Assembly: GCF_900186465.1 (NCBI RefSeq) | Contig: NZ_LT891959.1 | Span: 124,001-188,000, forward strand | Direction: 5' to 3' | DNA: 64,000 nt | DNA from: Centipeda felix | Lineage (GTDB): Bacteria > Bacillota > Negativicutes > Selenomonadales > Selenomonadaceae | In this document: positions 1 through 64,000 of the stretch, piece by piece | How positions within the stretch are numbered: the first letter of the stretch is position 1 | Layout of the letters: every line of letters begins with the position of its first letter | The notes under the pieces: generated by a model | What the model was told of the DNA's origin: nothing | Databases searched by the model: none | The model's input: the letters and a program-made list of their open reading frames with translations, nothing else | Program-made: the position numbers and the translations under genes

Positions 1-411
1 ACCGATCAATTTTCCCTTCAGTGATCGTCCATCTGCGAGAGAAACGATGATTTCCTTTGCCCCACTGATTACGTGATTGTTCGTGACGATATAGCCGTCG
101 CTGCGAAAAATAACACCGGAGCCGACGCCCTCTGTCTGCACCGGATTATTGAACCAGTCGCGTGCCACAGCCTTGTTCGTAATCCCAACGACAGCAGGAC
201 CTACAGCTTTTGCCGCACGCACTACGGGTGTATTACGCGCATCGGAGATATTAGAAACATCCACGGTCTGTGCGGGTTTTGTCCCTGTCGTTCGGGTGTC
301 GGCAGCCGTGCCCATGGAACAACCACCCAAAATTGCAAGGGATGCCAATACTGCGGCGGCGGTCAAAACAACGCCCTTGCGCCGATGGCATTTGAAATGT
401 AAATTCATCAT
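1..411 (-). CDS. htrA: HtrA/DegP-like trypsin-type serine protease, N-terminal part (cut by window edge)
   Basis: Only the first 137 codons are inside the window; the frame is open to base 1. The N-terminus is basic, then hydrophobic, then ILGGC, so it is a membrane anchor or lipoprotein signal. A low-complexity linker follows, then the start of a trypsin-like domain with GYIVTNNHV, whose His is the first member of the catalytic triad in the HtrA family; Asp, Ser and any PDZ domain lie outside. The start is the first of two adjacent ATGs, preceded by GGAGCTGTT. HtrA proteases degrade or refold damaged envelope proteins. It lies directly downstream of walJ, the same order as the end of the WalRK operon in many Firmicutes. 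The family call is secure; the exact subtype is not. Confidence 0.9.
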   Translation of the reverse strand, partial: MMNLHFKCHRRKGVVLTAAAVLASLAILGGCSMGTAADTRTTGTKPAQTVDVSNISDARNTPVVRAAKAVGPAVVGITNKAVARDWFNNPVQTEGVGSGVIFRSDGYIVTNNHVISGAKEIIVSLADGRSLKGKLIG

Positions 412-423
412 AACAGCTCCTCT

Positions 424-1179
424 TTACAGCTTAACTTCCGCTCCGCCCTCAGGAAGACAGGATTCGACATCCATCGTCATACCGCGCGTTGCGAGAATAT
501 CCTTGATCGTATTGAAAGCAAGATCGGGGCCATTGTTTTCCTCCGAAAGGTGCGCCAGAAAAACCTTGTGCGGTATCTTCTTCATGCGCGTCAGTGCCCA
601 TCCCGCTTCGGCATTGGCAAGATGTCCACGGTTGGAGAGGATTCGCCGTTTGAGCGGCCAAGGGTATTTTCCTTTACGGAGCAAATTTGTATCGTGGTTG
701 GCCTCGAAGACGAGCACATCAGCCCCCTCCATCGCCTCCTGTACGGTATCTGTCACAACGCCAAGATCGGTAGCAAGTGTACAGCAATATGAGCCCTCTA
801 CGCGGAATCCGCAGGGATCTGCCGCATCATGGGAAATAGGGAATGGGTGTATGGTAACATCACCGACGCAAAAATCCCCAGAGATACAATGCATATCCTC
901 CGCGAACACGGCACCCCCGTCAATTCCAGCAAGAGTCCCCCGGGTCGCAAGGATTGGCAGGTGGTATTGCTTCGACAGAGTCTTCAGACCTCGTACATGG
1001 TCGATATGCTCATGGGTAAGGAGTATGGCGTCAATGGTTTGCGGATCGATTTCATTGGCTCTGAGTGCTTTCGTGATCCGTGCCGCACTGATGCCGGCAT
1101 CGATCAGAAGACGCACCCCGTCCAGCTCTATATAGACGGAATTTCCCTTGCTTCCACTCGCTAACACAGTTACCTGCAA
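424..1179 (-). CDS. walJ: WalJ/YycJ-type MBL-fold metallo-hydrolase
   Basis: 251 aa, a full-length single-domain metallo-beta-lactamase fold. The N-terminus (TVLASGSKGNS) is typical of the YycJ/WalJ group. The metal-binding motif THEHIDH is at residues 55-61, with further His/Asp ligands later (SHDAAD, FEANHD). I chose a TTG start at 1179 because GGAGGGG lies at ideal spacing before it; the upstream in-frame ATG would add 48 residues that do not resemble the family. Family members are nuclease-like enzymes linked to cell-wall homeostasis and coordination of division with replication. It is followed by htrA 12 nt downstream. The 150 nt between jetD and this gene hold no clear promoter, so transcription may come from upstream. 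Confidence 0.88.
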   Translation of the reverse strand: MQVTVLASGSKGNSVYIELDGVRLLIDAGISAARITKALRANEIDPQTIDAILLTHEHIDHVRGLKTLSKQYHLPILATRGTLAGIDGGAVFAEDMHCISGDFCVGDVTIHPFPISHDAADPCGFRVEGSYCCTLATDLGVVTDTVQEAMEGADVLVFEANHDTNLLRKGKYPWPLKRRILSNRGHLANAEAGWALTRMKKIPHKVFLAHLSEENNGPDLAFNTIKDILATRGMTMDVESCLPEGGAEVKL

Positions 1180-1329
1180 ACTATATCCCCTCCAGTGAAC
1201 ACATCTTATTCTTTCTGTCTGTAAATTTTCTGCATAATTTCTATGGACTGCGTTAATGAAGCACCGATAAAGTCCGGTGATATCTCTTGACGATGTTTCC
1301 AGATCTTGGCTGCAATCCTTCACAGAACA

Positions 1330-2589
1330 TTACTCTTCGTTCAGGGAATCCATCCCAGACGAATCCTGCCATAACATGACTTCCTGTTCGACCCACTTCC
1401 CCTCGTCCAACATCACGCGAATGAGGCTATGCCACGTTGAAAAATCTTTCTGCTCGAGTAGCCCCAAAAGAGGTTTTCTCTGCGCAGGGGTGAGGCTCTG
1501 TGCAAATGGTAAATATGCACGAAATGTCTCTACGTCCATGCGATATTGGCTGAGTGTCGGAAAATACCGTCTTCGCAGGAATTCAAAGATACGGATACCT
1601 CCGTAATCGATGTCTCCCCAGTGGCGTATATGGAAAGTCCGATGGAGGGGGGCAATTTTTAAAAGAAGAGCTTGTACCGTACGGTTTGGGAATCCTGCCG
1701 TATAGATGAGGAGGTGATTGGTATCTACCATTCGTGTCAGAGTTTCTGCATTTGTCAGATTCTCAATGGTCAGAATTTCAGGGGGAAGCACATCTATTTT
1801 CATGGCAGTGATTGTATCATAGGTAAGCATCAATCCACCCGGAAAATCTGCGAGGAAATATCGTCGATCACCAAGCAGAAAAGTTAGATTTCCTGCGATC
1901 CACACCTTTCCTTGCGTCACGGCAATCCCTGCTGCATCCATATACTCTGCGGCCGACGCACATGGCTCATCGACAAATCGACGTAAGAGACGGAGCAGCG
2001 GCAGCTCTATGTGTTGTTCAAAATACTTGCTGTTGCGGAAAATACGCTGGCTAAATACACGTCTTGGTATGGCGCTCTCGCCTTCGGCTGGAAGAGCAAG
2101 GATAGCGCGTATCAAATTCGCGTAAAGAACCTGTTCTTTAGGTAAGATCGCGGGAATCACATTATCTGCAAGTGATTCCATCATCGTGGCATAAAAATTC
2201 TGCACCCACGGTGTACGTACATTTGCAAGAGCTAAAAGCTTTGTCTGATATTCATTCACCCGTATCAAAGGCATGACTTTCCCCATCCGTTGATACAGAG
2301 TAGATACATTTGCAGAAAGAAGGATACGCTCTATCCGTCCTGCCCCGTGGCGTTCCCAGACGACGAGAATCAGTCTTTGACGCTCAAGTTCACACGCTGC
2401 TGCATGTATCGCTTCCCGCTTATCGACATCCATTTCATCGGTATAGTCAGCGGAAAGTGCTGATTTCAGGATACGAAACTGTGGACGACGCCCCAGCTCC
2501 CCAACTGCTGCTTTACTATTTTCGTACTTTTCCAATAAAGTTGTTAGAATAATATCCTCATAGTGCATCTGCAGAGGCATCAGCTCCAT
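1330..2589 (-). CDS. jetD: Wadjet system protein JetD (Toprim-type nuclease subunit)
   Basis: 419 aa. The C-terminal third matches the DUF2220/Toprim part of JetD, with the acidic motif GDIDYGG at about residues 325-331, expected to bind metal. The N-terminal part is the DUF3322-like arm. In characterised Wadjet systems JetD is the nuclease that cuts closed circular (plasmid) DNA after loop extrusion by the JetABC condensin-like complex. The frame overlaps the end of jetC by 32 nt. Several in-frame ATGs lie within the first eight codons (2589, 2580, 2568) and none has a clearly better ribosome site, so the exact start is uncertain. It is the last gene of the jetABCD set. Identity rests mainly on gene order plus the Toprim motif. 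Confidence 0.9.
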   Translation of the reverse strand: MELMPLQMHYEDIILTTLLEKYENSKAAVGELGRRPQFRILKSALSADYTDEMDVDKREAIHAAACELERQRLILVVWERHGAGRIERILLSANVSTLYQRMGKVMPLIRVNEYQTKLLALANVRTPWVQNFYATMMESLADNVIPAILPKEQVLYANLIRAILALPAEGESAIPRRVFSQRIFRNSKYFEQHIELPLLRLLRRFVDEPCASAAEYMDAAGIAVTQGKVWIAGNLTFLLGDRRYFLADFPGGLMLTYDTITAMKIDVLPPEILTIENLTNAETLTRMVDTNHLLIYTAGFPNRTVQALLLKIAPLHRTFHIRHWGDIDYGGIRIFEFLRRRYFPTLSQYRMDVETFRAYLPFAQSLTPAQRKPLLGLLEQKDFSTWHSLIRVMLDEGKWVEQEVMLWQDSSGMDSLNEE

Positions 2590-5500
2590 GATTCAGTCCT
2601 TTCTCCCACGTTGCTACATCCCCTAATTCGTCAGTAAAGCAATGATTTCCCACATTGGTGACAATAATTGACTGATCCATCAGCGGGGCGATTGCTGCCA
2701 ACTTCTCATCGGGAACAGCAACAATCAGCTGCATTTTCATCCGTTTTATCAGTTCGATGCATGATTTAATGCGCTCTTCATCCATCTTGTTGAATGCTTC
2801 ATCAAAGACAGTCAGGCGTATTGTTTTATCATTGTAAATCTGTTGAAAAGCGGCGAGAATTGCAATGTAAAAAGGAGTCTGCGTCTCTCCGCCCGACGTT
2901 TGCCGGAGGACTCTAGAGTAAAGATAATTCTGACCTGCCGTATCTGTGATACGGATGTCATAGTCCAGATATCGCCGATAATCTGAAAACTCTTCCTGCT
3001 CCTCGGGTGTTCCTTTGACTAGCTTGTCAAACAGCTCCATTGCCTGTTCGTTTGCCGCGGTGTCCGCATCGGCAAAGAGCCCGCCTGCCGTCTCCCAATC
3101 CGCCATCATCACTGCATCATAGAGCGGCTTGTACTTCGCACTTGGCGTAACAAGAAAGCTATATTTATCTTTGTGGAACTGAAACTGATTCAAGGCATAG
3201 TTCAACTCACGAAATTCATAACGTGCACTTTCAATCGCCTCGCGCATACTGAAGATGAAATGAGCCTTAAACTCCATCTCCGACTGAGCGAGAGCCTCAC
3301 GTGCCTTCTCCTCAAAGGAAGGTATATCCGTCCCAGAGAGTCGCTCTAGGATCTCTGTGTAATAACTGTGATCTGGATCATAGACATGTCCCGTATCTCC
3401 ATGCGCGAGCCCATAATGCTCTCGCGCAACGAGAAGTTTTTGCCACATGTTGTCGCGCCGGGTCTCATTCCCTCGTCGGCTGATCTCATAGCTCTGCAGA
3501 CGTTCCTCCATGCTCCGTCCTCCACGCGCCTCCTGCATGAGTGAGGCAAGACGTGCTTCTGCGCCAGTACAGAGATCAGGATAAGTCTCTCGCCATGACT
3601 CGACGGCCTCGGCCGCAGCAGCTGCCGTACGCTCTAGGATTGGTATAGACCGTTCTGCTTGATCTAGCTCGGATTCAGCGTGTGCCTGTGCCCGCATCGT
3701 CTCTGCGCAATCATGCGCTGCCTCTTCGGCACGTCGTTTGGATTCCTCATAGACGGATTTCAGGCGCACTGCCTCACTGAGATCCATCGCATTCAATTCT
3801 CCAGAAATGCGCTCAAGGTCTGCTTTGCAGGCGTCAAGTTCGGCAAGAACGTTCATTCTCTTCGCAGCGTTTGCGTATCGATGCAGCGGTTCATGAAGAA
3901 CAGAGGAGATCTGCTTCATGTAGCCTGCCCCTTCAGCAAGTACGACTAGGCGCTGCCTTACTTCCGCAAGTTCTCGCTCACGAATTTCAAGCTGGCGGTC
4001 TATAGCACCTGCACCGATGTATGGAATCTCGTAGAACCGTCGTGGTATCTGACGCGCAACCAAGCCCTTGTAGGACATACAGCTTTTTGTCGCCGCGCTT
4101 CTATACCTGAGCATATCCTGCTCATTGTCCGCCTGCATCACGTTTCCGAGCAGGTGGTCGATACACGCCTGTGCGAGGGGGTTCTGTGTCAGCAGGAGTG
4201 CGGCGAGGGATTTGTTTTCCTGTTGGCCGAGATACTTTTTTTCCGCCTCCGTATTCACAAGACCGACGCCCTCTATGTTGCGTTCTCTTTTTTCTGTTTC
4301 ATAGATGTGCAGTGCTTCGCGAAAAAATTCTCGTTCCACAAGGAGGTCAAATCTCCGGGTATTCAGATACCCCTCCAACGTATCACGCCATTCTTCGTCC
4401 AAAATCTCAATCTCCTCACAGAGCACATAGACCTTAGAGCGACCCGCAAGTCGCTCTTCAAGCAAAGCCTTAAGACGCAACATCTCCGGACGATATCTGC
4501 GTTGCCTCCGTTTCAGACCTTCAATCTCCGAGCACAGTTCCTCCCGCCGCTGGATAGCTGCACTCTGTGCCTGCTCCAAGAGAAAATTGCCGCGCTGCCA
4601 TAGATCGCTGACAGCAGCAAGTATTTCGCCGCCCGCCTTCAGCTGCTCCTGGATCTGTTCGATTTGTGTTGTCTGGATGGTATCTTCTGCCGCATACTTG
4701 AGAGTCCGCGCGAGTTCCTCCAACGCCTGTGGCATTCCCTCTGGCAGACGAAAAAACTCTCCTGCGGGATATGCGCCGAGTGCGGATACTTCCTCGAACT
4801 CACACATGAGTTTCTTACGCATGAGCTGTCGTGCGTCTGTGAGCGAACGGTATTTTTCCACCCGTTCCTTTTGTGTCTCCAGCAGCTCATCCCGTCTGCG
4901 CTTTTCGTCATTTCCCTGCCAGGCAGCATACGCCTCCTGCTGTTCCTGGTTTCTGCGTTTTGAGAGGCGTTCCTGTGCATGCAGTTTCGTCTGTAAATCG
5001 TCCAATCGATCACGACAGGTCTGTCTCTGCTGGCGTCCCACATCCAGTTTCTCCTCGGCGTTCTTATGCCGAAAAGACAGTAATACGAATTCCTGCTCAT
5101 ACACCGTATCCCGCAATTTACAGTAGGTATCGTAGTGATCTTTCAGCATCTCCAGTTCATGCTTTCGAGCACGCAGATCCTGCAGATCACGCTCGAATTT
5201 CTGATAGGAATAGAACACCTCGCGCAGAACATCTAGCTTCAAATCGCGGGGAAGAAGGACATATTCATAGATAAAATCGCGCACATGGTCGATGGGGCGG
5301 AAGGCAATCGCACGAGAGAACGCCGGCAAAAAACGCGAGGACAGCTGCCCAAGCCGGTTCATCAATCGTTTTTGCCATTGTTTCTTTCCCGTCTCAAACA
5401 CACTGTTGCCGTGCGCATACCTGCGATGGAATATCTCCTGCGTATAGAGTGTGCCGTCCGTATTGCGAAAGTCAAGATCCGAGAGCGTATGCTGATCGAT

Positions 5501-5878
5501 GAGAAAGAATTCCTCCTGCATCCTGTCATCATGAAAGACATCGACCACATATCCGACAATGAAGGAGTTTTTCTTGACGTCATCATAAAACTCAAGTGCA
5601 ATATAGGAGGTGAATTCGTCCGCACGCAGATACTGTACGCCCTCTGCCTTAATTTTGCCTCGCAGGTAGTGCAGCAGAGTCCTCCGTGCCTCCTGCGTCG
5701 CTGCAGCGTTGAAGCGCGTCTGTGTCTGACTTCCGATAAAGAGATACTGCAGCGCATCCAGCAATGTGGACTTACCTGCACCGCTGTGTCCTGACAGCAT
5801 TGTTGCCGCGCCGAAGGCGATCTCTTCCTCATCAAAATAATGCCAGTTAATCACCTTCATTTTCCGCAGCGTCTTCAT
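2558..5878 (-). CDS. jetC: Wadjet system protein JetC (SMC/MukB-like ATPase)
   Basis: 1106 aa. Walker A GHSGAGKS lies at residues 30-37, right after an N-terminal strand typical of SMC/Rad50 heads. The middle roughly 800 residues are rich in Glu, Arg, Gln and Leu and look like long coiled coils around a hinge. The C-terminus has the ABC signature SGGETQTPFY and Walker B ending in VFDEAFN. This head-coil-hinge-coil-head layout and the neighbours identify the DNA loop-extruding motor of Wadjet. The start at 5878 follows GGAGGAGGACA. The gene overlaps jetB by 32 nt and jetD by 32 nt, so the proteins are probably made by translational coupling. Both nucleotide-binding motifs look intact, so the motor should be active. 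Confidence 0.94.
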   Translation of the reverse strand: MKTLRKMKVINWHYFDEEEIAFGAATMLSGHSGAGKSTLLDALQYLFIGSQTQTRFNAAATQEARRTLLHYLRGKIKAEGVQYLRADEFTSYIALEFYDDVKKNSFIVGYVVDVFHDDRMQEEFFLIDQHTLSDLDFRNTDGTLYTQEIFHRRYAHGNSVFETGKKQWQKRLMNRLGQLSSRFLPAFSRAIAFRPIDHVRDFIYEYVLLPRDLKLDVLREVFYSYQKFERDLQDLRARKHELEMLKDHYDTYCKLRDTVYEQEFVLLSFRHKNAEEKLDVGRQQRQTCRDRLDDLQTKLHAQERLSKRRNQEQQEAYAAWQGNDEKRRRDELLETQKERVEKYRSLTDARQLMRKKLMCEFEEVSALGAYPAGEFFRLPEGMPQALEELARTLKYAAEDTIQTTQIEQIQEQLKAGGEILAAVSDLWQRGNFLLEQAQSAAIQRREELCSEIEGLKRRQRRYRPEMLRLKALLEERLAGRSKVYVLCEEIEILDEEWRDTLEGYLNTRRFDLLVEREFFREALHIYETEKRERNIEGVGLVNTEAEKKYLGQQENKSLAALLLTQNPLAQACIDHLLGNVMQADNEQDMLRYRSAATKSCMSYKGLVARQIPRRFYEIPYIGAGAIDRQLEIRERELAEVRQRLVVLAEGAGYMKQISSVLHEPLHRYANAAKRMNVLAELDACKADLERISGELNAMDLSEAVRLKSVYEESKRRAEEAAHDCAETMRAQAHAESELDQAERSIPILERTAAAAAEAVESWRETYPDLCTGAEARLASLMQEARGGRSMEERLQSYEISRRGNETRRDNMWQKLLVAREHYGLAHGDTGHVYDPDHSYYTEILERLSGTDIPSFEEKAREALAQSEMEFKAHFIFSMREAIESARYEFRELNYALNQFQFHKDKYSFLVTPSAKYKPLYDAVMMADWETAGGLFADADTAANEQAMELFDKLVKGTPEEQEEFSDYRRYLDYDIRITDTAGQNYLYSRVLRQTSGGETQTPFYIAILAAFQQIYNDKTIRLTVFDEAFNKMDEERIKSCIELIKRMKMQLIVAVPDEKLAAIAPLMDQSIIVTNVGNHCFTDELGDVATWEKGLNHGADASADAL

Positions 5879-6446
5879 TGTCCTCCTCCTTCCTCTGTCG
5901 ATAGATGTAAAGTCTGTTATATAGGTCTGAAAGCTCTTCCCCGTCTACGGCAAGGGCGAGTGTATGGAAAAGGCGAATACGTGACTCTTCGGAGAGATCC
6001 CGATCCAACACATCCGCGAGACGATATTGCTTCGTGAGCTGGGTCAGGCGCTGTATCGCCGTTTTCTTGAGATCGGGCAGATGAAGTGCCAAATACTTGG
6101 CGCGGATCTCTGCGAGCGTCGTCATTGGAAACGCGCTCAGGTTTAGACTCGTCCGCTTTTCCTCGTAGATGAGGCGCAGTACAAGCAGCCATATACTTTC
6201 CTCCATGGTCAGAGCCCGTCTGTGCGCCATGCCCGTGGAGAGCAGCCATACGATCTCATAACGTTCGTCTACACGAAACTCCCAGCCGATGACCTTAAAG
6301 TACTCCGCAAGCTCTTCCCGATAGCGACGTGCTGCAATATAAAGTGCAGTATCGTGTTCGCGTGTCAAAAAATTGCACGACAACAATGCCTGTATGACAC
6401 TCCGAATACGAGTACGTTCTTCCTCGTTCAGCAGCTCAAGTCTCAT
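5847..6446 (-). CDS. jetB: Wadjet system protein JetB (MukE-like, DUF4194)
   Basis: 199 aa, alpha-helical and charged, with an acidic tail (EEDNEDAAENEGD). Size, position between jetA and jetC and the LLxxNFLTREHD-type N-terminus fit DUF4194/JetB, the small kleisin-associated winged-helix subunit analogous to MukE. The start codon overlaps the jetA stop as ATGA, and AAGGGG precedes it. The 3' end overlaps jetC by 32 nt, so the acidic tail is overprinted with the start of jetC. No catalytic motif is expected. The assignment relies on context more than on motif recognition. Confidence 0.85.
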   Translation of the reverse strand: MRLELLNEEERTRIRSVIQALLSCNFLTREHDTALYIAARRYREELAEYFKVIGWEFRVDERYEIVWLLSTGMAHRRALTMEESIWLLVLRLIYEEKRTSLNLSAFPMTTLAEIRAKYLALHLPDLKKTAIQRLTQLTKQYRLADVLDRDLSEESRIRLFHTLALAVDGEELSDLYNRLYIYRQRKEEDNEDAAENEGD

Positions 6447-7861
6447 TTTATTTTCCCCTTGCGCCTGACGGTGCGATTGCTGTATCGTACCGTATCTTGC
6501 TCCTCGATCTCCTTATTTTTGCCTAGCCGGTACTTTGCCCAATCATCATATCCATAGAGATAAACGTAGAGCAGTTGGAGGAGATCCGGAGATTCAGTTT
6601 CCCTCAGCAGCGCGAGCAATTCGCCAATCTCCATGGAACTCCGTTGCCCAAGAACATTCAAAATCCACGTTTCAATTTTCTGCCGTGATATACTGCGTGC
6701 GACACGCTCTGCACTTTCGCGGCGTACCCGCTCACGCAGTGTTTCATCGACACTGCGTACGGGTGTGTCCGTATTTGGGCGCAGGACGCGTTTTTTGCGC
6801 GGCACGTAACGTGATGACGGAAGAAGCATATTCGTTGTTTGCAGACGAAAAATACATGGAAGCTCATCAATATCCCATCTCTGATCGCGTGCCTCAGCGA
6901 CTGCCATGAGAATCCCCGCGATCATACTCTCTGTGCGAGCGCTTCCCTCCTGCTGCAAATAGAGTGCACGTTCATAGGATGCACGAACATACTGATTGTG
7001 TCGTCGGTCGATCTGCGCGAACATATCATCAAGTCCTCGATAGATTTCCTCGATTGCCTGAAGTGAGGCTTTCATACGATATTCTGCCGCATCCATCGAG
7101 TCGGCAAGCTGACGTCGCACAGCATCATCGCAAAGCGAGCGAAAACGCTCCTTATTCTGCCGTATGTCCTGCACCTCATGCAGGATACGGATACGGTAGC
7201 GGGAAACGTGATCCGAGGTCTTAAGGCGGTGATAACTTCGATCGACAATATCCGCCCGATATTCGACAAAATGATGAGAGAGTACATCCTGTAGACTCGT
7301 TTGGGAAGATACCTGCTCCATTTTACTTTTAATATTGTTCAGCAGGATGCGCAACTCTTCAACAAACTCTTCTGCCAAGCGCTCCGCTTCGAGTACTGCC
7401 ATGCTTGGCTGTACCTTTGCTCCATCACCTGAAAGCACCTGATATGTCGTGAAGGCAAAGCGTTGGTATTCAACGGCTCGGCCTTCGCACAGATTCGCAA
7501 AAAGCCCCCACAAACGACTGCTGTAGTGTGGGAGCAAAATAAAGATTTTGAAGTTTTCGCGCTGTTCGTAATCCAGCCAACCGAATTCCTTCATACGGCG
7601 AATCATGTGGTTAGCTTTGGCACGCGACTCCTCTATGGCATTGTCCTTTTCCGAAAAAACATCGTCCTCATAGACTACGCCCGCCTCTGCCCAGCTCTCG
7701 ATGAGTTCCTGAAACTTGTCCCGTAGAATCTCCTGCTCGATACCAAACTGGGCAAGGCGGTACTGTTCATAGAGACAAAGCCCAGCTTCCGCATAGATAC
7801 GGCGACATTTCCCCGCGAGAAGCCCGAAGAAGCGCTCCGGTAAGACATCGAATAGCTCCAT
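6443..7861 (-). CDS. jetA: Wadjet system protein JetA (kleisin/MukF-like, DUF5716 type)
   Basis: 472 aa. The N-terminal FDVLPERFFGLLAG-type segment resembles the DUF5716/JetA family found in Firmicutes Wadjet systems rather than the DUF3375 type. The protein is helical throughout, as expected of the kleisin that bridges the two JetC heads. Because JetA is DUF5716-like, the system is probably the subtype often called type III; I hold that subtype loosely. A GAGG ribosome site precedes the ATG at 7861, which lies only 9 nt after the plsC stop, so Wadjet appears to be expressed with the housekeeping operon upstream. The jetA stop overlaps the jetB start. Confidence 0.87.
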   Translation of the reverse strand: MELFDVLPERFFGLLAGKCRRIYAEAGLCLYEQYRLAQFGIEQEILRDKFQELIESWAEAGVVYEDDVFSEKDNAIEESRAKANHMIRRMKEFGWLDYEQRENFKIFILLPHYSSRLWGLFANLCEGRAVEYQRFAFTTYQVLSGDGAKVQPSMAVLEAERLAEEFVEELRILLNNIKSKMEQVSSQTSLQDVLSHHFVEYRADIVDRSYHRLKTSDHVSRYRIRILHEVQDIRQNKERFRSLCDDAVRRQLADSMDAAEYRMKASLQAIEEIYRGLDDMFAQIDRRHNQYVRASYERALYLQQEGSARTESMIAGILMAVAEARDQRWDIDELPCIFRLQTTNMLLPSSRYVPRKKRVLRPNTDTPVRSVDETLRERVRRESAERVARSISRQKIETWILNVLGQRSSMEIGELLALLRETESPDLLQLLYVYLYGYDDWAKYRLGKNKEIEEQDTVRYSNRTVRRKGKIK

Positions 7862-7870
7862 GAGATCGCC

Positions 7871-8473
7871 TCACTTTTTTACGAGTTCATCCTTCATCCG
7901 TTCAATATGTGCCATGATCTCCTCGGAGAAGGCCTCCAGCTCCTCCTTGCTCTTGCGGTCGCCGTAAAACATGATCGGTGCGCCGTACATGATCCGTAGC
8001 TGTGGAATCAGTCCGCCATTGGAAAAAATACGATGAGAATTGAGGATGGCAACGGGCACGATCGGAGCCCCAGTCATGGCGGCGATGAACGCGACGCCTG
8101 CTTCTGCCTTTTGGAGTTCTCCAGTTTTGCTGCGTGTCCCCTCGGGGAAGAGTCCAAGAATGCGTCCTTCCTTTAGGACATTAACTGCCGCCTTGATCGC
8201 GCCGCGGTCAGATGCGCCGCGTTTCACGGGAAAGGCATGACAGCGGCGAATCGCCGCACCGAAGATGGGATTCTCAAAGAGTTCGATCTTTGCCATGTAG
8301 CTGACGGGACGATCGATGAGACTTGCCATCAGCGGTGGGTCGATATTACTTGCATGGTTGGCCGCAAGAATCACGGCTCCCTCTGCTGGGATGTTCTCGC
8401 GGCCATAGACACGCGTGCGAAAGACAACATAGAAAATCAACCGAAAGAGATGCTGCAAAAATCCATAAAACAT
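7871..8473 (-). CDS. plsC: 1-acyl-sn-glycerol-3-phosphate acyltransferase
   Basis: 200 aa, the normal length for the short bacterial PlsC type. The acyltransferase catalytic motif H(X4)D is NHASNID with His40 and Asp45; the glycerol-3-phosphate binding motif FPEGTRS lies near residue 115. An N-terminal hydrophobic stretch (about residues 5-20) anchors it to the inner face of the membrane. It adds the second acyl chain to lysophosphatidic acid to make phosphatidic acid. It follows cmk by 12 nt; a cmk-plsC pair is a common arrangement in Negativicutes and Clostridia. The ribosome binding site is weak (AGG). It is the last housekeeping gene before the Wadjet genes. Confidence 0.95.
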   Translation of the reverse strand: MFYGFLQHLFRLIFYVVFRTRVYGRENIPAEGAVILAANHASNIDPPLMASLIDRPVSYMAKIELFENPIFGAAIRRCHAFPVKRGASDRGAIKAAVNVLKEGRILGLFPEGTRSKTGELQKAEAGVAFIAAMTGAPIVPVAILNSHRIFSNGGLIPQLRIMYGAPIMFYGDRKSKEELEAFSEEIMAHIERMKDELVKK

Positions 8474-8485
8474 ATATGTGCCTGC

Positions 8486-9139
8486 CTATTCTGCGAGTTC
8501 CATAATCCGTGTGGCAACTTCGTCGATGGAGAGTGTGGTCGAGTCAAGCAAAACGGCATCATCTGCTTGACGCAGCGGCGAGATGGCACGCTCACTGTCC
8601 TGCTTGTCACGTGCGGCGATCTCCTGTTTCAGCTCGTCAAAATCCACTGCATAGCCCTTTTCCTTCATCTCATCATAACGGCGGCGTGCCCGCTCCTCCA
8701 CAGATGCCGTGAGAAATACCTTCACATCAGCATGGGGGAGCACGTTCGTCCCAATATCACGCCCATCCATCACGACGGCACCATCTGCTGCCATCGCACG
8801 CTGGAGCTCGACCATTTTTTCCCGTACCGGACCGAGGGCAGCGACACGCGAGACGATATGCGTGACTTCGGGTGTGCGGATCTCATGCGTCACATCCGTC
8901 CCATCAACGGTGACGCGTGTCCCGCCCTCTGTGCAGGCGAGCCGTACATCAATGTCATGGACAGCCTGCAGGATGTCCGCATCGGACGCTTCCTTCGACT
9001 GCTGCAGCGTTTTCCATGCCACACCGCGATACATCGCGCCCGTATCAATGTAGGTATAGCCAAGCTTTTCTGCCACAATTTTGGCAACGGTACTTTTTCC
9101 GGCGCCTGCCGGTCCATCAATTGCTATGACACGCTTCAT
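8486..9139 (-). CDS. cmk: Cytidylate kinase
   Basis: 217 aa, typical length. The P-loop GPAGAGKST is at residues 8-16, followed by the CMP-binding TYIDTGAMYR segment and VMDGRDIG, all diagnostic for Cmk. It phosphorylates CMP and dCMP to the diphosphates in the cytosol, recycling nucleotides for RNA and DNA synthesis. The ATG at 9139 follows GAGGAGG. It lies 16 nt downstream of aroA and 12 nt upstream of plsC in the same leftward run, so co-transcription is likely. Confidence 0.97.
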   Translation of the reverse strand: MKRVIAIDGPAGAGKSTVAKIVAEKLGYTYIDTGAMYRGVAWKTLQQSKEASDADILQAVHDIDVRLACTEGGTRVTVDGTDVTHEIRTPEVTHIVSRVAALGPVREKMVELQRAMAADGAVVMDGRDIGTNVLPHADVKVFLTASVEERARRRYDEMKEKGYAVDFDELKQEIAARDKQDSERAISPLRQADDAVLLDSTTLSIDEVATRIMELAE

Positions 9140-9155
9140 ACGAAATCCTCCTCAT

Positions 9156-10460
9156 TCACAGCCGCTCGATCTCGGAAAAAAATGTCGGATAGGAAATATT
9201 CACGCTTTCGGGATTCTCAATGAGAACTCCCTCCCCTGCTGCACCAAGCACAGCGAGCGACATCACCATGCGATGATCGTCATAGCTCTTGACCTGCGCC
9301 CGTCGTATCTCGGATTTTCCGTGAATCACGAGGCCGTCCTCGCGCTCCTCGACGCTGCCGGGAGATAACTTCTGCAGCTCCGTCGCGATGGCATGGAGGC
9401 GGTCGGTCTCCTTGACGCGGAGTTCACCCGCTCCTGTAATGATTGTATCGCCCTCGGCAAATAGTGCAGCGACGGCGAGTACAGGAATCTCATCGATCAG
9501 CCGCGGCATAATCTCTGCGCCAAAAGAAACGCCGTGCAGTGGCGCTGCCTCAACAAGGAGATCAGCAACGCGTTCTCCGCCGCTCTCACGCTCATTGTGC
9601 ACGGAGATATGCGCCCCCATATCTCTCAGCACATCCAGTATCCCCGTACGTGTGGGGTTGATTCCGACGTTATTCAGGCGCAGACGACTGCCTGCAATGA
9701 TCGTCCCAGCGACAAGGAAGTACGCCGCCGAACTGATGTCCCCTGGCACCGTGATCTCGCTCGGCGCATGGAAGCTGTCCTCCTCCACGGGAAAGACGGT
9801 AACGCTCGTTCCACTGCGCTCAAGATGGACACCGAACCCCGTGAGCATCTGCTCGGTATGGTCGCGTGAGATGTACGGCTCCGTGACAGTGGTCGGTGCA
9901 TCCGCATAAAGTCCCGCAAGCAGAATGGCGGACTTTACCTGTGCACTCGCAACAGGGCTGTCATAGTGGATGCCGTGCATCTTCTTCTCTGCCGGAACAA
10001 TGGTAAGCGGGAGGTTATTGTTCTCGTTCCGTCCATAAATTCGTGCGCCCATCGTTGAGAGCGGACGGCGTACGCGTCCCATCGGGCGGCGTGTCAACGA
10101 AGCATCGCCGCTGAACACCGAAAGAAAGGACTGCGGGGAAAGGAGGCCCATCATCAGGCGCAGCGTCGTCCCCGAGTTGCCTGCATCGAGCACGGTCAAT
10201 GGCTCAGAGAGGCCATACAGGCCCCTGCCCGTAACAATGAGTTCCTTTTCGTTCAGAAACTCAACATTGACGCCGAGTGCCCGCATCACGCCGACGGTTG
10301 AGAGACAATCTGCCGCATGGAGAAAATTTTTGATGTGCACCGGCGTATTCCCAAGTCCCGCAAATATCACGCTGCGATGCGAGATCGACTTATCTCCTGG
10401 AATATCAATTGTTCCCTGCCATCCGTGTGTTGGAGCAGTGATTGTCTTAATATCAGCCAT
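9156..10460 (-). CDS. aroA: 3-phosphoshikimate 1-carboxyvinyltransferase (EPSP synthase)
   Basis: 434 aa, full length. The N-terminal PEP/shikimate site PGDKSISHR is intact, as are GNSGTTLRL and a RPMGR segment. It transfers the enolpyruvyl group of PEP to shikimate-3-phosphate, the sixth step of the shikimate pathway to chorismate. The motif GNSGTT has the Gly that class I enzymes use for PEP contacts. An AAGGTGG site precedes the ATG. Only 3 nt separate it from the flavoprotein gene upstream and 16 nt from cmk downstream, so it is a middle gene of the operon. Confidence 0.96.
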   Translation of the reverse strand: MADIKTITAPTHGWQGTIDIPGDKSISHRSVIFAGLGNTPVHIKNFLHAADCLSTVGVMRALGVNVEFLNEKELIVTGRGLYGLSEPLTVLDAGNSGTTLRLMMGLLSPQSFLSVFSGDASLTRRPMGRVRRPLSTMGARIYGRNENNNLPLTIVPAEKKMHGIHYDSPVASAQVKSAILLAGLYADAPTTVTEPYISRDHTEQMLTGFGVHLERSGTSVTVFPVEEDSFHAPSEITVPGDISSAAYFLVAGTIIAGSRLRLNNVGINPTRTGILDVLRDMGAHISVHNERESGGERVADLLVEAAPLHGVSFGAEIMPRLIDEIPVLAVAALFAEGDTIITGAGELRVKETDRLHAIATELQKLSPGSVEEREDGLVIHGKSEIRRAQVKSYDDHRMVMSLAVLGAAGEGVLIENPESVNISYPTFFSEIERL

Positions 10461-10463
10461 TAT

Positions 10464-11714
10464 TTAACCACCTTCCATCAATACGCTGTGAGTTCCAGCA
10501 GCGTGTCCCATCGAAAATGCTGCCTGAAGATTATATCCACCCGTATACGCATCCACATCAACCAATTCTCCGGCAAAGTAAAGTCCATGCACCAGCTTTG
10601 ATGCCATGGTGCGCGGGTCGATCTCACGTGTTGCAACGCCCCCTGCGGTCACGATCGCCTCGGAAAGAGGACGCGTCCCCACGACGGTCAGCGGAAGTGC
10701 CTGCAGTGTACGAACGAGACATTCACGCTGCTTCGAAGATATATGGCCAGCGATGCTGTCGGGAGAAAGCTGCGCTGCGCTCAGTACAATGTCAATCAGA
10801 CGCTTTGGCAGGAGATCCATCATCCCATTGTGAAGGTGCTTCTGTTCATATTTTGCAAAATCCCGATCCAGTCGGTCACGTAATTTCTCATGGGTCAGCG
10901 CAGGTTTCAGGTTCAGATGAAGCGACAGTTCCTGTACGCCCTCTGCAAGCAGTTCAGACGCACGGCGGCTCAGCTGGAGGATAATCGGTCCCGTAACACC
11001 AAAATGAGTGAAAAGCATTTCGCCAAAGAAATGCTGCTCCTTTTTGCCGTTATGGCAGAGTGACGCACACACATTGCGCAGGGATAGGCCCTGCACATCC
11101 TTCACCCATGCCTCCCGTGTTACAAGCGGGACAAGTGCGGGAAAGATTGGTGTAACCGTGTGGCCTGCTGCACGTGCGAGCGCATAACCATCTCCTGTGG
11201 ATCCCGTCGCAGGATAGGATGCACCACCCGTGGCAAGAATCACGGCGTCTGCCGCAAGACATGAGCCGTCCAGGAGATAGACGCCGTGCACAGAACCATC
11301 TTCAAGGATGAGTTTGCGCACTGCTGTATTTGTACAAACCTCTGCACCGCAGTCACGCAGATGATGCAGCATCGCATCGACGACATCGACGGCGTGATCA
11401 CTCTGTGGGAAAACGCGATTGCCGCGTTCTGTTTTGAGCGGCACCCCCAGTTTATCAAAGAAGTTGATAACATCGGCATTATCAAAAGCACGAAGGCAGC
11501 TGTTGAGGAATCGTCCATTCCCTACCACATTTTTGATAATCTCCGGGACATCATCTGCGCTTGTCACGTTGCAGCGGCCTTTTCCCGTGATCATCATCTT
11601 GCGGCCGACGCGCGGCATCTTTTCGAGCAGCGTTACGTTCCCGCCGTGTTCCGCTGCCGCTGCCGCCGCCATCATCCCCGCTGGTCCTGCGCCTATGACG
11701 AGAACCTTCCTCAC
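10464..11714 (-). CDS. BaiN/HI0933-family NAD(P)/FAD-dependent oxidoreductase
   Basis: 416 aa, usual length for the HI0933-like (BaiN/RdsA-type) flavoproteins. The dinucleotide-binding motif VIGAGPAGMM starts at residue 6; GRKMMITGKGRCN, a hallmark of this family, follows at about 37-50; a second FAD contact ATGGASYPATGSTGDG and the C-terminal TAGGVATREID and FAGELVDVD motifs are present. Physiological substrates of the housekeeping members are not settled. A GTG start at 11714 with GGGAGG eight bases before it begins exactly at the Rossmann strand. The 5' 164 nt are also read as the tail of the pseudouridine synthase in another frame, which is unusually long for an operon overlap. Confidence 0.92.
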   Translation of the reverse strand: MRKVLVIGAGPAGMMAAAAAAEHGGNVTLLEKMPRVGRKMMITGKGRCNVTSADDVPEIIKNVVGNGRFLNSCLRAFDNADVINFFDKLGVPLKTERGNRVFPQSDHAVDVVDAMLHHLRDCGAEVCTNTAVRKLILEDGSVHGVYLLDGSCLAADAVILATGGASYPATGSTGDGYALARAAGHTVTPIFPALVPLVTREAWVKDVQGLSLRNVCASLCHNGKKEQHFFGEMLFTHFGVTGPIILQLSRRASELLAEGVQELSLHLNLKPALTHEKLRDRLDRDFAKYEQKHLHNGMMDLLPKRLIDIVLSAAQLSPDSIAGHISSKQRECLVRTLQALPLTVVGTRPLSEAIVTAGGVATREIDPRTMASKLVHGLYFAGELVDVDAYTGGYNLQAAFSMGHAAGTHSVLMEGG

Positions 11715-12441
11715 TATGTATCCCTCCCGCTATTTTTTGCAGTTCATGTATCTCATCCAAAGTCAGATGACGAAATGCTCCGCAGGGCAGCCCATCCAGC
11801 GTCAACATAGCAAAGCGGACGCGGCGGAGTCTTTGCACACGGCAGCCGACGGCGGCAAACATACGCCGCACCTGTCGGTTCCGTCCCTCATGAATAATCG
11901 TCTCGACGAGCGTGCGTCCTCCCTCCCGGTGCATAATGCTCAGCTGCGCTGGAGCTGTTTTCCCATCATCCAGAAGAATTCCCTGTCGAAGCTTTGAGAG
12001 CTTGTCCTCAGTGACGGTTCCTGTTACCTCTGCATGGTATACCTTGTCGATCTCAAAGCGCGGATGAAGGAGCCCCTGTGTCATAGCACCATCGTTTGTA
12101 ATAATCAGAAGTCCCTCGGTATCCGCATCGAGTCGCCCGACAGGATAGAGACGTACAGGAAAATGCGGCAGGAGATCCAGTACTGTTCTGCGTCCCCGAT
12201 CATCGTGCGCCGTCGAGAGACAGCCTCGTGGTTTATGGAGAAGAATATACAGCTTCTCCTCACTCCCCTGAACAGGTGTACCATCGACGGCGATTTTATG
12301 GAGCGATGGATCGTACTTGCTGCCAAGCATCGTGACGGGCACACCATCCACCGTAACGCGGCCGTCTCGTATCAACGCCTCTGCCGCCCGTCGGGAAGCT
12401 ATCCCGGCATGGCTGAGAATTTTTTGCAATCGTTCTTCCAT
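11551..12441 (-). CDS. rluB: RluB/RsuA-family pseudouridine synthase with overprinted C-terminal tail
   Basis: 296 aa. An S4 RNA-binding domain occupies residues 2-60 (RLQKILSHAGIASRRAAE), followed by the catalytic domain with GRLDADTEG, whose Asp105 is the catalytic nucleophile. It isomerises uridine in 23S rRNA. The recognisable enzyme ends near residue 235 (LTLDEIHELQ). Residues from about 243 to 296 are low complexity (Arg, Asp, Gly, Ser, His) and are translated from the opposite reading of the BaiN-like gene start. I read this tail as the result of a lost stop codon rather than a real domain. It starts 7 nt after dnaE ends, so both are in one operon. Confidence 0.9.
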   Translation of the reverse strand: MEERLQKILSHAGIASRRAAEALIRDGRVTVDGVPVTMLGSKYDPSLHKIAVDGTPVQGSEEKLYILLHKPRGCLSTAHDDRGRRTVLDLLPHFPVRLYPVGRLDADTEGLLIITNDGAMTQGLLHPRFEIDKVYHAEVTGTVTEDKLSKLRQGILLDDGKTAPAQLSIMHREGGRTLVETIIHEGRNRQVRRMFAAVGCRVQRLRRVRFAMLTLDGLPCGAFRHLTLDEIHELQKIAGGIHSEEGSRHRRRTSGDDGGGSGSGTRRERNAARKDAARRPQDDDHGKRPLQRDKRR

Positions 12442-12448
12442 ACTGTCT

Positions 12449-15400
12449 CTACCGCACTCTCACGGCCTGTGCCCCCATCAATGTAATGAGTTCCTCACGG
12501 ATTTCGTGCGACCCGTCGATCCAATACGAGGACGCCAGCTGACGCCAGCTTCCATCACTCTTTACATAGACGGGATGCGTGCCTGCATACTTCGTAAACA
12601 ATTCTTTCATCCTCGTCCATAGGACATGCCGGTCCGCATCGGGCGGCGGAACAAGATAGAACGATGTGCTGTATTCGTGCATCGGCCAGATCTCATCCGC
12701 CAGCACTTTCGGTTCTTCTCCCGACATGTCGACATGCCCCTGCACCACAAGCACACAATCTGGTTCAAGATCGGACACGTGAGCGTAGAACACTCGCGGA
12801 AATACTGTGAGCTCGATGTGTCCGCTGTAATCCTCCATCTCAGCAAAAAGCATCGTGTCGCCTTTTTTTGTCGTGTAGCGTTTCGTATTGGTCAATATGC
12901 CTCCGATTCGAACAAGTTGACGATCTTTACACAGTCCCGTTAAAATATCTGAAATTGGCAGGAGACAGGAAAGGGTATCACGGTAGTCATCGAGCGGATG
13001 TCCGGTGATGTAGAATCCCGTAGCCTCTTTCTCCCACATCAGACGTTCGCGAGGCGTACTTGGAGGAACTTCTACAGCATTCTGAACTTGATGGATGGAT
13101 TCCATCGTATCCTGTCCAAACAGCCCCATCTGTCCGCTGATACGATCCCGCTGGGTTCGCGCAGCATCCTGCATCGCAGAGTCCAGAGAAGAGAGCAATT
13201 GATTCCGTTCGGTGCCAAGGCTGTCAAAGGCACCGCATTTAATCAGGCTCTCTATCGCACGCTTATTCAAAATGCGCACATCAATGCGTGCACAAAAATC
13301 TATCAACGAACGAAAACTCCCATTTGCTGAGCGTACCTGTTCCATACTTTCGATCGCTGTCTCTCCAACGTTGCGCACTGCCGCGAGTCCGAATCGTATG
13401 GCACCGCTTTCAATACTGAATCCCGCTGTGCTTGCATTGATGTCCGGCGGCAGAATTTTGATGTTCATCTGATGGCATAGCTGAATATAGACGGGAATTT
13501 TATCCGTTTTATCCATGATACTCGTTAATACCCCTGCCATGAACTCCACAGGATAGTGTGCCTTGAGATACGCCGTCTGCCATGCCAAGAGACCATACGC
13601 GGCACTGTGGGATTTGTTAAATCCATAATCAGCAAAATGTGTCAGGAGATCGAAGATACGATTGGCAAGTGCCGCCTCTATTCCATTTTTTTCGCATCCC
13701 TGGAGGAAAATCTCTTTCTGCGCCATCAAAAGCTCATGTTTCTTTTTCCCCATGGCACGTCGTAGGAGATCCGCCTGTCCAAGGGTAAAGCCCGCCAGAA
13801 CCTGGACGATCTGCATGACCTGCTCCTGGTAGAGGACGACGCCAAATGTCTCCTTGAGAATCGGCTCAAGAAGCGGATGCAGATAAACGACCTCTTTTTT
13901 TCCATGCAGGCCATCGATAAAATCGGTCACCATACCGCTCCCCAGAGGCCCTGGACGATAGAGGGCAACTGTCGGAATGAGGTCGACAAACCCTTTGGGC
14001 TGAAGATCCTTGACGAGATTCGTCATGCCTGTCGATTCCATCTGAAAGACAGCACCTGTATCTCCAGCGCATAGCATTCGTGATGTCTTCTCATCAACGA
14101 GAGGGATCTTGTCCACATCCAGCTCAATACCGTGCGACTGTCGTATATTCTTCACGGCATCGTCGATGATGGTGAGTGTGCGCAGTCCCAGAAAATCCAT
14201 TTTGAGAAGGCCTAGTGCCTCCACGTCATCCTTGTCATATTCTGTGACCAGCGTACCGTCAGAGACCCACACGGGCACTTGTCTCGTCAACGGCGACTTT
14301 GCAATCACAACGCCGGCAGCGTGAATCGAGGTGTTGCGCGGCAACCCCTCTATCTTACGTGCGAGATCAATGACGCGATGCGTCTTCTCATCCTCCTCAT
14401 ACCGCTTGCGAAAGTCGGCGGACTCCTCAAGCGCGCGGTCTAGCGTGATATTCAGCTCGGCGGGGACGAGTTTTGTAATGGTTGACACTTCGCCAAATGG
14501 CATTTCCAGCACACGAGCGACATCGCGAATTGCACCTTTTGCCCCCATCGTGCCAAAGGTAGCAATCTGGGCGACATGATCCTCCCCATAGCGTTCTTTG
14601 ACATACGAAATAACGCGACCACGATTGATATCGTCGAAGTCGATATCAATATCTGGCATCGACACGCGTTCTGGGTTGAGAAAACGCTCAAAAAGAAGTG
14701 CATACTGTAAGGGATCAATATTCGTAATGCCAAGTAAGTAGGCAACGATACTTCCTGCCGCAGAGCCACGTCCCGGCCCGACCGCGACGCCATGCCCGCG
14801 CGCATAGTTAATAAAGTCCCACACAATGAGAAAGTAACTGGCGTATCCCATCTTATGAATGACACCGAGTTCGTAGTCCAGACGTTGACGCACTTCGTCC
14901 CTTGCCGTAGGATATCGTGCAGGAAGACGCTCTATACAAAGTGCACGGAGATAGGCATCATCTGTTGTATATCCATCGGGGAGCGGATAGTACGGCAGCT
15001 GCAGTTCCCCGAAGGTAAAGTCCACCTGACAGCGCGCTGCGATTTTTGCCGTATTCTCTATCGCACCTGGATAGTCGGTGAAGAGATCGGACATCTCTTC
15101 CTCGGATTTCAGATAATAGTCAGGGCCCGAAAAACGCATTCGATCGGGATCGTTGAGTGTGCGCCCCGTCTGCACGCAAAGAAGAATATCATGAAACTCG
15201 CTGTCTTCTGCATGGACATAGTGCACATCATTGGTGGCAGTTAGCCCGATATCATATTTTTTTGCAAGATCCCGGAGTGCACGATTGACGGTCATTTCCT
15301 CCGGGAGGCCATGATTTTGAACCTCCAAGAAAAAATTATCCTTGCCAAAGATATCCCGATACTCGCGTACAAGCTGATCAGCAAGTTCCATATCTCCACG

Positions 15401-15841
15401 CAGGATGGCCTGTGGTATCTCGCCTGCCACACAGGCGGACAGGGCGATCAGCCCGTCATGAAAGCGATGGAGTAGCTCCTTGTCAATACGGGGCTTATAA
15501 TAATATCCCTCGATGTTGGCGAGGGATATTAGCTGAACCAGATTACGGTAACCGCACTCATTTTCGGCAAGCAGAATCAAATGATAATATCGTGTCCCAT
15601 TCACCTCTGCACGTTCCTGCCGCTGACGTGGAGCGAGATAGACCTCACATCCAATGATCGGATGAAGCCCTTGAGCCTTTGCCTCTTTATAGAAGGCGAC
15701 TGCACCGTACATAACACCGTGATCGGTCATGGCGACTGCATCCATGCCGAGCTCTTTGGTTCGTCGCACAAGATCTTTGATGCGGCTCGCACCATCCAGC
15801 AGACTATACTCTGTATGTACGTGCAGATGCGCAAAGGCCAT
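12449..15841 (-). CDS. dnaE: DNA polymerase III subunit alpha (DnaE)
   Basis: 1130 aa. The N-terminal PHP domain begins at residue 2 (FAHLHVHTEYS), the catalytic core carries VSMPDIDIDFDD with the metal-binding Asp residues, and a C-terminal OB fold is present (ILTNTKRYTTKKGD). This is the DnaE1 type, the replicative polymerase in bacteria with DnaE-only or mixed PolC/DnaE systems; PolC is not in this window. I placed the start at the ATG at 15841 because AAGGAGGG precedes it and homologues begin with FxHLHVHTEYS; an upstream in-frame ATG would add 38 unrelated residues. It is 16 nt downstream of the GT41 gene. Confidence 0.97.
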   Translation of the reverse strand: MAFAHLHVHTEYSLLDGASRIKDLVRRTKELGMDAVAMTDHGVMYGAVAFYKEAKAQGLHPIIGCEVYLAPRQRQERAEVNGTRYYHLILLAENECGYRNLVQLISLANIEGYYYKPRIDKELLHRFHDGLIALSACVAGEIPQAILRGDMELADQLVREYRDIFGKDNFFLEVQNHGLPEEMTVNRALRDLAKKYDIGLTATNDVHYVHAEDSEFHDILLCVQTGRTLNDPDRMRFSGPDYYLKSEEEMSDLFTDYPGAIENTAKIAARCQVDFTFGELQLPYYPLPDGYTTDDAYLRALCIERLPARYPTARDEVRQRLDYELGVIHKMGYASYFLIVWDFINYARGHGVAVGPGRGSAAGSIVAYLLGITNIDPLQYALLFERFLNPERVSMPDIDIDFDDINRGRVISYVKERYGEDHVAQIATFGTMGAKGAIRDVARVLEMPFGEVSTITKLVPAELNITLDRALEESADFRKRYEEDEKTHRVIDLARKIEGLPRNTSIHAAGVVIAKSPLTRQVPVWVSDGTLVTEYDKDDVEALGLLKMDFLGLRTLTIIDDAVKNIRQSHGIELDVDKIPLVDEKTSRMLCAGDTGAVFQMESTGMTNLVKDLQPKGFVDLIPTVALYRPGPLGSGMVTDFIDGLHGKKEVVYLHPLLEPILKETFGVVLYQEQVMQIVQVLAGFTLGQADLLRRAMGKKKHELLMAQKEIFLQGCEKNGIEAALANRIFDLLTHFADYGFNKSHSAAYGLLAWQTAYLKAHYPVEFMAGVLTSIMDKTDKIPVYIQLCHQMNIKILPPDINASTAGFSIESGAIRFGLAAVRNVGETAIESMEQVRSANGSFRSLIDFCARIDVRILNKRAIESLIKCGAFDSLGTERNQLLSSLDSAMQDAARTQRDRISGQMGLFGQDTMESIHQVQNAVEVPPSTPRERLMWEKEATGFYITGHPLDDYRDTLSCLLPISDILTGLCKDRQLVRIGGILTNTKRYTTKKGDTMLFAEMEDYSGHIELTVFPRVFYAHVSDLEPDCVLVVQGHVDMSGEEPKVLADEIWPMHEYSTSFYLVPPPDADRHVLWTRMKELFTKYAGTHPVYVKSDGSWRQLASSYWIDGSHEIREELITLMGAQAVRVR

Positions 15842-15857
15842 TGATGTCTTTCCCTCC

Positions 15858-17636
15858 TTAGGTCTGTTCACCGCCATTACGGATACGGGCATGCAGGAAT
15901 GTATCCCATATCTCTCGATAGGCCGTTTCCAACCCATGCATATATTCCTGCGCATTCATGAGTGGAGCTTGCTTCATATTCGCACGCAGCCCTGCATGGT
16001 AGCCCGCGATCAGCTTAGGTGACTCTGCGAGCTGAACGGCACGACGAACATAGTTGATGTCGTTCTCTGCAATCAACTCACGTACGCCCGCATTGGTCAG
16101 AATGGACGCACCAAAGCGGGCACCATGCGTACGTCCACGCATGGAAATCACAGGGACGCCCATATAAAGCGCCTCACACGTCGTCAAGCCACCATTATAG
16201 GGGGCTGTGTCCAGTGCGATATCGATATCGCGGTACTGCTCCAAATAATCGGGACTGAACGGGCGAAACTCGATCCGGTCAAGATCGAAGTTTAGCAAAG
16301 CAAGTCGTTTTTTTGCAAACTGGAGCCCCGCGTCAATGCTCGCAATCTTCCCCTTGATGATGAGTCGTGAATTATTGACGGTCTCCAAGATGCCGCGCCA
16401 TAAGAGCAGCATCTCATCCGTCACTTTGGCAAAATTATTAAAACTGCCAAATGTAACATATCCATTTTTTCGTACCGGAGCCTCATATTCCGCCTCAGGC
16501 ATCGCACGAATTACATCCGGCATATAGCAGAGATGGGAATGCGGCAGGCGGAGAATCTTCTCTGTAAAGCCCTTCTCTGCAAGCGTATCTCCCTTTGGAA
16601 TGCATACCTCGTCGGAGAGAAAATAGTCTACCGTATGAAGCCCTGTCGTATTGGTGTAACCAATTCCTGACACCTGCACCGGTGCCGGGCGATACGCCAT
16701 AATCGGAAGTGCATTGTCCTGTGAGTGTCCCGACAGATCGACCAGAATATCAATTTTATCCTCTGCAATGAGCCGTGCTGCTGTCCGTGGCGGGCGCCCG
16801 CGCAAGTCGCGCCACGTCACACGACGCGTGCGGAATCGCTCGGTCACTGCATCACTCCTGCCAAGCGCATAGCAGAATACCATGAAATGTTCGCCGTCAA
16901 AATGACGGAGCAATGGAGGGATAAAATAGGAAACAGCATGCTCCCGAAAGTCTGGAGATATATAGCCGATGCGCAGCTTTCGCTGAGATGAGCGCGCAAT
17001 ATGTGCATGTGTATATGGTGTCACATGGAGCAGCTCTTCATAGTGCTCTGCCTTCTGTCGCCCCTCTTGCGCTCCGAGTTGACGATAGTTTCGCATGAAA
17101 AGATACTTGCTGTAAAGCTCAGCTGCAACGGAATCATCATCAGCGAGACGGCTCGACATGAGTAATTCATGCGCCGCTCCTTTTGCTTCGCCGACGAGAT
17201 AGAGGGCATCGGCAAGCCAGCCGCGCGCACGTCTTAGGATCCGATGGTAGATTGTGTATGAGAGATCCTCTGCACCGAGCAGTTTCTCCTTATAGGACAA
17301 TTCTTCAATGAGATCCGCCAAAAGAGCAATCTCATCATCCAGTCGAAAATCGAGTGCGGCAAGCCCTGCTTTCACTATACGGGCACGAGGATGACGCGGC
17401 TGAACACGAAGAACCTGATCAGCAAGTGTCTCTGCCTCGTCTGTACGGCCGCTGTAGAGTGCCACCTCGGCATTTACAGCGACAGCATCGACATCGCCGG
17501 CTTTCAGACGCTCGACCTCCTGCGCGCATGCACGCATCCCCTTTAGATCTCCATCGGAGGAAAATTTTGTTGCAAGGCGCAGCCAGTTCAGCTTCTCCTC
17601 GGCAGCATGTTCCTCCAGCGGCACCTGTTCCTGCAT
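15858..17636 (-). CDS. TPR protein with O-GlcNAc transferase (SPINDLY/GT41) domain
   Basis: 592 aa. About 230 N-terminal residues form TPR-like helical repeats (for example VNAEVALYSGRTDEAETLADQVLRV split over one repeat). From about residue 230 the GT41 catalytic part starts with LRIGYISPDFREHAVSYF, then ILVDLSGHSQDN, PVQVSGIGYTNTTGL and a UDP-binding NNFAKV and YNGGLTTCEAL region. Bacterial members attach sugars to Ser/Thr of proteins, often flagellin or other surface proteins in Selenomonas. Two ATGs are close together; the one at 17636 has AAGGGGG at correct spacing. It lies in a cluster with a GT2-like transferase and a methyltransferase-like protein, suggesting a protein-glycosylation set. 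The acceptor is not in the window. Confidence 0.9.
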   Translation of the reverse strand: MQEQVPLEEHAAEEKLNWLRLATKFSSDGDLKGMRACAQEVERLKAGDVDAVAVNAEVALYSGRTDEAETLADQVLRVQPRHPRARIVKAGLAALDFRLDDEIALLADLIEELSYKEKLLGAEDLSYTIYHRILRRARGWLADALYLVGEAKGAAHELLMSSRLADDDSVAAELYSKYLFMRNYRQLGAQEGRQKAEHYEELLHVTPYTHAHIARSSQRKLRIGYISPDFREHAVSYFIPPLLRHFDGEHFMVFCYALGRSDAVTERFRTRRVTWRDLRGRPPRTAARLIAEDKIDILVDLSGHSQDNALPIMAYRPAPVQVSGIGYTNTTGLHTVDYFLSDEVCIPKGDTLAEKGFTEKILRLPHSHLCYMPDVIRAMPEAEYEAPVRKNGYVTFGSFNNFAKVTDEMLLLWRGILETVNNSRLIIKGKIASIDAGLQFAKKRLALLNFDLDRIEFRPFSPDYLEQYRDIDIALDTAPYNGGLTTCEALYMGVPVISMRGRTHGARFGASILTNAGVRELIAENDINYVRRAVQLAESPKLIAGYHAGLRANMKQAPLMNAQEYMHGLETAYREIWDTFLHARIRNGGEQT

Positions 17637-17660
17637 CTTCATCCCCCTTTCCCCTTTGAC

Positions 17661-18365
17661 TCAGATCTCTGGCTGCAGTTCTTTCCCGTACTCCTGTAAA
17701 AAGATTTTCTGATCGTGCTTATACTCTGGTGCAAGCGGCTTTTCCTGCGGACAGTGAATGCACCAAAAATCTTCCTCCTGATTTGGGACAACACATCTGA
17801 ACTCGTGACGCCGCATCTCCATACACATCGATGTATCATAGAAATGCCAACCCCTGAAGAGATCCTCCCGCCAGCGAACGCCATACTGTATCGCCAGAAA
17901 GAGGCCGTCTGCCGCCTCAACGTCAATGTGTGGTCCATTGGGCTCCATACAATGTGAGTCAATAACACTCTCTGTTTCACAGTGATGAAGAACACGCCCA
18001 TAGGTGCGAAGTCCGTCCCACCAAACACCCGACTGCGGCAGGCTTCGGCATCCGATCACACCGACAAGGCCGATGGTCTCATCACGAAAAATAGAGAGCA
18101 GGTCGGCAATCACATTCTTATTGACCACAAGGACATCCTGGTGCAGATACACCATATAGCGCGCATTGGTTGCACGCGCCCCCTCGTTGTACCCTGAACA
18201 CATGGATTGCGCACCGCGCACGGGGATATACTCGACAGTTATCCCTACGGGAACGGAGAGTGCCTTGAGATAGAGAAGGCATTCTCGGTACATATCTTCA
18301 TCATTGACACAGGTGATAAAGGCTATTTTATGTTCATCCACGCACACGATCGGCTTACTCTTCAT
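17661..18365 (-). CDS. Glycosyltransferase-like protein (GT-A fold, PF13712 type)
   Basis: 234 aa. The sequence KIAFITCVNDEDMYRECLLYL at the start is close to the conserved opening of the small glycosyltransferase family often annotated Glyco_tranf_2_5. It has an acidic metal-site-like motif YLHQDVLV near residue 97 in place of a classical DxD, and a later ADGLFLAI plus RGWHFYD and a basic C-terminal part. The likely role is transfer of an activated sugar in the cytosol. It overlaps the methyltransferase-like gene upstream by 11 nt and precedes the GT41 gene by 24 nt. Sugar and acceptor cannot be read from the sequence. Confidence 0.8.
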   Translation of the reverse strand: MKSKPIVCVDEHKIAFITCVNDEDMYRECLLYLKALSVPVGITVEYIPVRGAQSMCSGYNEGARATNARYMVYLHQDVLVVNKNVIADLLSIFRDETIGLVGVIGCRSLPQSGVWWDGLRTYGRVLHHCETESVIDSHCMEPNGPHIDVEAADGLFLAIQYGVRWREDLFRGWHFYDTSMCMEMRRHEFRCVVPNQEEDFWCIHCPQEKPLAPEYKHDQKIFLQEYGKELQPEI

Positions 18366-19287
18366 GCGTACATTCTCTCTGTAAACTCAGATACAGCTCC
18401 TGCTGAGCAGGGTCGATGCTCTCTGCTGCACTCTCATGCAGCAGTTGCTGGATATATAGATCATGCCCTTGTGAGTATGCAAAAAGGGCACGATAGAATC
18501 GCTCAGTGTGCACCACAGTCTCATGAATCAATGCCGCAAGATAGGCAGGAAAAATATTCAGCTGTGCTACTTCATCCCACAGCGAGCGCGTAGACTCTAC
18601 TCGTACAACATCATACTCGATGCGATGAAGGAGACGCACGATATGCCTACGTTGTTCGGCTGTATACATCGACTTGATCAGGGAGAGCTCCGGCATCGAC
18701 CGATCTGCACGGATCAAGTAGAACTCTGCCTCCAGATCATCGTCATGATTCTCAAACCCGGCTGCGACGAGCCGGTCAATCATACCGGGCGGTGCCTTCC
18801 TTTGCTGTGCTAGACAGCGCACACTCTTATAAAAGGAAGCATACAGCAGCTTCTCAAACTCTGCACGTGCATAAAGACGCGAAACAATGGAATAATAGTG
18901 CCCGTCCATCAGATTTTGCAGGACAGACCAATGACGTATATTGCGAAAACTCGTCAGGAGTGCCCCTGTATCTTTTAGGAACAGGGAAAACCCTGCCGCG
19001 ATATCCTGCGGATTATCCACATTTTCCAATGCCAGATCGGAAATAATATAGTCAAAACATTTTCGTCCATACGGCAGAGGGGTTGTAACGTAATCGAGTT
19101 CCTGCCAATGAACACCTGTGGGAATGTCTGTCGGATCGCATTCAGCGGCAAGTGCATGAAGCTCCGCATTAGGAAACATATCCCGCAGCTGTGGCAGATA
19201 TTCAAGGCTTTCAATGATAAGTACACGCAGCGGAGCAGCATCAGGTACAAGAAAGGAAAGGAGCTCTGATCGAATCTTTTCAGCCAA
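18355..19287 (-). CDS. Class I SAM-dependent methyltransferase-like protein
   Basis: 310 aa, with a TTG start at 19287 preceded by GGGAGG. The order LRVLIIES (strand 1), AECDPTDIP, FDYIISDLALENVDNP and a following GFSLFLKDTGALLTSFRN resembles a Rossmann methyltransferase, although the glycine-rich SAM loop is not classical (IIESLEYLP). The last 100 residues are helical and look like those of glycosyltransferase-associated proteins in Selenomonas. Clustering with two glycosyltransferase genes suggests sugar or protein methylation during glycosylation, which is inference. It is the first gene of the long leftward train; upstream lies a MITE-like repeat rather than another gene. Confidence 0.6.
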   Translation of the reverse strand: MAEKIRSELLSFLVPDAAPLRVLIIESLEYLPQLRDMFPNAELHALAAECDPTDIPTGVHWQELDYVTTPLPYGRKCFDYIISDLALENVDNPQDIAAGFSLFLKDTGALLTSFRNIRHWSVLQNLMDGHYYSIVSRLYARAEFEKLLYASFYKSVRCLAQQRKAPPGMIDRLVAAGFENHDDDLEAEFYLIRADRSMPELSLIKSMYTAEQRRHIVRLLHRIEYDVVRVESTRSLWDEVAQLNIFPAYLAALIHETVVHTERFYRALFAYSQGHDLYIQQLLHESAAESIDPAQQELYLSLQRECTHEE

Positions 19288-19312
19288 ACAATGTCCTCCC
19301 CCGCTTTGCCGT

Positions 19313-19479
19313 TAGGGAATCGCTGATAAAATGAAGTCCGTCAGATTGGCGTAGATTTTTCGCCCGATTGAGGAGGCAAACCGAACGCATAGCCAAAGCT
19401 ATGTGGAGGATTTGCCGACAAAAAGCGGGCAAAAAAGATGCGCTAAGATGGCGGTGCTGAATTTATCAGTGCTTCCCTA
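19313..19479. repeat. 167-bp MITE-like fold-back element with terminal inverted repeats
   Basis: The ends are inverted: TAGGGAATCGCTGATAAA on the left and, read from the other strand, TAGGGAAGCACTGATAAA on the right (16 of 18 identical). Inner segments also pair (TTTTTCGCCCG with CGGGCAAAAAA), so the whole element can fold back. It contains no gene. It fills the gap between the YqfO-domain gene and the methyltransferase-like gene. The outer TA could be a target duplication. A 15-base identical stretch of its right end recurs at 38801. Confidence 0.7.
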
Positions 19480-19530
19480 GGTATATATCGAAATCATTAT
19501 AACACAGTCCGCAAAGAAGTTGTATCCATA

Positions 19531-19863
19531 TTATTCATCAAACGCAGTACCGTCAAGCAGCGGCAAAACAAAGACAACCGGCATCTCATATGGATGGATC
19601 TTCCGAATCGCACGCATCGTCTCATCAATTCGCCGTTCTTCAACACGTACCTCGACCTTTAGTTCCTCCGCCTCGGTAATCTCGCTCACTTCTCCCTCAT
19701 AAGGCTCTGTTCCAGCAAGAGTTCGCCATGTCCCCATCACAGGACTATAGGCAAGGCAGGAGTCATAGTTCCCGATATGTCCGGCATCCACCACTTGTAG
19801 TGCCTTTTGGAGTGCAGGAAGATGTGTTCGCGGAATAAATATTTCCATCTTTACATACTTCAT
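19531..19863 (-). CDS. YqfO/NIF3 C-terminal-like small protein
   Basis: 110 aa. The pattern KMEIFIPRTHLPALQKAL, GHIGNYDSCLAYSPVMGTWR and IRKIHPYEMPVVFVLPL matches the stand-alone form of the domain inserted in NIF3/YqfO proteins, related to PII- and CutA-like folds. These proteins are thought to bind small ligands or metals; the exact function is unknown. I chose the ATG at 19863 because AGGTG lies nine bases upstream; a GTG twelve bases further out is possible. It is downstream of yifB with a 36-nt gap. Confidence 0.75.
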   Translation of the reverse strand: MKYVKMEIFIPRTHLPALQKALQVVDAGHIGNYDSCLAYSPVMGTWRTLAGTEPYEGEVSEITEAEELKVEVRVEERRIDETMRAIRKIHPYEMPVVFVLPLLDGTAFDE

Positions 19864-19899
19864 GGGCGCAAACACCTATTATTTCTTCGTGTCAAGAAG

Positions 19900-21429
19900 T
19901 CACTCGATGCTCAGTCCGACATCACTGCGCAGCTGTATCGCCTCAGCAATATGAGATGCTCCGATGATCGGTTTTCCGTCAAGATCGGCAATCGTCCTCG
20001 CCACCTTAATGATGCGGTCATGCGAACGTGCCGACAGCTGGATACGGTGAAATGCTGCTTCCAGCAGATGCTCTGCATCCTTCTCCATCGTACAGTACTT
20101 CTTGATCATGCTGTGATTCATCTGTGCATTACAAAAAAGCCCGTGACGTTCTAGGCGATCCCGCTCGATCGTACGTGCCCGCACCACGCGGGCACGTATC
20201 GCTGCAGATGACTCGGCCCGCTGCGTCGTATGCAAATCCGCATAATCCACACGCGATACACGAATATGAAGATCAATACGGTCTAATAACGGTCCCGACA
20301 GCTTGCGTGTGTAACGTTTGATCTCCCCTGCAGAACATTCACAGGTATGATCTTTATCGCCCAAAAATCCACAGGGGCATGGATTCATTGCCGCTACCAA
20401 AATGATACTAGAGGGAAACGTCAGTGTTGCGTTCGCACGCGAGACGGTAATCTGGCGATCCTCAATCGGTTCGCGCAGCACCTCAAGCGTCTTCTTGCTG
20501 AACTCCGGCAGCTCGTCGAGAAAGAGCACGCCGTGATGCGCAAGTGTCACCTCGCCCGGACGCGGGATGCTCCCGCCGCCGATCATCGCCACCGTCGAGG
20601 ATGTATGATGCGGACTGCGGAAGGGGCGCGTGGTTACAAGCCCCGTATCCTTGCCGAGCAGCCCCGAGATGCTGTAAATCTTCGTGATCTCGATGGCTTC
20701 TTGCTTCGTCAGTTCCGGCAGGATCGAACTCATCCGACGTGCCAGCATCGTCTTGCCCGAACCGGGTACGCCAACCATGAGGACATTATGTCCGCCAGCC
20801 GCTGCAATCTCAAGCGCACGTTTCGCCTGATACTGCCCCTGTACGTCCGCAAAGTCATCGGTGAAGGCCGCATCCTTTTTCTGTTCTGTTGCATGTGGCA
20901 CGGCAGGAGTCAGCACCTCTGTGCCGGTCAGATGGCGCACAAGCTGCGCCAGATTCTCGACCGCATAGACCTTCAGCCCGTCAATCAGGAGTGCCTCATC
21001 TGCATTGGAGGGAGCAACGTAAAACTCCGTAAGTCCCCGCTCACGCGCCGTGATTGCCATCGGGAGAATGCCGCTGATCGGACGGCAGTTTCCATCAAGG
21101 GAGAGTTCCGCAGAGAAGAGTGCACTCTGCACCGCCGCCTCCGGAACCATACCGTAGGATGCAAGGAGTCCGACCGCAATCGGCAGATCAAGCCCCGAAC
21201 TGTCCTTTCGCACATCGGCGGGTGCAAGATTCACCGTCACCCGCTCCTGCCGCAGCTGAATGCCCGAGTTGCGAATCGCCGTCCGTACCCGCTCCTTCGA
21301 CTCCTTCACCGACGTATCGGGAAGCCCCACCAGTTCAAAGCCCGGCAGCCCGGGCGACACATCCACCTCCACGTCGATAATCCGTCCGTCAATCCCGAGG
21401 GTCGTCGCACCATAGGTCTTTGCAAACAA
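19900..21429 (-). CDS. yifB: YifB/ComM-family Mg-chelatase-like AAA+ ATPase
   Basis: 509 aa, normal length. An N-terminal Lon-protease-like substrate domain (residues 1-170) is followed by the AAA+ module with Walker A VPGSGKTMLARR, Walker B VLFLDELPEF and the SPHHTSS motif, then a C-terminal Mg-chelatase lid with ARSHDRIIKVART. ComM-type members are helicases that promote branch migration during natural transformation. The start is TTG at 21429, preceded by GGGAGGG; the MFAKTYGATTLGI opening fits the family. The promoter and first 18 codons are duplicated about 880 bp upstream (22258-22392). Confidence 0.93.
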   Translation of the reverse strand: MFAKTYGATTLGIDGRIIDVEVDVSPGLPGFELVGLPDTSVKESKERVRTAIRNSGIQLRQERVTVNLAPADVRKDSSGLDLPIAVGLLASYGMVPEAAVQSALFSAELSLDGNCRPISGILPMAITARERGLTEFYVAPSNADEALLIDGLKVYAVENLAQLVRHLTGTEVLTPAVPHATEQKKDAAFTDDFADVQGQYQAKRALEIAAAGGHNVLMVGVPGSGKTMLARRMSSILPELTKQEAIEITKIYSISGLLGKDTGLVTTRPFRSPHHTSSTVAMIGGGSIPRPGEVTLAHHGVLFLDELPEFSKKTLEVLREPIEDRQITVSRANATLTFPSSIILVAAMNPCPCGFLGDKDHTCECSAGEIKRYTRKLSGPLLDRIDLHIRVSRVDYADLHTTQRAESSAAIRARVVRARTIERDRLERHGLFCNAQMNHSMIKKYCTMEKDAEHLLEAAFHRIQLSARSHDRIIKVARTIADLDGKPIIGASHIAEAIQLRSDVGLSIE

Positions 21430-21509
21430 CGGCCTTCCCTCCCACGTTTCAAATATAAGAAAATTATAACACAAGAGAGGGCTTGTTGCCTAATGATTCT
21501 TTGCAAAAG
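21376..21509. repeat. Direct repeat, copy 1: yifB promoter, ribosome site and first codons
   Basis: About 134 bp nearly identical to 22258-22392. Shared features are the coding start (LFAKTYGATTLGIDGRII), the ribosome site, a TATAAT box in identical context and the outer TAATGATTCTTT. Divergence is concentrated between the promoter and the outer end. Together the copies bracket the 186-aa gene. Confidence 0.9.
21463..21471 (-). promoter_or_regulatory. Extended -10 promoter of yifB
   Basis: Read leftward it is TGTTATAAT, a perfect extended -10 (TGn plus TATAAT), 33 nt upstream of the TTG start. No good -35 hexamer is seen at 17 nt. The same box exists in the duplicated copy at 22347-22355. 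Confidence 0.6.
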
Positions 21510-21512
21510 AAA

Positions 21513-21550
21513 AGAGATTCCAAACGCCAACGGTGACGAATGGAATCTCT
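21513..21550 (-). terminator. Rho-independent terminator of the 186-aa gene
   Basis: A perfect 10-bp inverted repeat AGAGATTCCA / TGGAATCTCT with an 18-nt loop is followed, leftward, by TTTTCTTTT. It separates the 186-aa gene from the yifB promoter. Confidence 0.7.
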
Positions 21551-21616
21551 ATGTGTAAGATTTCAGCATCTCTAATTTATTTGAAGTGCTTGCAAATGTC
21601 TCCGTTATCCTCGTTG

Positions 21617-22177
21617 CTAAGACCTGTGATTACAACAGTCTTTTCTAATTTTTTTCAAATACTCCAGCACCTGGGGAATATATTCGCTCTTGGCATAATC
21701 CGAATCCGCATACCAGACATTGGATTGCCCCATCCCTCTACCCTTGCCTGCTTGAGAAGCGCGAGGCATGCGAAAATCTCTCTTTTTCACCGGGATAAGA
21801 TAAGCATTGATTGCTTTGGTGATAAAATAGTAGCAGGAACTATCATCAATTTTCTGACACTCCCGATACATCTCGGCTTTTTCATACCAACCTACTATCC
21901 GACTCCCTTCTTCCCCTTTAGCGACCCAAACAACGGTCACATCATCCAACACATCAGCCTTTGCTGCCGTCTTATCCAATCGCTCAAGCTTAAGTGTGTC
22001 CCCCTTTTGCTGCACATATCCATAGCAATTATCATCCTGGTATGGCTGAAAATTACGCGATTCCATTGCATCGTTATTTTCTCCCACCCAAGAGCCACCG
22101 TTATGCGGTTTATCCGAATCAGTGATTCCCATATAGTATTCCATCCATGCAATATTGCAAAAAATCACCGTTGCCAT
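21617..22177 (-). CDS. Unknown 186-aa protein, resembles a stand-alone restriction-associated PUA/EVE-like domain
   Basis: 186 aa, start ATG at 22177 after TAGGAGGAGATAAG. No catalytic motif was recognised. Landmarks are an N-terminal IFCNIAWMEYYMGI, the central VVWVAKGEEGSRIVGWYEKAEMYR region (split here by wording only), PVKKRDFRMPR and GMGQSNVWYADS. From memory, the phrases IVGWYxxAxxYR and GQSNVWYA occur in N-terminal domains of HNH-type restriction proteins, where the fold is PUA/EVE-like and may read modified bases; this is inference. No nuclease domain follows. The gene is enclosed by a duplicated yifB start, has its own terminator, and its ribosome site overlaps the stop of a 40-codon leader. 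Acquisition by insertion with duplication is likely. Confidence 0.6.
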   Translation of the reverse strand: MATVIFCNIAWMEYYMGITDSDKPHNGGSWVGENNDAMESRNFQPYQDDNCYGYVQQKGDTLKLERLDKTAAKADVLDDVTVVWVAKGEEGSRIVGWYEKAEMYRECQKIDDSSCYYFITKAINAYLIPVKKRDFRMPRASQAGKGRGMGQSNVWYADSDYAKSEYIPQVLEYLKKIRKDCCNHRS

Positions 22178-22189
22178 TCTTATCTCCTC

Positions 22190-22312
22190 CTACATAGCCA
22201 TTTCCCCATAGAAATGGGGAATTTGATAATCAAGAAAAAGTTCATGCTCTTCTACATCAATAATCCGTCCGTCTATCCCGAGGGTCGTCGCACCATAGGC
22301 CTTTGCAAACAA
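22190..22312 (-). pseudogene. Truncated yifB start forming a 40-codon leader ORF
   Basis: TTG at 22312 reads MFAKAYGATTLGIDGRIIDV, identical in pattern to yifB residues 1-20, then diverges into 20 unrelated residues and stops at TAG (22190-22192). That TAG is the first part of TAGGAGG, the ribosome site of the 186-aa gene, so ribosomes ending here could reinitiate on that gene. It has its own copy of the yifB promoter. I regard it as a duplication relic that may act as a translated leader. Confidence 0.75.
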
Positions 22313-22392
22313 CGGCTCTCCCCTCCTACGTTTCAAATATAAGAAAATTATAACACAGGATGAAGGAAGATGGCTAATGATTCTTTACAAAA
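22258..22392. repeat. Direct repeat, copy 2 of the yifB start region
   Basis: Matches 21376-21509 with a few substitutions (for example CTATGGT preserved, ACC to GCC at codon 5). It carries the TGTTATAAT box at 22347-22355 and the ribosome site GTAGGAGGG, so it can drive the leader ORF and the 186-aa gene. Confidence 0.9.
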
Positions 22393-22465
22393 CATGTGTG
22401 CCCCCATGTATCACTGCAACACTTTTTCTATGCAGATGATATGACATAGACCTCTCCGCATCAAA

Positions 22466-22837
22466 TCACGCTTTATCACGCTCCACGATTGCCTCACAAT
22501 AAAATGCGATCTTGGCATCGAGTGCCTCCATATGTGCGTGCAGCTTCTCCACCTCTGCCGCAAGATTGGCACGGTGCCCTATGAGCATTTCCATCCGCGC
22601 TGAAAGAGTATCGTCGCCCTCTGCCCGCAACGCAGCATAGCGCCGAATCTCCCGAATTGGCATCCCCGTCTCCTTGAGTCGCAGGATGAATGCTGCCCAC
22701 GCAACATCTCGTTCAGAGTAGCACCGCCGATTCGCCGCCGTACGCTCCGGCAGGAGCAGTCCCTCATGCTCATAGTAACGCAGCGTATGAATTCCCAGCC
22801 CCGTTTTCCGTGAAAATTCACCAATACTATATTCCAT
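22466..22837 (-). CDS. MerR-family transcriptional regulator
   Basis: 123 aa. The N-terminal winged helix is textbook MerR (YSIGEFSRKTGLGIHTLRYYE then EGLLLPER), followed by a coiled-coil dimerisation helix (residues 80-118). It has no conserved metal-binding Cys, so it resembles the AdhR/NmlR-like or small-organic-stress group. I chose ATG 22837, with AGGAGAGG upstream. It is divergent from the short-chain dehydrogenase, and the shared 66-nt gap holds a 19-bp-spaced promoter with a palindrome, the classic MerR operator. It probably controls the dehydrogenase and itself. Confidence 0.9.
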   Translation of the reverse strand: MEYSIGEFSRKTGLGIHTLRYYEHEGLLLPERTAANRRCYSERDVAWAAFILRLKETGMPIREIRRYAALRAEGDDTLSARMEMLIGHRANLAAEVEKLHAHMEALDAKIAFYCEAIVERDKA

Positions 22838-22849
22838 AAAATCCTCTCC

Positions 22850-22880
22850 TTGACATAGAGTATACTCTACATTGTAAAGT
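22850..22880 (+). promoter_or_regulatory. MerR-type promoter/operator for the dehydrogenase gene
   Basis: TTGACA (22850-22855) and TAAAGT (22875-22880) are separated by 19 bp, too long for normal sigma-A use and characteristic of promoters activated by MerR-induced DNA twisting. The spacer contains a perfect palindrome TAGAGTATACTCTA (22856-22869). Confidence 0.85.
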
Positions 22881-22903
22881 AGTGCCAAAAGGAGGATTTC
22901 ATC

Positions 22904-23701
22904 ATGAACAAACAAAACAGCAGATACACCGTGATCACGGGGGCAAGCTCCGGCATCGGAGCGGCGACAGCAAAGGCATTCGCCGGGCGTGGACACAACC
23001 TCATCCTTATTGCACGGCGCACAGAGCGACTAAATGCCCTAAAGGAAGAGATTCTTGCCGCACATCCGGCACTGGACATCATTATCAAAACTGCCGATCT
23101 CTCTTCTGTCGAGAACGTCACACAAGTCTATGATACAATAAAAGCCTTACCTATTGGGACATGGATCAACAATGCGGGCTTTGGAAGCTATGGCGCAGTC
23201 GGCACATCCGACCTTGACAAAATCAGACAAATGCTTCATCTAAACATCGAGGCACTGACCGTCTTTTCCACACTCTTCGTACGAGACTTCGCTGAGATAG
23301 AAGATACGCAGCTGATCAACATTTCCTCCGTCGGCGGCTACACCATTGTCCCAACTGCTGTCACCTACTGCGCGACAAAATTCTATGTCAGTGCATTCAC
23401 CGAGGGACTCGCACATGAACTCATAGCACGCGGCGCGAAGCTCCGTGCAAAGCTCCTTGCCCCCGCTGCAACGCAGACCGAGTTCGGCGCAGTCGCGAAC
23501 AACAACGCCGCCTATGACTATGACAAGGCGTTCGGCACCTATCACACAAGCAACCAAATGGCAGAGTTCCTTCTCGCCCTATACGATAGCGACCAGACAA
23601 TCGGTATCGTTGATCGCGAGACCTTCGCATTTCGTTTGTGCCTGCCACAGTTTCCCTATGCGGGAGGTTCTGCACATAATCAAAATGTAGTCGATGAGTA
23701 A
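22904..23701 (+). CDS. Short-chain dehydrogenase/reductase
   Basis: 265 aa, a classical SDR. The cofactor motif TGASSGIG is at residues 13-20, NNAG is near residue 88, the catalytic Ser is in NISSVGG and YCATK supplies Tyr and Lys. An Arg-Arg after strand 2 (IARRTERL) suggests NADP(H). An AGGAGG site precedes the ATG. The substrate is unknown; MerR control suggests a role in detoxifying a reactive carbonyl or similar stress, which is inference. It converges with the WYL gene with no gap (stop at 23701, next stop at 23702). Confidence 0.92.
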   Translation: MNKQNSRYTVITGASSGIGAATAKAFAGRGHNLILIARRTERLNALKEEILAAHPALDIIIKTADLSSVENVTQVYDTIKALPIGTWINNAGFGSYGAVGTSDLDKIRQMLHLNIEALTVFSTLFVRDFAEIEDTQLINISSVGGYTIVPTAVTYCATKFYVSAFTEGLAHELIARGAKLRAKLLAPAATQTEFGAVANNNAAYDYDKAFGTYHTSNQMAEFLLALYDSDQTIGIVDRETFAFRLCLPQFPYAGGSAHNQNVVDE

Positions 23702-24640
23702 TTAAGCCATCTCCTTATAATGCATCGTCAACGTACGTAGCCGTGTACGGATCACCTCTCTGAGTGCCATAGACTCGACCGTTTGAACTTCATCTCCATA
23801 GTGGATAAAGTAATCCGCGATAAACCCCTCCTCGCCCACATTGTAAAATCCATGGATATAGTACCGCCCATTCTCCTCCACAAGTCGCATGGATGGATAG
23901 TGTTCTTTATAAAAAAAATCTCGTCCTTTTGCTGTAATTTCGACAACAAAGGAGAGAGCATCTGCACGGCGATAAAGTTCCTCTGAGGGGCGTGCAAAGG
24001 ACGAGAGAGGCATCCCCGCCACATCCATACACTCCTCCACCGCAGTGATGCGGTCACACCGAAAGACACGCGCCTGCCCCATCTCGAAATCGTGTGCCGT
24101 CCCATACCACTGCCCATACGCTGCGCGAATCTCGAAGAACTGCACTGTATAGCGGCGCAGTTCTTTCTTTTGATAATAAATCACGCAGGGCTGCTCCTTT
24201 ACAGCAAACTGTAAAATATCCCGCAAACATGCACTCTCATTCGCGTGCTTCGTTACATCAAGGCGTAAAATATCCGCGATACGATGCAGGGATGTCCTGT
24301 GGAGAGGAGCGCACTCCTCAAATTTCTCCCGCAGACGCACCACATCCAGATGAAACGGTGTGGTCTGATATGAGTCGAGCGTACGCATGGCAACGTAGAG
24401 CGCATACATTTCATCTACTGTAAAAAGGATCGGCGTAAGTAGATGATTCGGTAGAATCCCATATGACCCGCCACGTCCTACGCGTGTGAAAATTGGCAGT
24501 CCCAACTCCTCAAGTGCACGCACATCGCGCAGAGCGGAACTGCGCGAAATACTGTATCGCTCCATCAGATCACGCAGTCGAAAAGAGTTCTTTCCCGAAA
24601 GATAACGTATCATATCGTTCAGACGCTCGGATTTATTCAT
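23702..24640 (-). CDS. YafY-type HTH/WYL-domain transcriptional regulator
   Basis: 312 aa. The N-terminal HTH_11/DeoR-like helix-turn-helix (RDLMERYSISRSSALRDVRAL, residues about 18-40 overall) is followed by a WYL domain (residues 140-220, with YGQWYGTAHDFEMGQARVFR as its core) and a C-terminal WCX part. Start at ATG 24640 chosen because GGAGG lies six bases before it. It faces the flavin-binding gene, and an inverted repeat between them is a likely operator. WYL proteins sense ligands, often nucleotides, and many act as local repressors. Confidence 0.9.
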   Translation of the reverse strand: MNKSERLNDMIRYLSGKNSFRLRDLMERYSISRSSALRDVRALEELGLPIFTRVGRGGSYGILPNHLLTPILFTVDEMYALYVAMRTLDSYQTTPFHLDVVRLREKFEECAPLHRTSLHRIADILRLDVTKHANESACLRDILQFAVKEQPCVIYYQKKELRRYTVQFFEIRAAYGQWYGTAHDFEMGQARVFRCDRITAVEECMDVAGMPLSSFARPSEELYRRADALSFVVEITAKGRDFFYKEHYPSMRLVEENGRYYIHGFYNVGEEGFIADYFIHYGDEVQTVESMALREVIRTRLRTLTMHYKEMA

Positions 24641-24653
24641 ACACATCCTCCAT

Positions 24654-24678
24654 AAAGGTGCCGCAAATTGACACCTTT
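24654..24678. promoter_or_regulatory. Inverted-repeat operator between the WYL regulator and the oxidase-like gene
   Basis: AAAGGTG (24654-24660) and CACCTTT (24672-24678) form a perfect 7-bp inverted repeat. The right arm overlaps TTGACA (24668-24673), a -35 hexamer for the rightward gene. This placement fits repression by the divergent WYL protein. Confidence 0.55.
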
Positions 24679-24722
24679 TTATACTATACTACAACTATTA
24701 CACAAAGAAAAGGAGTATGGAT

Positions 24723-25142
24723 ATGAACATGAGTAACGAATTTCTGCGCCTGATGGCAGCACATCAAGACCTCGCACTTGCAACATCGGTGGACAATACG
24801 CCCCATGTGCGCATTGTGAATTTTGTCTATGCAGAGGAGAAAAAGCTCGTCTACTTCGCAACCTTTCCAGACAATGCAAAGGTTAGTGAAATCGACGCAA
24901 ACCATACAGTTTCGTTCACCACGATCCCTCATGACGGGGGAACGGCACACGTCCGTGCCGTCGGCACTGCCGCGAAGAGCAAGCGCAGTATCTTCGACCT
25001 CGCCGATACCTTCACAGCAAAGATTCCGGGCTACGACGAAACAATTGCTGCGGTCGGTGACGCACTCATTGTCTACGAGATCACATTTCCCACTGCGACA
25101 GTGACCGTCGATATGGAACACAGTGGAACGGTGACGATTTGA
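24723..25142 (+). CDS. Pyridoxamine 5'-phosphate oxidase-like FMN-binding protein
   Basis: 139 aa from the ATG at 24723, which has AGGAG at seven-base spacing; the ATG at 24717 is too close to that site. The split-barrel pattern LALATSVDNTPHVRIVNFVY and KLVYFATFPDNAKVSEI is typical of the PNPOx-like flavin reductase/oxidase fold. The substrate is unknown. It is probably controlled by the divergent WYL regulator. It is the last host gene before the prophage, and a terminator follows. Confidence 0.85.
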   Translation: MNMSNEFLRLMAAHQDLALATSVDNTPHVRIVNFVYAEEKKLVYFATFPDNAKVSEIDANHTVSFTTIPHDGGTAHVRAVGTAAKSKRSIFDLADTFTAKIPGYDETIAAVGDALIVYEITFPTATVTVDMEHSGTVTI

Positions 25143-25183
25143 GTCTTGCTGCCCCATACCGATGATTGAAGGGCATCTTTCTT

Positions 25184-25209
25184 AGGGCGACTGAAAGGTC
25201 GTCCTTTTT
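25184..25209 (+). terminator. Terminator of the oxidase-like gene
   Basis: GGGCGAC and GTCGTCC pair with one G-U around a six-base loop, followed by TTTTT. The left prophage border must lie to the right of, or close to, this point. Confidence 0.6.
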
Positions 25210-25283
25210 GCTGTGTCTGTTGCGAGGCTGCTTCTGGTAAATGGAATCTTTTGCGTGAAAGGTGATCTCTTGAATTTATATCT

Positions 25284-26855
25284 TCATCCATAAACACCAA
25301 TTTCAATCCCACCCTTGAAAACAACGACTGCCGCTCCGCCCTCCTTAACCACAATGTGCTCGAGCAGCCCACTCCATAGCTCCTCGTCAAACTCGACTTG
25401 TTCCCCGTTGATACCACATACCACTTGAATCATGCCCTCCAAGGTCTTTCTCTTGCCCTCCCTCTCGGCAATTTGCTCGTCCAACTTCTCCAAATGCCCC
25501 TGCTTGTCCAGATAGCGTGCGCGAATCTCATTTTCCTGTTTCAGATATGCGTTCTGATTCTGTGCCACCCGCGCATTCTCACGAATCAGTGTTTCAAGAC
25601 GTTCTGCCAAAACACCGAGTTCCTGCTCTACTTTATCCCGCTCCTCCGGCACCTCCTCCGTCTGACAAATGCTGTCTATCAGAGTTCGGAGTTCTGCAAT
25701 CACGTTCTCTTTGACTTCCACCAAGGAGTTCAGTGCCTTGACGAAAGTCTGTTTGATCTCCTCCTCTGTCAGATGCTTCGTGCTACACGGTTTGCCCTTG
25801 TGGGCATATTTCTTGTTGCAGCGGTAGATGACTCTGCGGTACTTGTCCGTCGAATGCCAGACCTTCGCTCCGTACCAACCTCCACAGCATCCGCATTTGA
25901 TTTTGTTCGCGAAGATGCTCACACCGCTGTGCTTGCCGTTCTGTTCTCTGCGTTTTATCTCCGCTTGCACAAAGTCGAATAAGTCCGGCGGGATAATCGC
26001 CTCGTGATGCTCCTCCACATAATACTGCGGAATCTCGCCCGTGTTTTTCCGTCGCGTCTTATCGAGGAAGTCCGCCGTATACTCTTTCTGGATCAGTGCA
26101 TCGCCACGGTACTTCTCATTTGTAAGGATGGATCGCACTGTGGAGATGTACCACTTGTCCTTTCCCGACGGAGATTTGATACCGCGCTTCTCCAGTTCCT
26201 TGGTGATAGCATAAAAGGATCGCCCGCCAAGGAAGAGTTTGTAGATGAGTCTCACGATTTTTGCCTGTTCTTCGTTGATTTGGAAATCCTTGTCATAGCC
26301 GAGAAATACACTGTAGCCCACACTGGTCTTGCCCTCGGCGAACTGCTTCCGTTTGCCCCATGTGGTATTTTCCGAAATACTGCGGCTCTCCTCCTGCGCT
26401 AGGCTGGACATAATTGTTATTAAAAGCTCGCCTTTTGTATCGAATGTCCAGATGTTCTCTTTCTCGAAGTAAATCTCTACACCGTTTTCCTTGAGTTTGC
26501 GGACGTTCTGCAGTGAATCCACAGTGTTTCTTGCAAAGCGGCTGACGGATTTTGTGATGATAAGGTCAATCTTGCCGGCAAGGGCATCCTCGATCATCTG
26601 GTTGAAGCCGTCACGCTTCTTAGTGTTGGTTCCACTTATTCCCTCATCCGAATACATGCCGACGAAATCCCAGTCTGCACGACTCTCGATGTAGTTCTTG
26701 TAATGCGCCATCTGCATTTCGTAACTGGAAGCCTGTTCTTCATGATCGGTCGAAACTCTAGCATATCCTGCCGTTCTGCGCCGCCTTGGTTCTGCCGTAA
26801 CCTCAGAACGAAAGATTTTAGGGCTTGCAGGGATGACCCTCACTGTCTTTGCCAT
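25284..26855 (-). CDS. Large serine recombinase (site-specific integrase), copy 1
   Basis: 523 aa. The resolvase domain starts near residue 28 (AGYARVSTDHEEQ), whose Ser is the attacking nucleophile. SVSRFARNTVD and QEESRSISENTTWG are typical catalytic-domain motifs. A recombinase domain, a zinc ribbon (CGCCGGWYGAKVW...C) and a coiled-coil C-terminal arm (residues about 420-480) follow. It inserts or excises the prophage between attP and attB. The ATG at 26855 has GGAGG upstream and the gene overlaps the second recombinase by 16 nt, so the two are made together. Confidence 0.94.
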   Translation of the reverse strand: MAKTVRVIPASPKIFRSEVTAEPRRRRTAGYARVSTDHEEQASSYEMQMAHYKNYIESRADWDFVGMYSDEGISGTNTKKRDGFNQMIEDALAGKIDLIITKSVSRFARNTVDSLQNVRKLKENGVEIYFEKENIWTFDTKGELLITIMSSLAQEESRSISENTTWGKRKQFAEGKTSVGYSVFLGYDKDFQINEEQAKIVRLIYKLFLGGRSFYAITKELEKRGIKSPSGKDKWYISTVRSILTNEKYRGDALIQKEYTADFLDKTRRKNTGEIPQYYVEEHHEAIIPPDLFDFVQAEIKRREQNGKHSGVSIFANKIKCGCCGGWYGAKVWHSTDKYRRVIYRCNKKYAHKGKPCSTKHLTEEEIKQTFVKALNSLVEVKENVIAELRTLIDSICQTEEVPEERDKVEQELGVLAERLETLIRENARVAQNQNAYLKQENEIRARYLDKQGHLEKLDEQIAEREGKRKTLEGMIQVVCGINGEQVEFDEELWSGLLEHIVVKEGGAAVVVFKGGIEIGVYG

Positions 26856-28333
26856 CGGTATGCGCCTCCTTCTTTGAGTTGAAATATGACTTCATCATCG
26901 GATATGACAATCCGCTCGACATTCTGTACGATCTTGCCCTCGTAGCAGTCACCGAACAAGGATTCTGCCGCTTCCTTGAGTTCGGATTCGGGCAGCCGTT
27001 TCAATCCGCATTTCGTGCATGGCTGACTGCAAGCCCACACCTTAGTGCCCTTCGTCCATGTATCGCGCTCACACTTGCTGCCGCAGGAGGCGCAGTACAC
27101 TTTGCTGGTGAAGGGATTGCTGCCGCGCTGCCCGGTGTAGATTCGGGCAGTCTTTTTTATGCGACCGTTGACGAGATGGAAGTCGATTCGATCACCGTGA
27201 ATGACAATCTTGGACACCTTATGCCTGAGTTCTGCAGCATCGAAATCGTCCTTCTCCATGACGGCTCTGACCGCAGCCACAAGCTCCTCTTCCTTGATTG
27301 GACGGCTGTCACAGGATTCTCTGCCTTTCCGCTCTCTCGTGTTGCATGCCCAGCGTCTGTATTTCCCTGCGGTTCTTCTGCTGAAGCCGCCTCCGCAACA
27401 TCCGCATTTCACCATTCCGGAAAATGGAAGAAGAACAGGATTCCGATTCACAGCCCGTTTGGCTCGTAACCTCCGCATCTCCTGTGCCTTGTCGAAGTCT
27501 GTCTTTGACACCAGAGGCTCGAACACGCCATCCACAAGATACATGGGAAGTTCACCTTTATTCCGTTTGCGGACACGCCCCTCGTTGATGTAGTTCTTCT
27601 GCAGTGCCATCGTGCCCGTATAGGAGATGTTGGAGAGGATGTCCTTTACCGTGGTCTGCTCAATGGGTCTCCCCTGCCGTCCTGTGATTCCGCGCCCTGC
27701 GAGACTCTTTGCGATGGCGTAGGCGGATTCTCCGGCAAGGTATCTTTGGTAAATCTCCTTTACAATCTCGCCCTCTGCTTGGATAATGCGGAACATCTCT
27801 CCATCCCAAGTGTAGCCGTACGGTGCTTTATGCCCGTTCGGAATCCCCTCTGCGAACCGTCGCCGCACGCCCCACCGAATGTTGTCGCCGATGCTTCTGC
27901 TCTCTTCTTGGGCAAAGGATGCGAGCAGCGTCAAGAGCAGCTCTCCGTCCTCGGATGTGGAATCAATGTTCTCTCGCTCGAAGCGGACGGCAATCCCCTT
28001 CTCTTTCAACCGTCGGACGGTATGAAGGCAATCCACGGTATCTCTGGCAAAACGGCTGATACTTTTGACGAGTACCAGATCAATCTTTCCGGCGTTGCAG
28101 TCGGCGATCAGCCGCTTGAACTCCGTCCGATGAGTGGTACTCGTGCCTGTGATGCCTTCATCTGCGTACACGCCTGCGTATTCCCATGCGGGATTTTTCT
28201 GGATGAGACTGCTGTAGTAACTGACCTGCGCTGCAAGGGAGTGGTGAAGCGTATCCACAGAGACGCGGGCATAGGCAGCCACACGCAGCTTTTTCTGCAA
28301 TATAGGGCTTGGTTGAACTCTTCGTATCTTCAT
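26840..28333 (-). CDS. Large serine recombinase, copy 2
   Basis: 497 aa from the ATG at 28333 (GGAGGGAGCACC before it). The catalytic domain begins VAAYARVSVD with the nucleophilic Ser, followed by SISRFARDTVD and QEESRSIGDN. It carries two zinc ribbons (CGCCGGGFSRR and CASCGSKCERD), more than copy 1, and ends soon after the second, so the long coiled-coil arm is absent. Paired recombinases at one end of Clostridia-type elements are known; either both are required or one serves another direction. A leader motif shared with three other phage genes lies just upstream. Confidence 0.94.
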   Translation of the reverse strand: MKIRRVQPSPILQKKLRVAAYARVSVDTLHHSLAAQVSYYSSLIQKNPAWEYAGVYADEGITGTSTTHRTEFKRLIADCNAGKIDLVLVKSISRFARDTVDCLHTVRRLKEKGIAVRFERENIDSTSEDGELLLTLLASFAQEESRSIGDNIRWGVRRRFAEGIPNGHKAPYGYTWDGEMFRIIQAEGEIVKEIYQRYLAGESAYAIAKSLAGRGITGRQGRPIEQTTVKDILSNISYTGTMALQKNYINEGRVRKRNKGELPMYLVDGVFEPLVSKTDFDKAQEMRRLRAKRAVNRNPVLLPFSGMVKCGCCGGGFSRRTAGKYRRWACNTRERKGRESCDSRPIKEEELVAAVRAVMEKDDFDAAELRHKVSKIVIHGDRIDFHLVNGRIKKTARIYTGQRGSNPFTSKVYCASCGSKCERDTWTKGTKVWACSQPCTKCGLKRLPESELKEAAESLFGDCYEGKIVQNVERIVISDDEVIFQLKEGGAYRWQRQ

Positions 28334-28356
28334 GGTGCTCCCTCCTTTCCAGTCCC

Positions 28357-28388
28357 ATATTCCCGTACTATCCGCACGATAGCAAGTC
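28357..28388 (-). repeat. Phage leader motif, copy A
   Basis: Read leftward: CTTGCTATCGTGCGGATAG then TACGGGAATAT. It is nearly identical to copy B at 42403 and related to C and D. It overlaps the last codons of the SHOCT-like gene and lies 24 nt before the recombinase start. Confidence 0.75.
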
Positions 28389-28553
28389 AATATCTGAAAA
28401 TAGAAGTCCGATGACGGGACGATATTTCTCGCGCATTTTCGCTTCAAACGCAAGATACTCGTCCTCTGACAAAAGCCCGCTCTGCAGCATTTTCCATGAA
28501 GCACGCATCACCATCTGATACGTCATTTCCCGAAGACCTTCTTCCTTGCTCAT
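28368..28553 (-). CDS. Small SHOCT-like phage protein
   Basis: 61 aa starting MSKEEGLREM. The C-terminal half, LLSEDEYLAFEAKMREKY, has the look of the SHOCT (short C-terminal) oligomerisation motif. Small SHOCT-like proteins commonly precede tandem serine recombinases in Firmicutes elements; the function is unknown. The ATG at 28553 is chosen because GGGAG lies eight bases upstream. It starts the recombinase operon immediately after element E4. Confidence 0.7.
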   Translation of the reverse strand: MSKEEGLREMTYQMVMRASWKMLQSGLLSEDEYLAFEAKMREKYRPVIGLLFSDIDLLSCG

Positions 28554-28560
28554 CTCAACA

Positions 28561-28605
28561 TCTCCCTTCATGAAACAGCGGACAAAAACGGCACTTTTGG
28601 TCACC
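28561..28605 (-). repeat. Phage E-element, copy E4
   Basis: Read leftward, GGTGACCA, ten variable bases, then TTTTGTCCGC and ATGAAGGGAGATG. It has the same spacing as three other copies at 55039, 61254 and 61437. It sits between the holin terminator and the SHOCT-like gene, and its end contains that gene's ribosome site. Confidence 0.7.
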
Positions 28606-28650
28606 CTTATGGGCAAAATTTCTGTATGAAACACAATTACGCCAATATAA

Positions 28651-28678
28651 AACGCCCGACGGTAAGCCGCCGGGCGTT
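28651..28678 (-). terminator. Late-operon terminator after the holin gene
   Basis: AACGCCCGACGG and CCGCCGGGCGTT form a 12-bp stem with one mismatch and a TAAG loop, followed leftward by TTTTATATT. It ends the tail/holin transcript. Confidence 0.85.
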
Positions 28679-28694
28679 GAAGTTGTTGTGTATC

Positions 28695-29090
28695 CTACTG
28701 ATTTTTAAGGCTGTGCATCATGTCCTGCAATTTCTGCGGAACGGGAAGCCCCATCCGTGCTGCGTTCTCGATGATGGAGATTCCCTCATTCGAGATGTAG
28801 AAGAAGATCACGGCAGAGCGCAGGACGCAACCGCTCCCGATGATGTGCGTATCGAGGACATTCGCCACGCCGACAAGGGTGAAGATGCAGACTTTCTTGC
28901 AGATTCCCTTAAAGCCGATGGTACTCGAGAGCTTCTTCTCCACAATCGCACGGAGAACACCCGTGATGTAATCCGTTGCCACAAACACAACAAGGGCATA
29001 GAGCAGATCGTCGAAGCTGCCAAGGAACTCACCAACCACGATGCCAATGCCCGCCGCATAAAGACGTATGGTAAGAATATGATCCATCAT
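28695..29090 (-). CDS. Phage holin (Phage_holin_4/TcdE type)
   Basis: 131 aa with three to four hydrophobic segments (about residues 5-20, 24-45, 65-85 and 88-108), typical of the holin_4 family. The phrase LLYALVVFVATDYITGVLRA is the conserved family segment, including D-YITG. The protein forms pores in the cytoplasmic membrane at the end of the lytic cycle so that endolysin can reach the wall. The ATG at 29090 follows AGGAGG. The endolysin candidate is 17 kb away, in the packaging module. Confidence 0.88.
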   Translation of the reverse strand: MMDHILTIRLYAAGIGIVVGEFLGSFDDLLYALVVFVATDYITGVLRAIVEKKLSSTIGFKGICKKVCIFTLVGVANVLDTHIIGSGCVLRSAVIFFYISNEGISIIENAARMGLPVPQKLQDMMHSLKNQ

Positions 29091-30163
29091 CGAAAACCTC
29101 CTGCCTTTTTCCATTTCCCGAGATGATTCATCCTGCGCAGACGGTAGTTATAGCATCCACGCATTAGTTCCGTAAACTGACCGTCTTTCCATAAATATAA
29201 GGGCGATCCCGTGCTGACAAGATATTTCCCCTGTCCCAGAGGGCAGAGACTTGTACGGGCAGTCGGATTCGTTTCCAGTTCCATAAGCAGCTCGTCCTTT
29301 GCGCTGTAAATCTTTGAAATATACCTTTTCCCGGAGATAAGATAATCCAGATTTGCAGGAAAGCGCATATACATTCCATCATGGAGAGGATAGCGGATGC
29401 TGTAATCCGGTGCGCTCCATCTGCTTTCCGAATTATGGGATTCCCCTGTAACAGAGTCTCTTGACGTTGTTTTGGTTTTCTCCATCCAAGGCTCAAGATT
29501 GCTGCCATCGAAGAACACATAACGGTCTGTGCTGACATGGCTTCCGTTTTCCCCATGCTCTGATATGGAGTGCCATATCATCACTTTGAATTTTCCTGTT
29601 TTATCCACCCGCCCGCCTTCTGTTTGACAGCTATAGAGGTCAGTAGGACCGGATACGGCGGGAGCACCAAACATCTGCACAAGATCGTATGCGGCGATGA
29701 TCTCTCCGTTGCATTTGACAGAGAGAATACTGTCACGCTGATCTGCCCCGATGAGCGGGAACACGAGGACATTCACAGCTTCGAGGGTATAGAGATTCCC
29801 TTGCTCGTCCATTTCGGCATCAAGCATTCCATAGCCTGTAACATACGCGAAGTGGCGACTGCTGTTGACCATCCATATATCCTCTTGGGAAAAACCGAGC
29901 GGATGAATCTTTCCTTTCGCATAGTACGAATGGAGCATCTGGTTTTTTTGATCCTTCCACTTTATCTGGAGGAGCGGTATGCCGGAAAGGTCATTCGTCG
30001 GAATGTAGCTGCCGCCACCCTCGGCTTCATGCCCGTAGACGCAGCGACCATCCGTCCAGATCCATTCACCCGGATAAACAGAACGATTCCCTATGCAGGT
30101 AAGCCACACGCCATCGGCAAGCACCCGATTCCCGCTCACTGCTTTTGCTCTAGCCCTGTGCAT
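29087..30163 (-). CDS. Phage tail-end protein of unknown function
   Basis: 358 aa from the ATG at 30163 (GGGAG nine bases upstream). No enzymatic motif was recognised. The sequence is rich in beta-strand patterns and Trp/Tyr/Gly turns (GEWIWTDGRCVYG, GKYLVSTGSPLYLWKDG), suggesting beta-propeller or beta-sandwich structure. It is placed between baseplate-type genes and the holin, where receptor-binding or tail-tip proteins usually lie, so it may contact the host surface. It overlaps the holin start by 4 nt. Confidence 0.6.
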   Translation of the reverse strand: MHRARAKAVSGNRVLADGVWLTCIGNRSVYPGEWIWTDGRCVYGHEAEGGGSYIPTNDLSGIPLLQIKWKDQKNQMLHSYYAKGKIHPLGFSQEDIWMVNSSRHFAYVTGYGMLDAEMDEQGNLYTLEAVNVLVFPLIGADQRDSILSVKCNGEIIAAYDLVQMFGAPAVSGPTDLYSCQTEGGRVDKTGKFKVMIWHSISEHGENGSHVSTDRYVFFDGSNLEPWMEKTKTTSRDSVTGESHNSESRWSAPDYSIRYPLHDGMYMRFPANLDYLISGKRYISKIYSAKDELLMELETNPTARTSLCPLGQGKYLVSTGSPLYLWKDGQFTELMRGCYNYRLRRMNHLGKWKKAGGFR

Positions 30164-30167
30164 AAGT

Positions 30168-30389
30168 TCACGCTCCCACGATAACGGCTGTGCCGCCCTT
30201 TGAAATCTGTACCCACACAAGACTTCCGTCACTGGTGTTGCAGTCCACTGCCGCACGGAAGGGATACGACCGCTCACCGATATGAACACGCCCATTCTGA
30301 ATCCTTCCGCGCTGAGCCTGTGACTCAACCACCTTCGAGTTCTTTATCCCTGCCCGTATCGCCGCTGCGAGCCCCATAACGCCGTGCAT
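30168..30389 (-). CDS. Small phage tail-region protein
   Basis: 73 aa, beginning MHGVMGLAAAIRAG. The C-terminal half looks like a small beta domain (VHIGERSYPFRAAVDCNTSDGSLVWVQ, given here as its limits). The ATG at 30389 has GAGGTGG upstream and overlaps the end of the 562-aa gene. Function unknown; a structural or tail-tip accessory role is inferred from position only. Confidence 0.6.
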   Translation of the reverse strand: MHGVMGLAAAIRAGIKNSKVVESQAQRGRIQNGRVHIGERSYPFRAAVDCNTSDGSLVWVQISKGGTAVIVGA

Positions 30390-32077
30390 CAAAACCACCT
30401 CACCATCTTGATTGTCTGCCGCAAAAGACGCGGCGTGAGTTCCACCGTATTGGACTGAAGGAAATACTCGTACCCCTCGAAGCGGATGCGCTCGGTGAAA
30501 TCAACGATGTGGTCAATGTCGGGAACGCCGTTTTGAATCCGTGCATGAATCTCCACCGTAACTGTTTCCTGCGTTTTGCGGTTGAGCCACTCTATTTCTC
30601 GTGTCAAGGCACGCAGATAGTCCGTACCCACAACGGGAAACTCGGTATCGATGAGCGAGGAATACGGAAGCGTATCGTCACTGGCGTAACTTGCACCAAG
30701 ACTGAGATTCGACTGCTCGACGGTGAACTGACTTGCCTTGCCGCCGGGCTTTCCCTGCGACAACGAGCTTCCTTCAAGCACACCGTCCACATAGACGGTG
30801 GTCGCATACCATCCGTAGCCGAGCGGCGCGTGGTAGGTGATGCGCTCTGTCCCCTTCTCACGGCTCCAATCCTCCCAGTCATATTCCGTATGTTTCTTTC
30901 CGTCATTGACCGCCTCTGTTGTACGCTCCCATTCCTTGAAGAGGTAAACGTCGCGACCTGTGGAGGCGTATGCGTAATCCGTGCGGCTGGTCGAGCCGTC
31001 CACGTTGTGCGTGCGCTTCTCCGCGAGGTATTCCCCATCGTAGGTATAGGTGCTGTAGCCGTTCTCATTCGTCTCGCGCACGAGAAAGCCGTTGGAGTAA
31101 GTGCGGCTGATCTCTTTGAAGGAAATCGTACCCGTGAAGGGAACGGGTACAGTGTCCTCCTCGTTGTGCGCCCCCGTGGAATCGTTGTGTGAGCTGTGCC
31201 AGACGGAACGCAGAAGTTTCCGCTCGATAGTCGGCTGTACGTGCGGCCAGTTCGTAATGTCTATGACAGATTCCTCCATGCCGCGCTGAATGATATGGAG
31301 CGTATCTCCGCGAATAAAGACGTTGATCTGACGCTGCGGCAGTTTTGCCGTCCATCCGAACAGTGCAGAGATGAAGTCGTGGTACGTCATACCGCTGTCC
31401 TCGAAGTTCTGCGACGGTATGAAATCATCGGTCAAACGATGAAGCCGAAGCCCGAGTGCCGCCGCGATCTCGGTCGCATAGCGCGACACCTTTGCCCGCT
31501 CCACATAGATATGAATGGGCGTGTAGAGGAGCGTGTCCTTACTGTATGTTCCCTTGACGGACTGCACGATGCCGCGCTGACTCGTTTCCTCGACGAGAAA
31601 ACGGAAGGCATAATCCAACACGCGCCCCTCAACACACGCGTCAATGGAAAGCGGCCGGACGGTTTCGAGTTGGATTGTGTCGGAAAGCGTAAGCTCGCCG
31701 AGCGTCACGGAGAACGAACGAATGCCGCGCTCTCTGAACTCTGCGTAGGTAAGCGTGTGCGGAATCTCGATTTTCGTATCTGCAACAATACGCGACTGTT
31801 TGATAAGAGTCCGTTTCGTATATACCAACGCTGCTTTGCAATGACCGATACGCCGAAGCGCATCCCCTGTCACTCGGATTTTCTTGACGATCCGAATATC
31901 GCGCAGGGTATCTGCACGCATGGCGATGGATGTGTTGAGACAGCGCGACGTATCTCCGCGCACCTGCACGGGCTGACGAAATACGGGAATCACCGTGGCA
32001 TATATGATTGGTTTGAGGTGAATACGTCCCATCGGCAGCCACGCAATACAAATGCCAGGTTTCAGCTTGATGCTCAT
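30389..32077 (-). CDS. Phage tail/baseplate protein with RHS-like segment
   Basis: 562 aa from ATG 32077, which overlaps the upstream stop as ATGA. The first 330 residues look like a hub protein of the XkdQ/gp27 kind, with beta-rich repeats and QRQINVFIRGDTLHI. Residues about 340-400 contain short YD-type units (YSTYTYDGEYLAEKRT, TDYAYASTGRDVYLF), reminiscent of RHS/YD repeats. The end (FLQSNTVELTPRLLRQTIKMVRWF) resembles phage hub C-termini. It probably forms the tail tip. The YD-like part may be variable surface sequence. Confidence 0.65.
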   Translation of the reverse strand: MSIKLKPGICIAWLPMGRIHLKPIIYATVIPVFRQPVQVRGDTSRCLNTSIAMRADTLRDIRIVKKIRVTGDALRRIGHCKAALVYTKRTLIKQSRIVADTKIEIPHTLTYAEFRERGIRSFSVTLGELTLSDTIQLETVRPLSIDACVEGRVLDYAFRFLVEETSQRGIVQSVKGTYSKDTLLYTPIHIYVERAKVSRYATEIAAALGLRLHRLTDDFIPSQNFEDSGMTYHDFISALFGWTAKLPQRQINVFIRGDTLHIIQRGMEESVIDITNWPHVQPTIERKLLRSVWHSSHNDSTGAHNEEDTVPVPFTGTISFKEISRTYSNGFLVRETNENGYSTYTYDGEYLAEKRTHNVDGSTSRTDYAYASTGRDVYLFKEWERTTEAVNDGKKHTEYDWEDWSREKGTERITYHAPLGYGWYATTVYVDGVLEGSSLSQGKPGGKASQFTVEQSNLSLGASYASDDTLPYSSLIDTEFPVVGTDYLRALTREIEWLNRKTQETVTVEIHARIQNGVPDIDHIVDFTERIRFEGYEYFLQSNTVELTPRLLRQTIKMVRWF

Positions 32078-32982
32078 GTTCCCGCTCTCCATCCGAACTG
32101 CCGCCCCGTGAGTTCTGCAATCGTCATGGAGACAGTGCGCGTGTCCATAACGGTGGAAGTTAGATTCTGCTCGACGATATGCCTTCCATATTCAGTGACC
32201 GTCCCACCGCTCTTTTCAATCGCCGTCAAAGCACACAGCCCTTCTGCCGTGCGGTAGGCAGGATTCCCGATGAGGGAAATCCCCGTCACACGCGAGTCTG
32301 CGCCATACTGCGTAATAAGTGATGCGGTATCCACAGATTGCAGAATCTCCTGATTCGTAGCCGTCGCCTCATAGCTTCCATCACCGCAATCGGTCATATC
32401 CGTCTGTGTCGCTTGGACGGGCAGCATGATAACCTGCTCCCGTGGGCTGATTTCCTCATCCGAGAGGATGAGGTTCGAGACGAGAATGTCCTCGGTTCTA
32501 CTGTAAACCGTAATGGTCTTTTCACTGGAACTGTAGGCGTACCAAAAAGAGCAGTCCTGCTTGTTATAAACCTCGCGTTCGTTCAGGAGTGCCCGAAAGA
32601 TACCGTCATTGTTCTGCCCCGGTTTGACGTGGAACCACAAGGTATTGACTGCATTTACGCGAATGCTGTCGGAAGTGGCAATGGTATCGTTATTGTTGTC
32701 TCCCTTCATGCGCCACCTGCTCCAGGACGTTTCCGCACTAACGATGATGTAGCCACCAATTGCAAGGGTAAGTTTGGCACGGTCTGCATTCTCCGGTGCT
32801 TTGAAGTACAGATCCAGTTTCCCGTAAAGCTCTGCAGGGAATTCTGAAATCGTCAGCCCTTTGTCACTGGTCGGCTGCCAGAAGGATATGCCTGTTTTGC
32901 TGTACTGCTCCCCTGTTACCGTCGTGCCGCCACGAACTGAGAGCAGCTCCGCATAGCCTGGATTGATGTATTTGAAAGCCAT
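32074..32982 (-). CDS. Phage tail protein (distal/adhesin-like), unknown
   Basis: 302 aa from the ATG at 32982 with GAGGAGG upstream. No catalytic motif. The middle has a carbohydrate-binding-like beta-sandwich pattern (LDLYFKAPENADRAKLTLAIGG, ending in IIVSAE). It follows the tape measure and two small tail genes, the slot for distal tail proteins in siphoviruses. Function is inferred from position. Confidence 0.55.
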   Translation of the reverse strand: MAFKYINPGYAELLSVRGGTTVTGEQYSKTGISFWQPTSDKGLTISEFPAELYGKLDLYFKAPENADRAKLTLAIGGYIIVSAETSWSRWRMKGDNNNDTIATSDSIRVNAVNTLWFHVKPGQNNDGIFRALLNEREVYNKQDCSFWYAYSSSEKTITVYSRTEDILVSNLILSDEEISPREQVIMLPVQATQTDMTDCGDGSYEATATNQEILQSVDTASLITQYGADSRVTGISLIGNPAYRTAEGLCALTAIEKSGGTVTEYGRHIVEQNLTSTVMDTRTVSMTIAELTGRQFGWRAGT

Positions 32983-32992
32983 ACGAACCTCC

Positions 32993-33406
32993 TCAGTCCG
33001 ACACAAGCAGCCCCTCTGCCTGAATGTCCACACTCGAATCCTGCTGTGGCGGCTCATCTGTCGTACTCAGAGCCTTGACCCAGAAAATCGTATTCTTATC
33101 GGCAATATTGGATAATGAGATACTGTCTTTCCACTCGGCAGACTCCAATGCCGTTTCGGCAGTGTATTTGTTATCCGTCGCGGCTTTCCACTTGTCCGCA
33201 TGATCACCGACGAACTTGACCGTAAGTGTTCCGTCGATATGGAAGCCGCTCTCGCAGCGTACTGCACATTTGACGGCTTTCTCTTCGCCCTTGCCCGCAT
33301 CGAGCAAAACGGAGATCGGTGCAAGTTCCGTGCCTGAGCTCACCTCCGTCCCGTCCTTGCCGCCCTCAGTCGGATTGTTCATATAGATATGCAGCAGTTC
33401 TGCCAT
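32993..33406 (-). CDS. Small phage tail protein, unknown
   Basis: 137 aa starting MAELLHIYMNNPTEGGKDG, ATG at 33406 with GGAGG eight bases upstream. It has an N-terminal strand followed by GTELAPISVLLDAGKGEEKAVKCAVRC-type beta segments (limits given). No known domain recognised. It lies between two tail genes and reads like a minor tail component with an immunoglobulin-like fold, which is speculation from sequence pattern and position. Confidence 0.6.
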   Translation of the reverse strand: MAELLHIYMNNPTEGGKDGTEVSSGTELAPISVLLDAGKGEEKAVKCAVRCESGFHIDGTLTVKFVGDHADKWKAATDNKYTAETALESAEWKDSISLSNIADKNTIFWVKALSTTDEPPQQDSSVDIQAEGLLVSD

Positions 33407-33408
33407 TA

Positions 33409-33762
33409 TCACACCCTCCAAAATTCCAGAGACAGTTTATATACCTTCGGAAAATGAGCCATATACTCGTAGGATTTCACCACGACACGCATAGAGGGCA
33501 GGATGTTCCCGCCCTCATCGGTCACGGACACCCTTGCCCGGCTGTCCCAGTAGCTCTTGATCTTTTCCCAGTCGGCGGCAGTGATTGTGACCGTACAGGA
33601 AATACGGTCGCCCTCCGTGATGTGTCCGAAATCCTGCACGACCGCGCCGCCGACAATTTCGATGATTTGCTGACGATCGTCGGGAACGGTCTGCCAGTTT
33701 TCAACGGATAATGTCCGTACCTCACCAATGTGAATATGAATTGGAATCACCTCCAAGGGCAT
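33409..33762 (-). CDS. Small phage tail protein after the tape measure; start uncertain
   Basis: 117 aa if the ATG at 33762 is used. The protein has AVVQDFGHITEGDRISCTVTI and a C-terminal YMAHFPKVYKLSLEFW, like distal-tail or XkdP-like small proteins. The ATG has no ribosome site. A perfect GGAGGTGAT lies inside the tape-measure 3' end, eight bases before an in-frame ATT at 33741 (start IHIHIGEVRTLSVENW), so initiation at a rare ATT codon is possible. The gene overlaps the tape measure by about 20-40 nt. Confidence 0.6.
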   Translation of the reverse strand: MPLEVIPIHIHIGEVRTLSVENWQTVPDDRQQIIEIVGGAVVQDFGHITEGDRISCTVTITAADWEKIKSYWDSRARVSVTDEGGNILPSMRVVVKSYEYMAHFPKVYKLSLEFWRV

Positions 33763-36274
33763 TTTCAACGGCGGGGCGAATGCGGTCGGCGACATGATCG
33801 GCAAGCATACGCATTCCCTCGTTGTCCTCCGTAACGGCGTTCTCGATTTGCACCTGTATGTGAATCTGGCGATTGTCCGTCATGGAGGGAGCGGACTGAG
33901 CAGCTCCCGACGAAGCATTTGCGCCCTGCCCCGCAGTTTGAATGCTCTGCGCCTGTTTCCCCAATCCTGCCATCATCTGCACATACGAGAATTCCTGTCC
34001 ATTGACACGAATGCGTGAATTGTCCTCACGCTTCTCGGGGGCAAAATTCGGCAGGAGATTCTCCATCGCCCATTTACGCCCGGACTGAAACTGTTGGAGA
34101 AGCTCCGGTGTCAGCCCCAAGTCCTCTGCCGTAAACTTGTTCTTTTTGCGAAGGTACTGCATCAATCCGACCTGCCCGGACTCCTTGAATACCTTCAGTT
34201 CCTCTTTCTGGGAGCGGAGAACTTCCAAGGCGGCGTTGCGCTTGACATCGAGTTTCTGCTTCTCTGCCCACCGCGTCGCCTCGACCTCGTCCAATCCCTT
34301 CTGCACCCACGCTTCCTTCTCACGCTCAATCTCCGCAAGGCGATTTTCGAGTTCGGTCTTCCAGATGGCACTGATGTTAGAAGCGACATCCCGCTCCCAC
34401 TGCTCCATTACCCGCGCCTTGCTCTCACTGAGCCAGTTCTGCGTCTGTACCTCGTCCAAGCCCTTCTGACGAAATGCATCAGCTTCACGGGCGATGGAGT
34501 CCAACTTGTTCTGCAGGTCAGTTTTGTAGAGTGCATTCGCCTTATCCACAACGTCGCGCTGAAAGTCGGAATATATCTTCGCTTCCTTCGCCAGACGGTA
34601 TTCGTCGATCAGATGCGGATCTGCGCCTTTCTGGAAGAAATCGAAGGATTCGCGATCCAGACTGTGAAGGCTGTTCTGGATGTCCGTATGCGTCAGTGTA
34701 TATAAACTGTCCGTCAGCTGTGTGGTCGCTTTTGCAGATTCGCTGACCGTCTTTGCGGCATCCTTTTCCGCAGCTGCACGGATCGCCGCAGCTTTGGCAT
34801 TCTGCTCCTGCGCCTTGGCATTCTGCTCCGCCTCGACACGGGCGCTCTCCTCTGCCGCTGCTTTCTCTTTGGCAATCTTCTGCTGTTCTTGGTATTGCTT
34901 GTATTCGTCCCCGTAGAGAGCATCGAGAACGCTGCCGCCGAGGAACGGAACAGCAATCAGCGGAGATGCCACGGGGTGATTTTTCACAAGCCAGCTGTTC
35001 GCCTCGGCGTGTTCATTGACCTTATGAATTTGCTCCCCGACAAAACCTGCAAGCTCCGCGACGGTCTTGAGTGCTTCGCCCCATCCGAGGACGGCATCCT
35101 TGATTTCGTCCTTGTTGTCCCGAATCGTTTCAACCAGAGATTCAAACCCATCGTTGATCTCCGGCATCAGCTCCTCGGCGGCAGGAAGGAGTGCCGCACC
35201 GAGAGCAAGTTTCAGCTGCCCTGCTTCCATCTCCATTTCGCGCCATTTGAGGTATGTCTCATGCGCCTGTTCGGGGTCGAGCAGTCCCGTGGTCTTGACG
35301 CGAGAGGAAATCGTCATTAAATCGTCATACTGTTCGAGAATCGGGATAAGCGCCGCACCACGCACACCGAGGACTTCGGCGGTATATGCTTCCTCCATTC
35401 CTGCTTCGCTTGCCGTCTTGTATCCCTTGGCAAGCTGCGCCAGCTGCTCATTGAGCGGCAGGAGATTGCCCTGCTGATCCTTGAGTACGATGCCGAAGCG
35501 TGAGAGTGCGCGAGACGTGTCATTGCCAGAATTGCCCGCTGCAGATACCTGCTTGTCGAGACGTGCGATCAGAGGTATGACGCTCTTGATATCCGTATCC
35601 GCAAGCTGAAACACCCGATTGAGCGTCGCCGCCTCACCCGCAGAGACGTGAAGCCTCTGCGTCAGCTTATAGACATTCTCGCCCGCAAGCATCGCATCTT
35701 TCGTGATATTGAACAGCCCCGCACCCGTCGCTGCAACTGCCATAACTGCGGCCATCTTTGCAGACAGCACATTGAATCCGCTCGTGAGATTCTTGACACC
35801 TGCCTGTGCCGCCGTCATCCCTGCAGTGATACGCCCGCCGAGCGTGCCTGAGAGAACGGCACTTTCTTTTAGGCGGTTATTCAGCTTTCGCACCTCGGCT
35901 TCGGTCTGCGCAACTGTCCGTTGCTGACGTAACAGGTTACTTTCAGCACGCCGATAGGACGCACTATCCGCGCCGTCATTCTTCTTTGCGGATTGGAGGA
36001 CAGCGGCAAGAATCTGTTCTTTCTGCCGCTGAATATCCAGTTCGCGATTGATCGCCTGATGGCGTACCCTGATCTTGTCGAGTTCCGTCCCCACACCGTC
36101 GAGTTTGGCAAGATCAGCATCCAATTTCAGATGGATGTTGTTTGCCTTGCTGTTGAGCCGCGCAATGGAATCCGAGACAGTTTTCCCCGCCGTGTCGAAA
36201 TCCAACTGCAGCTGTGCGATGTTGAGACCGATGTCGAGATAGAGTTCGTCGATCTTCTGTCCGCGCTTTGCCAC
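33722..36274 (-). CDS. Phage tail tape measure protein
   Basis: 850 aa. The N-terminus (KIDELYLDIGLNIAQLQLDF) is that of tail length proteins, followed by long coiled coils (residues 50-140 and 490-720) and hydrophobic helices near 165-205 (TAGMTAAQAGVKNLT and AAVMAVAATGAGLF). The length sets the tail length in siphoviruses, about 125 nm if each residue contributes 0.15 nm. It follows the tail chaperone as usual. The C-terminal section overlaps the next gene. Confidence 0.9.
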   Translation of the reverse strand: MAKRGQKIDELYLDIGLNIAQLQLDFDTAGKTVSDSIARLNSKANNIHLKLDADLAKLDGVGTELDKIRVRHQAINRELDIQRQKEQILAAVLQSAKKNDGADSASYRRAESNLLRQQRTVAQTEAEVRKLNNRLKESAVLSGTLGGRITAGMTAAQAGVKNLTSGFNVLSAKMAAVMAVAATGAGLFNITKDAMLAGENVYKLTQRLHVSAGEAATLNRVFQLADTDIKSVIPLIARLDKQVSAAGNSGNDTSRALSRFGIVLKDQQGNLLPLNEQLAQLAKGYKTASEAGMEEAYTAEVLGVRGAALIPILEQYDDLMTISSRVKTTGLLDPEQAHETYLKWREMEMEAGQLKLALGAALLPAAEELMPEINDGFESLVETIRDNKDEIKDAVLGWGEALKTVAELAGFVGEQIHKVNEHAEANSWLVKNHPVASPLIAVPFLGGSVLDALYGDEYKQYQEQQKIAKEKAAAEESARVEAEQNAKAQEQNAKAAAIRAAAEKDAAKTVSESAKATTQLTDSLYTLTHTDIQNSLHSLDRESFDFFQKGADPHLIDEYRLAKEAKIYSDFQRDVVDKANALYKTDLQNKLDSIAREADAFRQKGLDEVQTQNWLSESKARVMEQWERDVASNISAIWKTELENRLAEIEREKEAWVQKGLDEVEATRWAEKQKLDVKRNAALEVLRSQKEELKVFKESGQVGLMQYLRKKNKFTAEDLGLTPELLQQFQSGRKWAMENLLPNFAPEKREDNSRIRVNGQEFSYVQMMAGLGKQAQSIQTAGQGANASSGAAQSAPSMTDNRQIHIQVQIENAVTEDNEGMRMLADHVADRIRPAVENALGGDSNSYSHW

Positions 36275-36287
36275 TCCATCTCCCTCC

Positions 36288-36491
36288 CTACATCACGTCG
36301 TCAATAAAGCGTTCACATTGCTGCTGTTCGCACAGTGCCGTTACCACAAGCTGATCGAGCAGGAACGCAATCTCGTGCCTGTCGATTTCCTGCATCGTCC
36401 ATCCGTAGGCGGACTGCAGTCGCTCGTAGTAGCGCAGTAGATTCTGGTACGGAGAAAGAACTACGCCTCTTTCCCCGTCTCCTCGTTTGGG
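36288..36491 (-). CDS. Tail assembly chaperone extension (gpGT-type, made by -1 frameshift)
   Basis: This open frame is in the -1 frame relative to the chaperone gene and is fused to it by slippage at CCCAAAC. The fusion is 97 plus 65 residues, about 162 aa. The extension includes VVLSPYQNLLRYYERLQSAYG and HEIAFLLDQLVVTA. It has no good start of its own: a Met exists at 36530 but no ribosome site is seen. In lambda-like phages the fused gpGT protein chaperones the tape measure. It ends 14 nt before the tape-measure start. Confidence 0.8.
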   Translation of the reverse strand, partial: PKRGDGERGVVLSPYQNLLRYYERLQSAYGWTMQEIDRHEIAFLLDQLVVTALCEQQQCERFIDDVM

Positions 36492-36775
36492 AGGTTCACC
36501 AGTTTGGAGAACGTCAACGACTGAATCCATCGAAAAAGGGAGCGCGTCAACGGTACGATGTCCGCAACGTCCACGTTTTCGTCGATGACTTCCTTCGTCA
36601 CTTCCTCCCGTCCGAATCCAAGGACAATCAGTCGGACGTGCTCGTCCAAAAAGGCCTCAAGATTCATGTCCTGTTTGTCGGCATCAAAAAAGGCAAGGAA
36701 CTCACGCCAGACCTTCATCTTCGGAGGGTTCGGCGTTATCTCCCTGCCCGCAATATGCAGTTTCGGCGTTTCCAT
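36461..36775 (-). CDS. Tail assembly chaperone, short form (gpG-type)
   Basis: 104 aa from the ATG at 36775 (GAGGGAGG upstream). It is acidic and helical, ending NLPNEETGKEA. Position between the major tail protein and tape measure identifies the gpG analogue. Within it lies the slippery heptamer C_CCA_AAC in the zero frame, allowing a fraction of ribosomes to enter the -1 frame and produce the longer form. Confidence 0.85.
   Translation of the reverse strand: METPKLHIAGREITPNPPKMKVWREFLAFFDADKQDMNLEAFLDEHVRLIVLGFGREEVTKEVIDENVDVADIVPLTRSLFRWIQSLTFSKLVNLPNEETGKEA
36485..36491 (-). other. Programmed -1 ribosomal frameshift site (CCCAAAC)
   Basis: The heptamer fits X_XXY_YYZ exactly in the gene's reading frame (CTC CCA AAC). 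The short-form frame stops 24 nt downstream, and the -1 frame stays open to 36288. This is the conserved arrangement of siphovirus tail chaperones. Confidence 0.8.
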
Positions 36776-36786
36776 CGTGTCCTCCC

Positions 36787-37386
36787 TCAGACCTGCTCGT
36801 ACCACTTCGTCCCAGTCTCAGCGGCAAAGCCTGCCGCCTCTTCGTCTGCCTTGGCGTAGGACAGCCCGTCCGAGAGACGGTAGATCGCCTTTGCCGTCAG
36901 CGTCGGTGTGTCGAACTGAATGCTCTCCTGCTTCGAGTTGCCGCTCTCGGAGGGTTCCGTGAATTGGACTTTGTAGAATTTAGTGAAGCGTTTCTTCCCG
37001 TTCCTCTTATCCGACTGGAAGAGGACGGCGAAGTACGGAGCGACATCGTCCTTGCCCGCCTTCATCACGCCGTTCTCGATACTGTGCCCCAGAAGGTAAG
37101 CCGTATATTCGAGCGGCAATGCGGCAGTGTCGAAGGTAAGGTCGTAAGATGCGGTATTGGATGCCGTATCCACGGACTGCCCGTCGGCAAAAAGCTCCGC
37201 CTGATTCGTCTGCGGCTTGATGTCCACCTTGCGTAAGAGCTTCCCAAGTGGGATGGGCTTCTCGTAGGTCGCCGTGCCGCCCGACTCGTCGGTGAGCATT
37301 TTTGCGATATGAAGTTTCTGGATGTTGATGAATTGCCCGCTCGTAAGATTCCCTGCGGGCTTTCCTGTTGGTGTTGGACTTGGCAT
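36787..37386 (-). CDS. Major tail tube protein
   Basis: 199 aa from ATG 37386 (GGAGGGAG upstream). The sequence matches the phi13-type/major tail family, with LTSGQFINIQKLHIAKMLTD at the start, VDIKPQTNQAELFADGQ, and AAYDLTFDTAALPL-like TASYDLTFDTAALPLEYTA (limits given). It polymerises as hexameric rings into the tail tube. It sits directly before the tail chaperone, as expected. Confidence 0.88.
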   Translation of the reverse strand: MPSPTPTGKPAGNLTSGQFINIQKLHIAKMLTDESGGTATYEKPIPLGKLLRKVDIKPQTNQAELFADGQSVDTASNTASYDLTFDTAALPLEYTAYLLGHSIENGVMKAGKDDVAPYFAVLFQSDKRNGKKRFTKFYKVQFTEPSESGNSKQESIQFDTPTLTAKAIYRLSDGLSYAKADEEAAGFAAETGTKWYEQV

Positions 37387-37387
37387 A

Positions 37388-37750
37388 TTATTCTCCCTCC
37401 ATTGCTGTTCTGTAATCCGTAATTTCCACAAAAATATCTTTCTCAACAAGCTCCTGTGTCTGCGCACGGACAAATCCGAGCGGCAGAAGCACATTCTGCA
37501 CGGCTTTATGAATCTCCGGAAAGCGTCCATCCTTTGTCAGAATGTGGATACGCACTGTCACGCGCCGCTCCAGTTCCGTGCCGTCTGCCGAGAGTGCTGG
37601 GACATCGGAGATCACCGAATAGACGATGATCGGATATGTCCCAGCATCGGGGCTGCGTCCGTGGTAGATGCCCTTCTTCCCGTGTGCGAGAAGCTGTGTC
37701 AGCTCCTTCGAGCGCACAAGTGCCTGATACACCATCCGTGCCGTACTCAT
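37388..37750 (-). CDS. Tail completion protein (DUF3168/gp17-like)
   Basis: 120 aa. The pattern VYQALVRSKELTQLLAHG, YPIIVYSVISDVPALSADG and VTVRIHILTKDG resembles tail terminator/completion proteins, which cap the tail and join it to the head connector. Start and stop abut neighbours: the gene overlaps the gp10-like gene by 4 nt and ends 1 nt before the major tail protein start. Confidence 0.75.
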   Translation of the reverse strand: MSTARMVYQALVRSKELTQLLAHGKKGIYHGRSPDAGTYPIIVYSVISDVPALSADGTELERRVTVRIHILTKDGRFPEIHKAVQNVLLPLGFVRAQTQELVEKDIFVEITDYRTAMEGE

Positions 37751-38145
37751 TTCCCCCTCCTCCGAATGGCAGACCTTACGGCATCGACGATAGCAGAACG
37801 GATCCCGTCCTTCTTGGCATCAAGCGCGGGATAGAGAAACGGACGGTTGATGCGTGGGCTGAACTCAACGAGTGTACCGTAGAATACGCCGTCACTGGAT
37901 TCCGCATCTGCTGCGATCCTCCAAACAGAGCCATCCTTGCGTCGCAGTCGCTTATGGATGGAGTCGCGCAGCGCACCTTTGACCACGCGCTTATCTGTTC
38001 CCGTATAGACGGGACAGCGGTTCTTTGCCTCCGCGACCACATCATCCGCGCCATGTGCGAGTGCTGCCTTTGCTGCAGCCGTCGCCTCTGCGCCAAGCTC
38101 GGACAATATCTTCTCGGCAGAGACGAATCCTCGGTATCTAGCCAT
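37747..38145 (-). CDS. HK97 gp10-family head-tail joining protein
   Basis: 132 aa. Motifs of the gp10 family are visible: VAEAKNRCPVYTGTDKRVVKGALRDSI (limits given), GVFYGTLVEFSPRINRPFLYPALDA and a basic end. The RPFLYPAL phrase is typical. It connects neck and tail. The ATG at 38145 follows GGTGG and overlaps the adaptor gene upstream by 8 nt. Confidence 0.88.
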   Translation of the reverse strand: MARYRGFVSAEKILSELGAEATAAAKAALAHGADDVVAEAKNRCPVYTGTDKRVVKGALRDSIHKRLRRKDGSVWRIAADAESSDGVFYGTLVEFSPRINRPFLYPALDAKKDGIRSAIVDAVRSAIRRRGK

Positions 38146-38476
38146 CTTCCACCAACTCCCTGCATTCTATGACAAGCCACCGTTTCTTTCCACCAAGCGG
38201 ATACGGCGGCGCGATAGGTATGAGCGTTTTATCATCCCAATGGATACGATCCGTCACTCGGACATCCGTGCGGTAGCGGATCACAATGCGGTAATCCACC
38301 TCCTGCACCTTCTCCGCATAGCCATCGGAGATTTTTTCCGCAAAGGGCAGAACGAGTGCCCAGGCCTTTGAAATCTCCTGCACAGAAGAGGAGCAGATAT
38401 TCCCCTCATCATCCGTATCTGTCACAGGGCGCAGGATGGAGATTCGATGACGCAGTTCACTCATCGACACTCTCAC
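38138..38476 (-). CDS. Phage head-tail adaptor (Phage_H_T_join)
   Basis: 112 aa. SELRHRISILRPVTDTDDEGN is the standard opening of the head-tail joining family (gp16/gp7 type). The frame begins with GTG at 38476, with GGAGG eight bases upstream and the preceding gene's stop adjacent; an alternative ATG at 38464 would remove four residues. It links connector and tail. Confidence 0.88.
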   Translation of the reverse strand: MRVSMSELRHRISILRPVTDTDDEGNICSSSVQEISKAWALVLPFAEKISDGYAEKVQEVDYRIVIRYRTDVRVTDRIHWDDKTLIPIAPPYPLGGKKRWLVIECRELVEDG

Positions 38477-38752
38477 CTAAAAGACCTCCTTCCGCACACC
38501 GAAGAGCAGAGAGCGCAGTGTCAGCGCAAGCCCTCTGTGATCCGCTTCCTCTCTGTGTTCATAGAGATAGGATACGGCATAGAGGATTGCAACGCGCACA
38601 ATCGCCTGATCTTCGACCTTGGACAGTTTCTTCACGCGCAGTAATGCAGTACAAATCTGTTCTGCTGTCTCCGTAAAGTGTGTGAGGAGATCATCTTCCT
38701 CATCGCCGTCAATCCTAAGATACTGCTTGACTGCTGCAAGCGGCACAAGCAT
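38477..38752 (-). CDS. Head-tail connector protein (gp6-like, DUF3199/phage QLRG family)
   Basis: 91 aa. VKQYLRIDGDEEDDLLTHF is the conserved start of gp6-like DNA-packaging connector proteins, forming a ring beneath the portal. GAGGTGG precedes the ATG. It follows the capsid gene after a 75-nt gap that contains a MITE-end fragment. Confidence 0.88.
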   Translation of the reverse strand: MLVPLAAVKQYLRIDGDEEDDLLTHFTETAEQICTALLRVKKLSKVEDQAIVRVAILYAVSYLYEHREEADHRGLALTLRSLLFGVRKEVF

Positions 38753-38800
38753 AGAACCACCTCCCCTCTTTGCCGCAAAAACGAAATTCCGTCAAATTGT

Positions 38801-38822
38801 TGCTGAATTTATCAGGGATTCC
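38801..38822. repeat. Fragment of the MITE-like terminal repeat
   Basis: TGCTGAATTTATCAG is identical to the right end of the element at 19313-19479, and GGATTCC continues like its other end. It sits between the capsid stop and the connector start, in the prophage. Confidence 0.6.
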
Positions 38823-38827
38823 ATACA

Positions 38828-40003
38828 TCACCCCTTCATCTTGAGCGTCTGCACGGCTTCCTCAAGAACGAGTTTGCCGTCCACGCGCTCCTTCATGACG
38901 TAGCCGACCATGCCGTTGCCTGCAAACAGCTCCTTGAGTTCCTGCAGGGAACGTGTCCCACGGTCGCCGATGTTGTAGTAGGAGTAGTCTCCGAATGCGA
39001 TGACAGTCTTGCCCGCCTCGACAGCAGGCATATATGCCGAAGAGTACACGGGATAGCCGAGCAGACGGTCCGGTTCGCCCATCTGGTAGGATGGCTGCCA
39101 GAAATACGCTCCGTTGGCATCCTTGAGTTTGCGGATGCTTGCAAGCGTCTGGTCGTTGACGATGAACGCCGCATTCTTGCGGTAGGGACGCTTGAGGCTG
39201 TAGACGAGTGTCACAAGTTCATCCGCTTTGAGGTCTGCCGCCGCTGTGGTGACGGATGTCTTTGCGGAGGCAAGGAGTCCCTTCGGCTTGTGCGTCCCGT
39301 CGCCATTCAGGAACGCGTCCTCCTCGGCGTTGCCGAGTGCTTTGCCGAACTGTTCGATGAGATAGTTTTCAAGCTTGAAGGCGTTGTCATAGAGCAGCTC
39401 CTCCGTCACCTTGACCGCAACGTGGAGCTTGTGCGCGTCGAGGACGATCTGGTCGAAGGTCGCCTCACCGAAAGTCAGAGGTGCGCCCTCCTCAACCCAC
39501 GATGCGGCGGGCTTTGTGGCGGCAATGTTGATCTTATGCTCCCCGCTCGTGGTGATAACCGTCGCAAGCGGACGCAGGACGTTCTCTTCATTCAGTACGT
39601 CAATGAGACGCTGATCGTATTCCGTGGGAACGAGATAACCGCCGTTTGCATCCACACCCTCCTGCAGGACGTTCTCCACCTGCCGGAAGTTCGTACGGAG
39701 TGCCTTGAGCATTGCCGCACGGTATGCCTCGCTTGCACGTCCCGTTCTTTCTGCATTGAGCGCAGCCCCCGGAATGTTGGTGATTGCCGCCGTCACGGGC
39801 TTTGCAAGCTGCGCGTCGAGAATCGCCTGACGCTCCATGCGCTCGATGTCCTTCCCGAGCGCAAGCACCTCATTCTCCATCTGCTCGTACGCTTTGGCAT
39901 CCTCTGCCGTAAGACGACCGTCCTTTTCGTGAGAATCCAGAAACTGCTTTGCCTGTTCCCACATTTCCGCACGCTTCTCGCGCATTGCCATGATCTTATC
40001 CAT
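38828..40003 (-). CDS. HK97-type major capsid protein
   Basis: 391 aa. An N-terminal coiled-coil scaffold (delta) domain of about 100 residues (MREKRAEMWEQAKQF, MENEVLALGKDIERMER) precedes the HK97 core (NGGYLVPTEYDQRLIDVL, TSGEHKINIAATKPAASWVEEG split by limits, PIEDAFLNGDG-like EEDAFLNGDG, GNGMVGYVMKERVDGK). The protease encoded next to it removes the scaffold. GGAGG precedes ATG 40003. It forms the icosahedral shell. Confidence 0.95.
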   Translation of the reverse strand: MDKIMAMREKRAEMWEQAKQFLDSHEKDGRLTAEDAKAYEQMENEVLALGKDIERMERQAILDAQLAKPVTAAITNIPGAALNAERTGRASEAYRAAMLKALRTNFRQVENVLQEGVDANGGYLVPTEYDQRLIDVLNEENVLRPLATVITTSGEHKINIAATKPAASWVEEGAPLTFGEATFDQIVLDAHKLHVAVKVTEELLYDNAFKLENYLIEQFGKALGNAEEDAFLNGDGTHKPKGLLASAKTSVTTAAADLKADELVTLVYSLKRPYRKNAAFIVNDQTLASIRKLKDANGAYFWQPSYQMGEPDRLLGYPVYSSAYMPAVEAGKTVIAFGDYSYYNIGDRGTRSLQELKELFAGNGMVGYVMKERVDGKLVLEEAVQTLKMKG

Positions 40004-40018
40004 GTTCTTTTTCCTCCG

Positions 40019-40714
40019 TTAATGCGAAATAGAAAAGAGCCGCTTCTTAAACGGCTCTGCATCGACATTAGTATTTTGCGTTCCCTGCCCGAATTTCGAG
40101 AGCAGAGAGTTCGTGACGGCGGCACGGGAGAAGATCAGTCCGTCTGCCGTATCCGTCATAGGACGCTGAACGTCCGCATAGAGAACAGAATCTGCAAATC
40201 CAAGCTCCACTGCTTTCTTTGCGTTCATCCACGTCTCGGCATCCATCAGCCGTGAAATCTTCGCACGGGAAAGTCCCGTCTTGAGTTCGTAGGCGTTGAT
40301 GATACTCTCCTTGATTTCAGAGAGGAACGTGATTGTCCGCTCCATCTCATGTGTGTCTCCGATGGAAACGGTCATCGGATTGTGAATCATAATGGTGGCT
40401 ACGGGCGACATCTCAACCGTTGATCCTGCCATCGCAACGACGGAAGCAGCAGAGGCGGCAATCCCGTCAATCTTGACGGCGACATTCCCCTTATACTCCA
40501 TGAGCATATTGTAGATCTGTGCTGCCGCATAACAATCCCCGCCCGGTGAGTTGATCCAAAGGTCAACATCTCCCTCGGCAGCGTGAAGCTCGGAGCGGAA
40601 CATCTGAGGTGTGACTTCATCGCCCCACCACGTTTCGTCCGAGATTTCACCATCAAGAAGCAAGATTCGCTTCTCTCCTTCGTTCCGTACCCAGTTCCAA
40701 AATTTACGTTTCAT
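40019..40714 (-). CDS. ClpP-type prohead protease
   Basis: 231 aa from ATG 40714 (GAAGGGAG six bases upstream). The ClpP fold is clear: WINSPGGDCYAAAQIYNML, then GIAASAASVVAMAG with the catalytic Ser, MIHNPMT with the His, and an Asp later. It cleaves the capsid scaffold during head maturation. It overlaps the portal gene by 11 nt and precedes the capsid gene by 15 nt. Confidence 0.93.
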   Translation of the reverse strand: MKRKFWNWVRNEGEKRILLLDGEISDETWWGDEVTPQMFRSELHAAEGDVDLWINSPGGDCYAAAQIYNMLMEYKGNVAVKIDGIAASAASVVAMAGSTVEMSPVATIMIHNPMTVSIGDTHEMERTITFLSEIKESIINAYELKTGLSRAKISRLMDAETWMNAKKAVELGFADSVLYADVQRPMTDTADGLIFSRAAVTNSLLSKFGQGTQNTNVDAEPFKKRLFSISH

Positions 40715-41957
40715 CACTTACTCCCTTCTGCCTAGCGGCAAACAGCCCTGCGTCCCTCAGTTTCGTCATATTCCCGTTGATGAGATAGAGATCGCCACCC
40801 TCGTCCGCTTCGATGGGGTTCATGTCCTCAAGACTGCGGATGTCGTTCGCCGAGAGCCATCCGTTCTGCCGCCCGATGGCATAGCCTTCCATACGGCTCT
40901 TGTAATCCCCGCGCAGCAACCCATCCACATTGAAACGAATGAAGTAATCCTTCCGCTCCTTCTCCGTCAGCAATGCTTTTTGAAGCGACTGCTCCCATCG
41001 CATTACCCACGGATTCAAGGTGTATTTGACGAACTCCAAGGACTGCTGCTCGATGTTCGAAAACGAGGATTTCTCCAAGTCTCCGACCATATGCGGCGGT
41101 ACACGGTAGAGCCGTGCAATCTCGTCAATCTGGAACTTCCTCGTTTCAAGGAACTGCGCCTCCTCGGGCGGTATGGCAATCTGCTGATACTTCACGCCCT
41201 CCTCGAGGACGGCGATCCTGCCCGTGTTCATCGTGCCGCCGTAAACGGCGTGCCAACTCTCACGGAGCTTCGACGGGTCTTTGAGGACACCCGGATGTTC
41301 GAGTACGCCACCCGGACGCGCTCCGTTCTTGAAGAATGCCGCACCGTATTCCTCGGTCGCAAGTGCAATCCCGATGGCATTCTTTGCCATAGCAATGGGA
41401 GAATAGCCGACCAAGCCGTCAAATCCAAGTCCCGGAATATGCAGCACATCCTCACGCCGTAGCCGAATCTGCCCCTTGTCCGCAAAATTCGGATTCTCCT
41501 CCGTGCTTCTGGTGTAGGTGTAGTAGAGTTCACCTGTCCGACTGTCACGGCTGACCTCCATCTTGTCTGGGAGCAGAGGATAAAGTCCGAGAACACGCCC
41601 CCTGCCATCCCGCAAAATTTGTGCGTAAGCATTCCCCCACAGAAGAAGGTGACTCATCATTGTTTCGCGAAATATAAAGGAGGTCATCTCGGGATTCGGC
41701 GCATCATGGAGCAGGAAGTACAACGGATGCTCCGGCACGCGCTCCTTGCCCTGTCCTTTGTAGATGTAGACGTGAAGCGGCAGTCCCGCGATGGATTCGG
41801 CGAGAATACGCACACAGGCATAGACCGCCGTTGTCTGCATTGCCGTCCGTTCGTTGACCGCCTTGCCCGCCGCCGTCTGCCCAAACAAAAAGGACAAGCC
41901 GCCAAGATGATTCTTGGGCTTGTCCCGCGAACGGAAGAGTTTGCTGAATAGGTTCAT
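40704..41957 (-). CDS. Phage portal protein (HK97 family)
   Basis: 417 aa from the ATG at 41957, with GGAGG six bases before it. Typical segments are AVYACVRILAESIAGLPLHVY, MMSHLLLWGNAYAQILRDGRG and RLYRVPPHMVGDLEKSSFSNIEQQS (limits given). The dodecameric portal sits at one vertex and channels DNA. Gene order terL-portal-protease-capsid is canonical. Confidence 0.94.
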   Translation of the reverse strand: MNLFSKLFRSRDKPKNHLGGLSFLFGQTAAGKAVNERTAMQTTAVYACVRILAESIAGLPLHVYIYKGQGKERVPEHPLYFLLHDAPNPEMTSFIFRETMMSHLLLWGNAYAQILRDGRGRVLGLYPLLPDKMEVSRDSRTGELYYTYTRSTEENPNFADKGQIRLRREDVLHIPGLGFDGLVGYSPIAMAKNAIGIALATEEYGAAFFKNGARPGGVLEHPGVLKDPSKLRESWHAVYGGTMNTGRIAVLEEGVKYQQIAIPPEEAQFLETRKFQIDEIARLYRVPPHMVGDLEKSSFSNIEQQSLEFVKYTLNPWVMRWEQSLQKALLTEKERKDYFIRFNVDGLLRGDYKSRMEGYAIGRQNGWLSANDIRSLEDMNPIEADEGGDLYLINGNMTKLRDAGLFAARQKGVSDET

Positions 41958-42025
41958 GGAAACCTCCATTTCAAAAGATGATAGCAGAAGCGCCGCCCTT
42001 CCGAGCGGCGCTCCCTCATTTCGGT

Positions 42026-42352
42026 TTAGAAGTTTTCGATGCAGGAAAGCTCCATGCTGTTGATTGCGGCTGTGAATCTTGCCCCCCGCGCAATCTCGTC
42101 GGCGGCTTTCAAAAGTTCCTCCGGCGTTGGATTTCCGCCCATCTGGCAAATGCCGGCGTTGGCTTTGATGTCTCGGAAAACCTTGCGGGCTTCCCAATCC
42201 GTCTTCTCGTAATCCGTTTCTTTGCGAATCTCGATGCGGATGCAGGTGTCGTGGTTGCTCTCGTTTGCCCAGCCCATCGTGTTTTCCTGCAGCTTGAGTC
42301 CGTACTCGGCAGCCTTGCTCTCGATGATCTCGGCAATTTCCTTCTTCGTCAT
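42026..42352 (-). CDS. Small unknown protein between terminase and portal
   Basis: 108 aa from the ATG at 42352 (GGAGG upstream). It begins MTKKEIAEIIESKAAEYGLK and has no recognised motif except a Cys-rich end (SCIENF, GICQMGG). Phage proteins of this type are common between terL and portal in Clostridia-type phages with no known function. Leader motif copy B lies 50 nt upstream. Confidence 0.65.
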   Translation of the reverse strand: MTKKEIAEIIESKAAEYGLKLQENTMGWANESNHDTCIRIEIRKETDYEKTDWEARKVFRDIKANAGICQMGGNPTPEELLKAADEIARGARFTAAINSMELSCIENF

Positions 42353-42402
42353 TTTCTTTTCCTCCGTTTCTTGGTTCTTCGGTTTTCCCTTTCGGTATGT
42401 GT

Positions 42403-42434
42403 ATATTCCCGTACTATCGGCAAAATAGCAAGGC
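42403..42434 (-). repeat. Phage leader motif, copy B
   Basis: Read leftward: CTTGCTATTTTGCCGATAG then TACGGGAATAT. It shares 27 of 32 positions with copy A. It lies in the gap between terL and the 108-aa gene. Confidence 0.75.
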
Positions 42435-42467
42435 CATATGTGAAGATAAAGAGTGTATACGATCGCC

Positions 42468-44069
42468 CTAAAACACCCACACACCACGGCTCTCATACAC
42501 CGATTCCGACGTATCATTCCCGCAACGGATCGCACGATCCAGTGCCATGATAAGTGCGATCACACCGTCGATCTTCTCCATAGATTTCTCCTTATCTGCC
42601 TTGATGTTCCCCGCAGGGTCGGTGCGAATGAAGATGTTGTCTGCCATCCAGCGCATGACGGGATGCCCGCCGTGCGCTATTGTCTTTTCCAAGGTCAGCT
42701 TCATCAGTTCCTTGGTCGGCGGGCTCATATCCTTGAAGCCCTGCCCGAATGGAACAACGGTGAATCCCATGCCCTCAAGGTTCTGCACCATCTGCACCGC
42801 GCCCCATCGGTCGAAGGCAATCTCGCGGATATTGTACTTCTCACCCAGTTTCTCGATGAACATCTCGATGAATCCGTAGTGAACCACATTTCCCTCTGTC
42901 GTTTGCAGGAAACCTTGCCTCTCCCACACGTCATACGGCACATGATCACGCCGCACACGCAGGTCAATGTTCTCCTCGGGAATCCAGAAATACGGAAGCA
43001 CGGCAAACGGCTCATTTTCCTCCGTCGGAGGGAATACAAGAACAAATGCCGTAATATCCATCGTGGAGGAAAGGTCAAGACCGCCGTAGCAGACGCGCCC
43101 CTCCAAGGACTCGGCATCCACAGGTGTGGCGCACGCATCCCACTTATCCATCGGCATCCACCGTACAGACTGCTTCACCCACTGATTCAAACGCAGCTGA
43201 CGGAAGCTGTTCTCCTCGGCGGGATTCTGCCGTGCAGAGTCACACGCCGCCTGTACCTTGTCGATGCCGACCGTGATGCCGAGGGACGGATTCGACCGTT
43301 TCCAGACCTCGGGATCTGTCCAATCCTCATCTTCCTTCGCTCCATAGATCACGGGATAGAAGGTCGGGTCAATCTTTCGACCTTCCAGAATGTCTTTCGC
43401 TTTCTGGTGCGTCTCGTAGCAGATGGACTGTGTATCCGTCCCCGCCGTGGTGATGAGGAAGTAAAGCGGCTGCATTCGCGCATCGCCGGAGCCTTTCGTC
43501 ATAACGTCAAAGAGCTTGCGGTTCGGCTGCGTGTGCAGCTCGTCAAACACAACGCCGTGGATATTGAAACCATGCTTTGAATAGGCTTCTGCCGAAAGCA
43601 CCTGATAGAAACTGTTCGTCGGCAGATATACCATCCGCTTCTGGGAGGCGAGGATCTTCACCCGCTTGCTGAGTGCAGGACACATACGCACCATGTCTGC
43701 TGCGACCTCGAATACGATACTTGCTTGCTGACGATCAGCAGCACAGCCATACACCTCGGCTCGCTCCTCCCCATCGCCGCAGCAAAGAAGAAGTGCAACA
43801 GCAGCCGCAAGCTCGCTCTTCCCGTTCTTCTTCCCTATCTCGATATACGCCGTGTTGAACTGGCGATACCCATTCGGCTTCAAAATTCCGAAAATATCTC
43901 GGATAATGCGCTCCTGCCAGTCGATGAGTTCAAAGGGCTTTCCTGCCCACGTCCCCTTCGTATGGCATAGGCACTCGATGAATCCCACAGCGTAGTCCGC
44001 AGCGGCTTTGTCATAGTGTGCGTCCTCTGCCATGAACTTTGTCGGCTTGTAGTCCGTCAGTTTCCGCAA
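42468..44069 (-). CDS. Phage terminase large subunit
   Basis: 533 aa with TTG start at 44069 after a GGGGGTGATT site. The ATPase has a Walker A-like IGKKNGKSE and Walker B GVVFDELHT; the nuclease has YGGLDLSSTMD and later acidic residues (AFDRWG, KIDGVIALIMALDRA split). It cuts and pumps DNA into proheads using ATP. It belongs to the terminase_1/TerL HK97-like group and pairs with the P27-type small subunit 4 kb upstream; the two are separated by seven other genes. Confidence 0.95.
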   Translation of the reverse strand: MRKLTDYKPTKFMAEDAHYDKAAADYAVGFIECLCHTKGTWAGKPFELIDWQERIIRDIFGILKPNGYRQFNTAYIEIGKKNGKSELAAAVALLLCCGDGEERAEVYGCAADRQQASIVFEVAADMVRMCPALSKRVKILASQKRMVYLPTNSFYQVLSAEAYSKHGFNIHGVVFDELHTQPNRKLFDVMTKGSGDARMQPLYFLITTAGTDTQSICYETHQKAKDILEGRKIDPTFYPVIYGAKEDEDWTDPEVWKRSNPSLGITVGIDKVQAACDSARQNPAEENSFRQLRLNQWVKQSVRWMPMDKWDACATPVDAESLEGRVCYGGLDLSSTMDITAFVLVFPPTEENEPFAVLPYFWIPEENIDLRVRRDHVPYDVWERQGFLQTTEGNVVHYGFIEMFIEKLGEKYNIREIAFDRWGAVQMVQNLEGMGFTVVPFGQGFKDMSPPTKELMKLTLEKTIAHGGHPVMRWMADNIFIRTDPAGNIKADKEKSMEKIDGVIALIMALDRAIRCGNDTSESVYESRGVWVF

Positions 44070-44164
44070 GCAATCACCCCCATCAAAAAAGAGCCGCCGT
44101 CAGCGACTCACAATATCTGAAACGAGAAGCAGCCCCGAAGGGCTGTTTTGTTGTTCGGCGTGGC

Positions 44165-44443
44165 TTAGATGCGCTTCATGCACCAAGCCATCGCGTGCCC
44201 GCCGTCCTCGAAAAGCTCCGTGGCGGATTCGACGAGGTTCAGGCGGCATTCGATGTCCGCGAAGCCCGTCTCCTCCGGCGTTTCGACCATCTCGTAGATG
44301 GCTGCGTGGAATCCCCAGCACTCCATTCCGACCACAAGGATCTGCTCGCCGTAGCGAAGGATCGCGCCGCTCGTCCCGAACCGCATCTCATCGAGGTGCT
44401 CCATCGTGGTGGTCTTCGGCCATCTTGCTTCTGCGTTTCTCAT
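44165..44443 (-). CDS. Small unknown phage protein
   Basis: 92 aa from the ATG at 44443 (AAGGAGG upstream). Sequence MRNAEARWPKTTTMEHLDEM is followed by a mixed beta region (RYGEQILVVGMECWGF) and an acidic end. No known domain. Leader motif copy C is about 40 nt upstream of the start. Confidence 0.6.
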   Translation of the reverse strand: MRNAEARWPKTTTMEHLDEMRFGTSGAILRYGEQILVVGMECWGFHAAIYEMVETPEETGFADIECRLNLVESATELFEDGGHAMAWCMKRI

Positions 44444-44484
44444 TTTCGTTTCCTCCTTTGTGTAGGTTGTTCCCTTCGTCATGT

Positions 44485-44519
44485 GTATATATCACTCTAA
44501 ACGCAGAATATAGCAAGTC
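44485..44519 (-). repeat. Phage leader motif, copy C
   Basis: Read leftward: CTTGCTATATTCTGCGTTT then AGAGTGATATATACAC. It has the same CTTGCTAT head as copies A and B, and an AGAGTGAT tail shared with copy D. Confidence 0.7.
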
Positions 44520-44597
44520 ATATTTCGGATAAACTACACTTATTTTTCGAGAGAAACACAGCCCCGAAAGGCTGTGCGGAATCCCTGAAATCGTTGA

Positions 44598-44774
44598 CTA
44601 TTTTTCACCCGTGAGAATGAAGCGAATATATGCGGCGCGATCTCTCTCGATGAAGCAGACGAGTTCGTAGAATCCCATCTCGAATGCCATGCGCTGCACG
44701 GCGGGAACGTCGAGCATATTCACCCGCCCGGAGTCGCGGATGTGCATGATCTGGGAAACAATCTTCTCGTTCAT
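44598..44774 (-). CDS. DUF5049-family small protein
   Basis: 58 aa. MNEKIVSQIMHIRDSGRVNM, AVQRMAFEMGFYELVCFI and RFILTGEK match the DUF5049 pattern, which sits next to DUF4314 genes in many Firmicutes phages. Function unknown. It starts at ATG 44774 (AGGCGG upstream) and overlaps the DUF4314 stop by 4 nt. Confidence 0.8.
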   Translation of the reverse strand: MNEKIVSQIMHIRDSGRVNMLDVPAVQRMAFEMGFYELVCFIERDRAAYIRFILTGEK

Positions 44775-45007
44775 AATCTGCCGCCTTTCTGCACGATGCG
44801 GAAGGAATCCACGTTGGGGATCAGGCTGAGTGACGATCCTGTCGCCCATCGGACGAGAAGCTGTCCCGCATCATCAACGCCCATGACCTCGCCCCGTGTT
44901 CCCATCGGAGGGGCTTGCGGATCGTCCATTCCAAGGAGTTCCACTCTCGTCCCGCGCGGATACCGCTCTCGAAGCACGGTGATCTGTTCCTTACTCGGAA
45001 ACCGCAT
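44771..45007 (-). CDS. DUF4314-family small protein
   Basis: 78 aa starting MRFPSKEQITVLRERYPRG, with RVELLGMDDPQAPPMGTRG and VDDAGQLLVRWATGSSL. This is the DUF4314 signature, an SH3-like small barrel. The ATG at 45007 has GGAGGAT upstream. It overlaps the previous gene by 17 nt. Confidence 0.85.
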   Translation of the reverse strand: MRFPSKEQITVLRERYPRGTRVELLGMDDPQAPPMGTRGEVMGVDDAGQLLVRWATGSSLSLIPNVDSFRIVQKGGRL

Positions 45008-45821
45008 GATCCTCATCCTCCTTCCGATGTCTGCTCTTAAACGCGCTGCTGCCCGTGAGGTTCTGCAGGAGAATCTTGCGCGACTCTTTGTAGGCGTTTC
45101 CGATCATGCCAAGGCGCAGGAGAAAGCAGCGGAATGCGTATTTCTCGTTGTCCACAATCTTCTCCTTTGCCGTGACGCGCTTTTGCATCCGTGCCATCTG
45201 GCAGAGTTTGCTGATGAACTCGGCGTATGCCTTTGCCGTCTCGTCGGTGACCGTGCCGTGCAGCCATGCAAAGGTGATGCGGTCATCGATCAGCGTGTAG
45301 GTCGCTTCCCTGATGTCGAAGGCGTGCCGAATCAGGCGCCCCTTGCTCAGGAGGAGCGCGTCCAGATTCTGCAGCGCCGTCTCCGTGAAAAGGGTGCGCG
45401 GGAGGCTGATCGAAAGGCAGTCCTCATCGGTTGCTGCGACAGCTTCCTCCATCGCAGTAACTTCTGCCGGCGTTTCTGTTGGTGTCAGCTTATCCTCTGC
45501 CGGATCAACTTCGCTAGGCTCTTCCACCGCCGCTTCCGGTCGGCTCGGCTCATTCGCCCCTGTGTCCCCGCAGAAAGCCTCGTTCTCGCCGTCCTTGGAC
45601 GTGAAACCCGCCTCGCGTAGTGCCGTGCGCACACGCGTAACAGTCGCTTCGTCTGCGGCATCGTCGAAGCAAAGGATGCCCGCCTTTGTGATCTCAAATG
45701 CGCCGACCTTGTAGGAAAAGCTCGGTGCGCCGCAGTAGGTGGGCTTCATCTCGAGCACTTTTCCCACAATCCCGACCATCGCCTTGCGCTCTTCCTTCTG
45801 GATGTCGTAATTGACCTTCAT
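44991..45821 (-). CDS. Phage protein of the 'virulence-related' type, unknown function
   Basis: 276 aa, ATG at 45821 after AAAGGAGG. The N-terminus (MKVNYDIQKEERKAMVGIVG and YCGAPSFSYKVGAFEI) is that of phage proteins commonly labelled virulence-related. A Glu/Pro/Ala-rich linker (residues 105-135) leads to a C-terminal domain with RTLFTETALQNLDALLLSKG and IADDRITFAWLHGTV-like DDRITFAWLHGTV. Biochemical function is unknown. It belongs to a DUF4314/DUF5049 cassette inserted between small and large terminase. Confidence 0.7.
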   Translation of the reverse strand: MKVNYDIQKEERKAMVGIVGKVLEMKPTYCGAPSFSYKVGAFEITKAGILCFDDAADEATVTRVRTALREAGFTSKDGENEAFCGDTGANEPSRPEAAVEEPSEVDPAEDKLTPTETPAEVTAMEEAVAATDEDCLSISLPRTLFTETALQNLDALLLSKGRLIRHAFDIREATYTLIDDRITFAWLHGTVTDETAKAYAEFISKLCQMARMQKRVTAKEKIVDNEKYAFRCFLLRLGMIGNAYKESRKILLQNLTGSSAFKSRHRKEDEDHAVSE

Positions 45822-45855
45822 TTTGAAAACCTCCTTTATGAACTTTGGTCATTAC

Positions 45856-45887
45856 ATTCATCACTCGTATGGGAAGAATTAGCAAGC
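45856..45887 (-). repeat. Phage leader motif, copy D (diverged)
   Basis: Read leftward: GCTTGCTAATTCTTCCCATA then CGAGTGATGAAT. It keeps the TTGCTA head and the GAGTGAT tail. It is 35 nt upstream of the 276-aa gene. Confidence 0.5.
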
Positions 45888-45938
45888 GGATTGTGTTGTA
45901 TACACCATAGCCTCAGTGAGATAAACCACAGAGTATTA

Positions 45939-46220
45939 TCATTTCACAGAATGAGGAGCAGTCATCCGCTCGAGCATCTTGCCCGTCATCCAGATCGCCC
46001 CGTCAATGACAAGCGGCAGGAAGATGCGGTCACGGAATCTGCACCATCCTGACTCCTTCTCGGCACTCTCTTTCAGTGCCGCCGTATACGCCGCCGACAC
46101 TTCACGCGCCGCAGGAAGCCCCTTCTCATGCAGCCATAGGACGGTCGCTTCCTTCGCCTCCGTCCGCACGAAATCTCCCACATGATTCTTCAGTTCGTTT
46201 TGAATGTGTTCCAGTTTCAT
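45939..46220 (-). CDS. Small unknown phage protein with C-terminal hydrophobic segment
   Basis: 93 aa from ATG 46220 with GGAGA upstream. The first 60 residues are helical and charged (MKLEHIQNELKNHVGDFVR); residues 70-86 (IFLPLVIDGAIWMTGKML) are hydrophobic enough for a membrane helix. It lies between the amidase and the 276-aa gene, separated from the amidase stop by 2 nt. A spanin- or holin-accessory role would be speculation. Confidence 0.6.
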   Translation of the reverse strand: MKLEHIQNELKNHVGDFVRTEAKEATVLWLHEKGLPAAREVSAAYTAALKESAEKESGWCRFRDRIFLPLVIDGAIWMTGKMLERMTAPHSVK

Positions 46221-46222
46221 CT

Positions 46223-46762
46223 TCAACACTCTCCTTCATAGTCCGTTACCCCACGCGCAATGGCGCGGGCAAATTCATCCTGCTGCGAACGCAGAAGCTC
46301 TGCGTCACCCGCATGGTCGATAAACGCAAGTTCCACGAGCACAGCGACCGCATCGGTGTTGCTCAGAACGTACAGACCGTTGACACCGGGCTTTGCCCCC
46401 TTCACGCCGCGATCCACGGTTCCGAGTGCATCCACAATCTGATTCTGGATGCACTGTGCCAGTTTCTCTCCCTCTCCGCTTCCGTAGTAGTGCCAGACCT
46501 CCGTTCCGTTTGCCGTGCCGTTACAGGCGTTGCAGTGAATGGAGACAAACACATCGGCATCCACACGGTTGGAGGCCGATACGACCTCATGCAGACTATC
46601 GGACTGCAAGTTGCCGACCACCTCGACACCTGCGGCACTCAGATAGCCCGCAACAAGGTCAGCGACGTTCTTTGCCACATCACACTCTCGCAGCCCATAC
46701 CCAAACGCACCGGGATCTGGATTCCCGTTCGGTGCATGACCCGGATTCAAAAACACACGCAT
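46223..46762 (-). CDS. N-acetylmuramoyl-L-alanine amidase (Amidase_3 endolysin)
   Basis: 179 aa from ATG 46762, seven bases after AAGGAGG. The zinc site is in FLNPGHAPN (His at residue 9), with a second His in SIHCNACNG and the catalytic Glu in LVELAFIDH. These are amidase_3 features; there is no signal peptide or binding module. It cleaves the bond between MurNAc and L-Ala to lyse the host. It is far from the holin (28.7 kb) and sits between the methyltransferase and head-packaging genes, an uncommon location. Confidence 0.9.
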   Translation of the reverse strand: MRVFLNPGHAPNGNPDPGAFGYGLRECDVAKNVADLVAGYLSAAGVEVVGNLQSDSLHEVVSASNRVDADVFVSIHCNACNGTANGTEVWHYYGSGEGEKLAQCIQNQIVDALGTVDRGVKGAKPGVNGLYVLSNTDAVAVLVELAFIDHAGDAELLRSQQDEFARAIARGVTDYEGEC

Positions 46763-48027
46763 CACGATTCCTCCTTCGCTTTTAACACATCCGCATACGG
46801 AATGCGCTCACCGTCACGTTCCAAAAACACATCTTCGGCATTCCCGCCTTTGCTCTGAATGTATCGCTCGACAGCGACATCCACGAATTTCGGCTCAAGT
46901 TCCACGCCGTAGCAGATACGGTTCAACTGCTCACAGGCAATCAGTGTCGATGCCGAACCAAGGAATCCGTCGAGAACGATACCATTCGTCTGTGTACACT
47001 GCTTGACGAGATACGCGATGAGCGGAACGGGCTTCGAGGACGGATGTCCGCATCCGTCCTTCTTCGAGTCCTTGATGCGATCGAATGCAAAGACAGTGGT
47101 CTGCTTCTGATCGCCGTACCACCTATGCCGTCCGTCCTTCCTCCATCCCCAGATGATTGGCTCGTGGATGTATTTCCAGTCCGTCCGTGTGAGGACAAGG
47201 CGGTCTTTCTTCCAAACGAGTCCCGCACCAACTTTAAAGCCCGCATCCTCATAAGCGTCATGAAAGATGCGGGCTTTTGCTGTTGCGTAGAAAACGTAGA
47301 TGGATGCGTCCGTCGCCATCGCCGAGTGAAAGGCGATAAAGGCAGATTTGAGGAACTCGTAGGCGTCCTTGTCATTCAGATCATCGTTCTTGATCTTCCC
47401 GGACGTGCTTTCAAGCTGGATCATGTACGGCGGGTCCGTGCAGACAAGGTTGACTTTCTCACTGCCGAGCAGCCGCTCATATGTCTCCGGCAGTGTGGAA
47501 TCGCCACAGATAACACGGTGCTTGCCGAGATGCCACACATCACCCGACCGAGCGACACAAGGCTTTGCGAGTTCTGCATCCACGTCGAAGTCATCTTCCT
47601 GCGCATCACCGTCATCCAGTGAGAGCAGGTCGGCAATCTCGGCTTCGTCGAAGCCTGTGAGTGAGATGTCGTAGTCCATCCCCTGCAGGGCTTCCATCTC
47701 AACGCGCAGCATATCTTCATCCCAGCCCGCGTCAAGTGCGAAGCGGTTGTCTGCGAGGATGTACGCTTTCTTCTGAGCCTCGGTCAGATGATCGACAAAG
47801 ACACAGGGAACGCTCTCTATCCCCTCCGCCCGCGCTGCCGCAACACGTCCGTGTCCTGCGAGAATGCCATAGTCCTTGTCGATGATGACGGGACTGACGA
47901 ATCCGAACTCGCGTAGACTTCCGCGCAGCTTGTTGATCTGTTCGGGCGAGTGCGTCCGTGCATTGTTGGCATACGGGACGAGCTTGCTGATTGGAACTAG
48001 CTTCATCTCCGATGTTGTTTTATTCAA
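46762..48027 (-). CDS. ParB-domain DNA methyltransferase (N4/N6-type)
   Basis: 421 aa with TTG start (AAGGAGG eight bases upstream). Residues 10-95 are a ParB/Srx nuclease-like domain (SKLVPYANNARTHSPEQINKL, limits given; ILAGHGRVAAARAEG). The C-terminal part is a DNA methyltransferase with catalytic DPPY and SAM motif DGFLGSAST. Such fusions in phages methylate phage DNA, probably as protection against host restriction. It overlaps the amidase by 1 nt and starts 13 nt after the terminase small subunit. Confidence 0.93.
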   Translation of the reverse strand: MNKTTSEMKLVPISKLVPYANNARTHSPEQINKLRGSLREFGFVSPVIIDKDYGILAGHGRVAAARAEGIESVPCVFVDHLTEAQKKAYILADNRFALDAGWDEDMLRVEMEALQGMDYDISLTGFDEAEIADLLSLDDGDAQEDDFDVDAELAKPCVARSGDVWHLGKHRVICGDSTLPETYERLLGSEKVNLVCTDPPYMIQLESTSGKIKNDDLNDKDAYEFLKSAFIAFHSAMATDASIYVFYATAKARIFHDAYEDAGFKVGAGLVWKKDRLVLTRTDWKYIHEPIIWGWRKDGRHRWYGDQKQTTVFAFDRIKDSKKDGCGHPSSKPVPLIAYLVKQCTQTNGIVLDGFLGSASTLIACEQLNRICYGVELEPKFVDVAVERYIQSKGGNAEDVFLERDGERIPYADVLKAKEES

Positions 48028-48040
48028 ATGACTTTCCTCC

Positions 48041-48601
48041 TTACTTCCTCGAACGCAGAAGCCGTTCCATCCGATCCTCCTGCGGAGAACCGACGAATGT
48101 GGTGGTGCAGTTCTGCTTTACGATGTCGAATATCTCATACCAGAGCAGATTGGACTGCTTCTGGAATGCCTGCCCCATCTGGACAAAGGGGCTTGCAATC
48201 GCCCCTCCTGTGGTCGGATGCTTGCCGATGAGCCCGTATTGACTCATTGCCTCCTCGCACTGGATGAAGCGGGCAAATGCCTGCGCGTAGCTTTCAATGA
48301 GCCGTGGATTCACGAGCCGCTCACAGCCGCGCTCTTTCAGCCACAGCCATGTCTCACGGAAAATCTCATCTGCACCGAGCGGCTTGCCGTTGCGCTGCCG
48401 TGCCGACAGGAACTCACTCGGGGTTGGCATTTCCTCGCCGTAGAGATCGGCGACATCCACAAGGTCTGTTCCATCCAGTTCTGTCATGGGAAACTCCATG
48501 ATGTGCGCCGTGCGCCCGCCCGCAATCTTGTCTGCGAGTGGTTCGGGTTTATCTCCCGCGCGGATGCGCCGTCCTCCGCGATTTGTTCCATCACGCGCCA
48601 T
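48041..48601 (-). CDS. Phage terminase small subunit (P27 family)
   Basis: 186 aa. The start is MARDGTNRGGRRIRAGDKPE after AAAGGGGG. The P27 family opening (KPEPLADKI, LPTPSEFL-like MPTPSEFLSARQRNGKPLGA limited) and IESYAQAFARFIQCEEAMSQYG are present. It recognises the packaging site and recruits the large subunit. Directly upstream lies a GC-rich cos-like sequence. Confidence 0.9.
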   Translation of the reverse strand: MARDGTNRGGRRIRAGDKPEPLADKIAGGRTAHIMEFPMTELDGTDLVDVADLYGEEMPTPSEFLSARQRNGKPLGADEIFRETWLWLKERGCERLVNPRLIESYAQAFARFIQCEEAMSQYGLIGKHPTTGGAIASPFVQMGQAFQKQSNLLWYEIFDIVKQNCTTTFVGSPQEDRMERLLRSRK

Positions 48602-48631
48602 CTTCTTGCCCCCTTTCCATTAATACCCTGT

Positions 48632-48715
48632 TTGAACCGACGTTTTTGTGCGTGCGCCCCCTCCCCGGTCCAGTAATGGCGCGGTTTTAGAGATTTGACC
48701 GCCCCCTATGGGGGA
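48632..48715. other. Putative cos packaging site
   Basis: The region holds GCGCCCCCTCCCCGG, then GCGCGGTTTTAGAGATTTGA, then a perfect CCCCCTATGGGGG palindrome. GC-rich, palindrome-containing sequence of this kind next to terS and an HNH gene is the cos location in HK97-like phages of Firmicutes. I recall similar GGGGGCGGTCAAATCTCT strings at this position, but could not check. The exact nick positions are not seen. Confidence 0.5.
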
Positions 48716-48725
48716 TAAGAACGTA

Positions 48726-48754
48726 TTGCATTTGCTTCACTTTCGCGTTACAAT
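48726..48754 (+). promoter_or_regulatory. Promoter of the toxin-antitoxin pair
   Basis: TTGCAT (48726-48731) and TACAAT (48749-48754) are spaced 17 bp apart, 22 nt before the antitoxin start codon. It faces rightward, against the phage genes. Confidence 0.65.
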
Positions 48755-48776
48755 AAGCAAAAGGAGGTTATGCATC

Positions 48777-49070
48777 ATGTCCAAGACTGCAACAATCAAT
48801 ATGCGCATTGAGCCGACAATCAAAGCGCAAGCTGAAACCGTTTTTTCCAGTTTCGGTATCTCCATTACCGACGCCATTAACATCTTTCTGCACGCATCCA
48901 TCATGGAGGGAGGCTTCCCCTTCCAACCGAAACAGCCCCGTTATAACAGGGAAACGCTTCTTGCCATGCAGGAAGCGCGCGACATCATGGATGGCAAAAT
49001 CGAGCCGAAGCGTTATCCGTCGCTGTCCGCACTGATGGATGATCTGGATGCGGAGGATGCTCATGCTTGA
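48777..49070 (+). CDS. RelB/DinJ-family antitoxin
   Basis: 97 aa. The ribbon-helix-helix N-terminus (TATINMRIEPTIKAQAE and FGISITDAINIFLHASI) is the DinJ/RelB signature, and the acidic C-terminus (ALMDDLDAEDAHA) binds the toxin. The ATG follows AGGAGG. It represses its own promoter and neutralises the YafQ-like toxin, whose start overlaps by 8 nt. It is a rightward cargo pair inside the packaging module. Confidence 0.92.
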   Translation: MSKTATINMRIEPTIKAQAETVFSSFGISITDAINIFLHASIMEGGFPFQPKQPRYNRETLLAMQEARDIMDGKIEPKRYPSLSALMDDLDAEDAHA

Positions 49071-49335
49071 TCTCGTCACCACCACGCAGTTCCGCAAGGA
49101 TTTAAAGAAGCTGCGTAAACGTGGAGCAGATATGCAAAAGCTGGATGATGTCCTGCAAATGCTCTGCGCGGAAAAACAACTCTCCGAAAGGTATCGGGAT
49201 CATGCTCTGGTTGGCGATTACATTGGTTTTCGTGAATGCCACATCATGCCGGACTGGTTACTTGTGTACGCCATCGACAAAGGGAAACTGATTCTGACCG
49301 CTTCCCGCACGGGCTCGCATATCGATCTCTTCTAG
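49063..49335 (+). CDS. YafQ-family mRNA interferase toxin
   Basis: 90 aa from ATG 49063. The pattern TTTQFRKDLKKLRKRG, LSERYRDHALVGDYIGFRECHIMPDWLLVY (limits) matches YafQ/RelE toxins with the active His near DHAL and GFRECHI. It cleaves mRNA at the ribosome when free of DinJ. The start overlaps the antitoxin by 8 nt, giving coupled translation. Confidence 0.92.
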   Translation: MLDLVTTTQFRKDLKKLRKRGADMQKLDDVLQMLCAEKQLSERYRDHALVGDYIGFRECHIMPDWLLVYAIDKGKLILTASRTGSHIDLF

Positions 49336-49357
49336 CCGATTCATTGGAGTCGGCTTT

Positions 49358-49711
49358 TTATTTTGGTGTTCTCCGCCGGTGAATCCGCTCATGACACGAT
49401 ACGCAGAGCGACATCAAATTGCTCTCGTCATGTGTGCCGCCCTCCGAAATCGATTGAATGTGATGCACAAGCGTCGCAAGGACATATCTGCCTTGCTCCT
49501 TGCACTGCTCACAGAGCGGATGCCCTGCCAAATATCGGTCACGAATCCTGCGCCACGCGCTGCCATATCTCGCGTGCTGATCGTAGCCGCGTGTGAAGTG
49601 GTCATAGTGTCGCTGCATAACTTTTTCGTGCGCCTCACAGTAACAGCTCTTTCGATCCGTAAGGTTCGGACAGCCCGTCATTCGGCAGGGACGTTTCGGC
49701 TTTCTCGGCAT
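49358..49711 (-). CDS. HNH endonuclease (phage packaging type)
   Basis: 117 aa. Zinc-binding Cys pairs (CPNLTDRKSCYC, CEQCKEQGRYV, CVSC) flank the catalytic LVHHIQSISEGGTHDESNL core. HNH proteins next to terS are needed for cos cleavage in HK97-like phages. GGAG precedes the ATG at 49711. The toxin-antitoxin pair now separates it from the small terminase. Confidence 0.92.
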   Translation of the reverse strand: MPRKPKRPCRMTGCPNLTDRKSCYCEAHEKVMQRHYDHFTRGYDQHARYGSAWRRIRDRYLAGHPLCEQCKEQGRYVLATLVHHIQSISEGGTHDESNLMSLCVSCHERIHRRRTPK

Positions 49712-49724
49712 TGCGTTTCTCCAT

Positions 49725-49764
49725 CAAAAAAGCCCTCACAGAGAATTGCTTCTCCGAGAAGGCT
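49725..49764 (-). terminator. Terminator at the start of the late operon
   Basis: A 15-bp imperfect stem (AGCCTTCTCGGAGAA / TTCTCTGTGAGGGCT, read leftward) with a four-base loop is followed by TTTTTT, ending 13 nt before the HNH start. It separates early from late genes, so late expression needs read-through or a promoter inside this gap. Confidence 0.75.
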
Positions 49765-49810
49765 GATTCCATATCCTATTCTTGCTGAGTCTATCATATC
49801 ACTGTCAAGG

Positions 49811-49860
49811 TAGTGACATCAAGACGACATCGACTGCCATTTAGTGACATTTAGTGACAT
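49811..49860. repeat. Three direct repeats TAGTGACAT
   Basis: Copies at 49811-49819, 49842-49850 and 49852-49860, spaced 31 and 10 bp apart. They overlap the 3' end of the sigma-like regulator gene, just upstream of the late operon. They look like a binding site for an activator, possibly that regulator. Confidence 0.5.
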
Positions 49861-50259
49861 CGGAGAAATATTTTTCAGTCCAACGCCATGCAGACGGTAG
49901 ATTTGACGAAGACCAAGTTTCATCTCCGTCGCAATCTCCGCCCACGAACGGTAACCCATATAACGGAGATACAGGACACGCCGTGCTTCTTTGTCCTCCA
50001 CCTGCTGTATCGTTTCGTAGATTTCGGAGCGCAGATCGACGAGCCGATCAATTTCAGCGTCAATCTTTTCTTCACGTTCGATGATTTTTGCAATGGTATC
50101 GGAAAGCTGCGACGTGTTCCTCGTTGCATTGCTCGGCATTCCCGTAATGACGGCAGTAGTCTTTTCTGCCATACTGCGAAGAACTGAGACCTCCTCCAAC
50201 ATACTCTGGATTTCATTGTCAATGTTCCATGCCTGACTGAGATATTCCTTTCCTGTCAC
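49819..50259 (-). CDS. Phage late-gene regulator, sigma-70 region 4-like (ArpU/DUF1492 type)
   Basis: 146 aa from GTG 50259 (GGGGG upstream). A long coiled coil (SDTIAKIIEREEKIDAEIDRL limited) is followed by a helix-turn-helix RYMGYRSWAEIATEMKLGLRQIYRLH. This is the arrangement of ArpU/DUF1492 activators of late transcription in Firmicutes phages. It precedes the terminator and late genes, supporting this role. Confidence 0.8.
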   Translation of the reverse strand: MTGKEYLSQAWNIDNEIQSMLEEVSVLRSMAEKTTAVITGMPSNATRNTSQLSDTIAKIIEREEKIDAEIDRLVDLRSEIYETIQQVEDKEARRVLYLRYMGYRSWAEIATEMKLGLRQIYRLHGVGLKNISPMSLNVTKWQSMSS

Positions 50260-50471
50260 ACAAATTCCCCCTCTAACTGTTGGAGAAGCCACTCTCTGTT
50301 TATACTCGTCAACTGACCAAACCATGCCGAACGGAAGAACCGCTCCGTGTCGCTGCGCATCGTTATCGCCTCGACATTCTCTGCCGCTTTGCGAAGAACC
50401 GTCCGCGCCCAGCGATAATCCTTTGCCGCCTGTTCGATGATTGCATTGGCAAGAACCTCACAGTTCATCAT
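50256..50471 (-). CDS. Small unknown phage protein
   Basis: 71 aa starting at the first of two ATGs (GGAGG nine bases upstream). MNCEVLANAIIEQAAKDYRWA and FFRSAWFGQLTSINREWLLQQLEGEFV (limits) resemble small phage genes that lie between the helicase and the late regulator. No function known. Overlaps neighbours on both sides. Confidence 0.65.
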   Translation of the reverse strand: MMNCEVLANAIIEQAAKDYRWARTVLRKAAENVEAITMRSDTERFFRSAWFGQLTSINREWLLQQLEGEFV

Positions 50472-51822
50472 GGGATGCCACCTCCAGATTCGCTTTGACG
50501 GCATCAATCAGAGCCGTCTGAGTCTTGTCCTTGCGTTCAAGTGCCTGCATAACATTCTCATCAATCGTCCCTGCCGTGATGATATGGTGGATAACCACAG
50601 TCCCCGTCTGTCCCTGCCGATAGAGACGCGCATTGGTCTGTTGGTAGAGTTCCAAACTCCACGTCAGACCAAACCAGATGAGCGTCGAACCGCCGAACTG
50701 AAGGTTGAGTCCATGTCCCGCACTTGCGGGATGAATCACTGCGATTGGGATTTTGCCCGTATTCCATTCCGCAATATCTGCACTCAACCGAATCTCTCGA
50801 ACGGACAGTCTATCCTTGATTCGCTCAAGGTCATGGCGATACCAATACGCGACGAGTACGGGCTTCCCGTTCGCACTCTCGACAAGATCCTCTAGCGCAT
50901 CCATTTTACGGTCGTGCAGGTGGACGGATTTTCCGTCCTCCGTATAGACCGCTCCGTTCGCCATCTGGAGGAGTTTCCCGGAAAGTGCCGCCGCACTGAC
51001 GGCATCAATCTCCGCAGTACCAAGGGAAACCACCATGTCCCGCTTCATTCGGTCATAGAGTTCCCGCTCATGCTCATCCATAGAGACACGCATGCTATTT
51101 GAAATGAGCTGCGGCATTTTGAGATAATCCTTGGAACGCATGGAAATCGTAATGTCCTCAATCCGGCGGTAGATTTCATCCTCTGCACCCTCGCGCGGCT
51201 TGTAGCTGAACACCATCTGTTGATTCCGTTTGTCGGGAAGGAAGAAGTCATTGCGGTAATGGGAGATGAATCTGCCGAGCCGCTTGCCCATATCCAGAAG
51301 ACGAAACTCAGCCCAGAGATCCATGAGTCCGTTTGCCGACGGTGTTCCCGTCAGCCCCACAATCCGCTTAACCGAGGGACGCAGCTTCAAGAGTGCACGG
51401 AACCTTTTCGCCTGATGAGATTTGAACGATGAGAGTTCATCAATGACGATCATATCAAAATCCAACACCGCGCCGCTCTCTTCGATCAACCACTTTACAT
51501 TTTCTCGGTTGATAATATACACATCCGCATGCTGCATGAGTGCCGCCGTCCGTTCCCTCGGTGTTCCCATAACCACAGAGACGCAGATGTTTCTCGTATG
51601 CTCCCATTTTGCGATCTCCGACGGCCATGTGTCACGTGCTACGCGCAGCGGAGCGATAACGAGCACTTTACCGATCTCAAAGAAGTCATGCAGGAGTTCT
51701 TCGATTGCCGTAAGCGTGACGACTGTCTTCCCAAGCCCACAATCCAAGAAAATCGCGGCTTCCTTGTGATGCAGGATAAAATCCTTGGCGTATGTCTGAT
51801 AAAAATGCGGTTCATAGCGCAT
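50458..51822 (-). CDS. SNF2-family DNA helicase/ATPase
   Basis: 454 aa from ATG 51822 (GGAGG eight bases upstream). Motif I is LDCGLGKTVVTL, motif II VIDELSSFKSH, motif III GLTGTPSANGLMDLW and motif VI QQTNARLYRQGQ. It is the single-polypeptide SNF2 helicase found in many phage replication modules, translocating on double-stranded DNA. It follows the VRR-NUC gene, overlapping by 11 nt. Confidence 0.93.
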   Translation of the reverse strand: MRYEPHFYQTYAKDFILHHKEAAIFLDCGLGKTVVTLTAIEELLHDFFEIGKVLVIAPLRVARDTWPSEIAKWEHTRNICVSVVMGTPRERTAALMQHADVYIINRENVKWLIEESGAVLDFDMIVIDELSSFKSHQAKRFRALLKLRPSVKRIVGLTGTPSANGLMDLWAEFRLLDMGKRLGRFISHYRNDFFLPDKRNQQMVFSYKPREGAEDEIYRRIEDITISMRSKDYLKMPQLISNSMRVSMDEHERELYDRMKRDMVVSLGTAEIDAVSAAALSGKLLQMANGAVYTEDGKSVHLHDRKMDALEDLVESANGKPVLVAYWYRHDLERIKDRLSVREIRLSADIAEWNTGKIPIAVIHPASAGHGLNLQFGGSTLIWFGLTWSLELYQQTNARLYRQGQTGTVVIHHIITAGTIDENVMQALERKDKTQTALIDAVKANLEVASHDEL

Positions 51823-52084
51823 TGATAATTCCTCCGATTTCTTCTTTCCCATCGACCACATAGACCTTGAATCCGAGCGCACGCAGCTGCTCGATACGTC
51901 TCACCTGCAATGGACGCGTTTTCCTGCCCGGAGCCTTAAGTTCCATAAAGCACATCTTGCCGCCCGGCATGAGCACAAGCCGATCCGGTACACCCGCATG
52001 TCCCGGAGATATGAACTTCAGTGCAAGTCCGCCGTGTAATTTTATGTATAACCTAGTGAATTTCTCCAAATCCGATTCACGCAT
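51812..52084 (-). CDS. VRR-NUC domain nuclease
   Basis: 90 aa from ATG 52084. SPGHAGVPDRLVLMPGGKMCFMELKAPGRK is split by limits here: GVPDRLVL supplies the Asp, and MELKAPG supplies the Glu and Lys of the PD-(D/E)XK active site. Stand-alone VRR-NUC proteins pair with SNF2 helicases in phages and probably cut branched DNA during replication. Confidence 0.92.
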   Translation of the reverse strand: MRESDLEKFTRLYIKLHGGLALKFISPGHAGVPDRLVLMPGGKMCFMELKAPGRKTRPLQVRRIEQLRALGFKVYVVDGKEEIGGIINAL

Positions 52085-52320
52085 TGAGATTCCTCGCTTT
52101 CCCGATTTCATGTGATAGTGGTGTGTGTCACCGCCTATACTATATATATAATATATATTTATATATCCTATACTCTTCACTCTTTTCTCTGTCCCTCTAT
52201 ATAAAGGGTATAAGAAGTATCACTTCTGTCACCAAAGGTCTGTATCCCCAAAAACCACAAGGGCGGAGTACGGTGATACCCTTGTGGGTTTTTACTCACC
52301 GCACTGCCACAACCTGCATC
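52085..52320. other. AT-rich intergenic region with terminator hairpin
   Basis: No gene. The right half is a run of TATATA-type sequence (52130-52165) and the left part holds a hairpin at 52250-52293 (AAAAACCACAAGGG / CCCTTGTGGGTTTTT, one bulge) that can terminate transcription in both directions after vapE. Short GTGATA and TCACC units recur around it. The AT-rich stretch between replication genes could be a replication origin or the promoter of the nuclease-helicase genes. Confidence 0.55.
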
Positions 52321-54606
52321 TTAGTCTTTAAAAAAATCATCTTCGGGTGAACTCCAAAAGCCTGTATATTCCTGAAGTGCTTCCGGGGTCAGCAGGAGAT
52401 CCCGATAGACATTTCCGTAACTTCGACGTATGGTCATTGAGCTGAAATCTGTCTTGTAATACCGAGCCAGTGTGGTTCTGAACTCCCGTGCAGTCTTGGC
52501 AAAGCCGTTGTTGTTGTCCCTGCACCATGCCTGATAGATGCGATAGACCTTGCCCGTTGTGACCTCGCTGCATTTTGCACCCTCGGGACGTTTCATCATG
52601 CACTCTGCATGGAAGGCAAGTACGGAGTTGTTCTCGACCATGTATTCCTCTCTTGCCGACAGAACCGACTGCGGTTCCGTAAAGCGGTAGCCGTTTTGGA
52701 TGACCGAACGTAGCGCATGGACGGCTTTGCGGACGATCCCGTCGCGCTCGGCATAGAGTTTTTCTCCGAGAAATCTGTCCTGCTTGTCGATGGGAATGGC
52801 ATTTTTGCAATGTACCTGCATGATACGGTCATGCACCCACTGCCCGTCATCGCCGCCGAAGCGCGGCAGCTGATTCATGCAGAACCAGAACAGTCCGTTG
52901 AAAGTGAACTCGAATCCGTTCTGTCCCTTGAATTCCGCGAAGATGCTGTCTCCGCCCGTGCATTTCTTGAAGGTCTTGAGTTCATCCACGGTGATGAAGC
53001 TCATATCCGAGCTGCCCGCAAGGCGCATTCCGTAGATCAACCCCGTGCCGAACCGTGCCTCAATCTCACGAAGATCAATGCCGACATAGTTCCCCCTGCC
53101 AAGCAGCTGCTCCACCAGACATTTGAGGCGGGATTTTCCCGTATCCCCTGCGCCGTACATAAAGAGCGCCTTCTTCATACGCCAGCCTTTGACGTTGGAC
53201 AGACAGGCACCAATAAATTCAAGCAAGAGATGCTCAATCTCGGTCTCCCCATCCGTGAGTGTCTGCATGAATGCATCGAACACAGGTGTCGCAATCTCCT
53301 CACGAGGCCATTCGCATGGGATTTGTATAGTAGATAGAATGTCTGCGCTGTGCTCGGTCAGCTCCATTGTCGAAAGGTGCAAAACCCCGTTCTGAAAATT
53401 GATGATGTCCTCGTCGGCATTGAGGTCGGAATCCTTGATGTAGTCCAGATCCGTTGTGAGAATGCGGAACGTCTCGTCTACCTTACGCATCTCGATCATC
53501 TCAGGATCGTAGGATGCGATGCAGTTCTTGATGAGTCCTTTGAGCATATCGTCGGCGTATAGGCGGTACACGCCGCCCTCGTAGACATAGCGCAGCACGC
53601 CGTGCCGTGCACTGTCCCGAACGAAAATGTAATGGAGGTGCTGCCGAATGTAATCCGCAAGAGCCGGACAGCTGATGACCGGCTGTCCTTTGGTGTTGAA
53701 GTGAATAAAATCCGGGTGATCCATCACCGATGCATGAAACACGCCGTGACAGGCTTCCACGCCGACGCGGATCGTTGCTGCCTTGTAGTCCTCGCGCTCC
53801 CACTTACGGCGGTAAAGCGCGGATTGGCGAAAGACGGCATCAATCAGAGCTGCATCATCACCCGTCCGGAAAGCAATCAGAGCACAGAGGGCGGCATCCG
53901 CTTCCGAGGCACTGCCGTACTCCGAGATGTCGCCACGGTCAAAGAGCCGCGCAAACTTCCCACCATTCTTCGCTTTTCGCAAAGAACAAACAATGTCGAA
54001 GATGGCACGGTCGCCGTCCTCATTTGGACGGTAGTTCACAGGCTGCTTGCGCAGCATATCCTTCCTGAGTGTGGTAAGTACGGCTTCCGTCCCATCGTTA
54101 AGAGGTGCATCGTGGAATACATCACCCGTGAATACCGCAAAACGGTTGGTCAGCCCTCCGACGTAGAGTTCCATTTTGTTGTGCGGATTTTTGACGTAGA
54201 ATTTCGGATCGAGTTTTTCCTTGCCGTCCTTGTCCTTTGTTTTCGGGATGCGGTCATAATCACAGCAGCCATAGATGTGGATGCCGTTTCCGCTGACGGA
54301 CTTCTCGGCATAGGTGTCATGTCTGCGGATCTGCAGCTGCACCATCGCATCCGCTTCGTCCCTGTGGTCAATGTCCAAGAAGTACATTCCCTTGGGGATA
54401 ATGAAGCCGACACCACCGTAGGACGATGCCTCTGCCGCACATTGAGCTTCCTCGAACGTCACCCAACTTGCCCGAAATGCATGATTCGATCCCGTGATAC
54501 CGCCGTCTGCGGCACAGGGCTTCTTTGTGCGATTGCCATTCTGCATGGCATAGTTCCAGCAGATCCAGATTTTCTGAGCTTTGAGTTCGTCGATGGTCAT
54601 CCCCAT
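52321..54606 (-). CDS. Phage primase-helicase (VapE/D5-type)
   Basis: 761 aa from ATG 54606 (GAGGAGG upstream). The N-terminal half has a primase-polymerase-like part (GGVGFIIPKGMYFLDIDHRD with the acidic IDHRD motif, SVSGNGIHIYG), the C-terminal half a D5/SF3 helicase with Walker A MYGAGDTGKSRLK. It probably primes and unwinds phage DNA. It overlaps the small gene upstream by 10 nt. Confidence 0.92.
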   Translation of the reverse strand: MGMTIDELKAQKIWICWNYAMQNGNRTKKPCAADGGITGSNHAFRASWVTFEEAQCAAEASSYGGVGFIIPKGMYFLDIDHRDEADAMVQLQIRRHDTYAEKSVSGNGIHIYGCCDYDRIPKTKDKDGKEKLDPKFYVKNPHNKMELYVGGLTNRFAVFTGDVFHDAPLNDGTEAVLTTLRKDMLRKQPVNYRPNEDGDRAIFDIVCSLRKAKNGGKFARLFDRGDISEYGSASEADAALCALIAFRTGDDAALIDAVFRQSALYRRKWEREDYKAATIRVGVEACHGVFHASVMDHPDFIHFNTKGQPVISCPALADYIRQHLHYIFVRDSARHGVLRYVYEGGVYRLYADDMLKGLIKNCIASYDPEMIEMRKVDETFRILTTDLDYIKDSDLNADEDIINFQNGVLHLSTMELTEHSADILSTIQIPCEWPREEIATPVFDAFMQTLTDGETEIEHLLLEFIGACLSNVKGWRMKKALFMYGAGDTGKSRLKCLVEQLLGRGNYVGIDLREIEARFGTGLIYGMRLAGSSDMSFITVDELKTFKKCTGGDSIFAEFKGQNGFEFTFNGLFWFCMNQLPRFGGDDGQWVHDRIMQVHCKNAIPIDKQDRFLGEKLYAERDGIVRKAVHALRSVIQNGYRFTEPQSVLSAREEYMVENNSVLAFHAECMMKRPEGAKCSEVTTGKVYRIYQAWCRDNNNGFAKTAREFRTTLARYYKTDFSSMTIRRSYGNVYRDLLLTPEALQEYTGFWSSPEDDFFKD

Positions 54607-55004
54607 ACGACCTCCTCGCACTTGGTGTTGTAGTAGCGCACCGGAATGCAGAGTGATCTTGCCTTTGCAATCTCCATCTGCATTCCCTCGGTAATTTCCG
54701 TACCGAACGCCCAGAGTTCCTTGCACTGACGCAGGAGGGCAAAGTTCATGCGGATGACAAGTTCGCGATCCTGCGTTTCGGACATAAACTGCGGAAACAG
54801 AAGATGCGGAGCAAGTGGAATGCCCCCACGCCTTACGGCAAAGCGGCAATACTCCCGTGCCCGCATGACATTGACGCGCGGATTGTTGCGATATGCCGAA
54901 CAGATGTAGATGATTGGGAAAGCGGCATTCATCTCCCTCTCGAGAGTCCTCATTGCCGCCCCCGCCGTCGGATCCAGATAGTGTGATTCGTTGAAATGCT
55001 GCAT
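54597..55004 (-). CDS. Nucleoside deoxyribosyltransferase-like (DUF7768/DUF4406 type) phage protein
   Basis: 135 aa from ATG 55004 (AAGGAG upstream). FPIIYICSAYRNNPRVNVMRAREYCR (limits) and ELWAFGTEITEGMQMEIAKA resemble the DUF4406/DUF7768 family of Rossmann-like proteins related to deoxyribosyltransferases; the IYICSAYR and TEGMQMEI motifs match. The substrate is unknown. Element E3 lies in its leader. Confidence 0.8.
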   Translation of the reverse strand: MQHFNESHYLDPTAGAAMRTLEREMNAAFPIIYICSAYRNNPRVNVMRAREYCRFAVRRGGIPLAPHLLFPQFMSETQDRELVIRMNFALLRQCKELWAFGTEITEGMQMEIAKARSLCIPVRYYNTKCEEVVWG

Positions 55005-55038
55005 AAATTTCTCCTTTTTAATCACGGGGAAATCACAT

Positions 55039-55083
55039 CCCCTTTTCATAAGAGTGCAGACAGAAAAAGGGGAAGTGGTCACC
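55039..55083 (-). repeat. Phage E-element, copy E3
   Basis: On the + strand GTGCAGACAGAA, ten bases, then TGGTCACC; read leftward it is GGTGACCA, N10, TTCTGTCTGCAC, then ATGAAAAGGGG. It lies 35 nt upstream of the small gene start, at an operon head. Confidence 0.8.
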
Positions 55084-55209
55084 ATTTCTTAAAAGTTTTT
55101 TCAATCAAATTTATTTTGATAAATACATATGCTTCGGATTCCTTCATAGATGTTTGCAGGAAAACTTGTTTATGTACGCGAATATTAAAACGAATAAAGG
55201 AGGAGACAG

Positions 55210-55623
55210 ATGGTACGACCTATCGTCAAAGATGCCATGTTTCTCGGGCAGCCATCGGAGGAAGCTGTGAAATCCGATCTTTCTATTGCAAACGATCTGC
55301 TCGACACACTCAAAGCCCACGTCGGACATTGCGTCGGACTTGCTGCCAACATGATCGGAGAGAAGAAACGCATCATCGCTGTATGCGTTGGAAAATCTCA
55401 TCTTGTTATGCTGAATCCGGAGATTGTAAAATCCTCCTCGGAGCAATATGAAGCAGAGGAAGGATGCCTGTCCCTCCCTGGACAGAGAAAAACGCTGCGG
55501 CATGAATGGGTTGAAGTCGTATACCGTGATATAAAGTTCCGCAAACAGAAAAACAAGTTCTCAGGATTTACGGCACAGATTATTCAACATGAGATTGACC
55601 ACTGCAATGGCGTCTTGATATGA
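55210..55623 (+). CDS. def: Peptide deformylase (variant motif I)
   Basis: 137 aa, complete. Motif II EGCLSLPG and motif III QHEIDHCNG, which supply the metal ligands (Cys and two His) and the catalytic Glu, are intact. Motif I is GLAANMIG instead of GLAAxQ, so the Gln that helps stabilise the oxyanion is replaced by Met. Such forms occur in Firmicutes second copies. It removes the formyl group from new proteins. GGAGG precedes the ATG. It is rightward, opposite to the phage genes, and its terminator follows directly. Confidence 0.9.
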   Translation: MVRPIVKDAMFLGQPSEEAVKSDLSIANDLLDTLKAHVGHCVGLAANMIGEKKRIIAVCVGKSHLVMLNPEIVKSSSEQYEAEEGCLSLPGQRKTLRHEWVEVVYRDIKFRKQKNKFSGFTAQIIQHEIDHCNGVLI

Positions 55624-55660
55624 AACCCTCGGGCTGCGTTTATGGCAGTCCGAGGGTTTC
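55622..55660 (+). terminator. Terminator of the deformylase gene
   Basis: GAAACCCTCGGGCTGC and GCAGTCCGAGGGTTTC form a 16-bp stem with a G-U or mismatch. The right arm contains CAGTCCGAGG, the same as the terminator at 63698-63735. Confidence 0.85.
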
Positions 55661-55678
55661 AGCTTCATTGATACTTTA

Positions 55679-55722
55679 TTGACTTTCTTGCTTGTTTATA
55701 TATATAATACAAGCAAGAAAGT
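55679..55722 (+). promoter_or_regulatory. AbiE promoter with 14-bp inverted-repeat operator
   Basis: TTGACT (55679-55684) and TATAAT (55703-55708) are spaced 18 bp. ACTTTCTTGCTTGT (55682-55695) and ACAAGCAAGAAAGT (55709-55722) are a perfect 14-bp inverted repeat flanking the -10. Known AbiEi proteins repress their operon by binding inverted repeats, so this is the likely operator. Confidence 0.85.
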
Positions 55723-55740
55723 TTATAGGAGGTGGTTCAC

Positions 55741-56334
55741 ATGACGCAGCAAACGACTATTATGAACCTCATCCATCAAAATAATGGTATGCTGACAACA
55801 GCAAAAGCTGTGTCTTCCGGCATATCCCGCAGCATGTTGGCGCATCTCGTCAAACGGGGACAGTTGCTCCGTCCCGCCCGTGGGGTATACACACTGCCCG
55901 AGATATGGGAGGATGAGTTTCTCAATTTGCAAACACGATTCAAACGTGGCATCTTTTCACACGAAACAGCTCTCTTCCTCTGGGATCTGACGGATCGAAC
56001 GCCGATCGCCTACCATATGACCTTCCCAACGAACTACAATCTGGCGAATCCGAAAAAGGAAGGCGTTCACTGCGCACAGGTGAAGGCGGAACGGTATGCA
56101 CTCGGCATAACAGAGATAAAATCTCCTGCCGGCAATTCGGTGCACTGCTACTCGATAGAACGGACACTCTGCGACATTCTGCGCCCACACCACGCTGCTG
56201 ATATTCAGATCACCGCAGAGGCGTTCAAACGCTACATGGACAGTCCGCAAAAAAAAATTCCTCTGCTCTCCGAGTATGCGCAGCGTCTCGGCGTAGAGAA
56301 AAAAATACGGACGTATTTGGAGGTCCTGCTTTGA
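55741..56334 (+). CDS. abiEi: AbiEi-family antitoxin/repressor
   Basis: 197 aa from ATG 55741 (AGGAGG eight bases upstream). The N-terminal winged helix (TTAKAVSSGISRSMLAHLVKRG) and C-terminal domain (HYTDVTFPTNY-like HMTFPTNYNLANP, YSIERTLCDIL) match AbiEi. It acts as DNA-binding repressor and antitoxin for AbiEii in type IV toxin-antitoxin systems. It overlaps the toxin gene by 4 nt. Confidence 0.92.
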   Translation: MTQQTTIMNLIHQNNGMLTTAKAVSSGISRSMLAHLVKRGQLLRPARGVYTLPEIWEDEFLNLQTRFKRGIFSHETALFLWDLTDRTPIAYHMTFPTNYNLANPKKEGVHCAQVKAERYALGITEIKSPAGNSVHCYSIERTLCDILRPHHAADIQITAEAFKRYMDSPQKKIPLLSEYAQRLGVEKKIRTYLEVLL

Positions 56335-57167
56335 AGAATGCCATGCAGTTAAAAGCGGCCATCAGCAAAATGGCAAAGGAAAAGCACATTCCTGCCCAGC
56401 TTGTGATGCAAAACTATATGTTGGAACGCCTGTTGGAGCGCATCTCTCGTTCAAAATATCAAGGGAACTTCATCCTCAAAGGCGGACTGTTGATCGCCTC
56501 AATGGTTGGTCTTCATTCGCGTGCCACAATGGATATGGACGCCACCATCCGAAATCATCCCATGAACGAGAACAGCATAAAAACAATGTTCGAGGAAATC
56601 ATCTCCATCCCCATCGACGATAATATAAGCTTCAGCTTCCAAGGTGTAGGAAAAATCCGAAAAAACGATGCCTACGGTGGATACCGCATCTCACTGACCG
56701 CAAACTTCCCCCCTATGAGAGTTCCACTGAAACTGGACATTACAACCGGCGATAAGATCACCCCTGAAGCAATCGAATACAACTATCCGATGATGTTCAG
56801 CGACGATACGTTGGAGATTTTTGCGTACAATCTTGAGACGATTCTCGCCGAAAAATTGGAGACGGTAATCTCTCGCGGCGACCAAAACACACGTCCAAGA
56901 GATTACTATGACATTTTCATCCTCAGCAAGCTGAAAGGACATGAGATTGATCGTGACACTTTACATAAAGCACTGTCCGAAACTGCGCAAAAGCGCAATT
57001 CCGGTGACCTAATCCCGCAGTATCACAGTATCATGGGGCAGATTGTAAAGAGCAGTGCAATGCAGCAACACTGGAAAACATATCAGCGCGATTATGAATA
57101 TGCGAGAGAAGTCGAATTTTCCTCGGCCTGCGAAACCATTATCAAGATTATGGATTCACTTCGTTGA
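56331..57167 (+). CDS. abiEii: AbiEii-family nucleotidyltransferase toxin
   Basis: 278 aa with TTG start overlapping the antitoxin stop (GGAGG upstream). Key motifs are FILKGGLLIA (motif I, KGG), SRATMDMDATI (D-x-D metal ligands), KLDITTGDKITP and a conserved ILAEKLETVISRG with the catalytic Lys/Arg, then RPRDYYDIFIL. It is thought to transfer nucleotides to tRNA or other RNA, arresting the cell upon phage infection. It converges on the DNA polymerase gene. Confidence 0.93.
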   Translation: MKNAMQLKAAISKMAKEKHIPAQLVMQNYMLERLLERISRSKYQGNFILKGGLLIASMVGLHSRATMDMDATIRNHPMNENSIKTMFEEIISIPIDDNISFSFQGVGKIRKNDAYGGYRISLTANFPPMRVPLKLDITTGDKITPEAIEYNYPMMFSDDTLEIFAYNLETILAEKLETVISRGDQNTRPRDYYDIFILSKLKGHEIDRDTLHKALSETAQKRNSGDLIPQYHSIMGQIVKSSAMQQHWKTYQRDYEYAREVEFSSACETIIKIMDSLR

Positions 57168-57177
57168 ACCGAAAAGC

Positions 57178-57213
57178 AAGCGGCATCTGTCAGTCAGGCA
57201 GATACCGCTTTTT
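57178..57213. terminator. Terminator between abiEii and the DNA polymerase gene
   Basis: AAGCGG-ATCTG pairs with CAGAT-CCGCTT (one internal mismatch each side) followed by TTTTT rightward. It stops the cargo transcript and possibly the opposing one. Confidence 0.75.
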
Positions 57214-59150
57214 CAGTCTTTCCGATAGTACTCACACTCATACCCGTCCGCTTTGAGCGGCAGCCCCTTCGCCCACGGTGGATTCTCTGCCATGATGGAG
57301 CATATCTCTTCAACCGAGGAGACTCCATGCGGCACTTCGAGCACGATTTCATCATGAATGTGCATCACAATGTCAAATCCCCTGTTTCGAAGCTGTTTCA
57401 TTGCAAAAACAAGCAGATCTCGCGCCGTCGCCTGTGTGATGTTCTCAACGAGTTTCCCACCGAAAGTTTCAATCCGCTCCCACTTCTTCGTCATACCGAG
57501 ACCTTCATAGGTGACGGATTCTCCACCGAATCTGTTTGCTCCGATGCGCGGCTTTGCATACGAAAGCTCTCTTCCACTCGGCAATCGTATAAACAAAACG
57601 CCGCTCTTATATGCACAACGAATGCCATGTGTTTCTACTTCAACGCGTCGTTTCACACAGGTCTTGACGGCACGATCCACATCCCACCAGAATTGCACGA
57701 TATGTGGATTCGATGCACGCCACAAATCCACAAGAGGCTGAAGCTCCTCCTCCTTCATGCCGGACTCGACTGCACCCATCGCAATAAGAGCGCCAACGGA
57801 GCCGCCGTATCCACAACTCAAAACCGCCTGTTTCCCTTTCTGGCGCAGATCTCCATTCTCGCCATGCTTTTCAACCTTGCAGTGAAACATCCGAGATGCC
57901 GTTTCGCAGTAAATGTCCCCATTCTCTCGAAACACGTCGAGCACCCACTGCTCCCCCGCAAGCCATGCGAGGACTCTTGCTTCGATGGCAGCGTAGTCGG
58001 CGACAATGAAGCGGCAACCGGACCGTGGAACAAATGAGGTACGAATAAGCTGAGAGAGCACATCCGAGGTACTGTCATAGAGCATATCCAGAAGGTCGAA
58101 ATCACCGTCTTTGACAAGTGTGCGAACCTCCTTCAGCTGCGTGAGATGGTTTTGGGGCAGATTCTGTAATTGAATGAGTCGCCCCGCGAAGCGCCCCGTT
58201 CTGTTTGCACCGTAAAACTGGAACAATCCACGCGCACGGTGATCCGCTCCCGTGACCGCTTCCATTGCCATATACTTCTTGACGCTTGTCTTGGATAGTT
58301 GCTGCCGCAGTTCCAATACCTCCCGCACATTTCCCGTTGCTGTTTTAAGCATTTTGGTCACTTCACTCTTTGCAAGAGATTCCACCGAGAGTCCTTTCCC
58401 GTGCAGCCAGTCCATAAGCTGAAGCGGAGAGTTCGGGTTCTCAAGATCCGTGAGATTCTGCGCCCGTTCAAGGCAGACCGCCTTGCTCCGCTCATCGCAG
58501 CAGATCGCCTGTGTGACAAATGTGGTGTCTACCAAAATCCCACGGTCATTGATTTCTTGGTCGATGACGTAGTTCTCCCACTCACTCTCCGATACGGGAA
58601 ATTTCTGTAGCCGTGCTTGAATTTCCATCTCCGTTTCCACGTCTCGTTTGTTGTATGCCTTAAACAGTTCCCACTTTTCCGAGGCGTCCATAGGAAGATT
58701 GCGTGTCCTGCCGCCGTTGCTCTTGGTCGCCTTGCACGGGACACAGAAATACCGTATGAGGTCTTTCCCCTCCTCCAACTTCTGCCGATCAAGCCGCAGC
58801 ACAGCCCCTACGTCTTTTAGAGATAACGGCAATCCAAGTGTCGCCGCCCAGATCATCGAGCAACGCCATGCGTTTGGTTTCAGGTGAATGCCTAGATGTC
58901 GTGAAAGGCACACACGCTCAAACATGGCATTGAATGTCCATTTCCTTACAAACTCATCCGTCAGTGCCGCAAGAATCTCTTTCGGGATCTCTTCCCCATT
59001 CGCAAGATCCACAATCTGCACTTCTCCTCTATCCACAGAATATCCGAACAACAGGATTTCAAAATCCTCCGATTCCGCATACTTATATACGCCCGCCTTG
59101 GCAAGCGGTACGCTTGAAAATGTCTCAATATCGATACTGATGGATTTCAT
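57213..59150 (-). CDS. Phage family A DNA polymerase
   Basis: 645 aa, ATG at 59150 after GGGAGAAG. The exonuclease-like start is SIDIETFSSVPLA; polymerase motif A is FIVADYAAIEARVLAWLAG; motif B RQKGKQAVLSCGYGGS; motif C MHIHDEIVLEVP. It is a T7-like replicative polymerase, probably the phage's own. The 3'-5' exonuclease Asp/Glu (DIETF) are present. Confidence 0.95.
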   Translation of the reverse strand: MKSISIDIETFSSVPLAKAGVYKYAESEDFEILLFGYSVDRGEVQIVDLANGEEIPKEILAALTDEFVRKWTFNAMFERVCLSRHLGIHLKPNAWRCSMIWAATLGLPLSLKDVGAVLRLDRQKLEEGKDLIRYFCVPCKATKSNGGRTRNLPMDASEKWELFKAYNKRDVETEMEIQARLQKFPVSESEWENYVIDQEINDRGILVDTTFVTQAICCDERSKAVCLERAQNLTDLENPNSPLQLMDWLHGKGLSVESLAKSEVTKMLKTATGNVREVLELRQQLSKTSVKKYMAMEAVTGADHRARGLFQFYGANRTGRFAGRLIQLQNLPQNHLTQLKEVRTLVKDGDFDLLDMLYDSTSDVLSQLIRTSFVPRSGCRFIVADYAAIEARVLAWLAGEQWVLDVFRENGDIYCETASRMFHCKVEKHGENGDLRQKGKQAVLSCGYGGSVGALIAMGAVESGMKEEELQPLVDLWRASNPHIVQFWWDVDRAVKTCVKRRVEVETHGIRCAYKSGVLFIRLPSGRELSYAKPRIGANRFGGESVTYEGLGMTKKWERIETFGGKLVENITQATARDLLVFAMKQLRNRGFDIVMHIHDEIVLEVPHGVSSVEEICSIMAENPPWAKGLPLKADGYECEYYRKD

Positions 59151-59215
59151 CTATCTTCTCCCATAAAAACAGGCAGCGGCTTACGCCGCCGCCCATTCCT
59201 GCAAAATCCGATTGG

Positions 59216-59773
59216 TCAGCTGAGGAAATCCTCGTCATCGCCGTCAAGGCTCTCAAAATCCGATGCTGCCGATGAACGCCCGCCGAGGGGGTCGCCATCC
59301 TCGAGTTTCTGGATGTTCCCGAGTCCGCAGGCGATGCCCTTGTTCCCGTTGGAGTTGAATGCATAGAGCGTAATGCTCACACGTGCATAGCACCCGGAGT
59401 ATACCTCATCACGATCCAAAATTGGCTGCACCTTCCGGTTCACGATCTGCGGAGCCGTCCGCGCATTTGCATTGATGAAGTATGCATCCTTGTAGTTTTC
59501 GTCATCGGGACGCTCAACATCGCCGTCGCGCAGCGGCAGCTTGATCGAGGCCTTGTTCGGCTTCTTTCCACCGAACTTGCCGAGTCCTGCGTCGATGGCA
59601 GCATCCACCGCCGCTTGAATGTCCTTGATCGTCTTGGTGTCCGATTTCGGAATGATAAGGCTGACGGAGTATTTCTCCTCGCCGCCATTGATGGATACCG
59701 GCTCCCACACATGTGCATAGGAGAGACGAACCTTGCCCGTGATAACCTTCGTGTTGTTGTTTTTCATTGTCAT
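59216..59773 (-). CDS. DUF2815 phage single-strand DNA-binding-like protein
   Basis: 185 aa from ATG 59773 (GGAGG upstream). TKVITGKVRLSYAHVWEP, KYSVSLIIPKSDTKTIKDI and the acidic tail (DFESLDGDDEDFLS) are typical of DUF2815, usually seen between DUF2800 and the polymerase and thought to act like an ssDNA-binding protein. Confidence 0.9.
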   Translation of the reverse strand: MTMKNNNTKVITGKVRLSYAHVWEPVSINGGEEKYSVSLIIPKSDTKTIKDIQAAVDAAIDAGLGKFGGKKPNKASIKLPLRDGDVERPDDENYKDAYFINANARTAPQIVNRKVQPILDRDEVYSGCYARVSITLYAFNSNGNKGIACGLGNIQKLEDGDPLGGRSSAASDFESLDGDDEDFLS

Positions 59774-59774
59774 G

Positions 59775-60902
59775 TTAATGTACCTCCGTAATCGCTGTGA
59801 ATTCTGACTGAGCACTGCCTGTATGAATCGCCGGACGCTTGTCCGATATCGGGACGAGGGTCGGCTTTCCGGGCGGCTTTTCGATAAGACCGTCAAGAAT
59901 ATCTGTAAATGCTTTCTTTCCCATCAACCTTTCCATCTGGGTCAGTGAAATGAGTTTCTTATCGAAGATGTCCGTATACCCTGCCGATTCTGCCTCCCTT
60001 GCAACGACATCCTCATCCTTATACCTGCGGACGGAACGCCCCTCCACAATCTTGAAGCCCATCCACACCTTGCCGTGGTTGACCGCCGCATCCGTCGCAT
60101 AGGCGAGGATGGCATTTGCCCACTTGATGAGTTCCGGGATTTCTCCGAGAACGTCCTCAATCTCCTCGTCCGTAATAAGCGGTGGATACTTGAACTCCTC
60201 TTTGGCAAGCCGTAGTTTCTCCTCCGCACGCGCCCTGCACCGAACAGCTGCACGGCAGAATGTACACCATTCGCCGGCGCGGTATTCTCCCTCACCCATA
60301 TAGGCGAGACGCGCTTTCTCCACAAGATCGTCCCTCGCCCAACGCAGAAGCTCTTCTTTGGGGAGTGACCATGTGCATACATTCTCCCTGCGTGGTTGGA
60401 AGATGCTCATGGAGATCGTCTGGATATCATAGATTCCGTCGAGAAGTTCCAATGCACCGAGCGCGTAGAGCATCATCTGCGGATTGTGCTCCGCCTCCAC
60501 AAGCATGCCCATGCCATACTTGAAGTCAATGACATGGAGCATATCCCCGCCGACAATGATGCAGTCCGCCGTCCCGAATGCTTCCGGGACATAGCGTGTG
60601 AGATCGAGCCGCTGCTCAACCAGCACCATCGGGGACGGGATGTCTCCCATCTGCTCCTGCACGAATGAAACATACGCATCGGAACAGCGGTCCATCTCAT
60701 CGTCCTCGAAATCCGAGTGCGGTCGTTTGCTGCGCAGTTTTAGAAACTTACGCAGCTTGTGCTCACAGAGCGCATGCGCCGCTGTCCCTTCAGCGGCGGC
60801 TTCGCTCCACGAAGATGGAAACTCGCGCTCAAGGCAAGCAGACGGTGGACAGCGTATCCACCGATGCGCCGCCGACGGTGAGAGCAGTGCGTGCGCCCCC
60901 AT
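59775..60902 (-). CDS. DUF2800 family Cas4/RecB-like nuclease
   Basis: 375 aa. The opening HALLSPSAAHRWIRCPPSACLE and EGTAAHALCEHKL are conserved; CTFCRAAVRCRARAEEKL supplies a Cys cluster of the iron-sulfur type, and VIDFKYGMG provides the DxK of a PD-(D/E)XK site. It is likely a recombination nuclease working with the DUF2815 protein. The stop is 1 nt from the DUF2815 start and it overlaps the 83-aa gene by 1 nt. Confidence 0.9.
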   Translation of the reverse strand: MGAHALLSPSAAHRWIRCPPSACLEREFPSSWSEAAAEGTAAHALCEHKLRKFLKLRSKRPHSDFEDDEMDRCSDAYVSFVQEQMGDIPSPMVLVEQRLDLTRYVPEAFGTADCIIVGGDMLHVIDFKYGMGMLVEAEHNPQMMLYALGALELLDGIYDIQTISMSIFQPRRENVCTWSLPKEELLRWARDDLVEKARLAYMGEGEYRAGEWCTFCRAAVRCRARAEEKLRLAKEEFKYPPLITDEEIEDVLGEIPELIKWANAILAYATDAAVNHGKVWMGFKIVEGRSVRRYKDEDVVAREAESAGYTDIFDKKLISLTQMERLMGKKAFTDILDGLIEKPPGKPTLVPISDKRPAIHTGSAQSEFTAITEVH

Positions 60903-61153
60903 CAGAGTGCCTCCGCTTCCCGGAGAAGAGCAACGAAGGCATCGGGCGAGATGTCGCTCAGACGCTCCGCTCCATACTTTGTGATAAGATCCTTGACCGC
61001 CTCGCGTTTTCCCTCCGTACTCTTACGGACGAGAACAATACGGACATCTTCGAGCCGCACACCTTCGTTTGGTTTTTCAAGCTGCGGGATTGCAGCTTCA
61101 AGTGCATCTGCTGCCTCACGCAGCATTTTGGAGATTTCGTTCACATGAATCAT
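60902..61153 (-). CDS. Small unknown phage protein ahead of DUF2800
   Basis: 83 aa from ATG 61153, or 85 from 61159; AAAGGGA lies before both. The sequence IHVNEISKMLREAADALEAAIPQ is helical, with a basic middle and an EALLREAEAL-like end (FVALLREAEAL). It precedes DUF2800 and overlaps it by 1 nt. Function unknown; possibly a partner of the nuclease. Confidence 0.65.
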   Translation of the reverse strand: MIHVNEISKMLREAADALEAAIPQLEKPNEGVRLEDVRIVLVRKSTEGKREAVKDLITKYGAERLSDISPDAFVALLREAEAL

Positions 61154-61196
61154 ATTCATTAGTCCCTTTCATAAACAGAATTTCTTTCGGCAGTTT

Positions 61197-61320
61197 GGCA
61201 ATCTGTCTGATTGCCAGAAGATTAGCTGTGAATTTTAACTCACATTCTGCTTCCCCCCTTTCACTAGGGTGCAGACAGAATGTGATCATTTGGTCACCTT
61301 ATTTCAAAATATTTTTTGAA
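61197..61320. repeat. Imperfect tandem repeat, unit 1 (contains E1)
   Basis: About 124 bp similar to 61380-61502 at an offset of 183 bp. It starts with GGCAATCTGTCTGATTGCC, a 7-bp hairpin, and contains element E1 at 61254-61298, with an in-frame stop relative to unit 2. Confidence 0.75.
61254..61298 (-). repeat. Phage E-element, copy E1
   Basis: On the + strand GTGCAGACAGAA, ten bases, then TGGTCACC. It is about 100 nt upstream of the 83-aa gene start. Confidence 0.8.
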
Positions 61321-61379
61321 AATCTCAGATGTTTGCTTTCAGTACCACCTTTCAACTGATTCCGTTTCTCGGAATTGAC

Positions 61380-61502
61380 GGCAATCTGTCTAATCGCCGG
61401 AAAATCAACTGTGAGTTTTACCTCACATTCTGCTTTCCCCCTTTCACTAGGGTGCAGACAGAACGGGGCTTAATGGTCACCGTATTTTCAAGTTTTTTTC
61501 GG
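61380..61502. repeat. Imperfect tandem repeat, unit 2 (contains E2)
   Basis: Matches unit 1 over the hairpin-like start (GGCAATCTGTCTAATCGCC), the TCACATTCTGC box and element E2. It forms the last codons of the sigma-like gene. Confidence 0.75.
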
Positions 61503-62008
61503 AGCATCACGAAGAGTTTTTCTTTCCTCTTGTGGATAGCCGTCTTTGATCTCCCACCCATAATTCTTGCAATCTCACGTTCCGACACAGCTTCGCCAAT
61601 TAATTTAAGGAGGAGCTGATCCATCGGAGCAAGCTTATTGACTTCAGTGATGAGTGCTTCAATCAGCAGCCTCTTTATGCAAGTAGTCTCCAGCGACTCT
61701 GAAATGAATATTTCTTCTTTCACAACACCAACCCACGATTCTCGGTACACAGGATGTGTACAACTCTCGCAGTTGTGGTCGCACATATTCTTGCGATTCT
61801 TGTATATACACGAATACTTTGCTCGACATTCTTGCTGTTGTTCACGTAATACTGAACGTTTATAGAACGTGAAGACCTCGTATGTAGCTAAGACTTTCAC
61901 GGCCTGTACCCTACGATTACCGATCCGACACCACTCAACTTCATTGCGGAAAATACCATAATCACGAATTGTCTCAGCAGTGACTTCCATTAAAATAAAT
62001 TCTTTCAT
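61418..62008 (-). CDS. Phage sigma-like regulator (region 4-like HTH)
   Basis: 196 aa from ATG 62008 (AAAGGATACGACG upstream). A Cys-rich middle (CRAKYSCIYKN, CDHNCESCTHPVY) is followed by LAPMDQLLLKLIGEAVSEREIARIMGG (limits), a sigma-4-like HTH, and RKEKLFVMLRKKL. The Cys cluster could bind a metal or an iron-sulfur centre. The C-terminus (SVCTLVKGGKQNV) is encoded by element E2. It probably activates early phage genes. Confidence 0.75.
   Translation of the reverse strand: MKEFILMEVTAETIRDYGIFRNEVEWCRIGNRRVQAVKVLATYEVFTFYKRSVLREQQQECRAKYSCIYKNRKNMCDHNCESCTHPVYRESWVGVVKEEIFISESLETTCIKRLLIEALITEVNKLAPMDQLLLKLIGEAVSEREIARIMGGRSKTAIHKRKEKLFVMLRKKLENTVTIKPRSVCTLVKGGKQNVR
61437..61481 (-). repeat. 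Phage E-element, copy E2
   Basis: On the + strand GTGCAGACAGAA, ten bases, then TGGTCACC, with the same CCCTTTCACTAGG lead-in as E1. It overlaps the 3' end of the sigma-like gene. Confidence 0.8.
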
Positions 62009-62035
62009 CGTCGTATCCTTTCTGACAAGACAAGG

Positions 62036-62197
62036 TCAGCGGGATACAACGAAGGCCGATGCACTTGACGTACACCGGCCGCAATTACCTAAAAATGGAC
62101 ATAGCGGTAAACGGTGGGACATCGAAGTGCCGTATTCATTGCATTTTTTTGCAATGTGGTCTTCGTATGTTCCCGCCGCCTTTAATGGCCATCTCAA
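62036..62197 (-). CDS. Possible small Cys-rich protein (uncertain)
   Basis: An open frame of 53 codons from TTG 62197 to TGA 62036, reading AAGTYEDHIAKKCNEYG and LPLCPFLGNCGRCTSS. The Cys spacing looks protein-like, and the frame fills the gap before the sigma-like gene, but there is no good ribosome site. In the flank 62198-62326 I see no gene: only a very strong site (GAGGAGG) followed by ATG AGG TCG TAA, a three-codon frame. Confidence 0.3.
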   Translation of the reverse strand: MRWPLKAAGTYEDHIAKKCNEYGTSMSHRLPLCPFLGNCGRCTSSASAFVVSR

Positions 62198-62326
62198 GGC
62201 TTTGAGGTTTTAAACTGAATCACTTGATATAAGAATTTACGACCTCATTATTCTCTCCTCCTCAAAAAGACTTCCCCTCTCCTACCTTAATTACAATTGA
62301 AGGCCGCGAGTTTTTGACAAATAAAA

Positions 62327-62381
62327 AACCGCCGGAGTTATCCATTTAGCCTTATGGCTGAATCAGATAACTCCGGCGGTT
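62327..62381 (-). terminator. Strong terminator after the repressor genes
   Basis: AACCGCCGGAGTTATC and GATAACTCCGGCGGTT form a perfect 16-bp stem, with an inner AGCC/GGCT hairpin in the loop, and TTTTTTAT follows leftward. It ends the repressor transcript. Confidence 0.88.
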
Positions 62382-62394
62382 AGCTCCACGTTAT

Positions 62395-62601
62395 TTACGG
62401 GGCATGTTGCGGTAGCTTCATGTTTCGTGGTTTCAATTTATTCACTTGGTAAACGACATCCTCCCAAAGGATTTTGACATACCGATTTGTTTTCTGATCC
62501 TTGCGAACCAGATAAATTTGCTCATCCTCTTCAAGGATTGCATCGCAGAAGCGTGGAGGATTGGCACAGTCGCTGCATAGGCTACGAATTTGTATCTTCA
62601 T
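62395..62601 (-). CDS. Small unknown protein downstream of the repressor
   Basis: 68 aa, ATG at 62601 after GAGGAGG. It begins MKIQIRSLCSDCANPPRFC, with a C-x2-C pair and a further Cys that could bind zinc, then a basic stretch (YLVRKDQKTNRYVKILW). No domain recognised. It lies 15 nt after the repressor gene and before the strong terminator, so both share a transcript. Confidence 0.65.
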   Translation of the reverse strand: MKIQIRSLCSDCANPPRFCDAILEEDEQIYLVRKDQKTNRYVKILWEDVVYQVNKLKPRNMKLPQHAP

Positions 62602-62616
62602 ACACTACGAACCTCC

Positions 62617-63423
62617 TCAAAAGGGGATATCATCTTCGTCGAACACTGGGGGATCATCTTCCAAGTCATTCTGCATGAATGCATCAATGACGTATCGTAT
62701 GTTCTTGTCAATTTTTGGATGTCTCATGTTCTCACTGACGGTTGTATATAAGCCATCAATAAGGCGAGAAATCGTAGCTTCTCCCTTATTATCGCAAAGG
62801 AACTGAGGTTCCTGTCCCGGCGAGGTCATCCAGATTTCTATGGCAAAGGTATCAGGATCTGAAAAAGATGAGTATGTTTTACAGATATTCATTAGATGTA
62901 AAAGTGTACCGTTCTTCATTCGTAAGGAATAACAATCCTTATGTATCCCCGTATTGCAATCAAAGTTATGAGACGCGAAGACAACCTGAGTAACTTCTCC
63001 GACTGATTCATCGTAATCATTTGATGCATCGTACGTACGTAATTTGAATAATGGATGCCCAGTATCACCATATTGATCTTCCTGCAGTCGATTTAATTCC
63101 TCTTTCGATTCCCGTACCCAGTTAAGACTATCTGATACAGTGTCACTATTTAGCTTGCCCAAAAACGACATAAGATACTTCTCGGTCGGCGTAGCGTTTG
63201 TCAAATCTGCCCGCAGTAAAGTGTCGACATTGATCTGCAGCAACTCTGCGATCTTCATTACAAACTCGACCCCCGGCTTTGACTTTTCGTCCTTGCTGGC
63301 ACGAGAAATATATCCGGCACTAACTCCTGCACTGTTCTCAATCTCACCTATTTTTAGATCATGCTTCTTTATCAAATAGGAGATATTGTCAAAAAACAAA
63401 GTTCTATCGAAATCTGTTGGCAT
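62617..63423 (-). CDS. XRE-family prophage repressor
   Basis: 268 aa from ATG 63423 (AGAGGTGACA upstream). Residues 5-65 are an HTH_3 (LIKKHDLKIGEIENSAGVSAGYISR, split by limits), followed by a long C-terminal domain with an acidic end (DDPPVFDEDDIPF). No LexA-like Ser-Lys protease motif is visible, so induction may use another mechanism. It likely maintains lysogeny. It has a good promoter with paired CGTCAAC sites upstream. Confidence 0.82.
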   Translation of the reverse strand: MPTDFDRTLFFDNISYLIKKHDLKIGEIENSAGVSAGYISRASKDEKSKPGVEFVMKIAELLQINVDTLLRADLTNATPTEKYLMSFLGKLNSDTVSDSLNWVRESKEELNRLQEDQYGDTGHPLFKLRTYDASNDYDESVGEVTQVVFASHNFDCNTGIHKDCYSLRMKNGTLLHLMNICKTYSSFSDPDTFAIEIWMTSPGQEPQFLCDNKGEATISRLIDGLYTTVSENMRHPKIDKNIRYVIDAFMQNDLEDDPPVFDEDDIPF

Positions 63424-63451
63424 TTTTGTCACCTCTTTCAATTGTGATCTC

Positions 63452-63513
63452 ATTTTATCAGATATTTATGTACTCGTCAACTGTTTTTATTGATTTTATA
63501 TTTTCGTCAACAG
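63452..63513 (-). promoter_or_regulatory. Repressor promoter with two CGTCAAC operator-like repeats
   Basis: Read leftward TTGACG (63475-63480) and TAAAAT (63452-63457) are spaced 17 bp. CGTCAACTG at 63475 and CGTCAACAG at 63505 (30 bp apart) are direct repeats; one overlaps the -35. They are candidate autoregulatory operator sites. Confidence 0.65.
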
Positions 63514-63612
63514 ACTTTGTCACATGATTAACTCTACAACATTTTCTATATTATCATCCAGGATACTCCTATAAATAATATTCCTACTCACATTCATCAA
63601 AAAACTGCTGTT
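63514..63612. other. Non-coding stretch at the right prophage edge
   Basis: AT-rich sequence with no gene. With the promoter region to its left and the deformylase remnant to its right, it forms a 327-nt gap between the repressor and the flavodoxin-like gene. The right attachment site is expected here, but no repeat with the left end was visible. Confidence 0.5.
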
Positions 63613-63699
63613 ATGCAAATAAAGTTGACATTTCTCTTCAGCTTTACGACATAAATCAGTCAACATGAAATGGAGCACCGCAACGGAGTTCTTATGTAA
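63613..63699 (+). pseudogene. Decayed 3' end of a peptide deformylase gene
   Basis: The rightward frame ends FSFTT-stop-ISQHEMEHRNGVLM-stop. QHEMEHRNGVLM lines up with motif III QHEIDHCNGVLI of the intact deformylase at 55210, including both His and the Glu, and FSFTT with FSGFTA before it. One in-frame TAA interrupts it and the upstream part is not recognisable. A terminator similar to that of the intact gene follows immediately. Confidence 0.75.
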
Positions 63700-63735
63700 A
63701 AACCTCGGACTGCCTATTCTCAGTCCGAGGTTTTT
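63698..63735 (+). terminator. Terminator at the right prophage edge
   Basis: AAAAACCTCGGACTG and CAGTCCGAGGTTTTT are a perfect 15-bp inverted repeat with an eight-base loop. It works in both directions, ending the deformylase remnant and the flavodoxin-like gene that faces it. Confidence 0.9.
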
Positions 63736-63750
63736 GATTCTAAAATATTC

Positions 63751-64000
63751 TTAGCCGATCTTCGCCGCAAGCACATCTGCCTCGCGTACCGATGTCACCA
63801 TGCCGAGATACGTCAATCCGTAGAGATCAGCAAAACGGCGCATTGTGTATTCGCCCGCCTCCAGCATCCACTTCTCAGGTGCTGCACCTTGGAAAAGGAA
63901 GGCAATCTGCCCGTGAAGACTCCCCGCCTCGACAGGACCGTAGAATCGATCCAGCAGATTGCGCACAGCGCCACAGATATTGTGCCAATAAAGCGGCGAA
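63751..64000 (-). CDS. Flavodoxin/NADPH-dependent FMN reductase-family protein, C-terminal part (cut by window edge)
   Basis: 83 codons are inside the window and the frame is open to base 64000. It reads SPLYWHNICGAVRNLLDRFYG at the beginning, with SPLYW and the following helix typical of flavodoxin-fold NAD(P)H-dependent FMN reductases, then GQIAFLFQGAAPEKW and an end helix. It carries the FMN-binding aromatic region; the N-terminal phosphate loop lies outside. It is a host gene flanking the prophage. Partner and substrate unknown. Confidence 0.8.
   Translation of the reverse strand, partial: SPLYWHNICGAVRNLLDRFYGPVEAGSLHGQIAFLFQGAAPEKWMLEAGEYTMRRFADLYGLTYLGMVTSVREADVLAAKIG

Follow-up and report, generated by a model that had tools for sequence, protein, structure and literature searches.

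The decayed end of a phage-type peptide deformylase beside the repressor region of a Selenomonas prophage and its possible origin in cargo exchange

Temperate phages carry variable defence and metabolic genes at one place of otherwise similar prophages. The locus described here is alike, with the difference that its element seems to end in comM fragments and that one joint of its cargo runs through a shared terminator. Phage peptide deformylases (PDFs) are already well known, among them orf60T of Vibrio phage VP16T (PDB 5mtc), the structure 3uwa, which was deposited under the name carried by a gene of Synechococcus phage S-SSM7, and the family phrog_2890. The intact PDF of the prophage studied here is likewise short and phage-borne, and a structure search found both 5mtc and 3uwa. 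However, it belongs to the PRK09218 branch, with AANM in place of AAxQ in motif I, and the scrap of a second copy, with which this study is concerned, is no gene. Among 50,697 phage records, 156 matched the intact gene (E up to 1e-5), none of them above 60% identity, the best (59.9%) being an unannotated gut phage. Accessory PDFs have been surveyed on plasmids and integrons (PMC12690207), where an extra PDF on mobile DNA also occurs beside the housekeeping def; the portion of the survey available to us deals with plasmids and integrons and leaves prophage-borne PDFs untreated, save for phage-plasmids and the type 4 PDFs in marine phages. Phage-borne deformylases matter because, according to work cited in the available part of PMC12690207, prophages of Vibrio are triggered when deformylase is inhibited. 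As far as the accessible text of PMC7508600 goes, comM is likewise the island gene of the AbaR islands, which sit in comM of Acinetobacter, whereas here the left-hand comM is intact and the right-hand one is reduced to its 5' part (aa 1-364). Literature on these Selenomonas prophages was not among the results listed by our search, which is no proof of its absence.

The window, i.e., the whole stretch of DNA that was analysed, is 64,000 nucleotides long and corresponds to G000:C17:124001-188000, where G000 is the genome that holds it. It was compared with a genus set of 14 Selenomonas genomes, G000 included. The features that are relevant to the argument are as follows:

19900-21474, reverse strand: comM, intact
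24717-25142, forward strand: PNPOx-like gene, intact, on the left flank
25284-26855 and 26840-28504, reverse strand: two large serine recombinases, left end of the phage part
55210-55623, forward strand: intact phage peptide deformylase of 137 aa (PRK09218/NF006670; phrog_2890), by profile match
55624-55660, forward strand: hairpin terminator of the intact deformylase, related to 63698-63735
55732-57167, forward strand: AbiEi/AbiEii pair adjoining the intact deformylase
62617-63453, reverse strand: repressor-like HTH protein of the prophage, with weak model matches only
63454-63636, no strand: upstream region of the repressor-like gene, the last stretch common with the G002 and G003 prophages
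63635-63699, forward strand: fossil 3' end of a PRK09218-type PDF, by translation, BLAST and alignments
63698-63735, no strand: perfect hairpin that probably serves the FMN-reductase cassette as a bidirectional terminator, by folding and pattern search
63751-64000, reverse strand: 3' portion of the gene for an NADPH-dependent FMN reductase; the gene extends to contig position 188200

The scrap at 63635-63699 is a genuine but defunct 3' remnant of a deformylase gene of the phage type and is without coding function. It measures about 21 codons, encodes QHEMEHRNGVLM at 63661-63696 on the forward strand and closes with the stop codon TAA at 63697-63699. Motif III is present while motifs I and II are absent, and a further TAA at 63652-63654 stands in the same frame as QHEMEHRNGVLM; hence, the scrap is no open gene and lacks the open frame with motifs I-III that is required of a PRK09218 gene. 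Its ending fits this branch, as the PRK09218 members that were aligned end right after motif III, whereas the housekeeping PDF extends further. Copies of the scrap in G000, G001 and G007 are 97-98% identical over 130/131 bp and share the same nonsense codon, which indicates that the decay preceded the parting of the three copies. Any-part matches to this 131-bp stretch were obtained in 7 of the 189 genomes of the family, and a search of the phage records with 63560-63760 returned no match.

Alignments of the remnant plus terminator were made against eight targets, with 300 shuffles for each. Against the intact gene at 55 kb, 75/96 positions were identical (score 46, shuffle maximum 17), against the G003 gene 81/99 (score 56, shuffle maximum 17) and against a PDF relic in G001 78/93 (score 56, shuffle maximum 17), while the full gene of G001 gave 76/96 and the G007 gene 75/96. 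The five Selenomonas PDF ends thus scored 46-56 with shuffles of at most 19, and the PDF end of G002, which is without this terminator, still matched at 46/61 (score 31). The targets from other genera came close to their shuffles (G032 21, maximum 19; G022 20, maximum 18), so the homology is plain only against the Selenomonas genes. In whole-genome BLAST with the right-edge DNA, E-values were 9e-17 to 2e-15 for the relic of G001 and the gene of G003, and 8e-11 to 3e-10 for the full gene of G001; the window's own gene and those of G007 and G002 were not reported by this search. A chance match of the remnant was ruled out by the shuffles and the whole-genome E-values. An earlier note on this DNA had proposed that a decayed deformylase end with a terminator at 63.6-63.7 kb mirrors an intact gene with a related terminator at 55.2 kb in the same orientation, and these alignments bear it out: the remnant is real, both copies lie on the forward strand, the genes as well as their terminators are related, and the intact gene (55210-55623) ends in QHEIDHCNGVLI ahead of the hairpin at 55624-55660.

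The intact deformylase scored 198.2 bits over residues 1-137 against PRK09218/NF006670, for which the curated cut-off is 162 bits. Its metal-binding motifs II and III, EGCLSL and QHEIDH, agree with the EGCLS and QHExDH forms. Motif I reads CVGLAANMIG and departs from the AAxQ form, which is the one given for motif I in the accessible part of PMC12690207. Met replaced the Gln of motif I in all 17 PRK09218-type sequences that were aligned (AANM vs. AAxQ), whereas Gln was found at this position in the one housekeeping sequence aligned; the 17 comprised 14 of the 16 genomes over the cut-off and three viral contigs, two genomes having been omitted from the motif alignment since their genes were split or incomplete. 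The AANM-bearing set consists of window 55210-55623, L005-L017 and L118-L120. In the genus set, genes above the cut-off were present in 5 of the 14 genomes, every one within this prophage family. A decayed prophage of G001 additionally holds a PDF relic covering about aa 62-137 with its terminator, which demonstrates that such PDF relics do arise.

The hairpin at 63698-63735 has the form AAAAACCTCGGACTG-8 nt-CAGTCCGAGGTTTTT and folds at -24.4 and -24.2 kcal/mol on the two strands (z -8.7 and -8.0). It was not listed by a consensus terminator scan because its stem absorbs the T run that is expected after the stem. It could plausibly stop transcription of the cassette ahead of the repressor. All 38 bases are the same in G010, where no deformylase lies upstream, and in G170 both arms have changed with pairing kept (AAGAA/TTCTT). 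The likeness to the terminator of the intact deformylase includes CAGTCCGAGG at 55646-55655, 3' of that gene. With one mismatch allowed, the shared 10-mer had seven matches in the window, a number that was reached by 5 of 100 shuffles, and exact CCTCGGACTG occurred 21 times in the genome vs. once for the reversed control. The 10-mer is therefore over-represented, the terminator likeness could be partly coincidence, and by itself the shared 10-mer proves little. The full hairpin form, AACCTCGG[AG]CTG-N4-14-CAGTCCGAGGTT, was found at six places in the 14 Selenomonas genomes, namely at two PDF 3' ends (G003 and the G001 relic) and at four cassette terminators (G000, G001 and G007 with the scrap, G010 without it); the terminator of the window's own intact gene is off by one base and falls outside this form. 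A common terminator stem as the explanation of the likeness was, thus, only partly rejected, given six places in 14 genomes for the full form and 21 in G000 for the bare 10-mer.

The scrap is bounded by joints on both sides, as is evident from the divergence of related prophages at 63636 and the start of the cassette at 63698. In the prophages of G002 and G003, the likeness to the window extends to 63636, and different sequence follows. To the right of this joint, scrap and terminator stand together with the FMN-reductase cassette in the window, G001 and G007; the FMN reductase is the outermost gene of this cassette, which also holds esterase-like, aldo/keto reductase, flavodoxin, hydrolase, MerR and HepT-like genes. 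In G010, G170 and contig C15 of G000 (G000:C15), the shared sequence of terminator and cassette begins exactly at 63698, with an identity of 100% over 293 bp in G010, 99.2% over 1563 bp in G170, which belongs to another genus, and 98% over the first 63 bp and 82% over 253 bp in G000:C15. These three have a common left neighbour that is different from the scrap, and no PDF sequence precedes the cassette in any of them. Not counted as copies of the cassette or the scrap were a 71% match in G013, which concerned the FMN-reductase gene alone, a 26-base match in G009 and a 59-base match of 75% in G060. At the left joint (~63632-63636), TTCTC is common to the G002/G003 phages and the PDF genes; the joint reads TTTCTCTTC in the window and TTTTTTCTTC in G001 and G007, i.e., TTTCTC vs. 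TTTTTTC. At the right joint, AAAACCTCGG is found in both the cassette and the PDF (in G003). Recombination may have taken place via these short matches.

What lies beyond the repressor region changes from one prophage to the next. Past the joint, G002 carries genes for an MvaI/BcnI-type endonuclease, a DNA methyltransferase and AbiH, and G003 has DNA resembling the start of the G002 endonuclease plus an AbiH gene. Past its last phage-like similarity, the second prophage of G000 (at G000:C15) carries LmuA/AAA_13-like, two methyltransferase-like and ORF6N genes, and LmuA/AAA_13-like genes stand at the corresponding place of IMG/VR contig 649989997. The defence genes among these (MvaI/BcnI-type endonuclease, methyltransferase, AbiH and LmuA/AAA_13-like genes) stand at loci L061, L091, L098, L116 and L122, in the interval beyond the repressor region. 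The prophage part of the window runs from the serine recombinases (25284-28504), the only recombinase genes among the subset of genes scanned, to the repressor-like gene (62617-63453). Farther right, at G000:C17:194.99-196.08 kb and thus ~7 kb outside the window, the 5' part of comM (aa 1-364) is found again, and this right-hand fragment adjoins a conserved element end of ~30 bp. The junction, comM codon 364 followed by the ~30-bp element end, is constant: the pattern (two mismatches at most) had 17 occurrences, spread over 10 of the 14 genus genomes, and none in the reversed control. Each of the 17 resembles comM as far as aa 364; in 13 the likeness forms a single 1-364 stretch, and in four it is shorter or in pieces. 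The identity at the junction is 84.6-99.7% in 16 and 74% in one (G011). The two serine recombinases may be what makes this junction. In all six prophages in which both marks were located (the window in G000, G000:C15, G001, G002, G003 and G007), this junction follows the last phage-like similarity at a distance of 4.6 to ~12 kb. It is from these junctions that we infer the element ends, and the right end of the integrated element seems to lie at G000:C17:194,958-194,989, ~7 kb beyond the window, with 63.6 kb as an inner border. The description of this point as the prophage edge consequently stands insofar as phage-conserved sequence stops at ~63.6 kb, but apparently not for the integrated element as a whole. 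No left attachment junction was found and the left comM is whole; an element that imported its own comM 5' part would explain the missing left junction.

On balance, the scrap is probably the scar of a cargo exchange beside the repressor, left between the repressor region and the accessory cassette. From the repressor to the comM-fragment junction, the element behaves like an exchangeable cargo slot, in which the 3' end and terminator of a second phage-type PDF may once have stood beside the repressor region. Attachment of the FMN-reductase/hydrolase cassette, which has a related terminator, would have followed at the terminator arm (63698), with the remainder of the PDF being lost near the TTCTC match at ~63632-63636. 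Subsequently, the composite may have been inherited or transferred whole to at least three Selenomonas genomes. The homology, the decay, both joints, the alternative contexts and the variation in cargo are established, while the order of these events, recombination at the short matches and the role of a PDF as former cargo of the slot are inferred; among the prophages found, none has an intact PDF in the slot. The shortness of the matches at the joints is a point against such a scar, and our confidence was reduced further because the left joint differs in G001 and G007 and because the 10-mer is over-represented. The ancestral state may have been either PDF-terminator-cassette or the cassette with the other left neighbour.

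The order PDF-terminator-FMN reductase could also be the old order of the cassette, in which case the scrap came with the cassette and the PDF was lost from G010, G170 and G000:C15. This is possible, though we consider it unlikely. The terminators of the cassette and the PDF share the full hairpin form, which is confined to the six places in the 14 genomes and could mean that the terminator first belonged to the PDF; however, three of the six cassette copies, from two genera, share the other left neighbour right up to the terminator, and none of the three retains PDF sequence. Less probable still is that the PDF end was placed by copying from the 55 kb gene or by recombination between two phage copies in one cell, even though G000 and G001 each have more than one prophage of this family. 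The suggestion of the earlier note that the cargo was copied from the flanking locus fared poorly for the same reasons, as did the reverse. The scrap resembles the gene of its own prophage (75/96) less than it does the gene of G003 (81/99) and the relic of G001 (78/93), a gap that is small, would alone be weak evidence and concerns a scrap whose 63 bp are too short for a firm tree. The equal decay with an identical nonsense codon in three genomes also speaks against copying.

The interruption of a host deformylase was considered separately. Model searches found a phage gene together with the housekeeping def in each of G000, G001 and G007; in G000, where the phage gene is intact, these two were the only matches, and G001 has one relic besides (aa 63-136 by the model). 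No 5' PDF part was found in these three genomes, although such a search would miss a fragment of the scrap's length. The housekeeping def of G000 is open and lies elsewhere (G000:C17:427696). As the PNPOx-like gene of the left flank is intact, no host gene was cut there. A pairing of this gene with the scrap as two parts of one broken gene was also considered, as the C-terminus showed a faint resemblance by eye, but was rejected since the gene is full length in relatives (141/141 residues, 97-99% identity in G003, G006, G008, G009 and G000:C15). None of the relatives compared showed a simple empty site for the element as a whole; G010 was rejected as an empty site because another mobile remnant lies on its left, and G004 has the order SDR-WYL-PNPOx without recombinases within the 20 kb examined. 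It is, thus, very improbable that the phage integrated into the 3' end of a chromosomal deformylase, so that the scrap would be the right half of attB and the gene at 55 kb a replacement, for although serine integrases often use conserved gene motifs and the joint at 63636 sits where phage-conserved sequence stops, no 5' part was found in G000, G001 or G007, the left flank is whole, PRK09218 genes are prophage-borne with a relic in the decayed G001 prophage as the sole other piece found in the 14 genus genomes, the cassette occurs without a PDF elsewhere, and the conserved comM junction lies beyond it. The proposal that integration had occurred at or near a chromosomal deformylase therefore gains no support, while the accompanying caution that a simple interruption is not supported proved sound.

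These results remove an unsupported story, that of a phage breaking and replacing a host deformylase, and under the favoured reading of a cargo-exchange scar the scrap would be a marker of the variable cargo region beside the repressor and of the exchange of prophage cargo. Such a scar would be ordinary phage mosaicism, and the better leads are the comM-bounded cargo slot and the Met-for-Gln branch of PRK09218. A broader proposition, which we regard as doubtful, is that comM-bounded Selenomonas phage islands keep a slot from the repressor to the attachment end, in which shared terminators act as swap joints that insulate the repressor, the scrap being a trace of one such swap. If terminators do act as joints, this would provide a simple, testable rule for the uptake of insulated accessory genes by temperate phages.

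Several minor observations were made along the element. As a side lead, comM is an integration hot spot in the genus: 5' fragments of comM with the element end occur up to three times per genome, a whole comM is also present in G000 and G010, and the sites concerned include window 19900-21474 and 22243-22392 and G000:C17:194958-196160. The first serine recombinase gene is cut at about codon 141-145 (window 26420-26437; L095:4099, L126:4906, L086:9827), with the N-half kept in two G001 prophages and the C-half in G010, and the flanks differ each time. A dispersed repeat of ~170 bp, present at window 19311-19479, was found in the stretches examined from 7 of the 14 genus genomes (G000, G001, G002, G005, G006, G007 and G008). 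Moreover, a non-coding repeat, GGTGCAGACAGAA...GGTCACC, stands at 55038-55102, 61197-61316 and 61380-61499, close to minus-strand phage genes; its first copy varies, and the alignments with G001 and G003 suggest one fewer copy at 61 kb.
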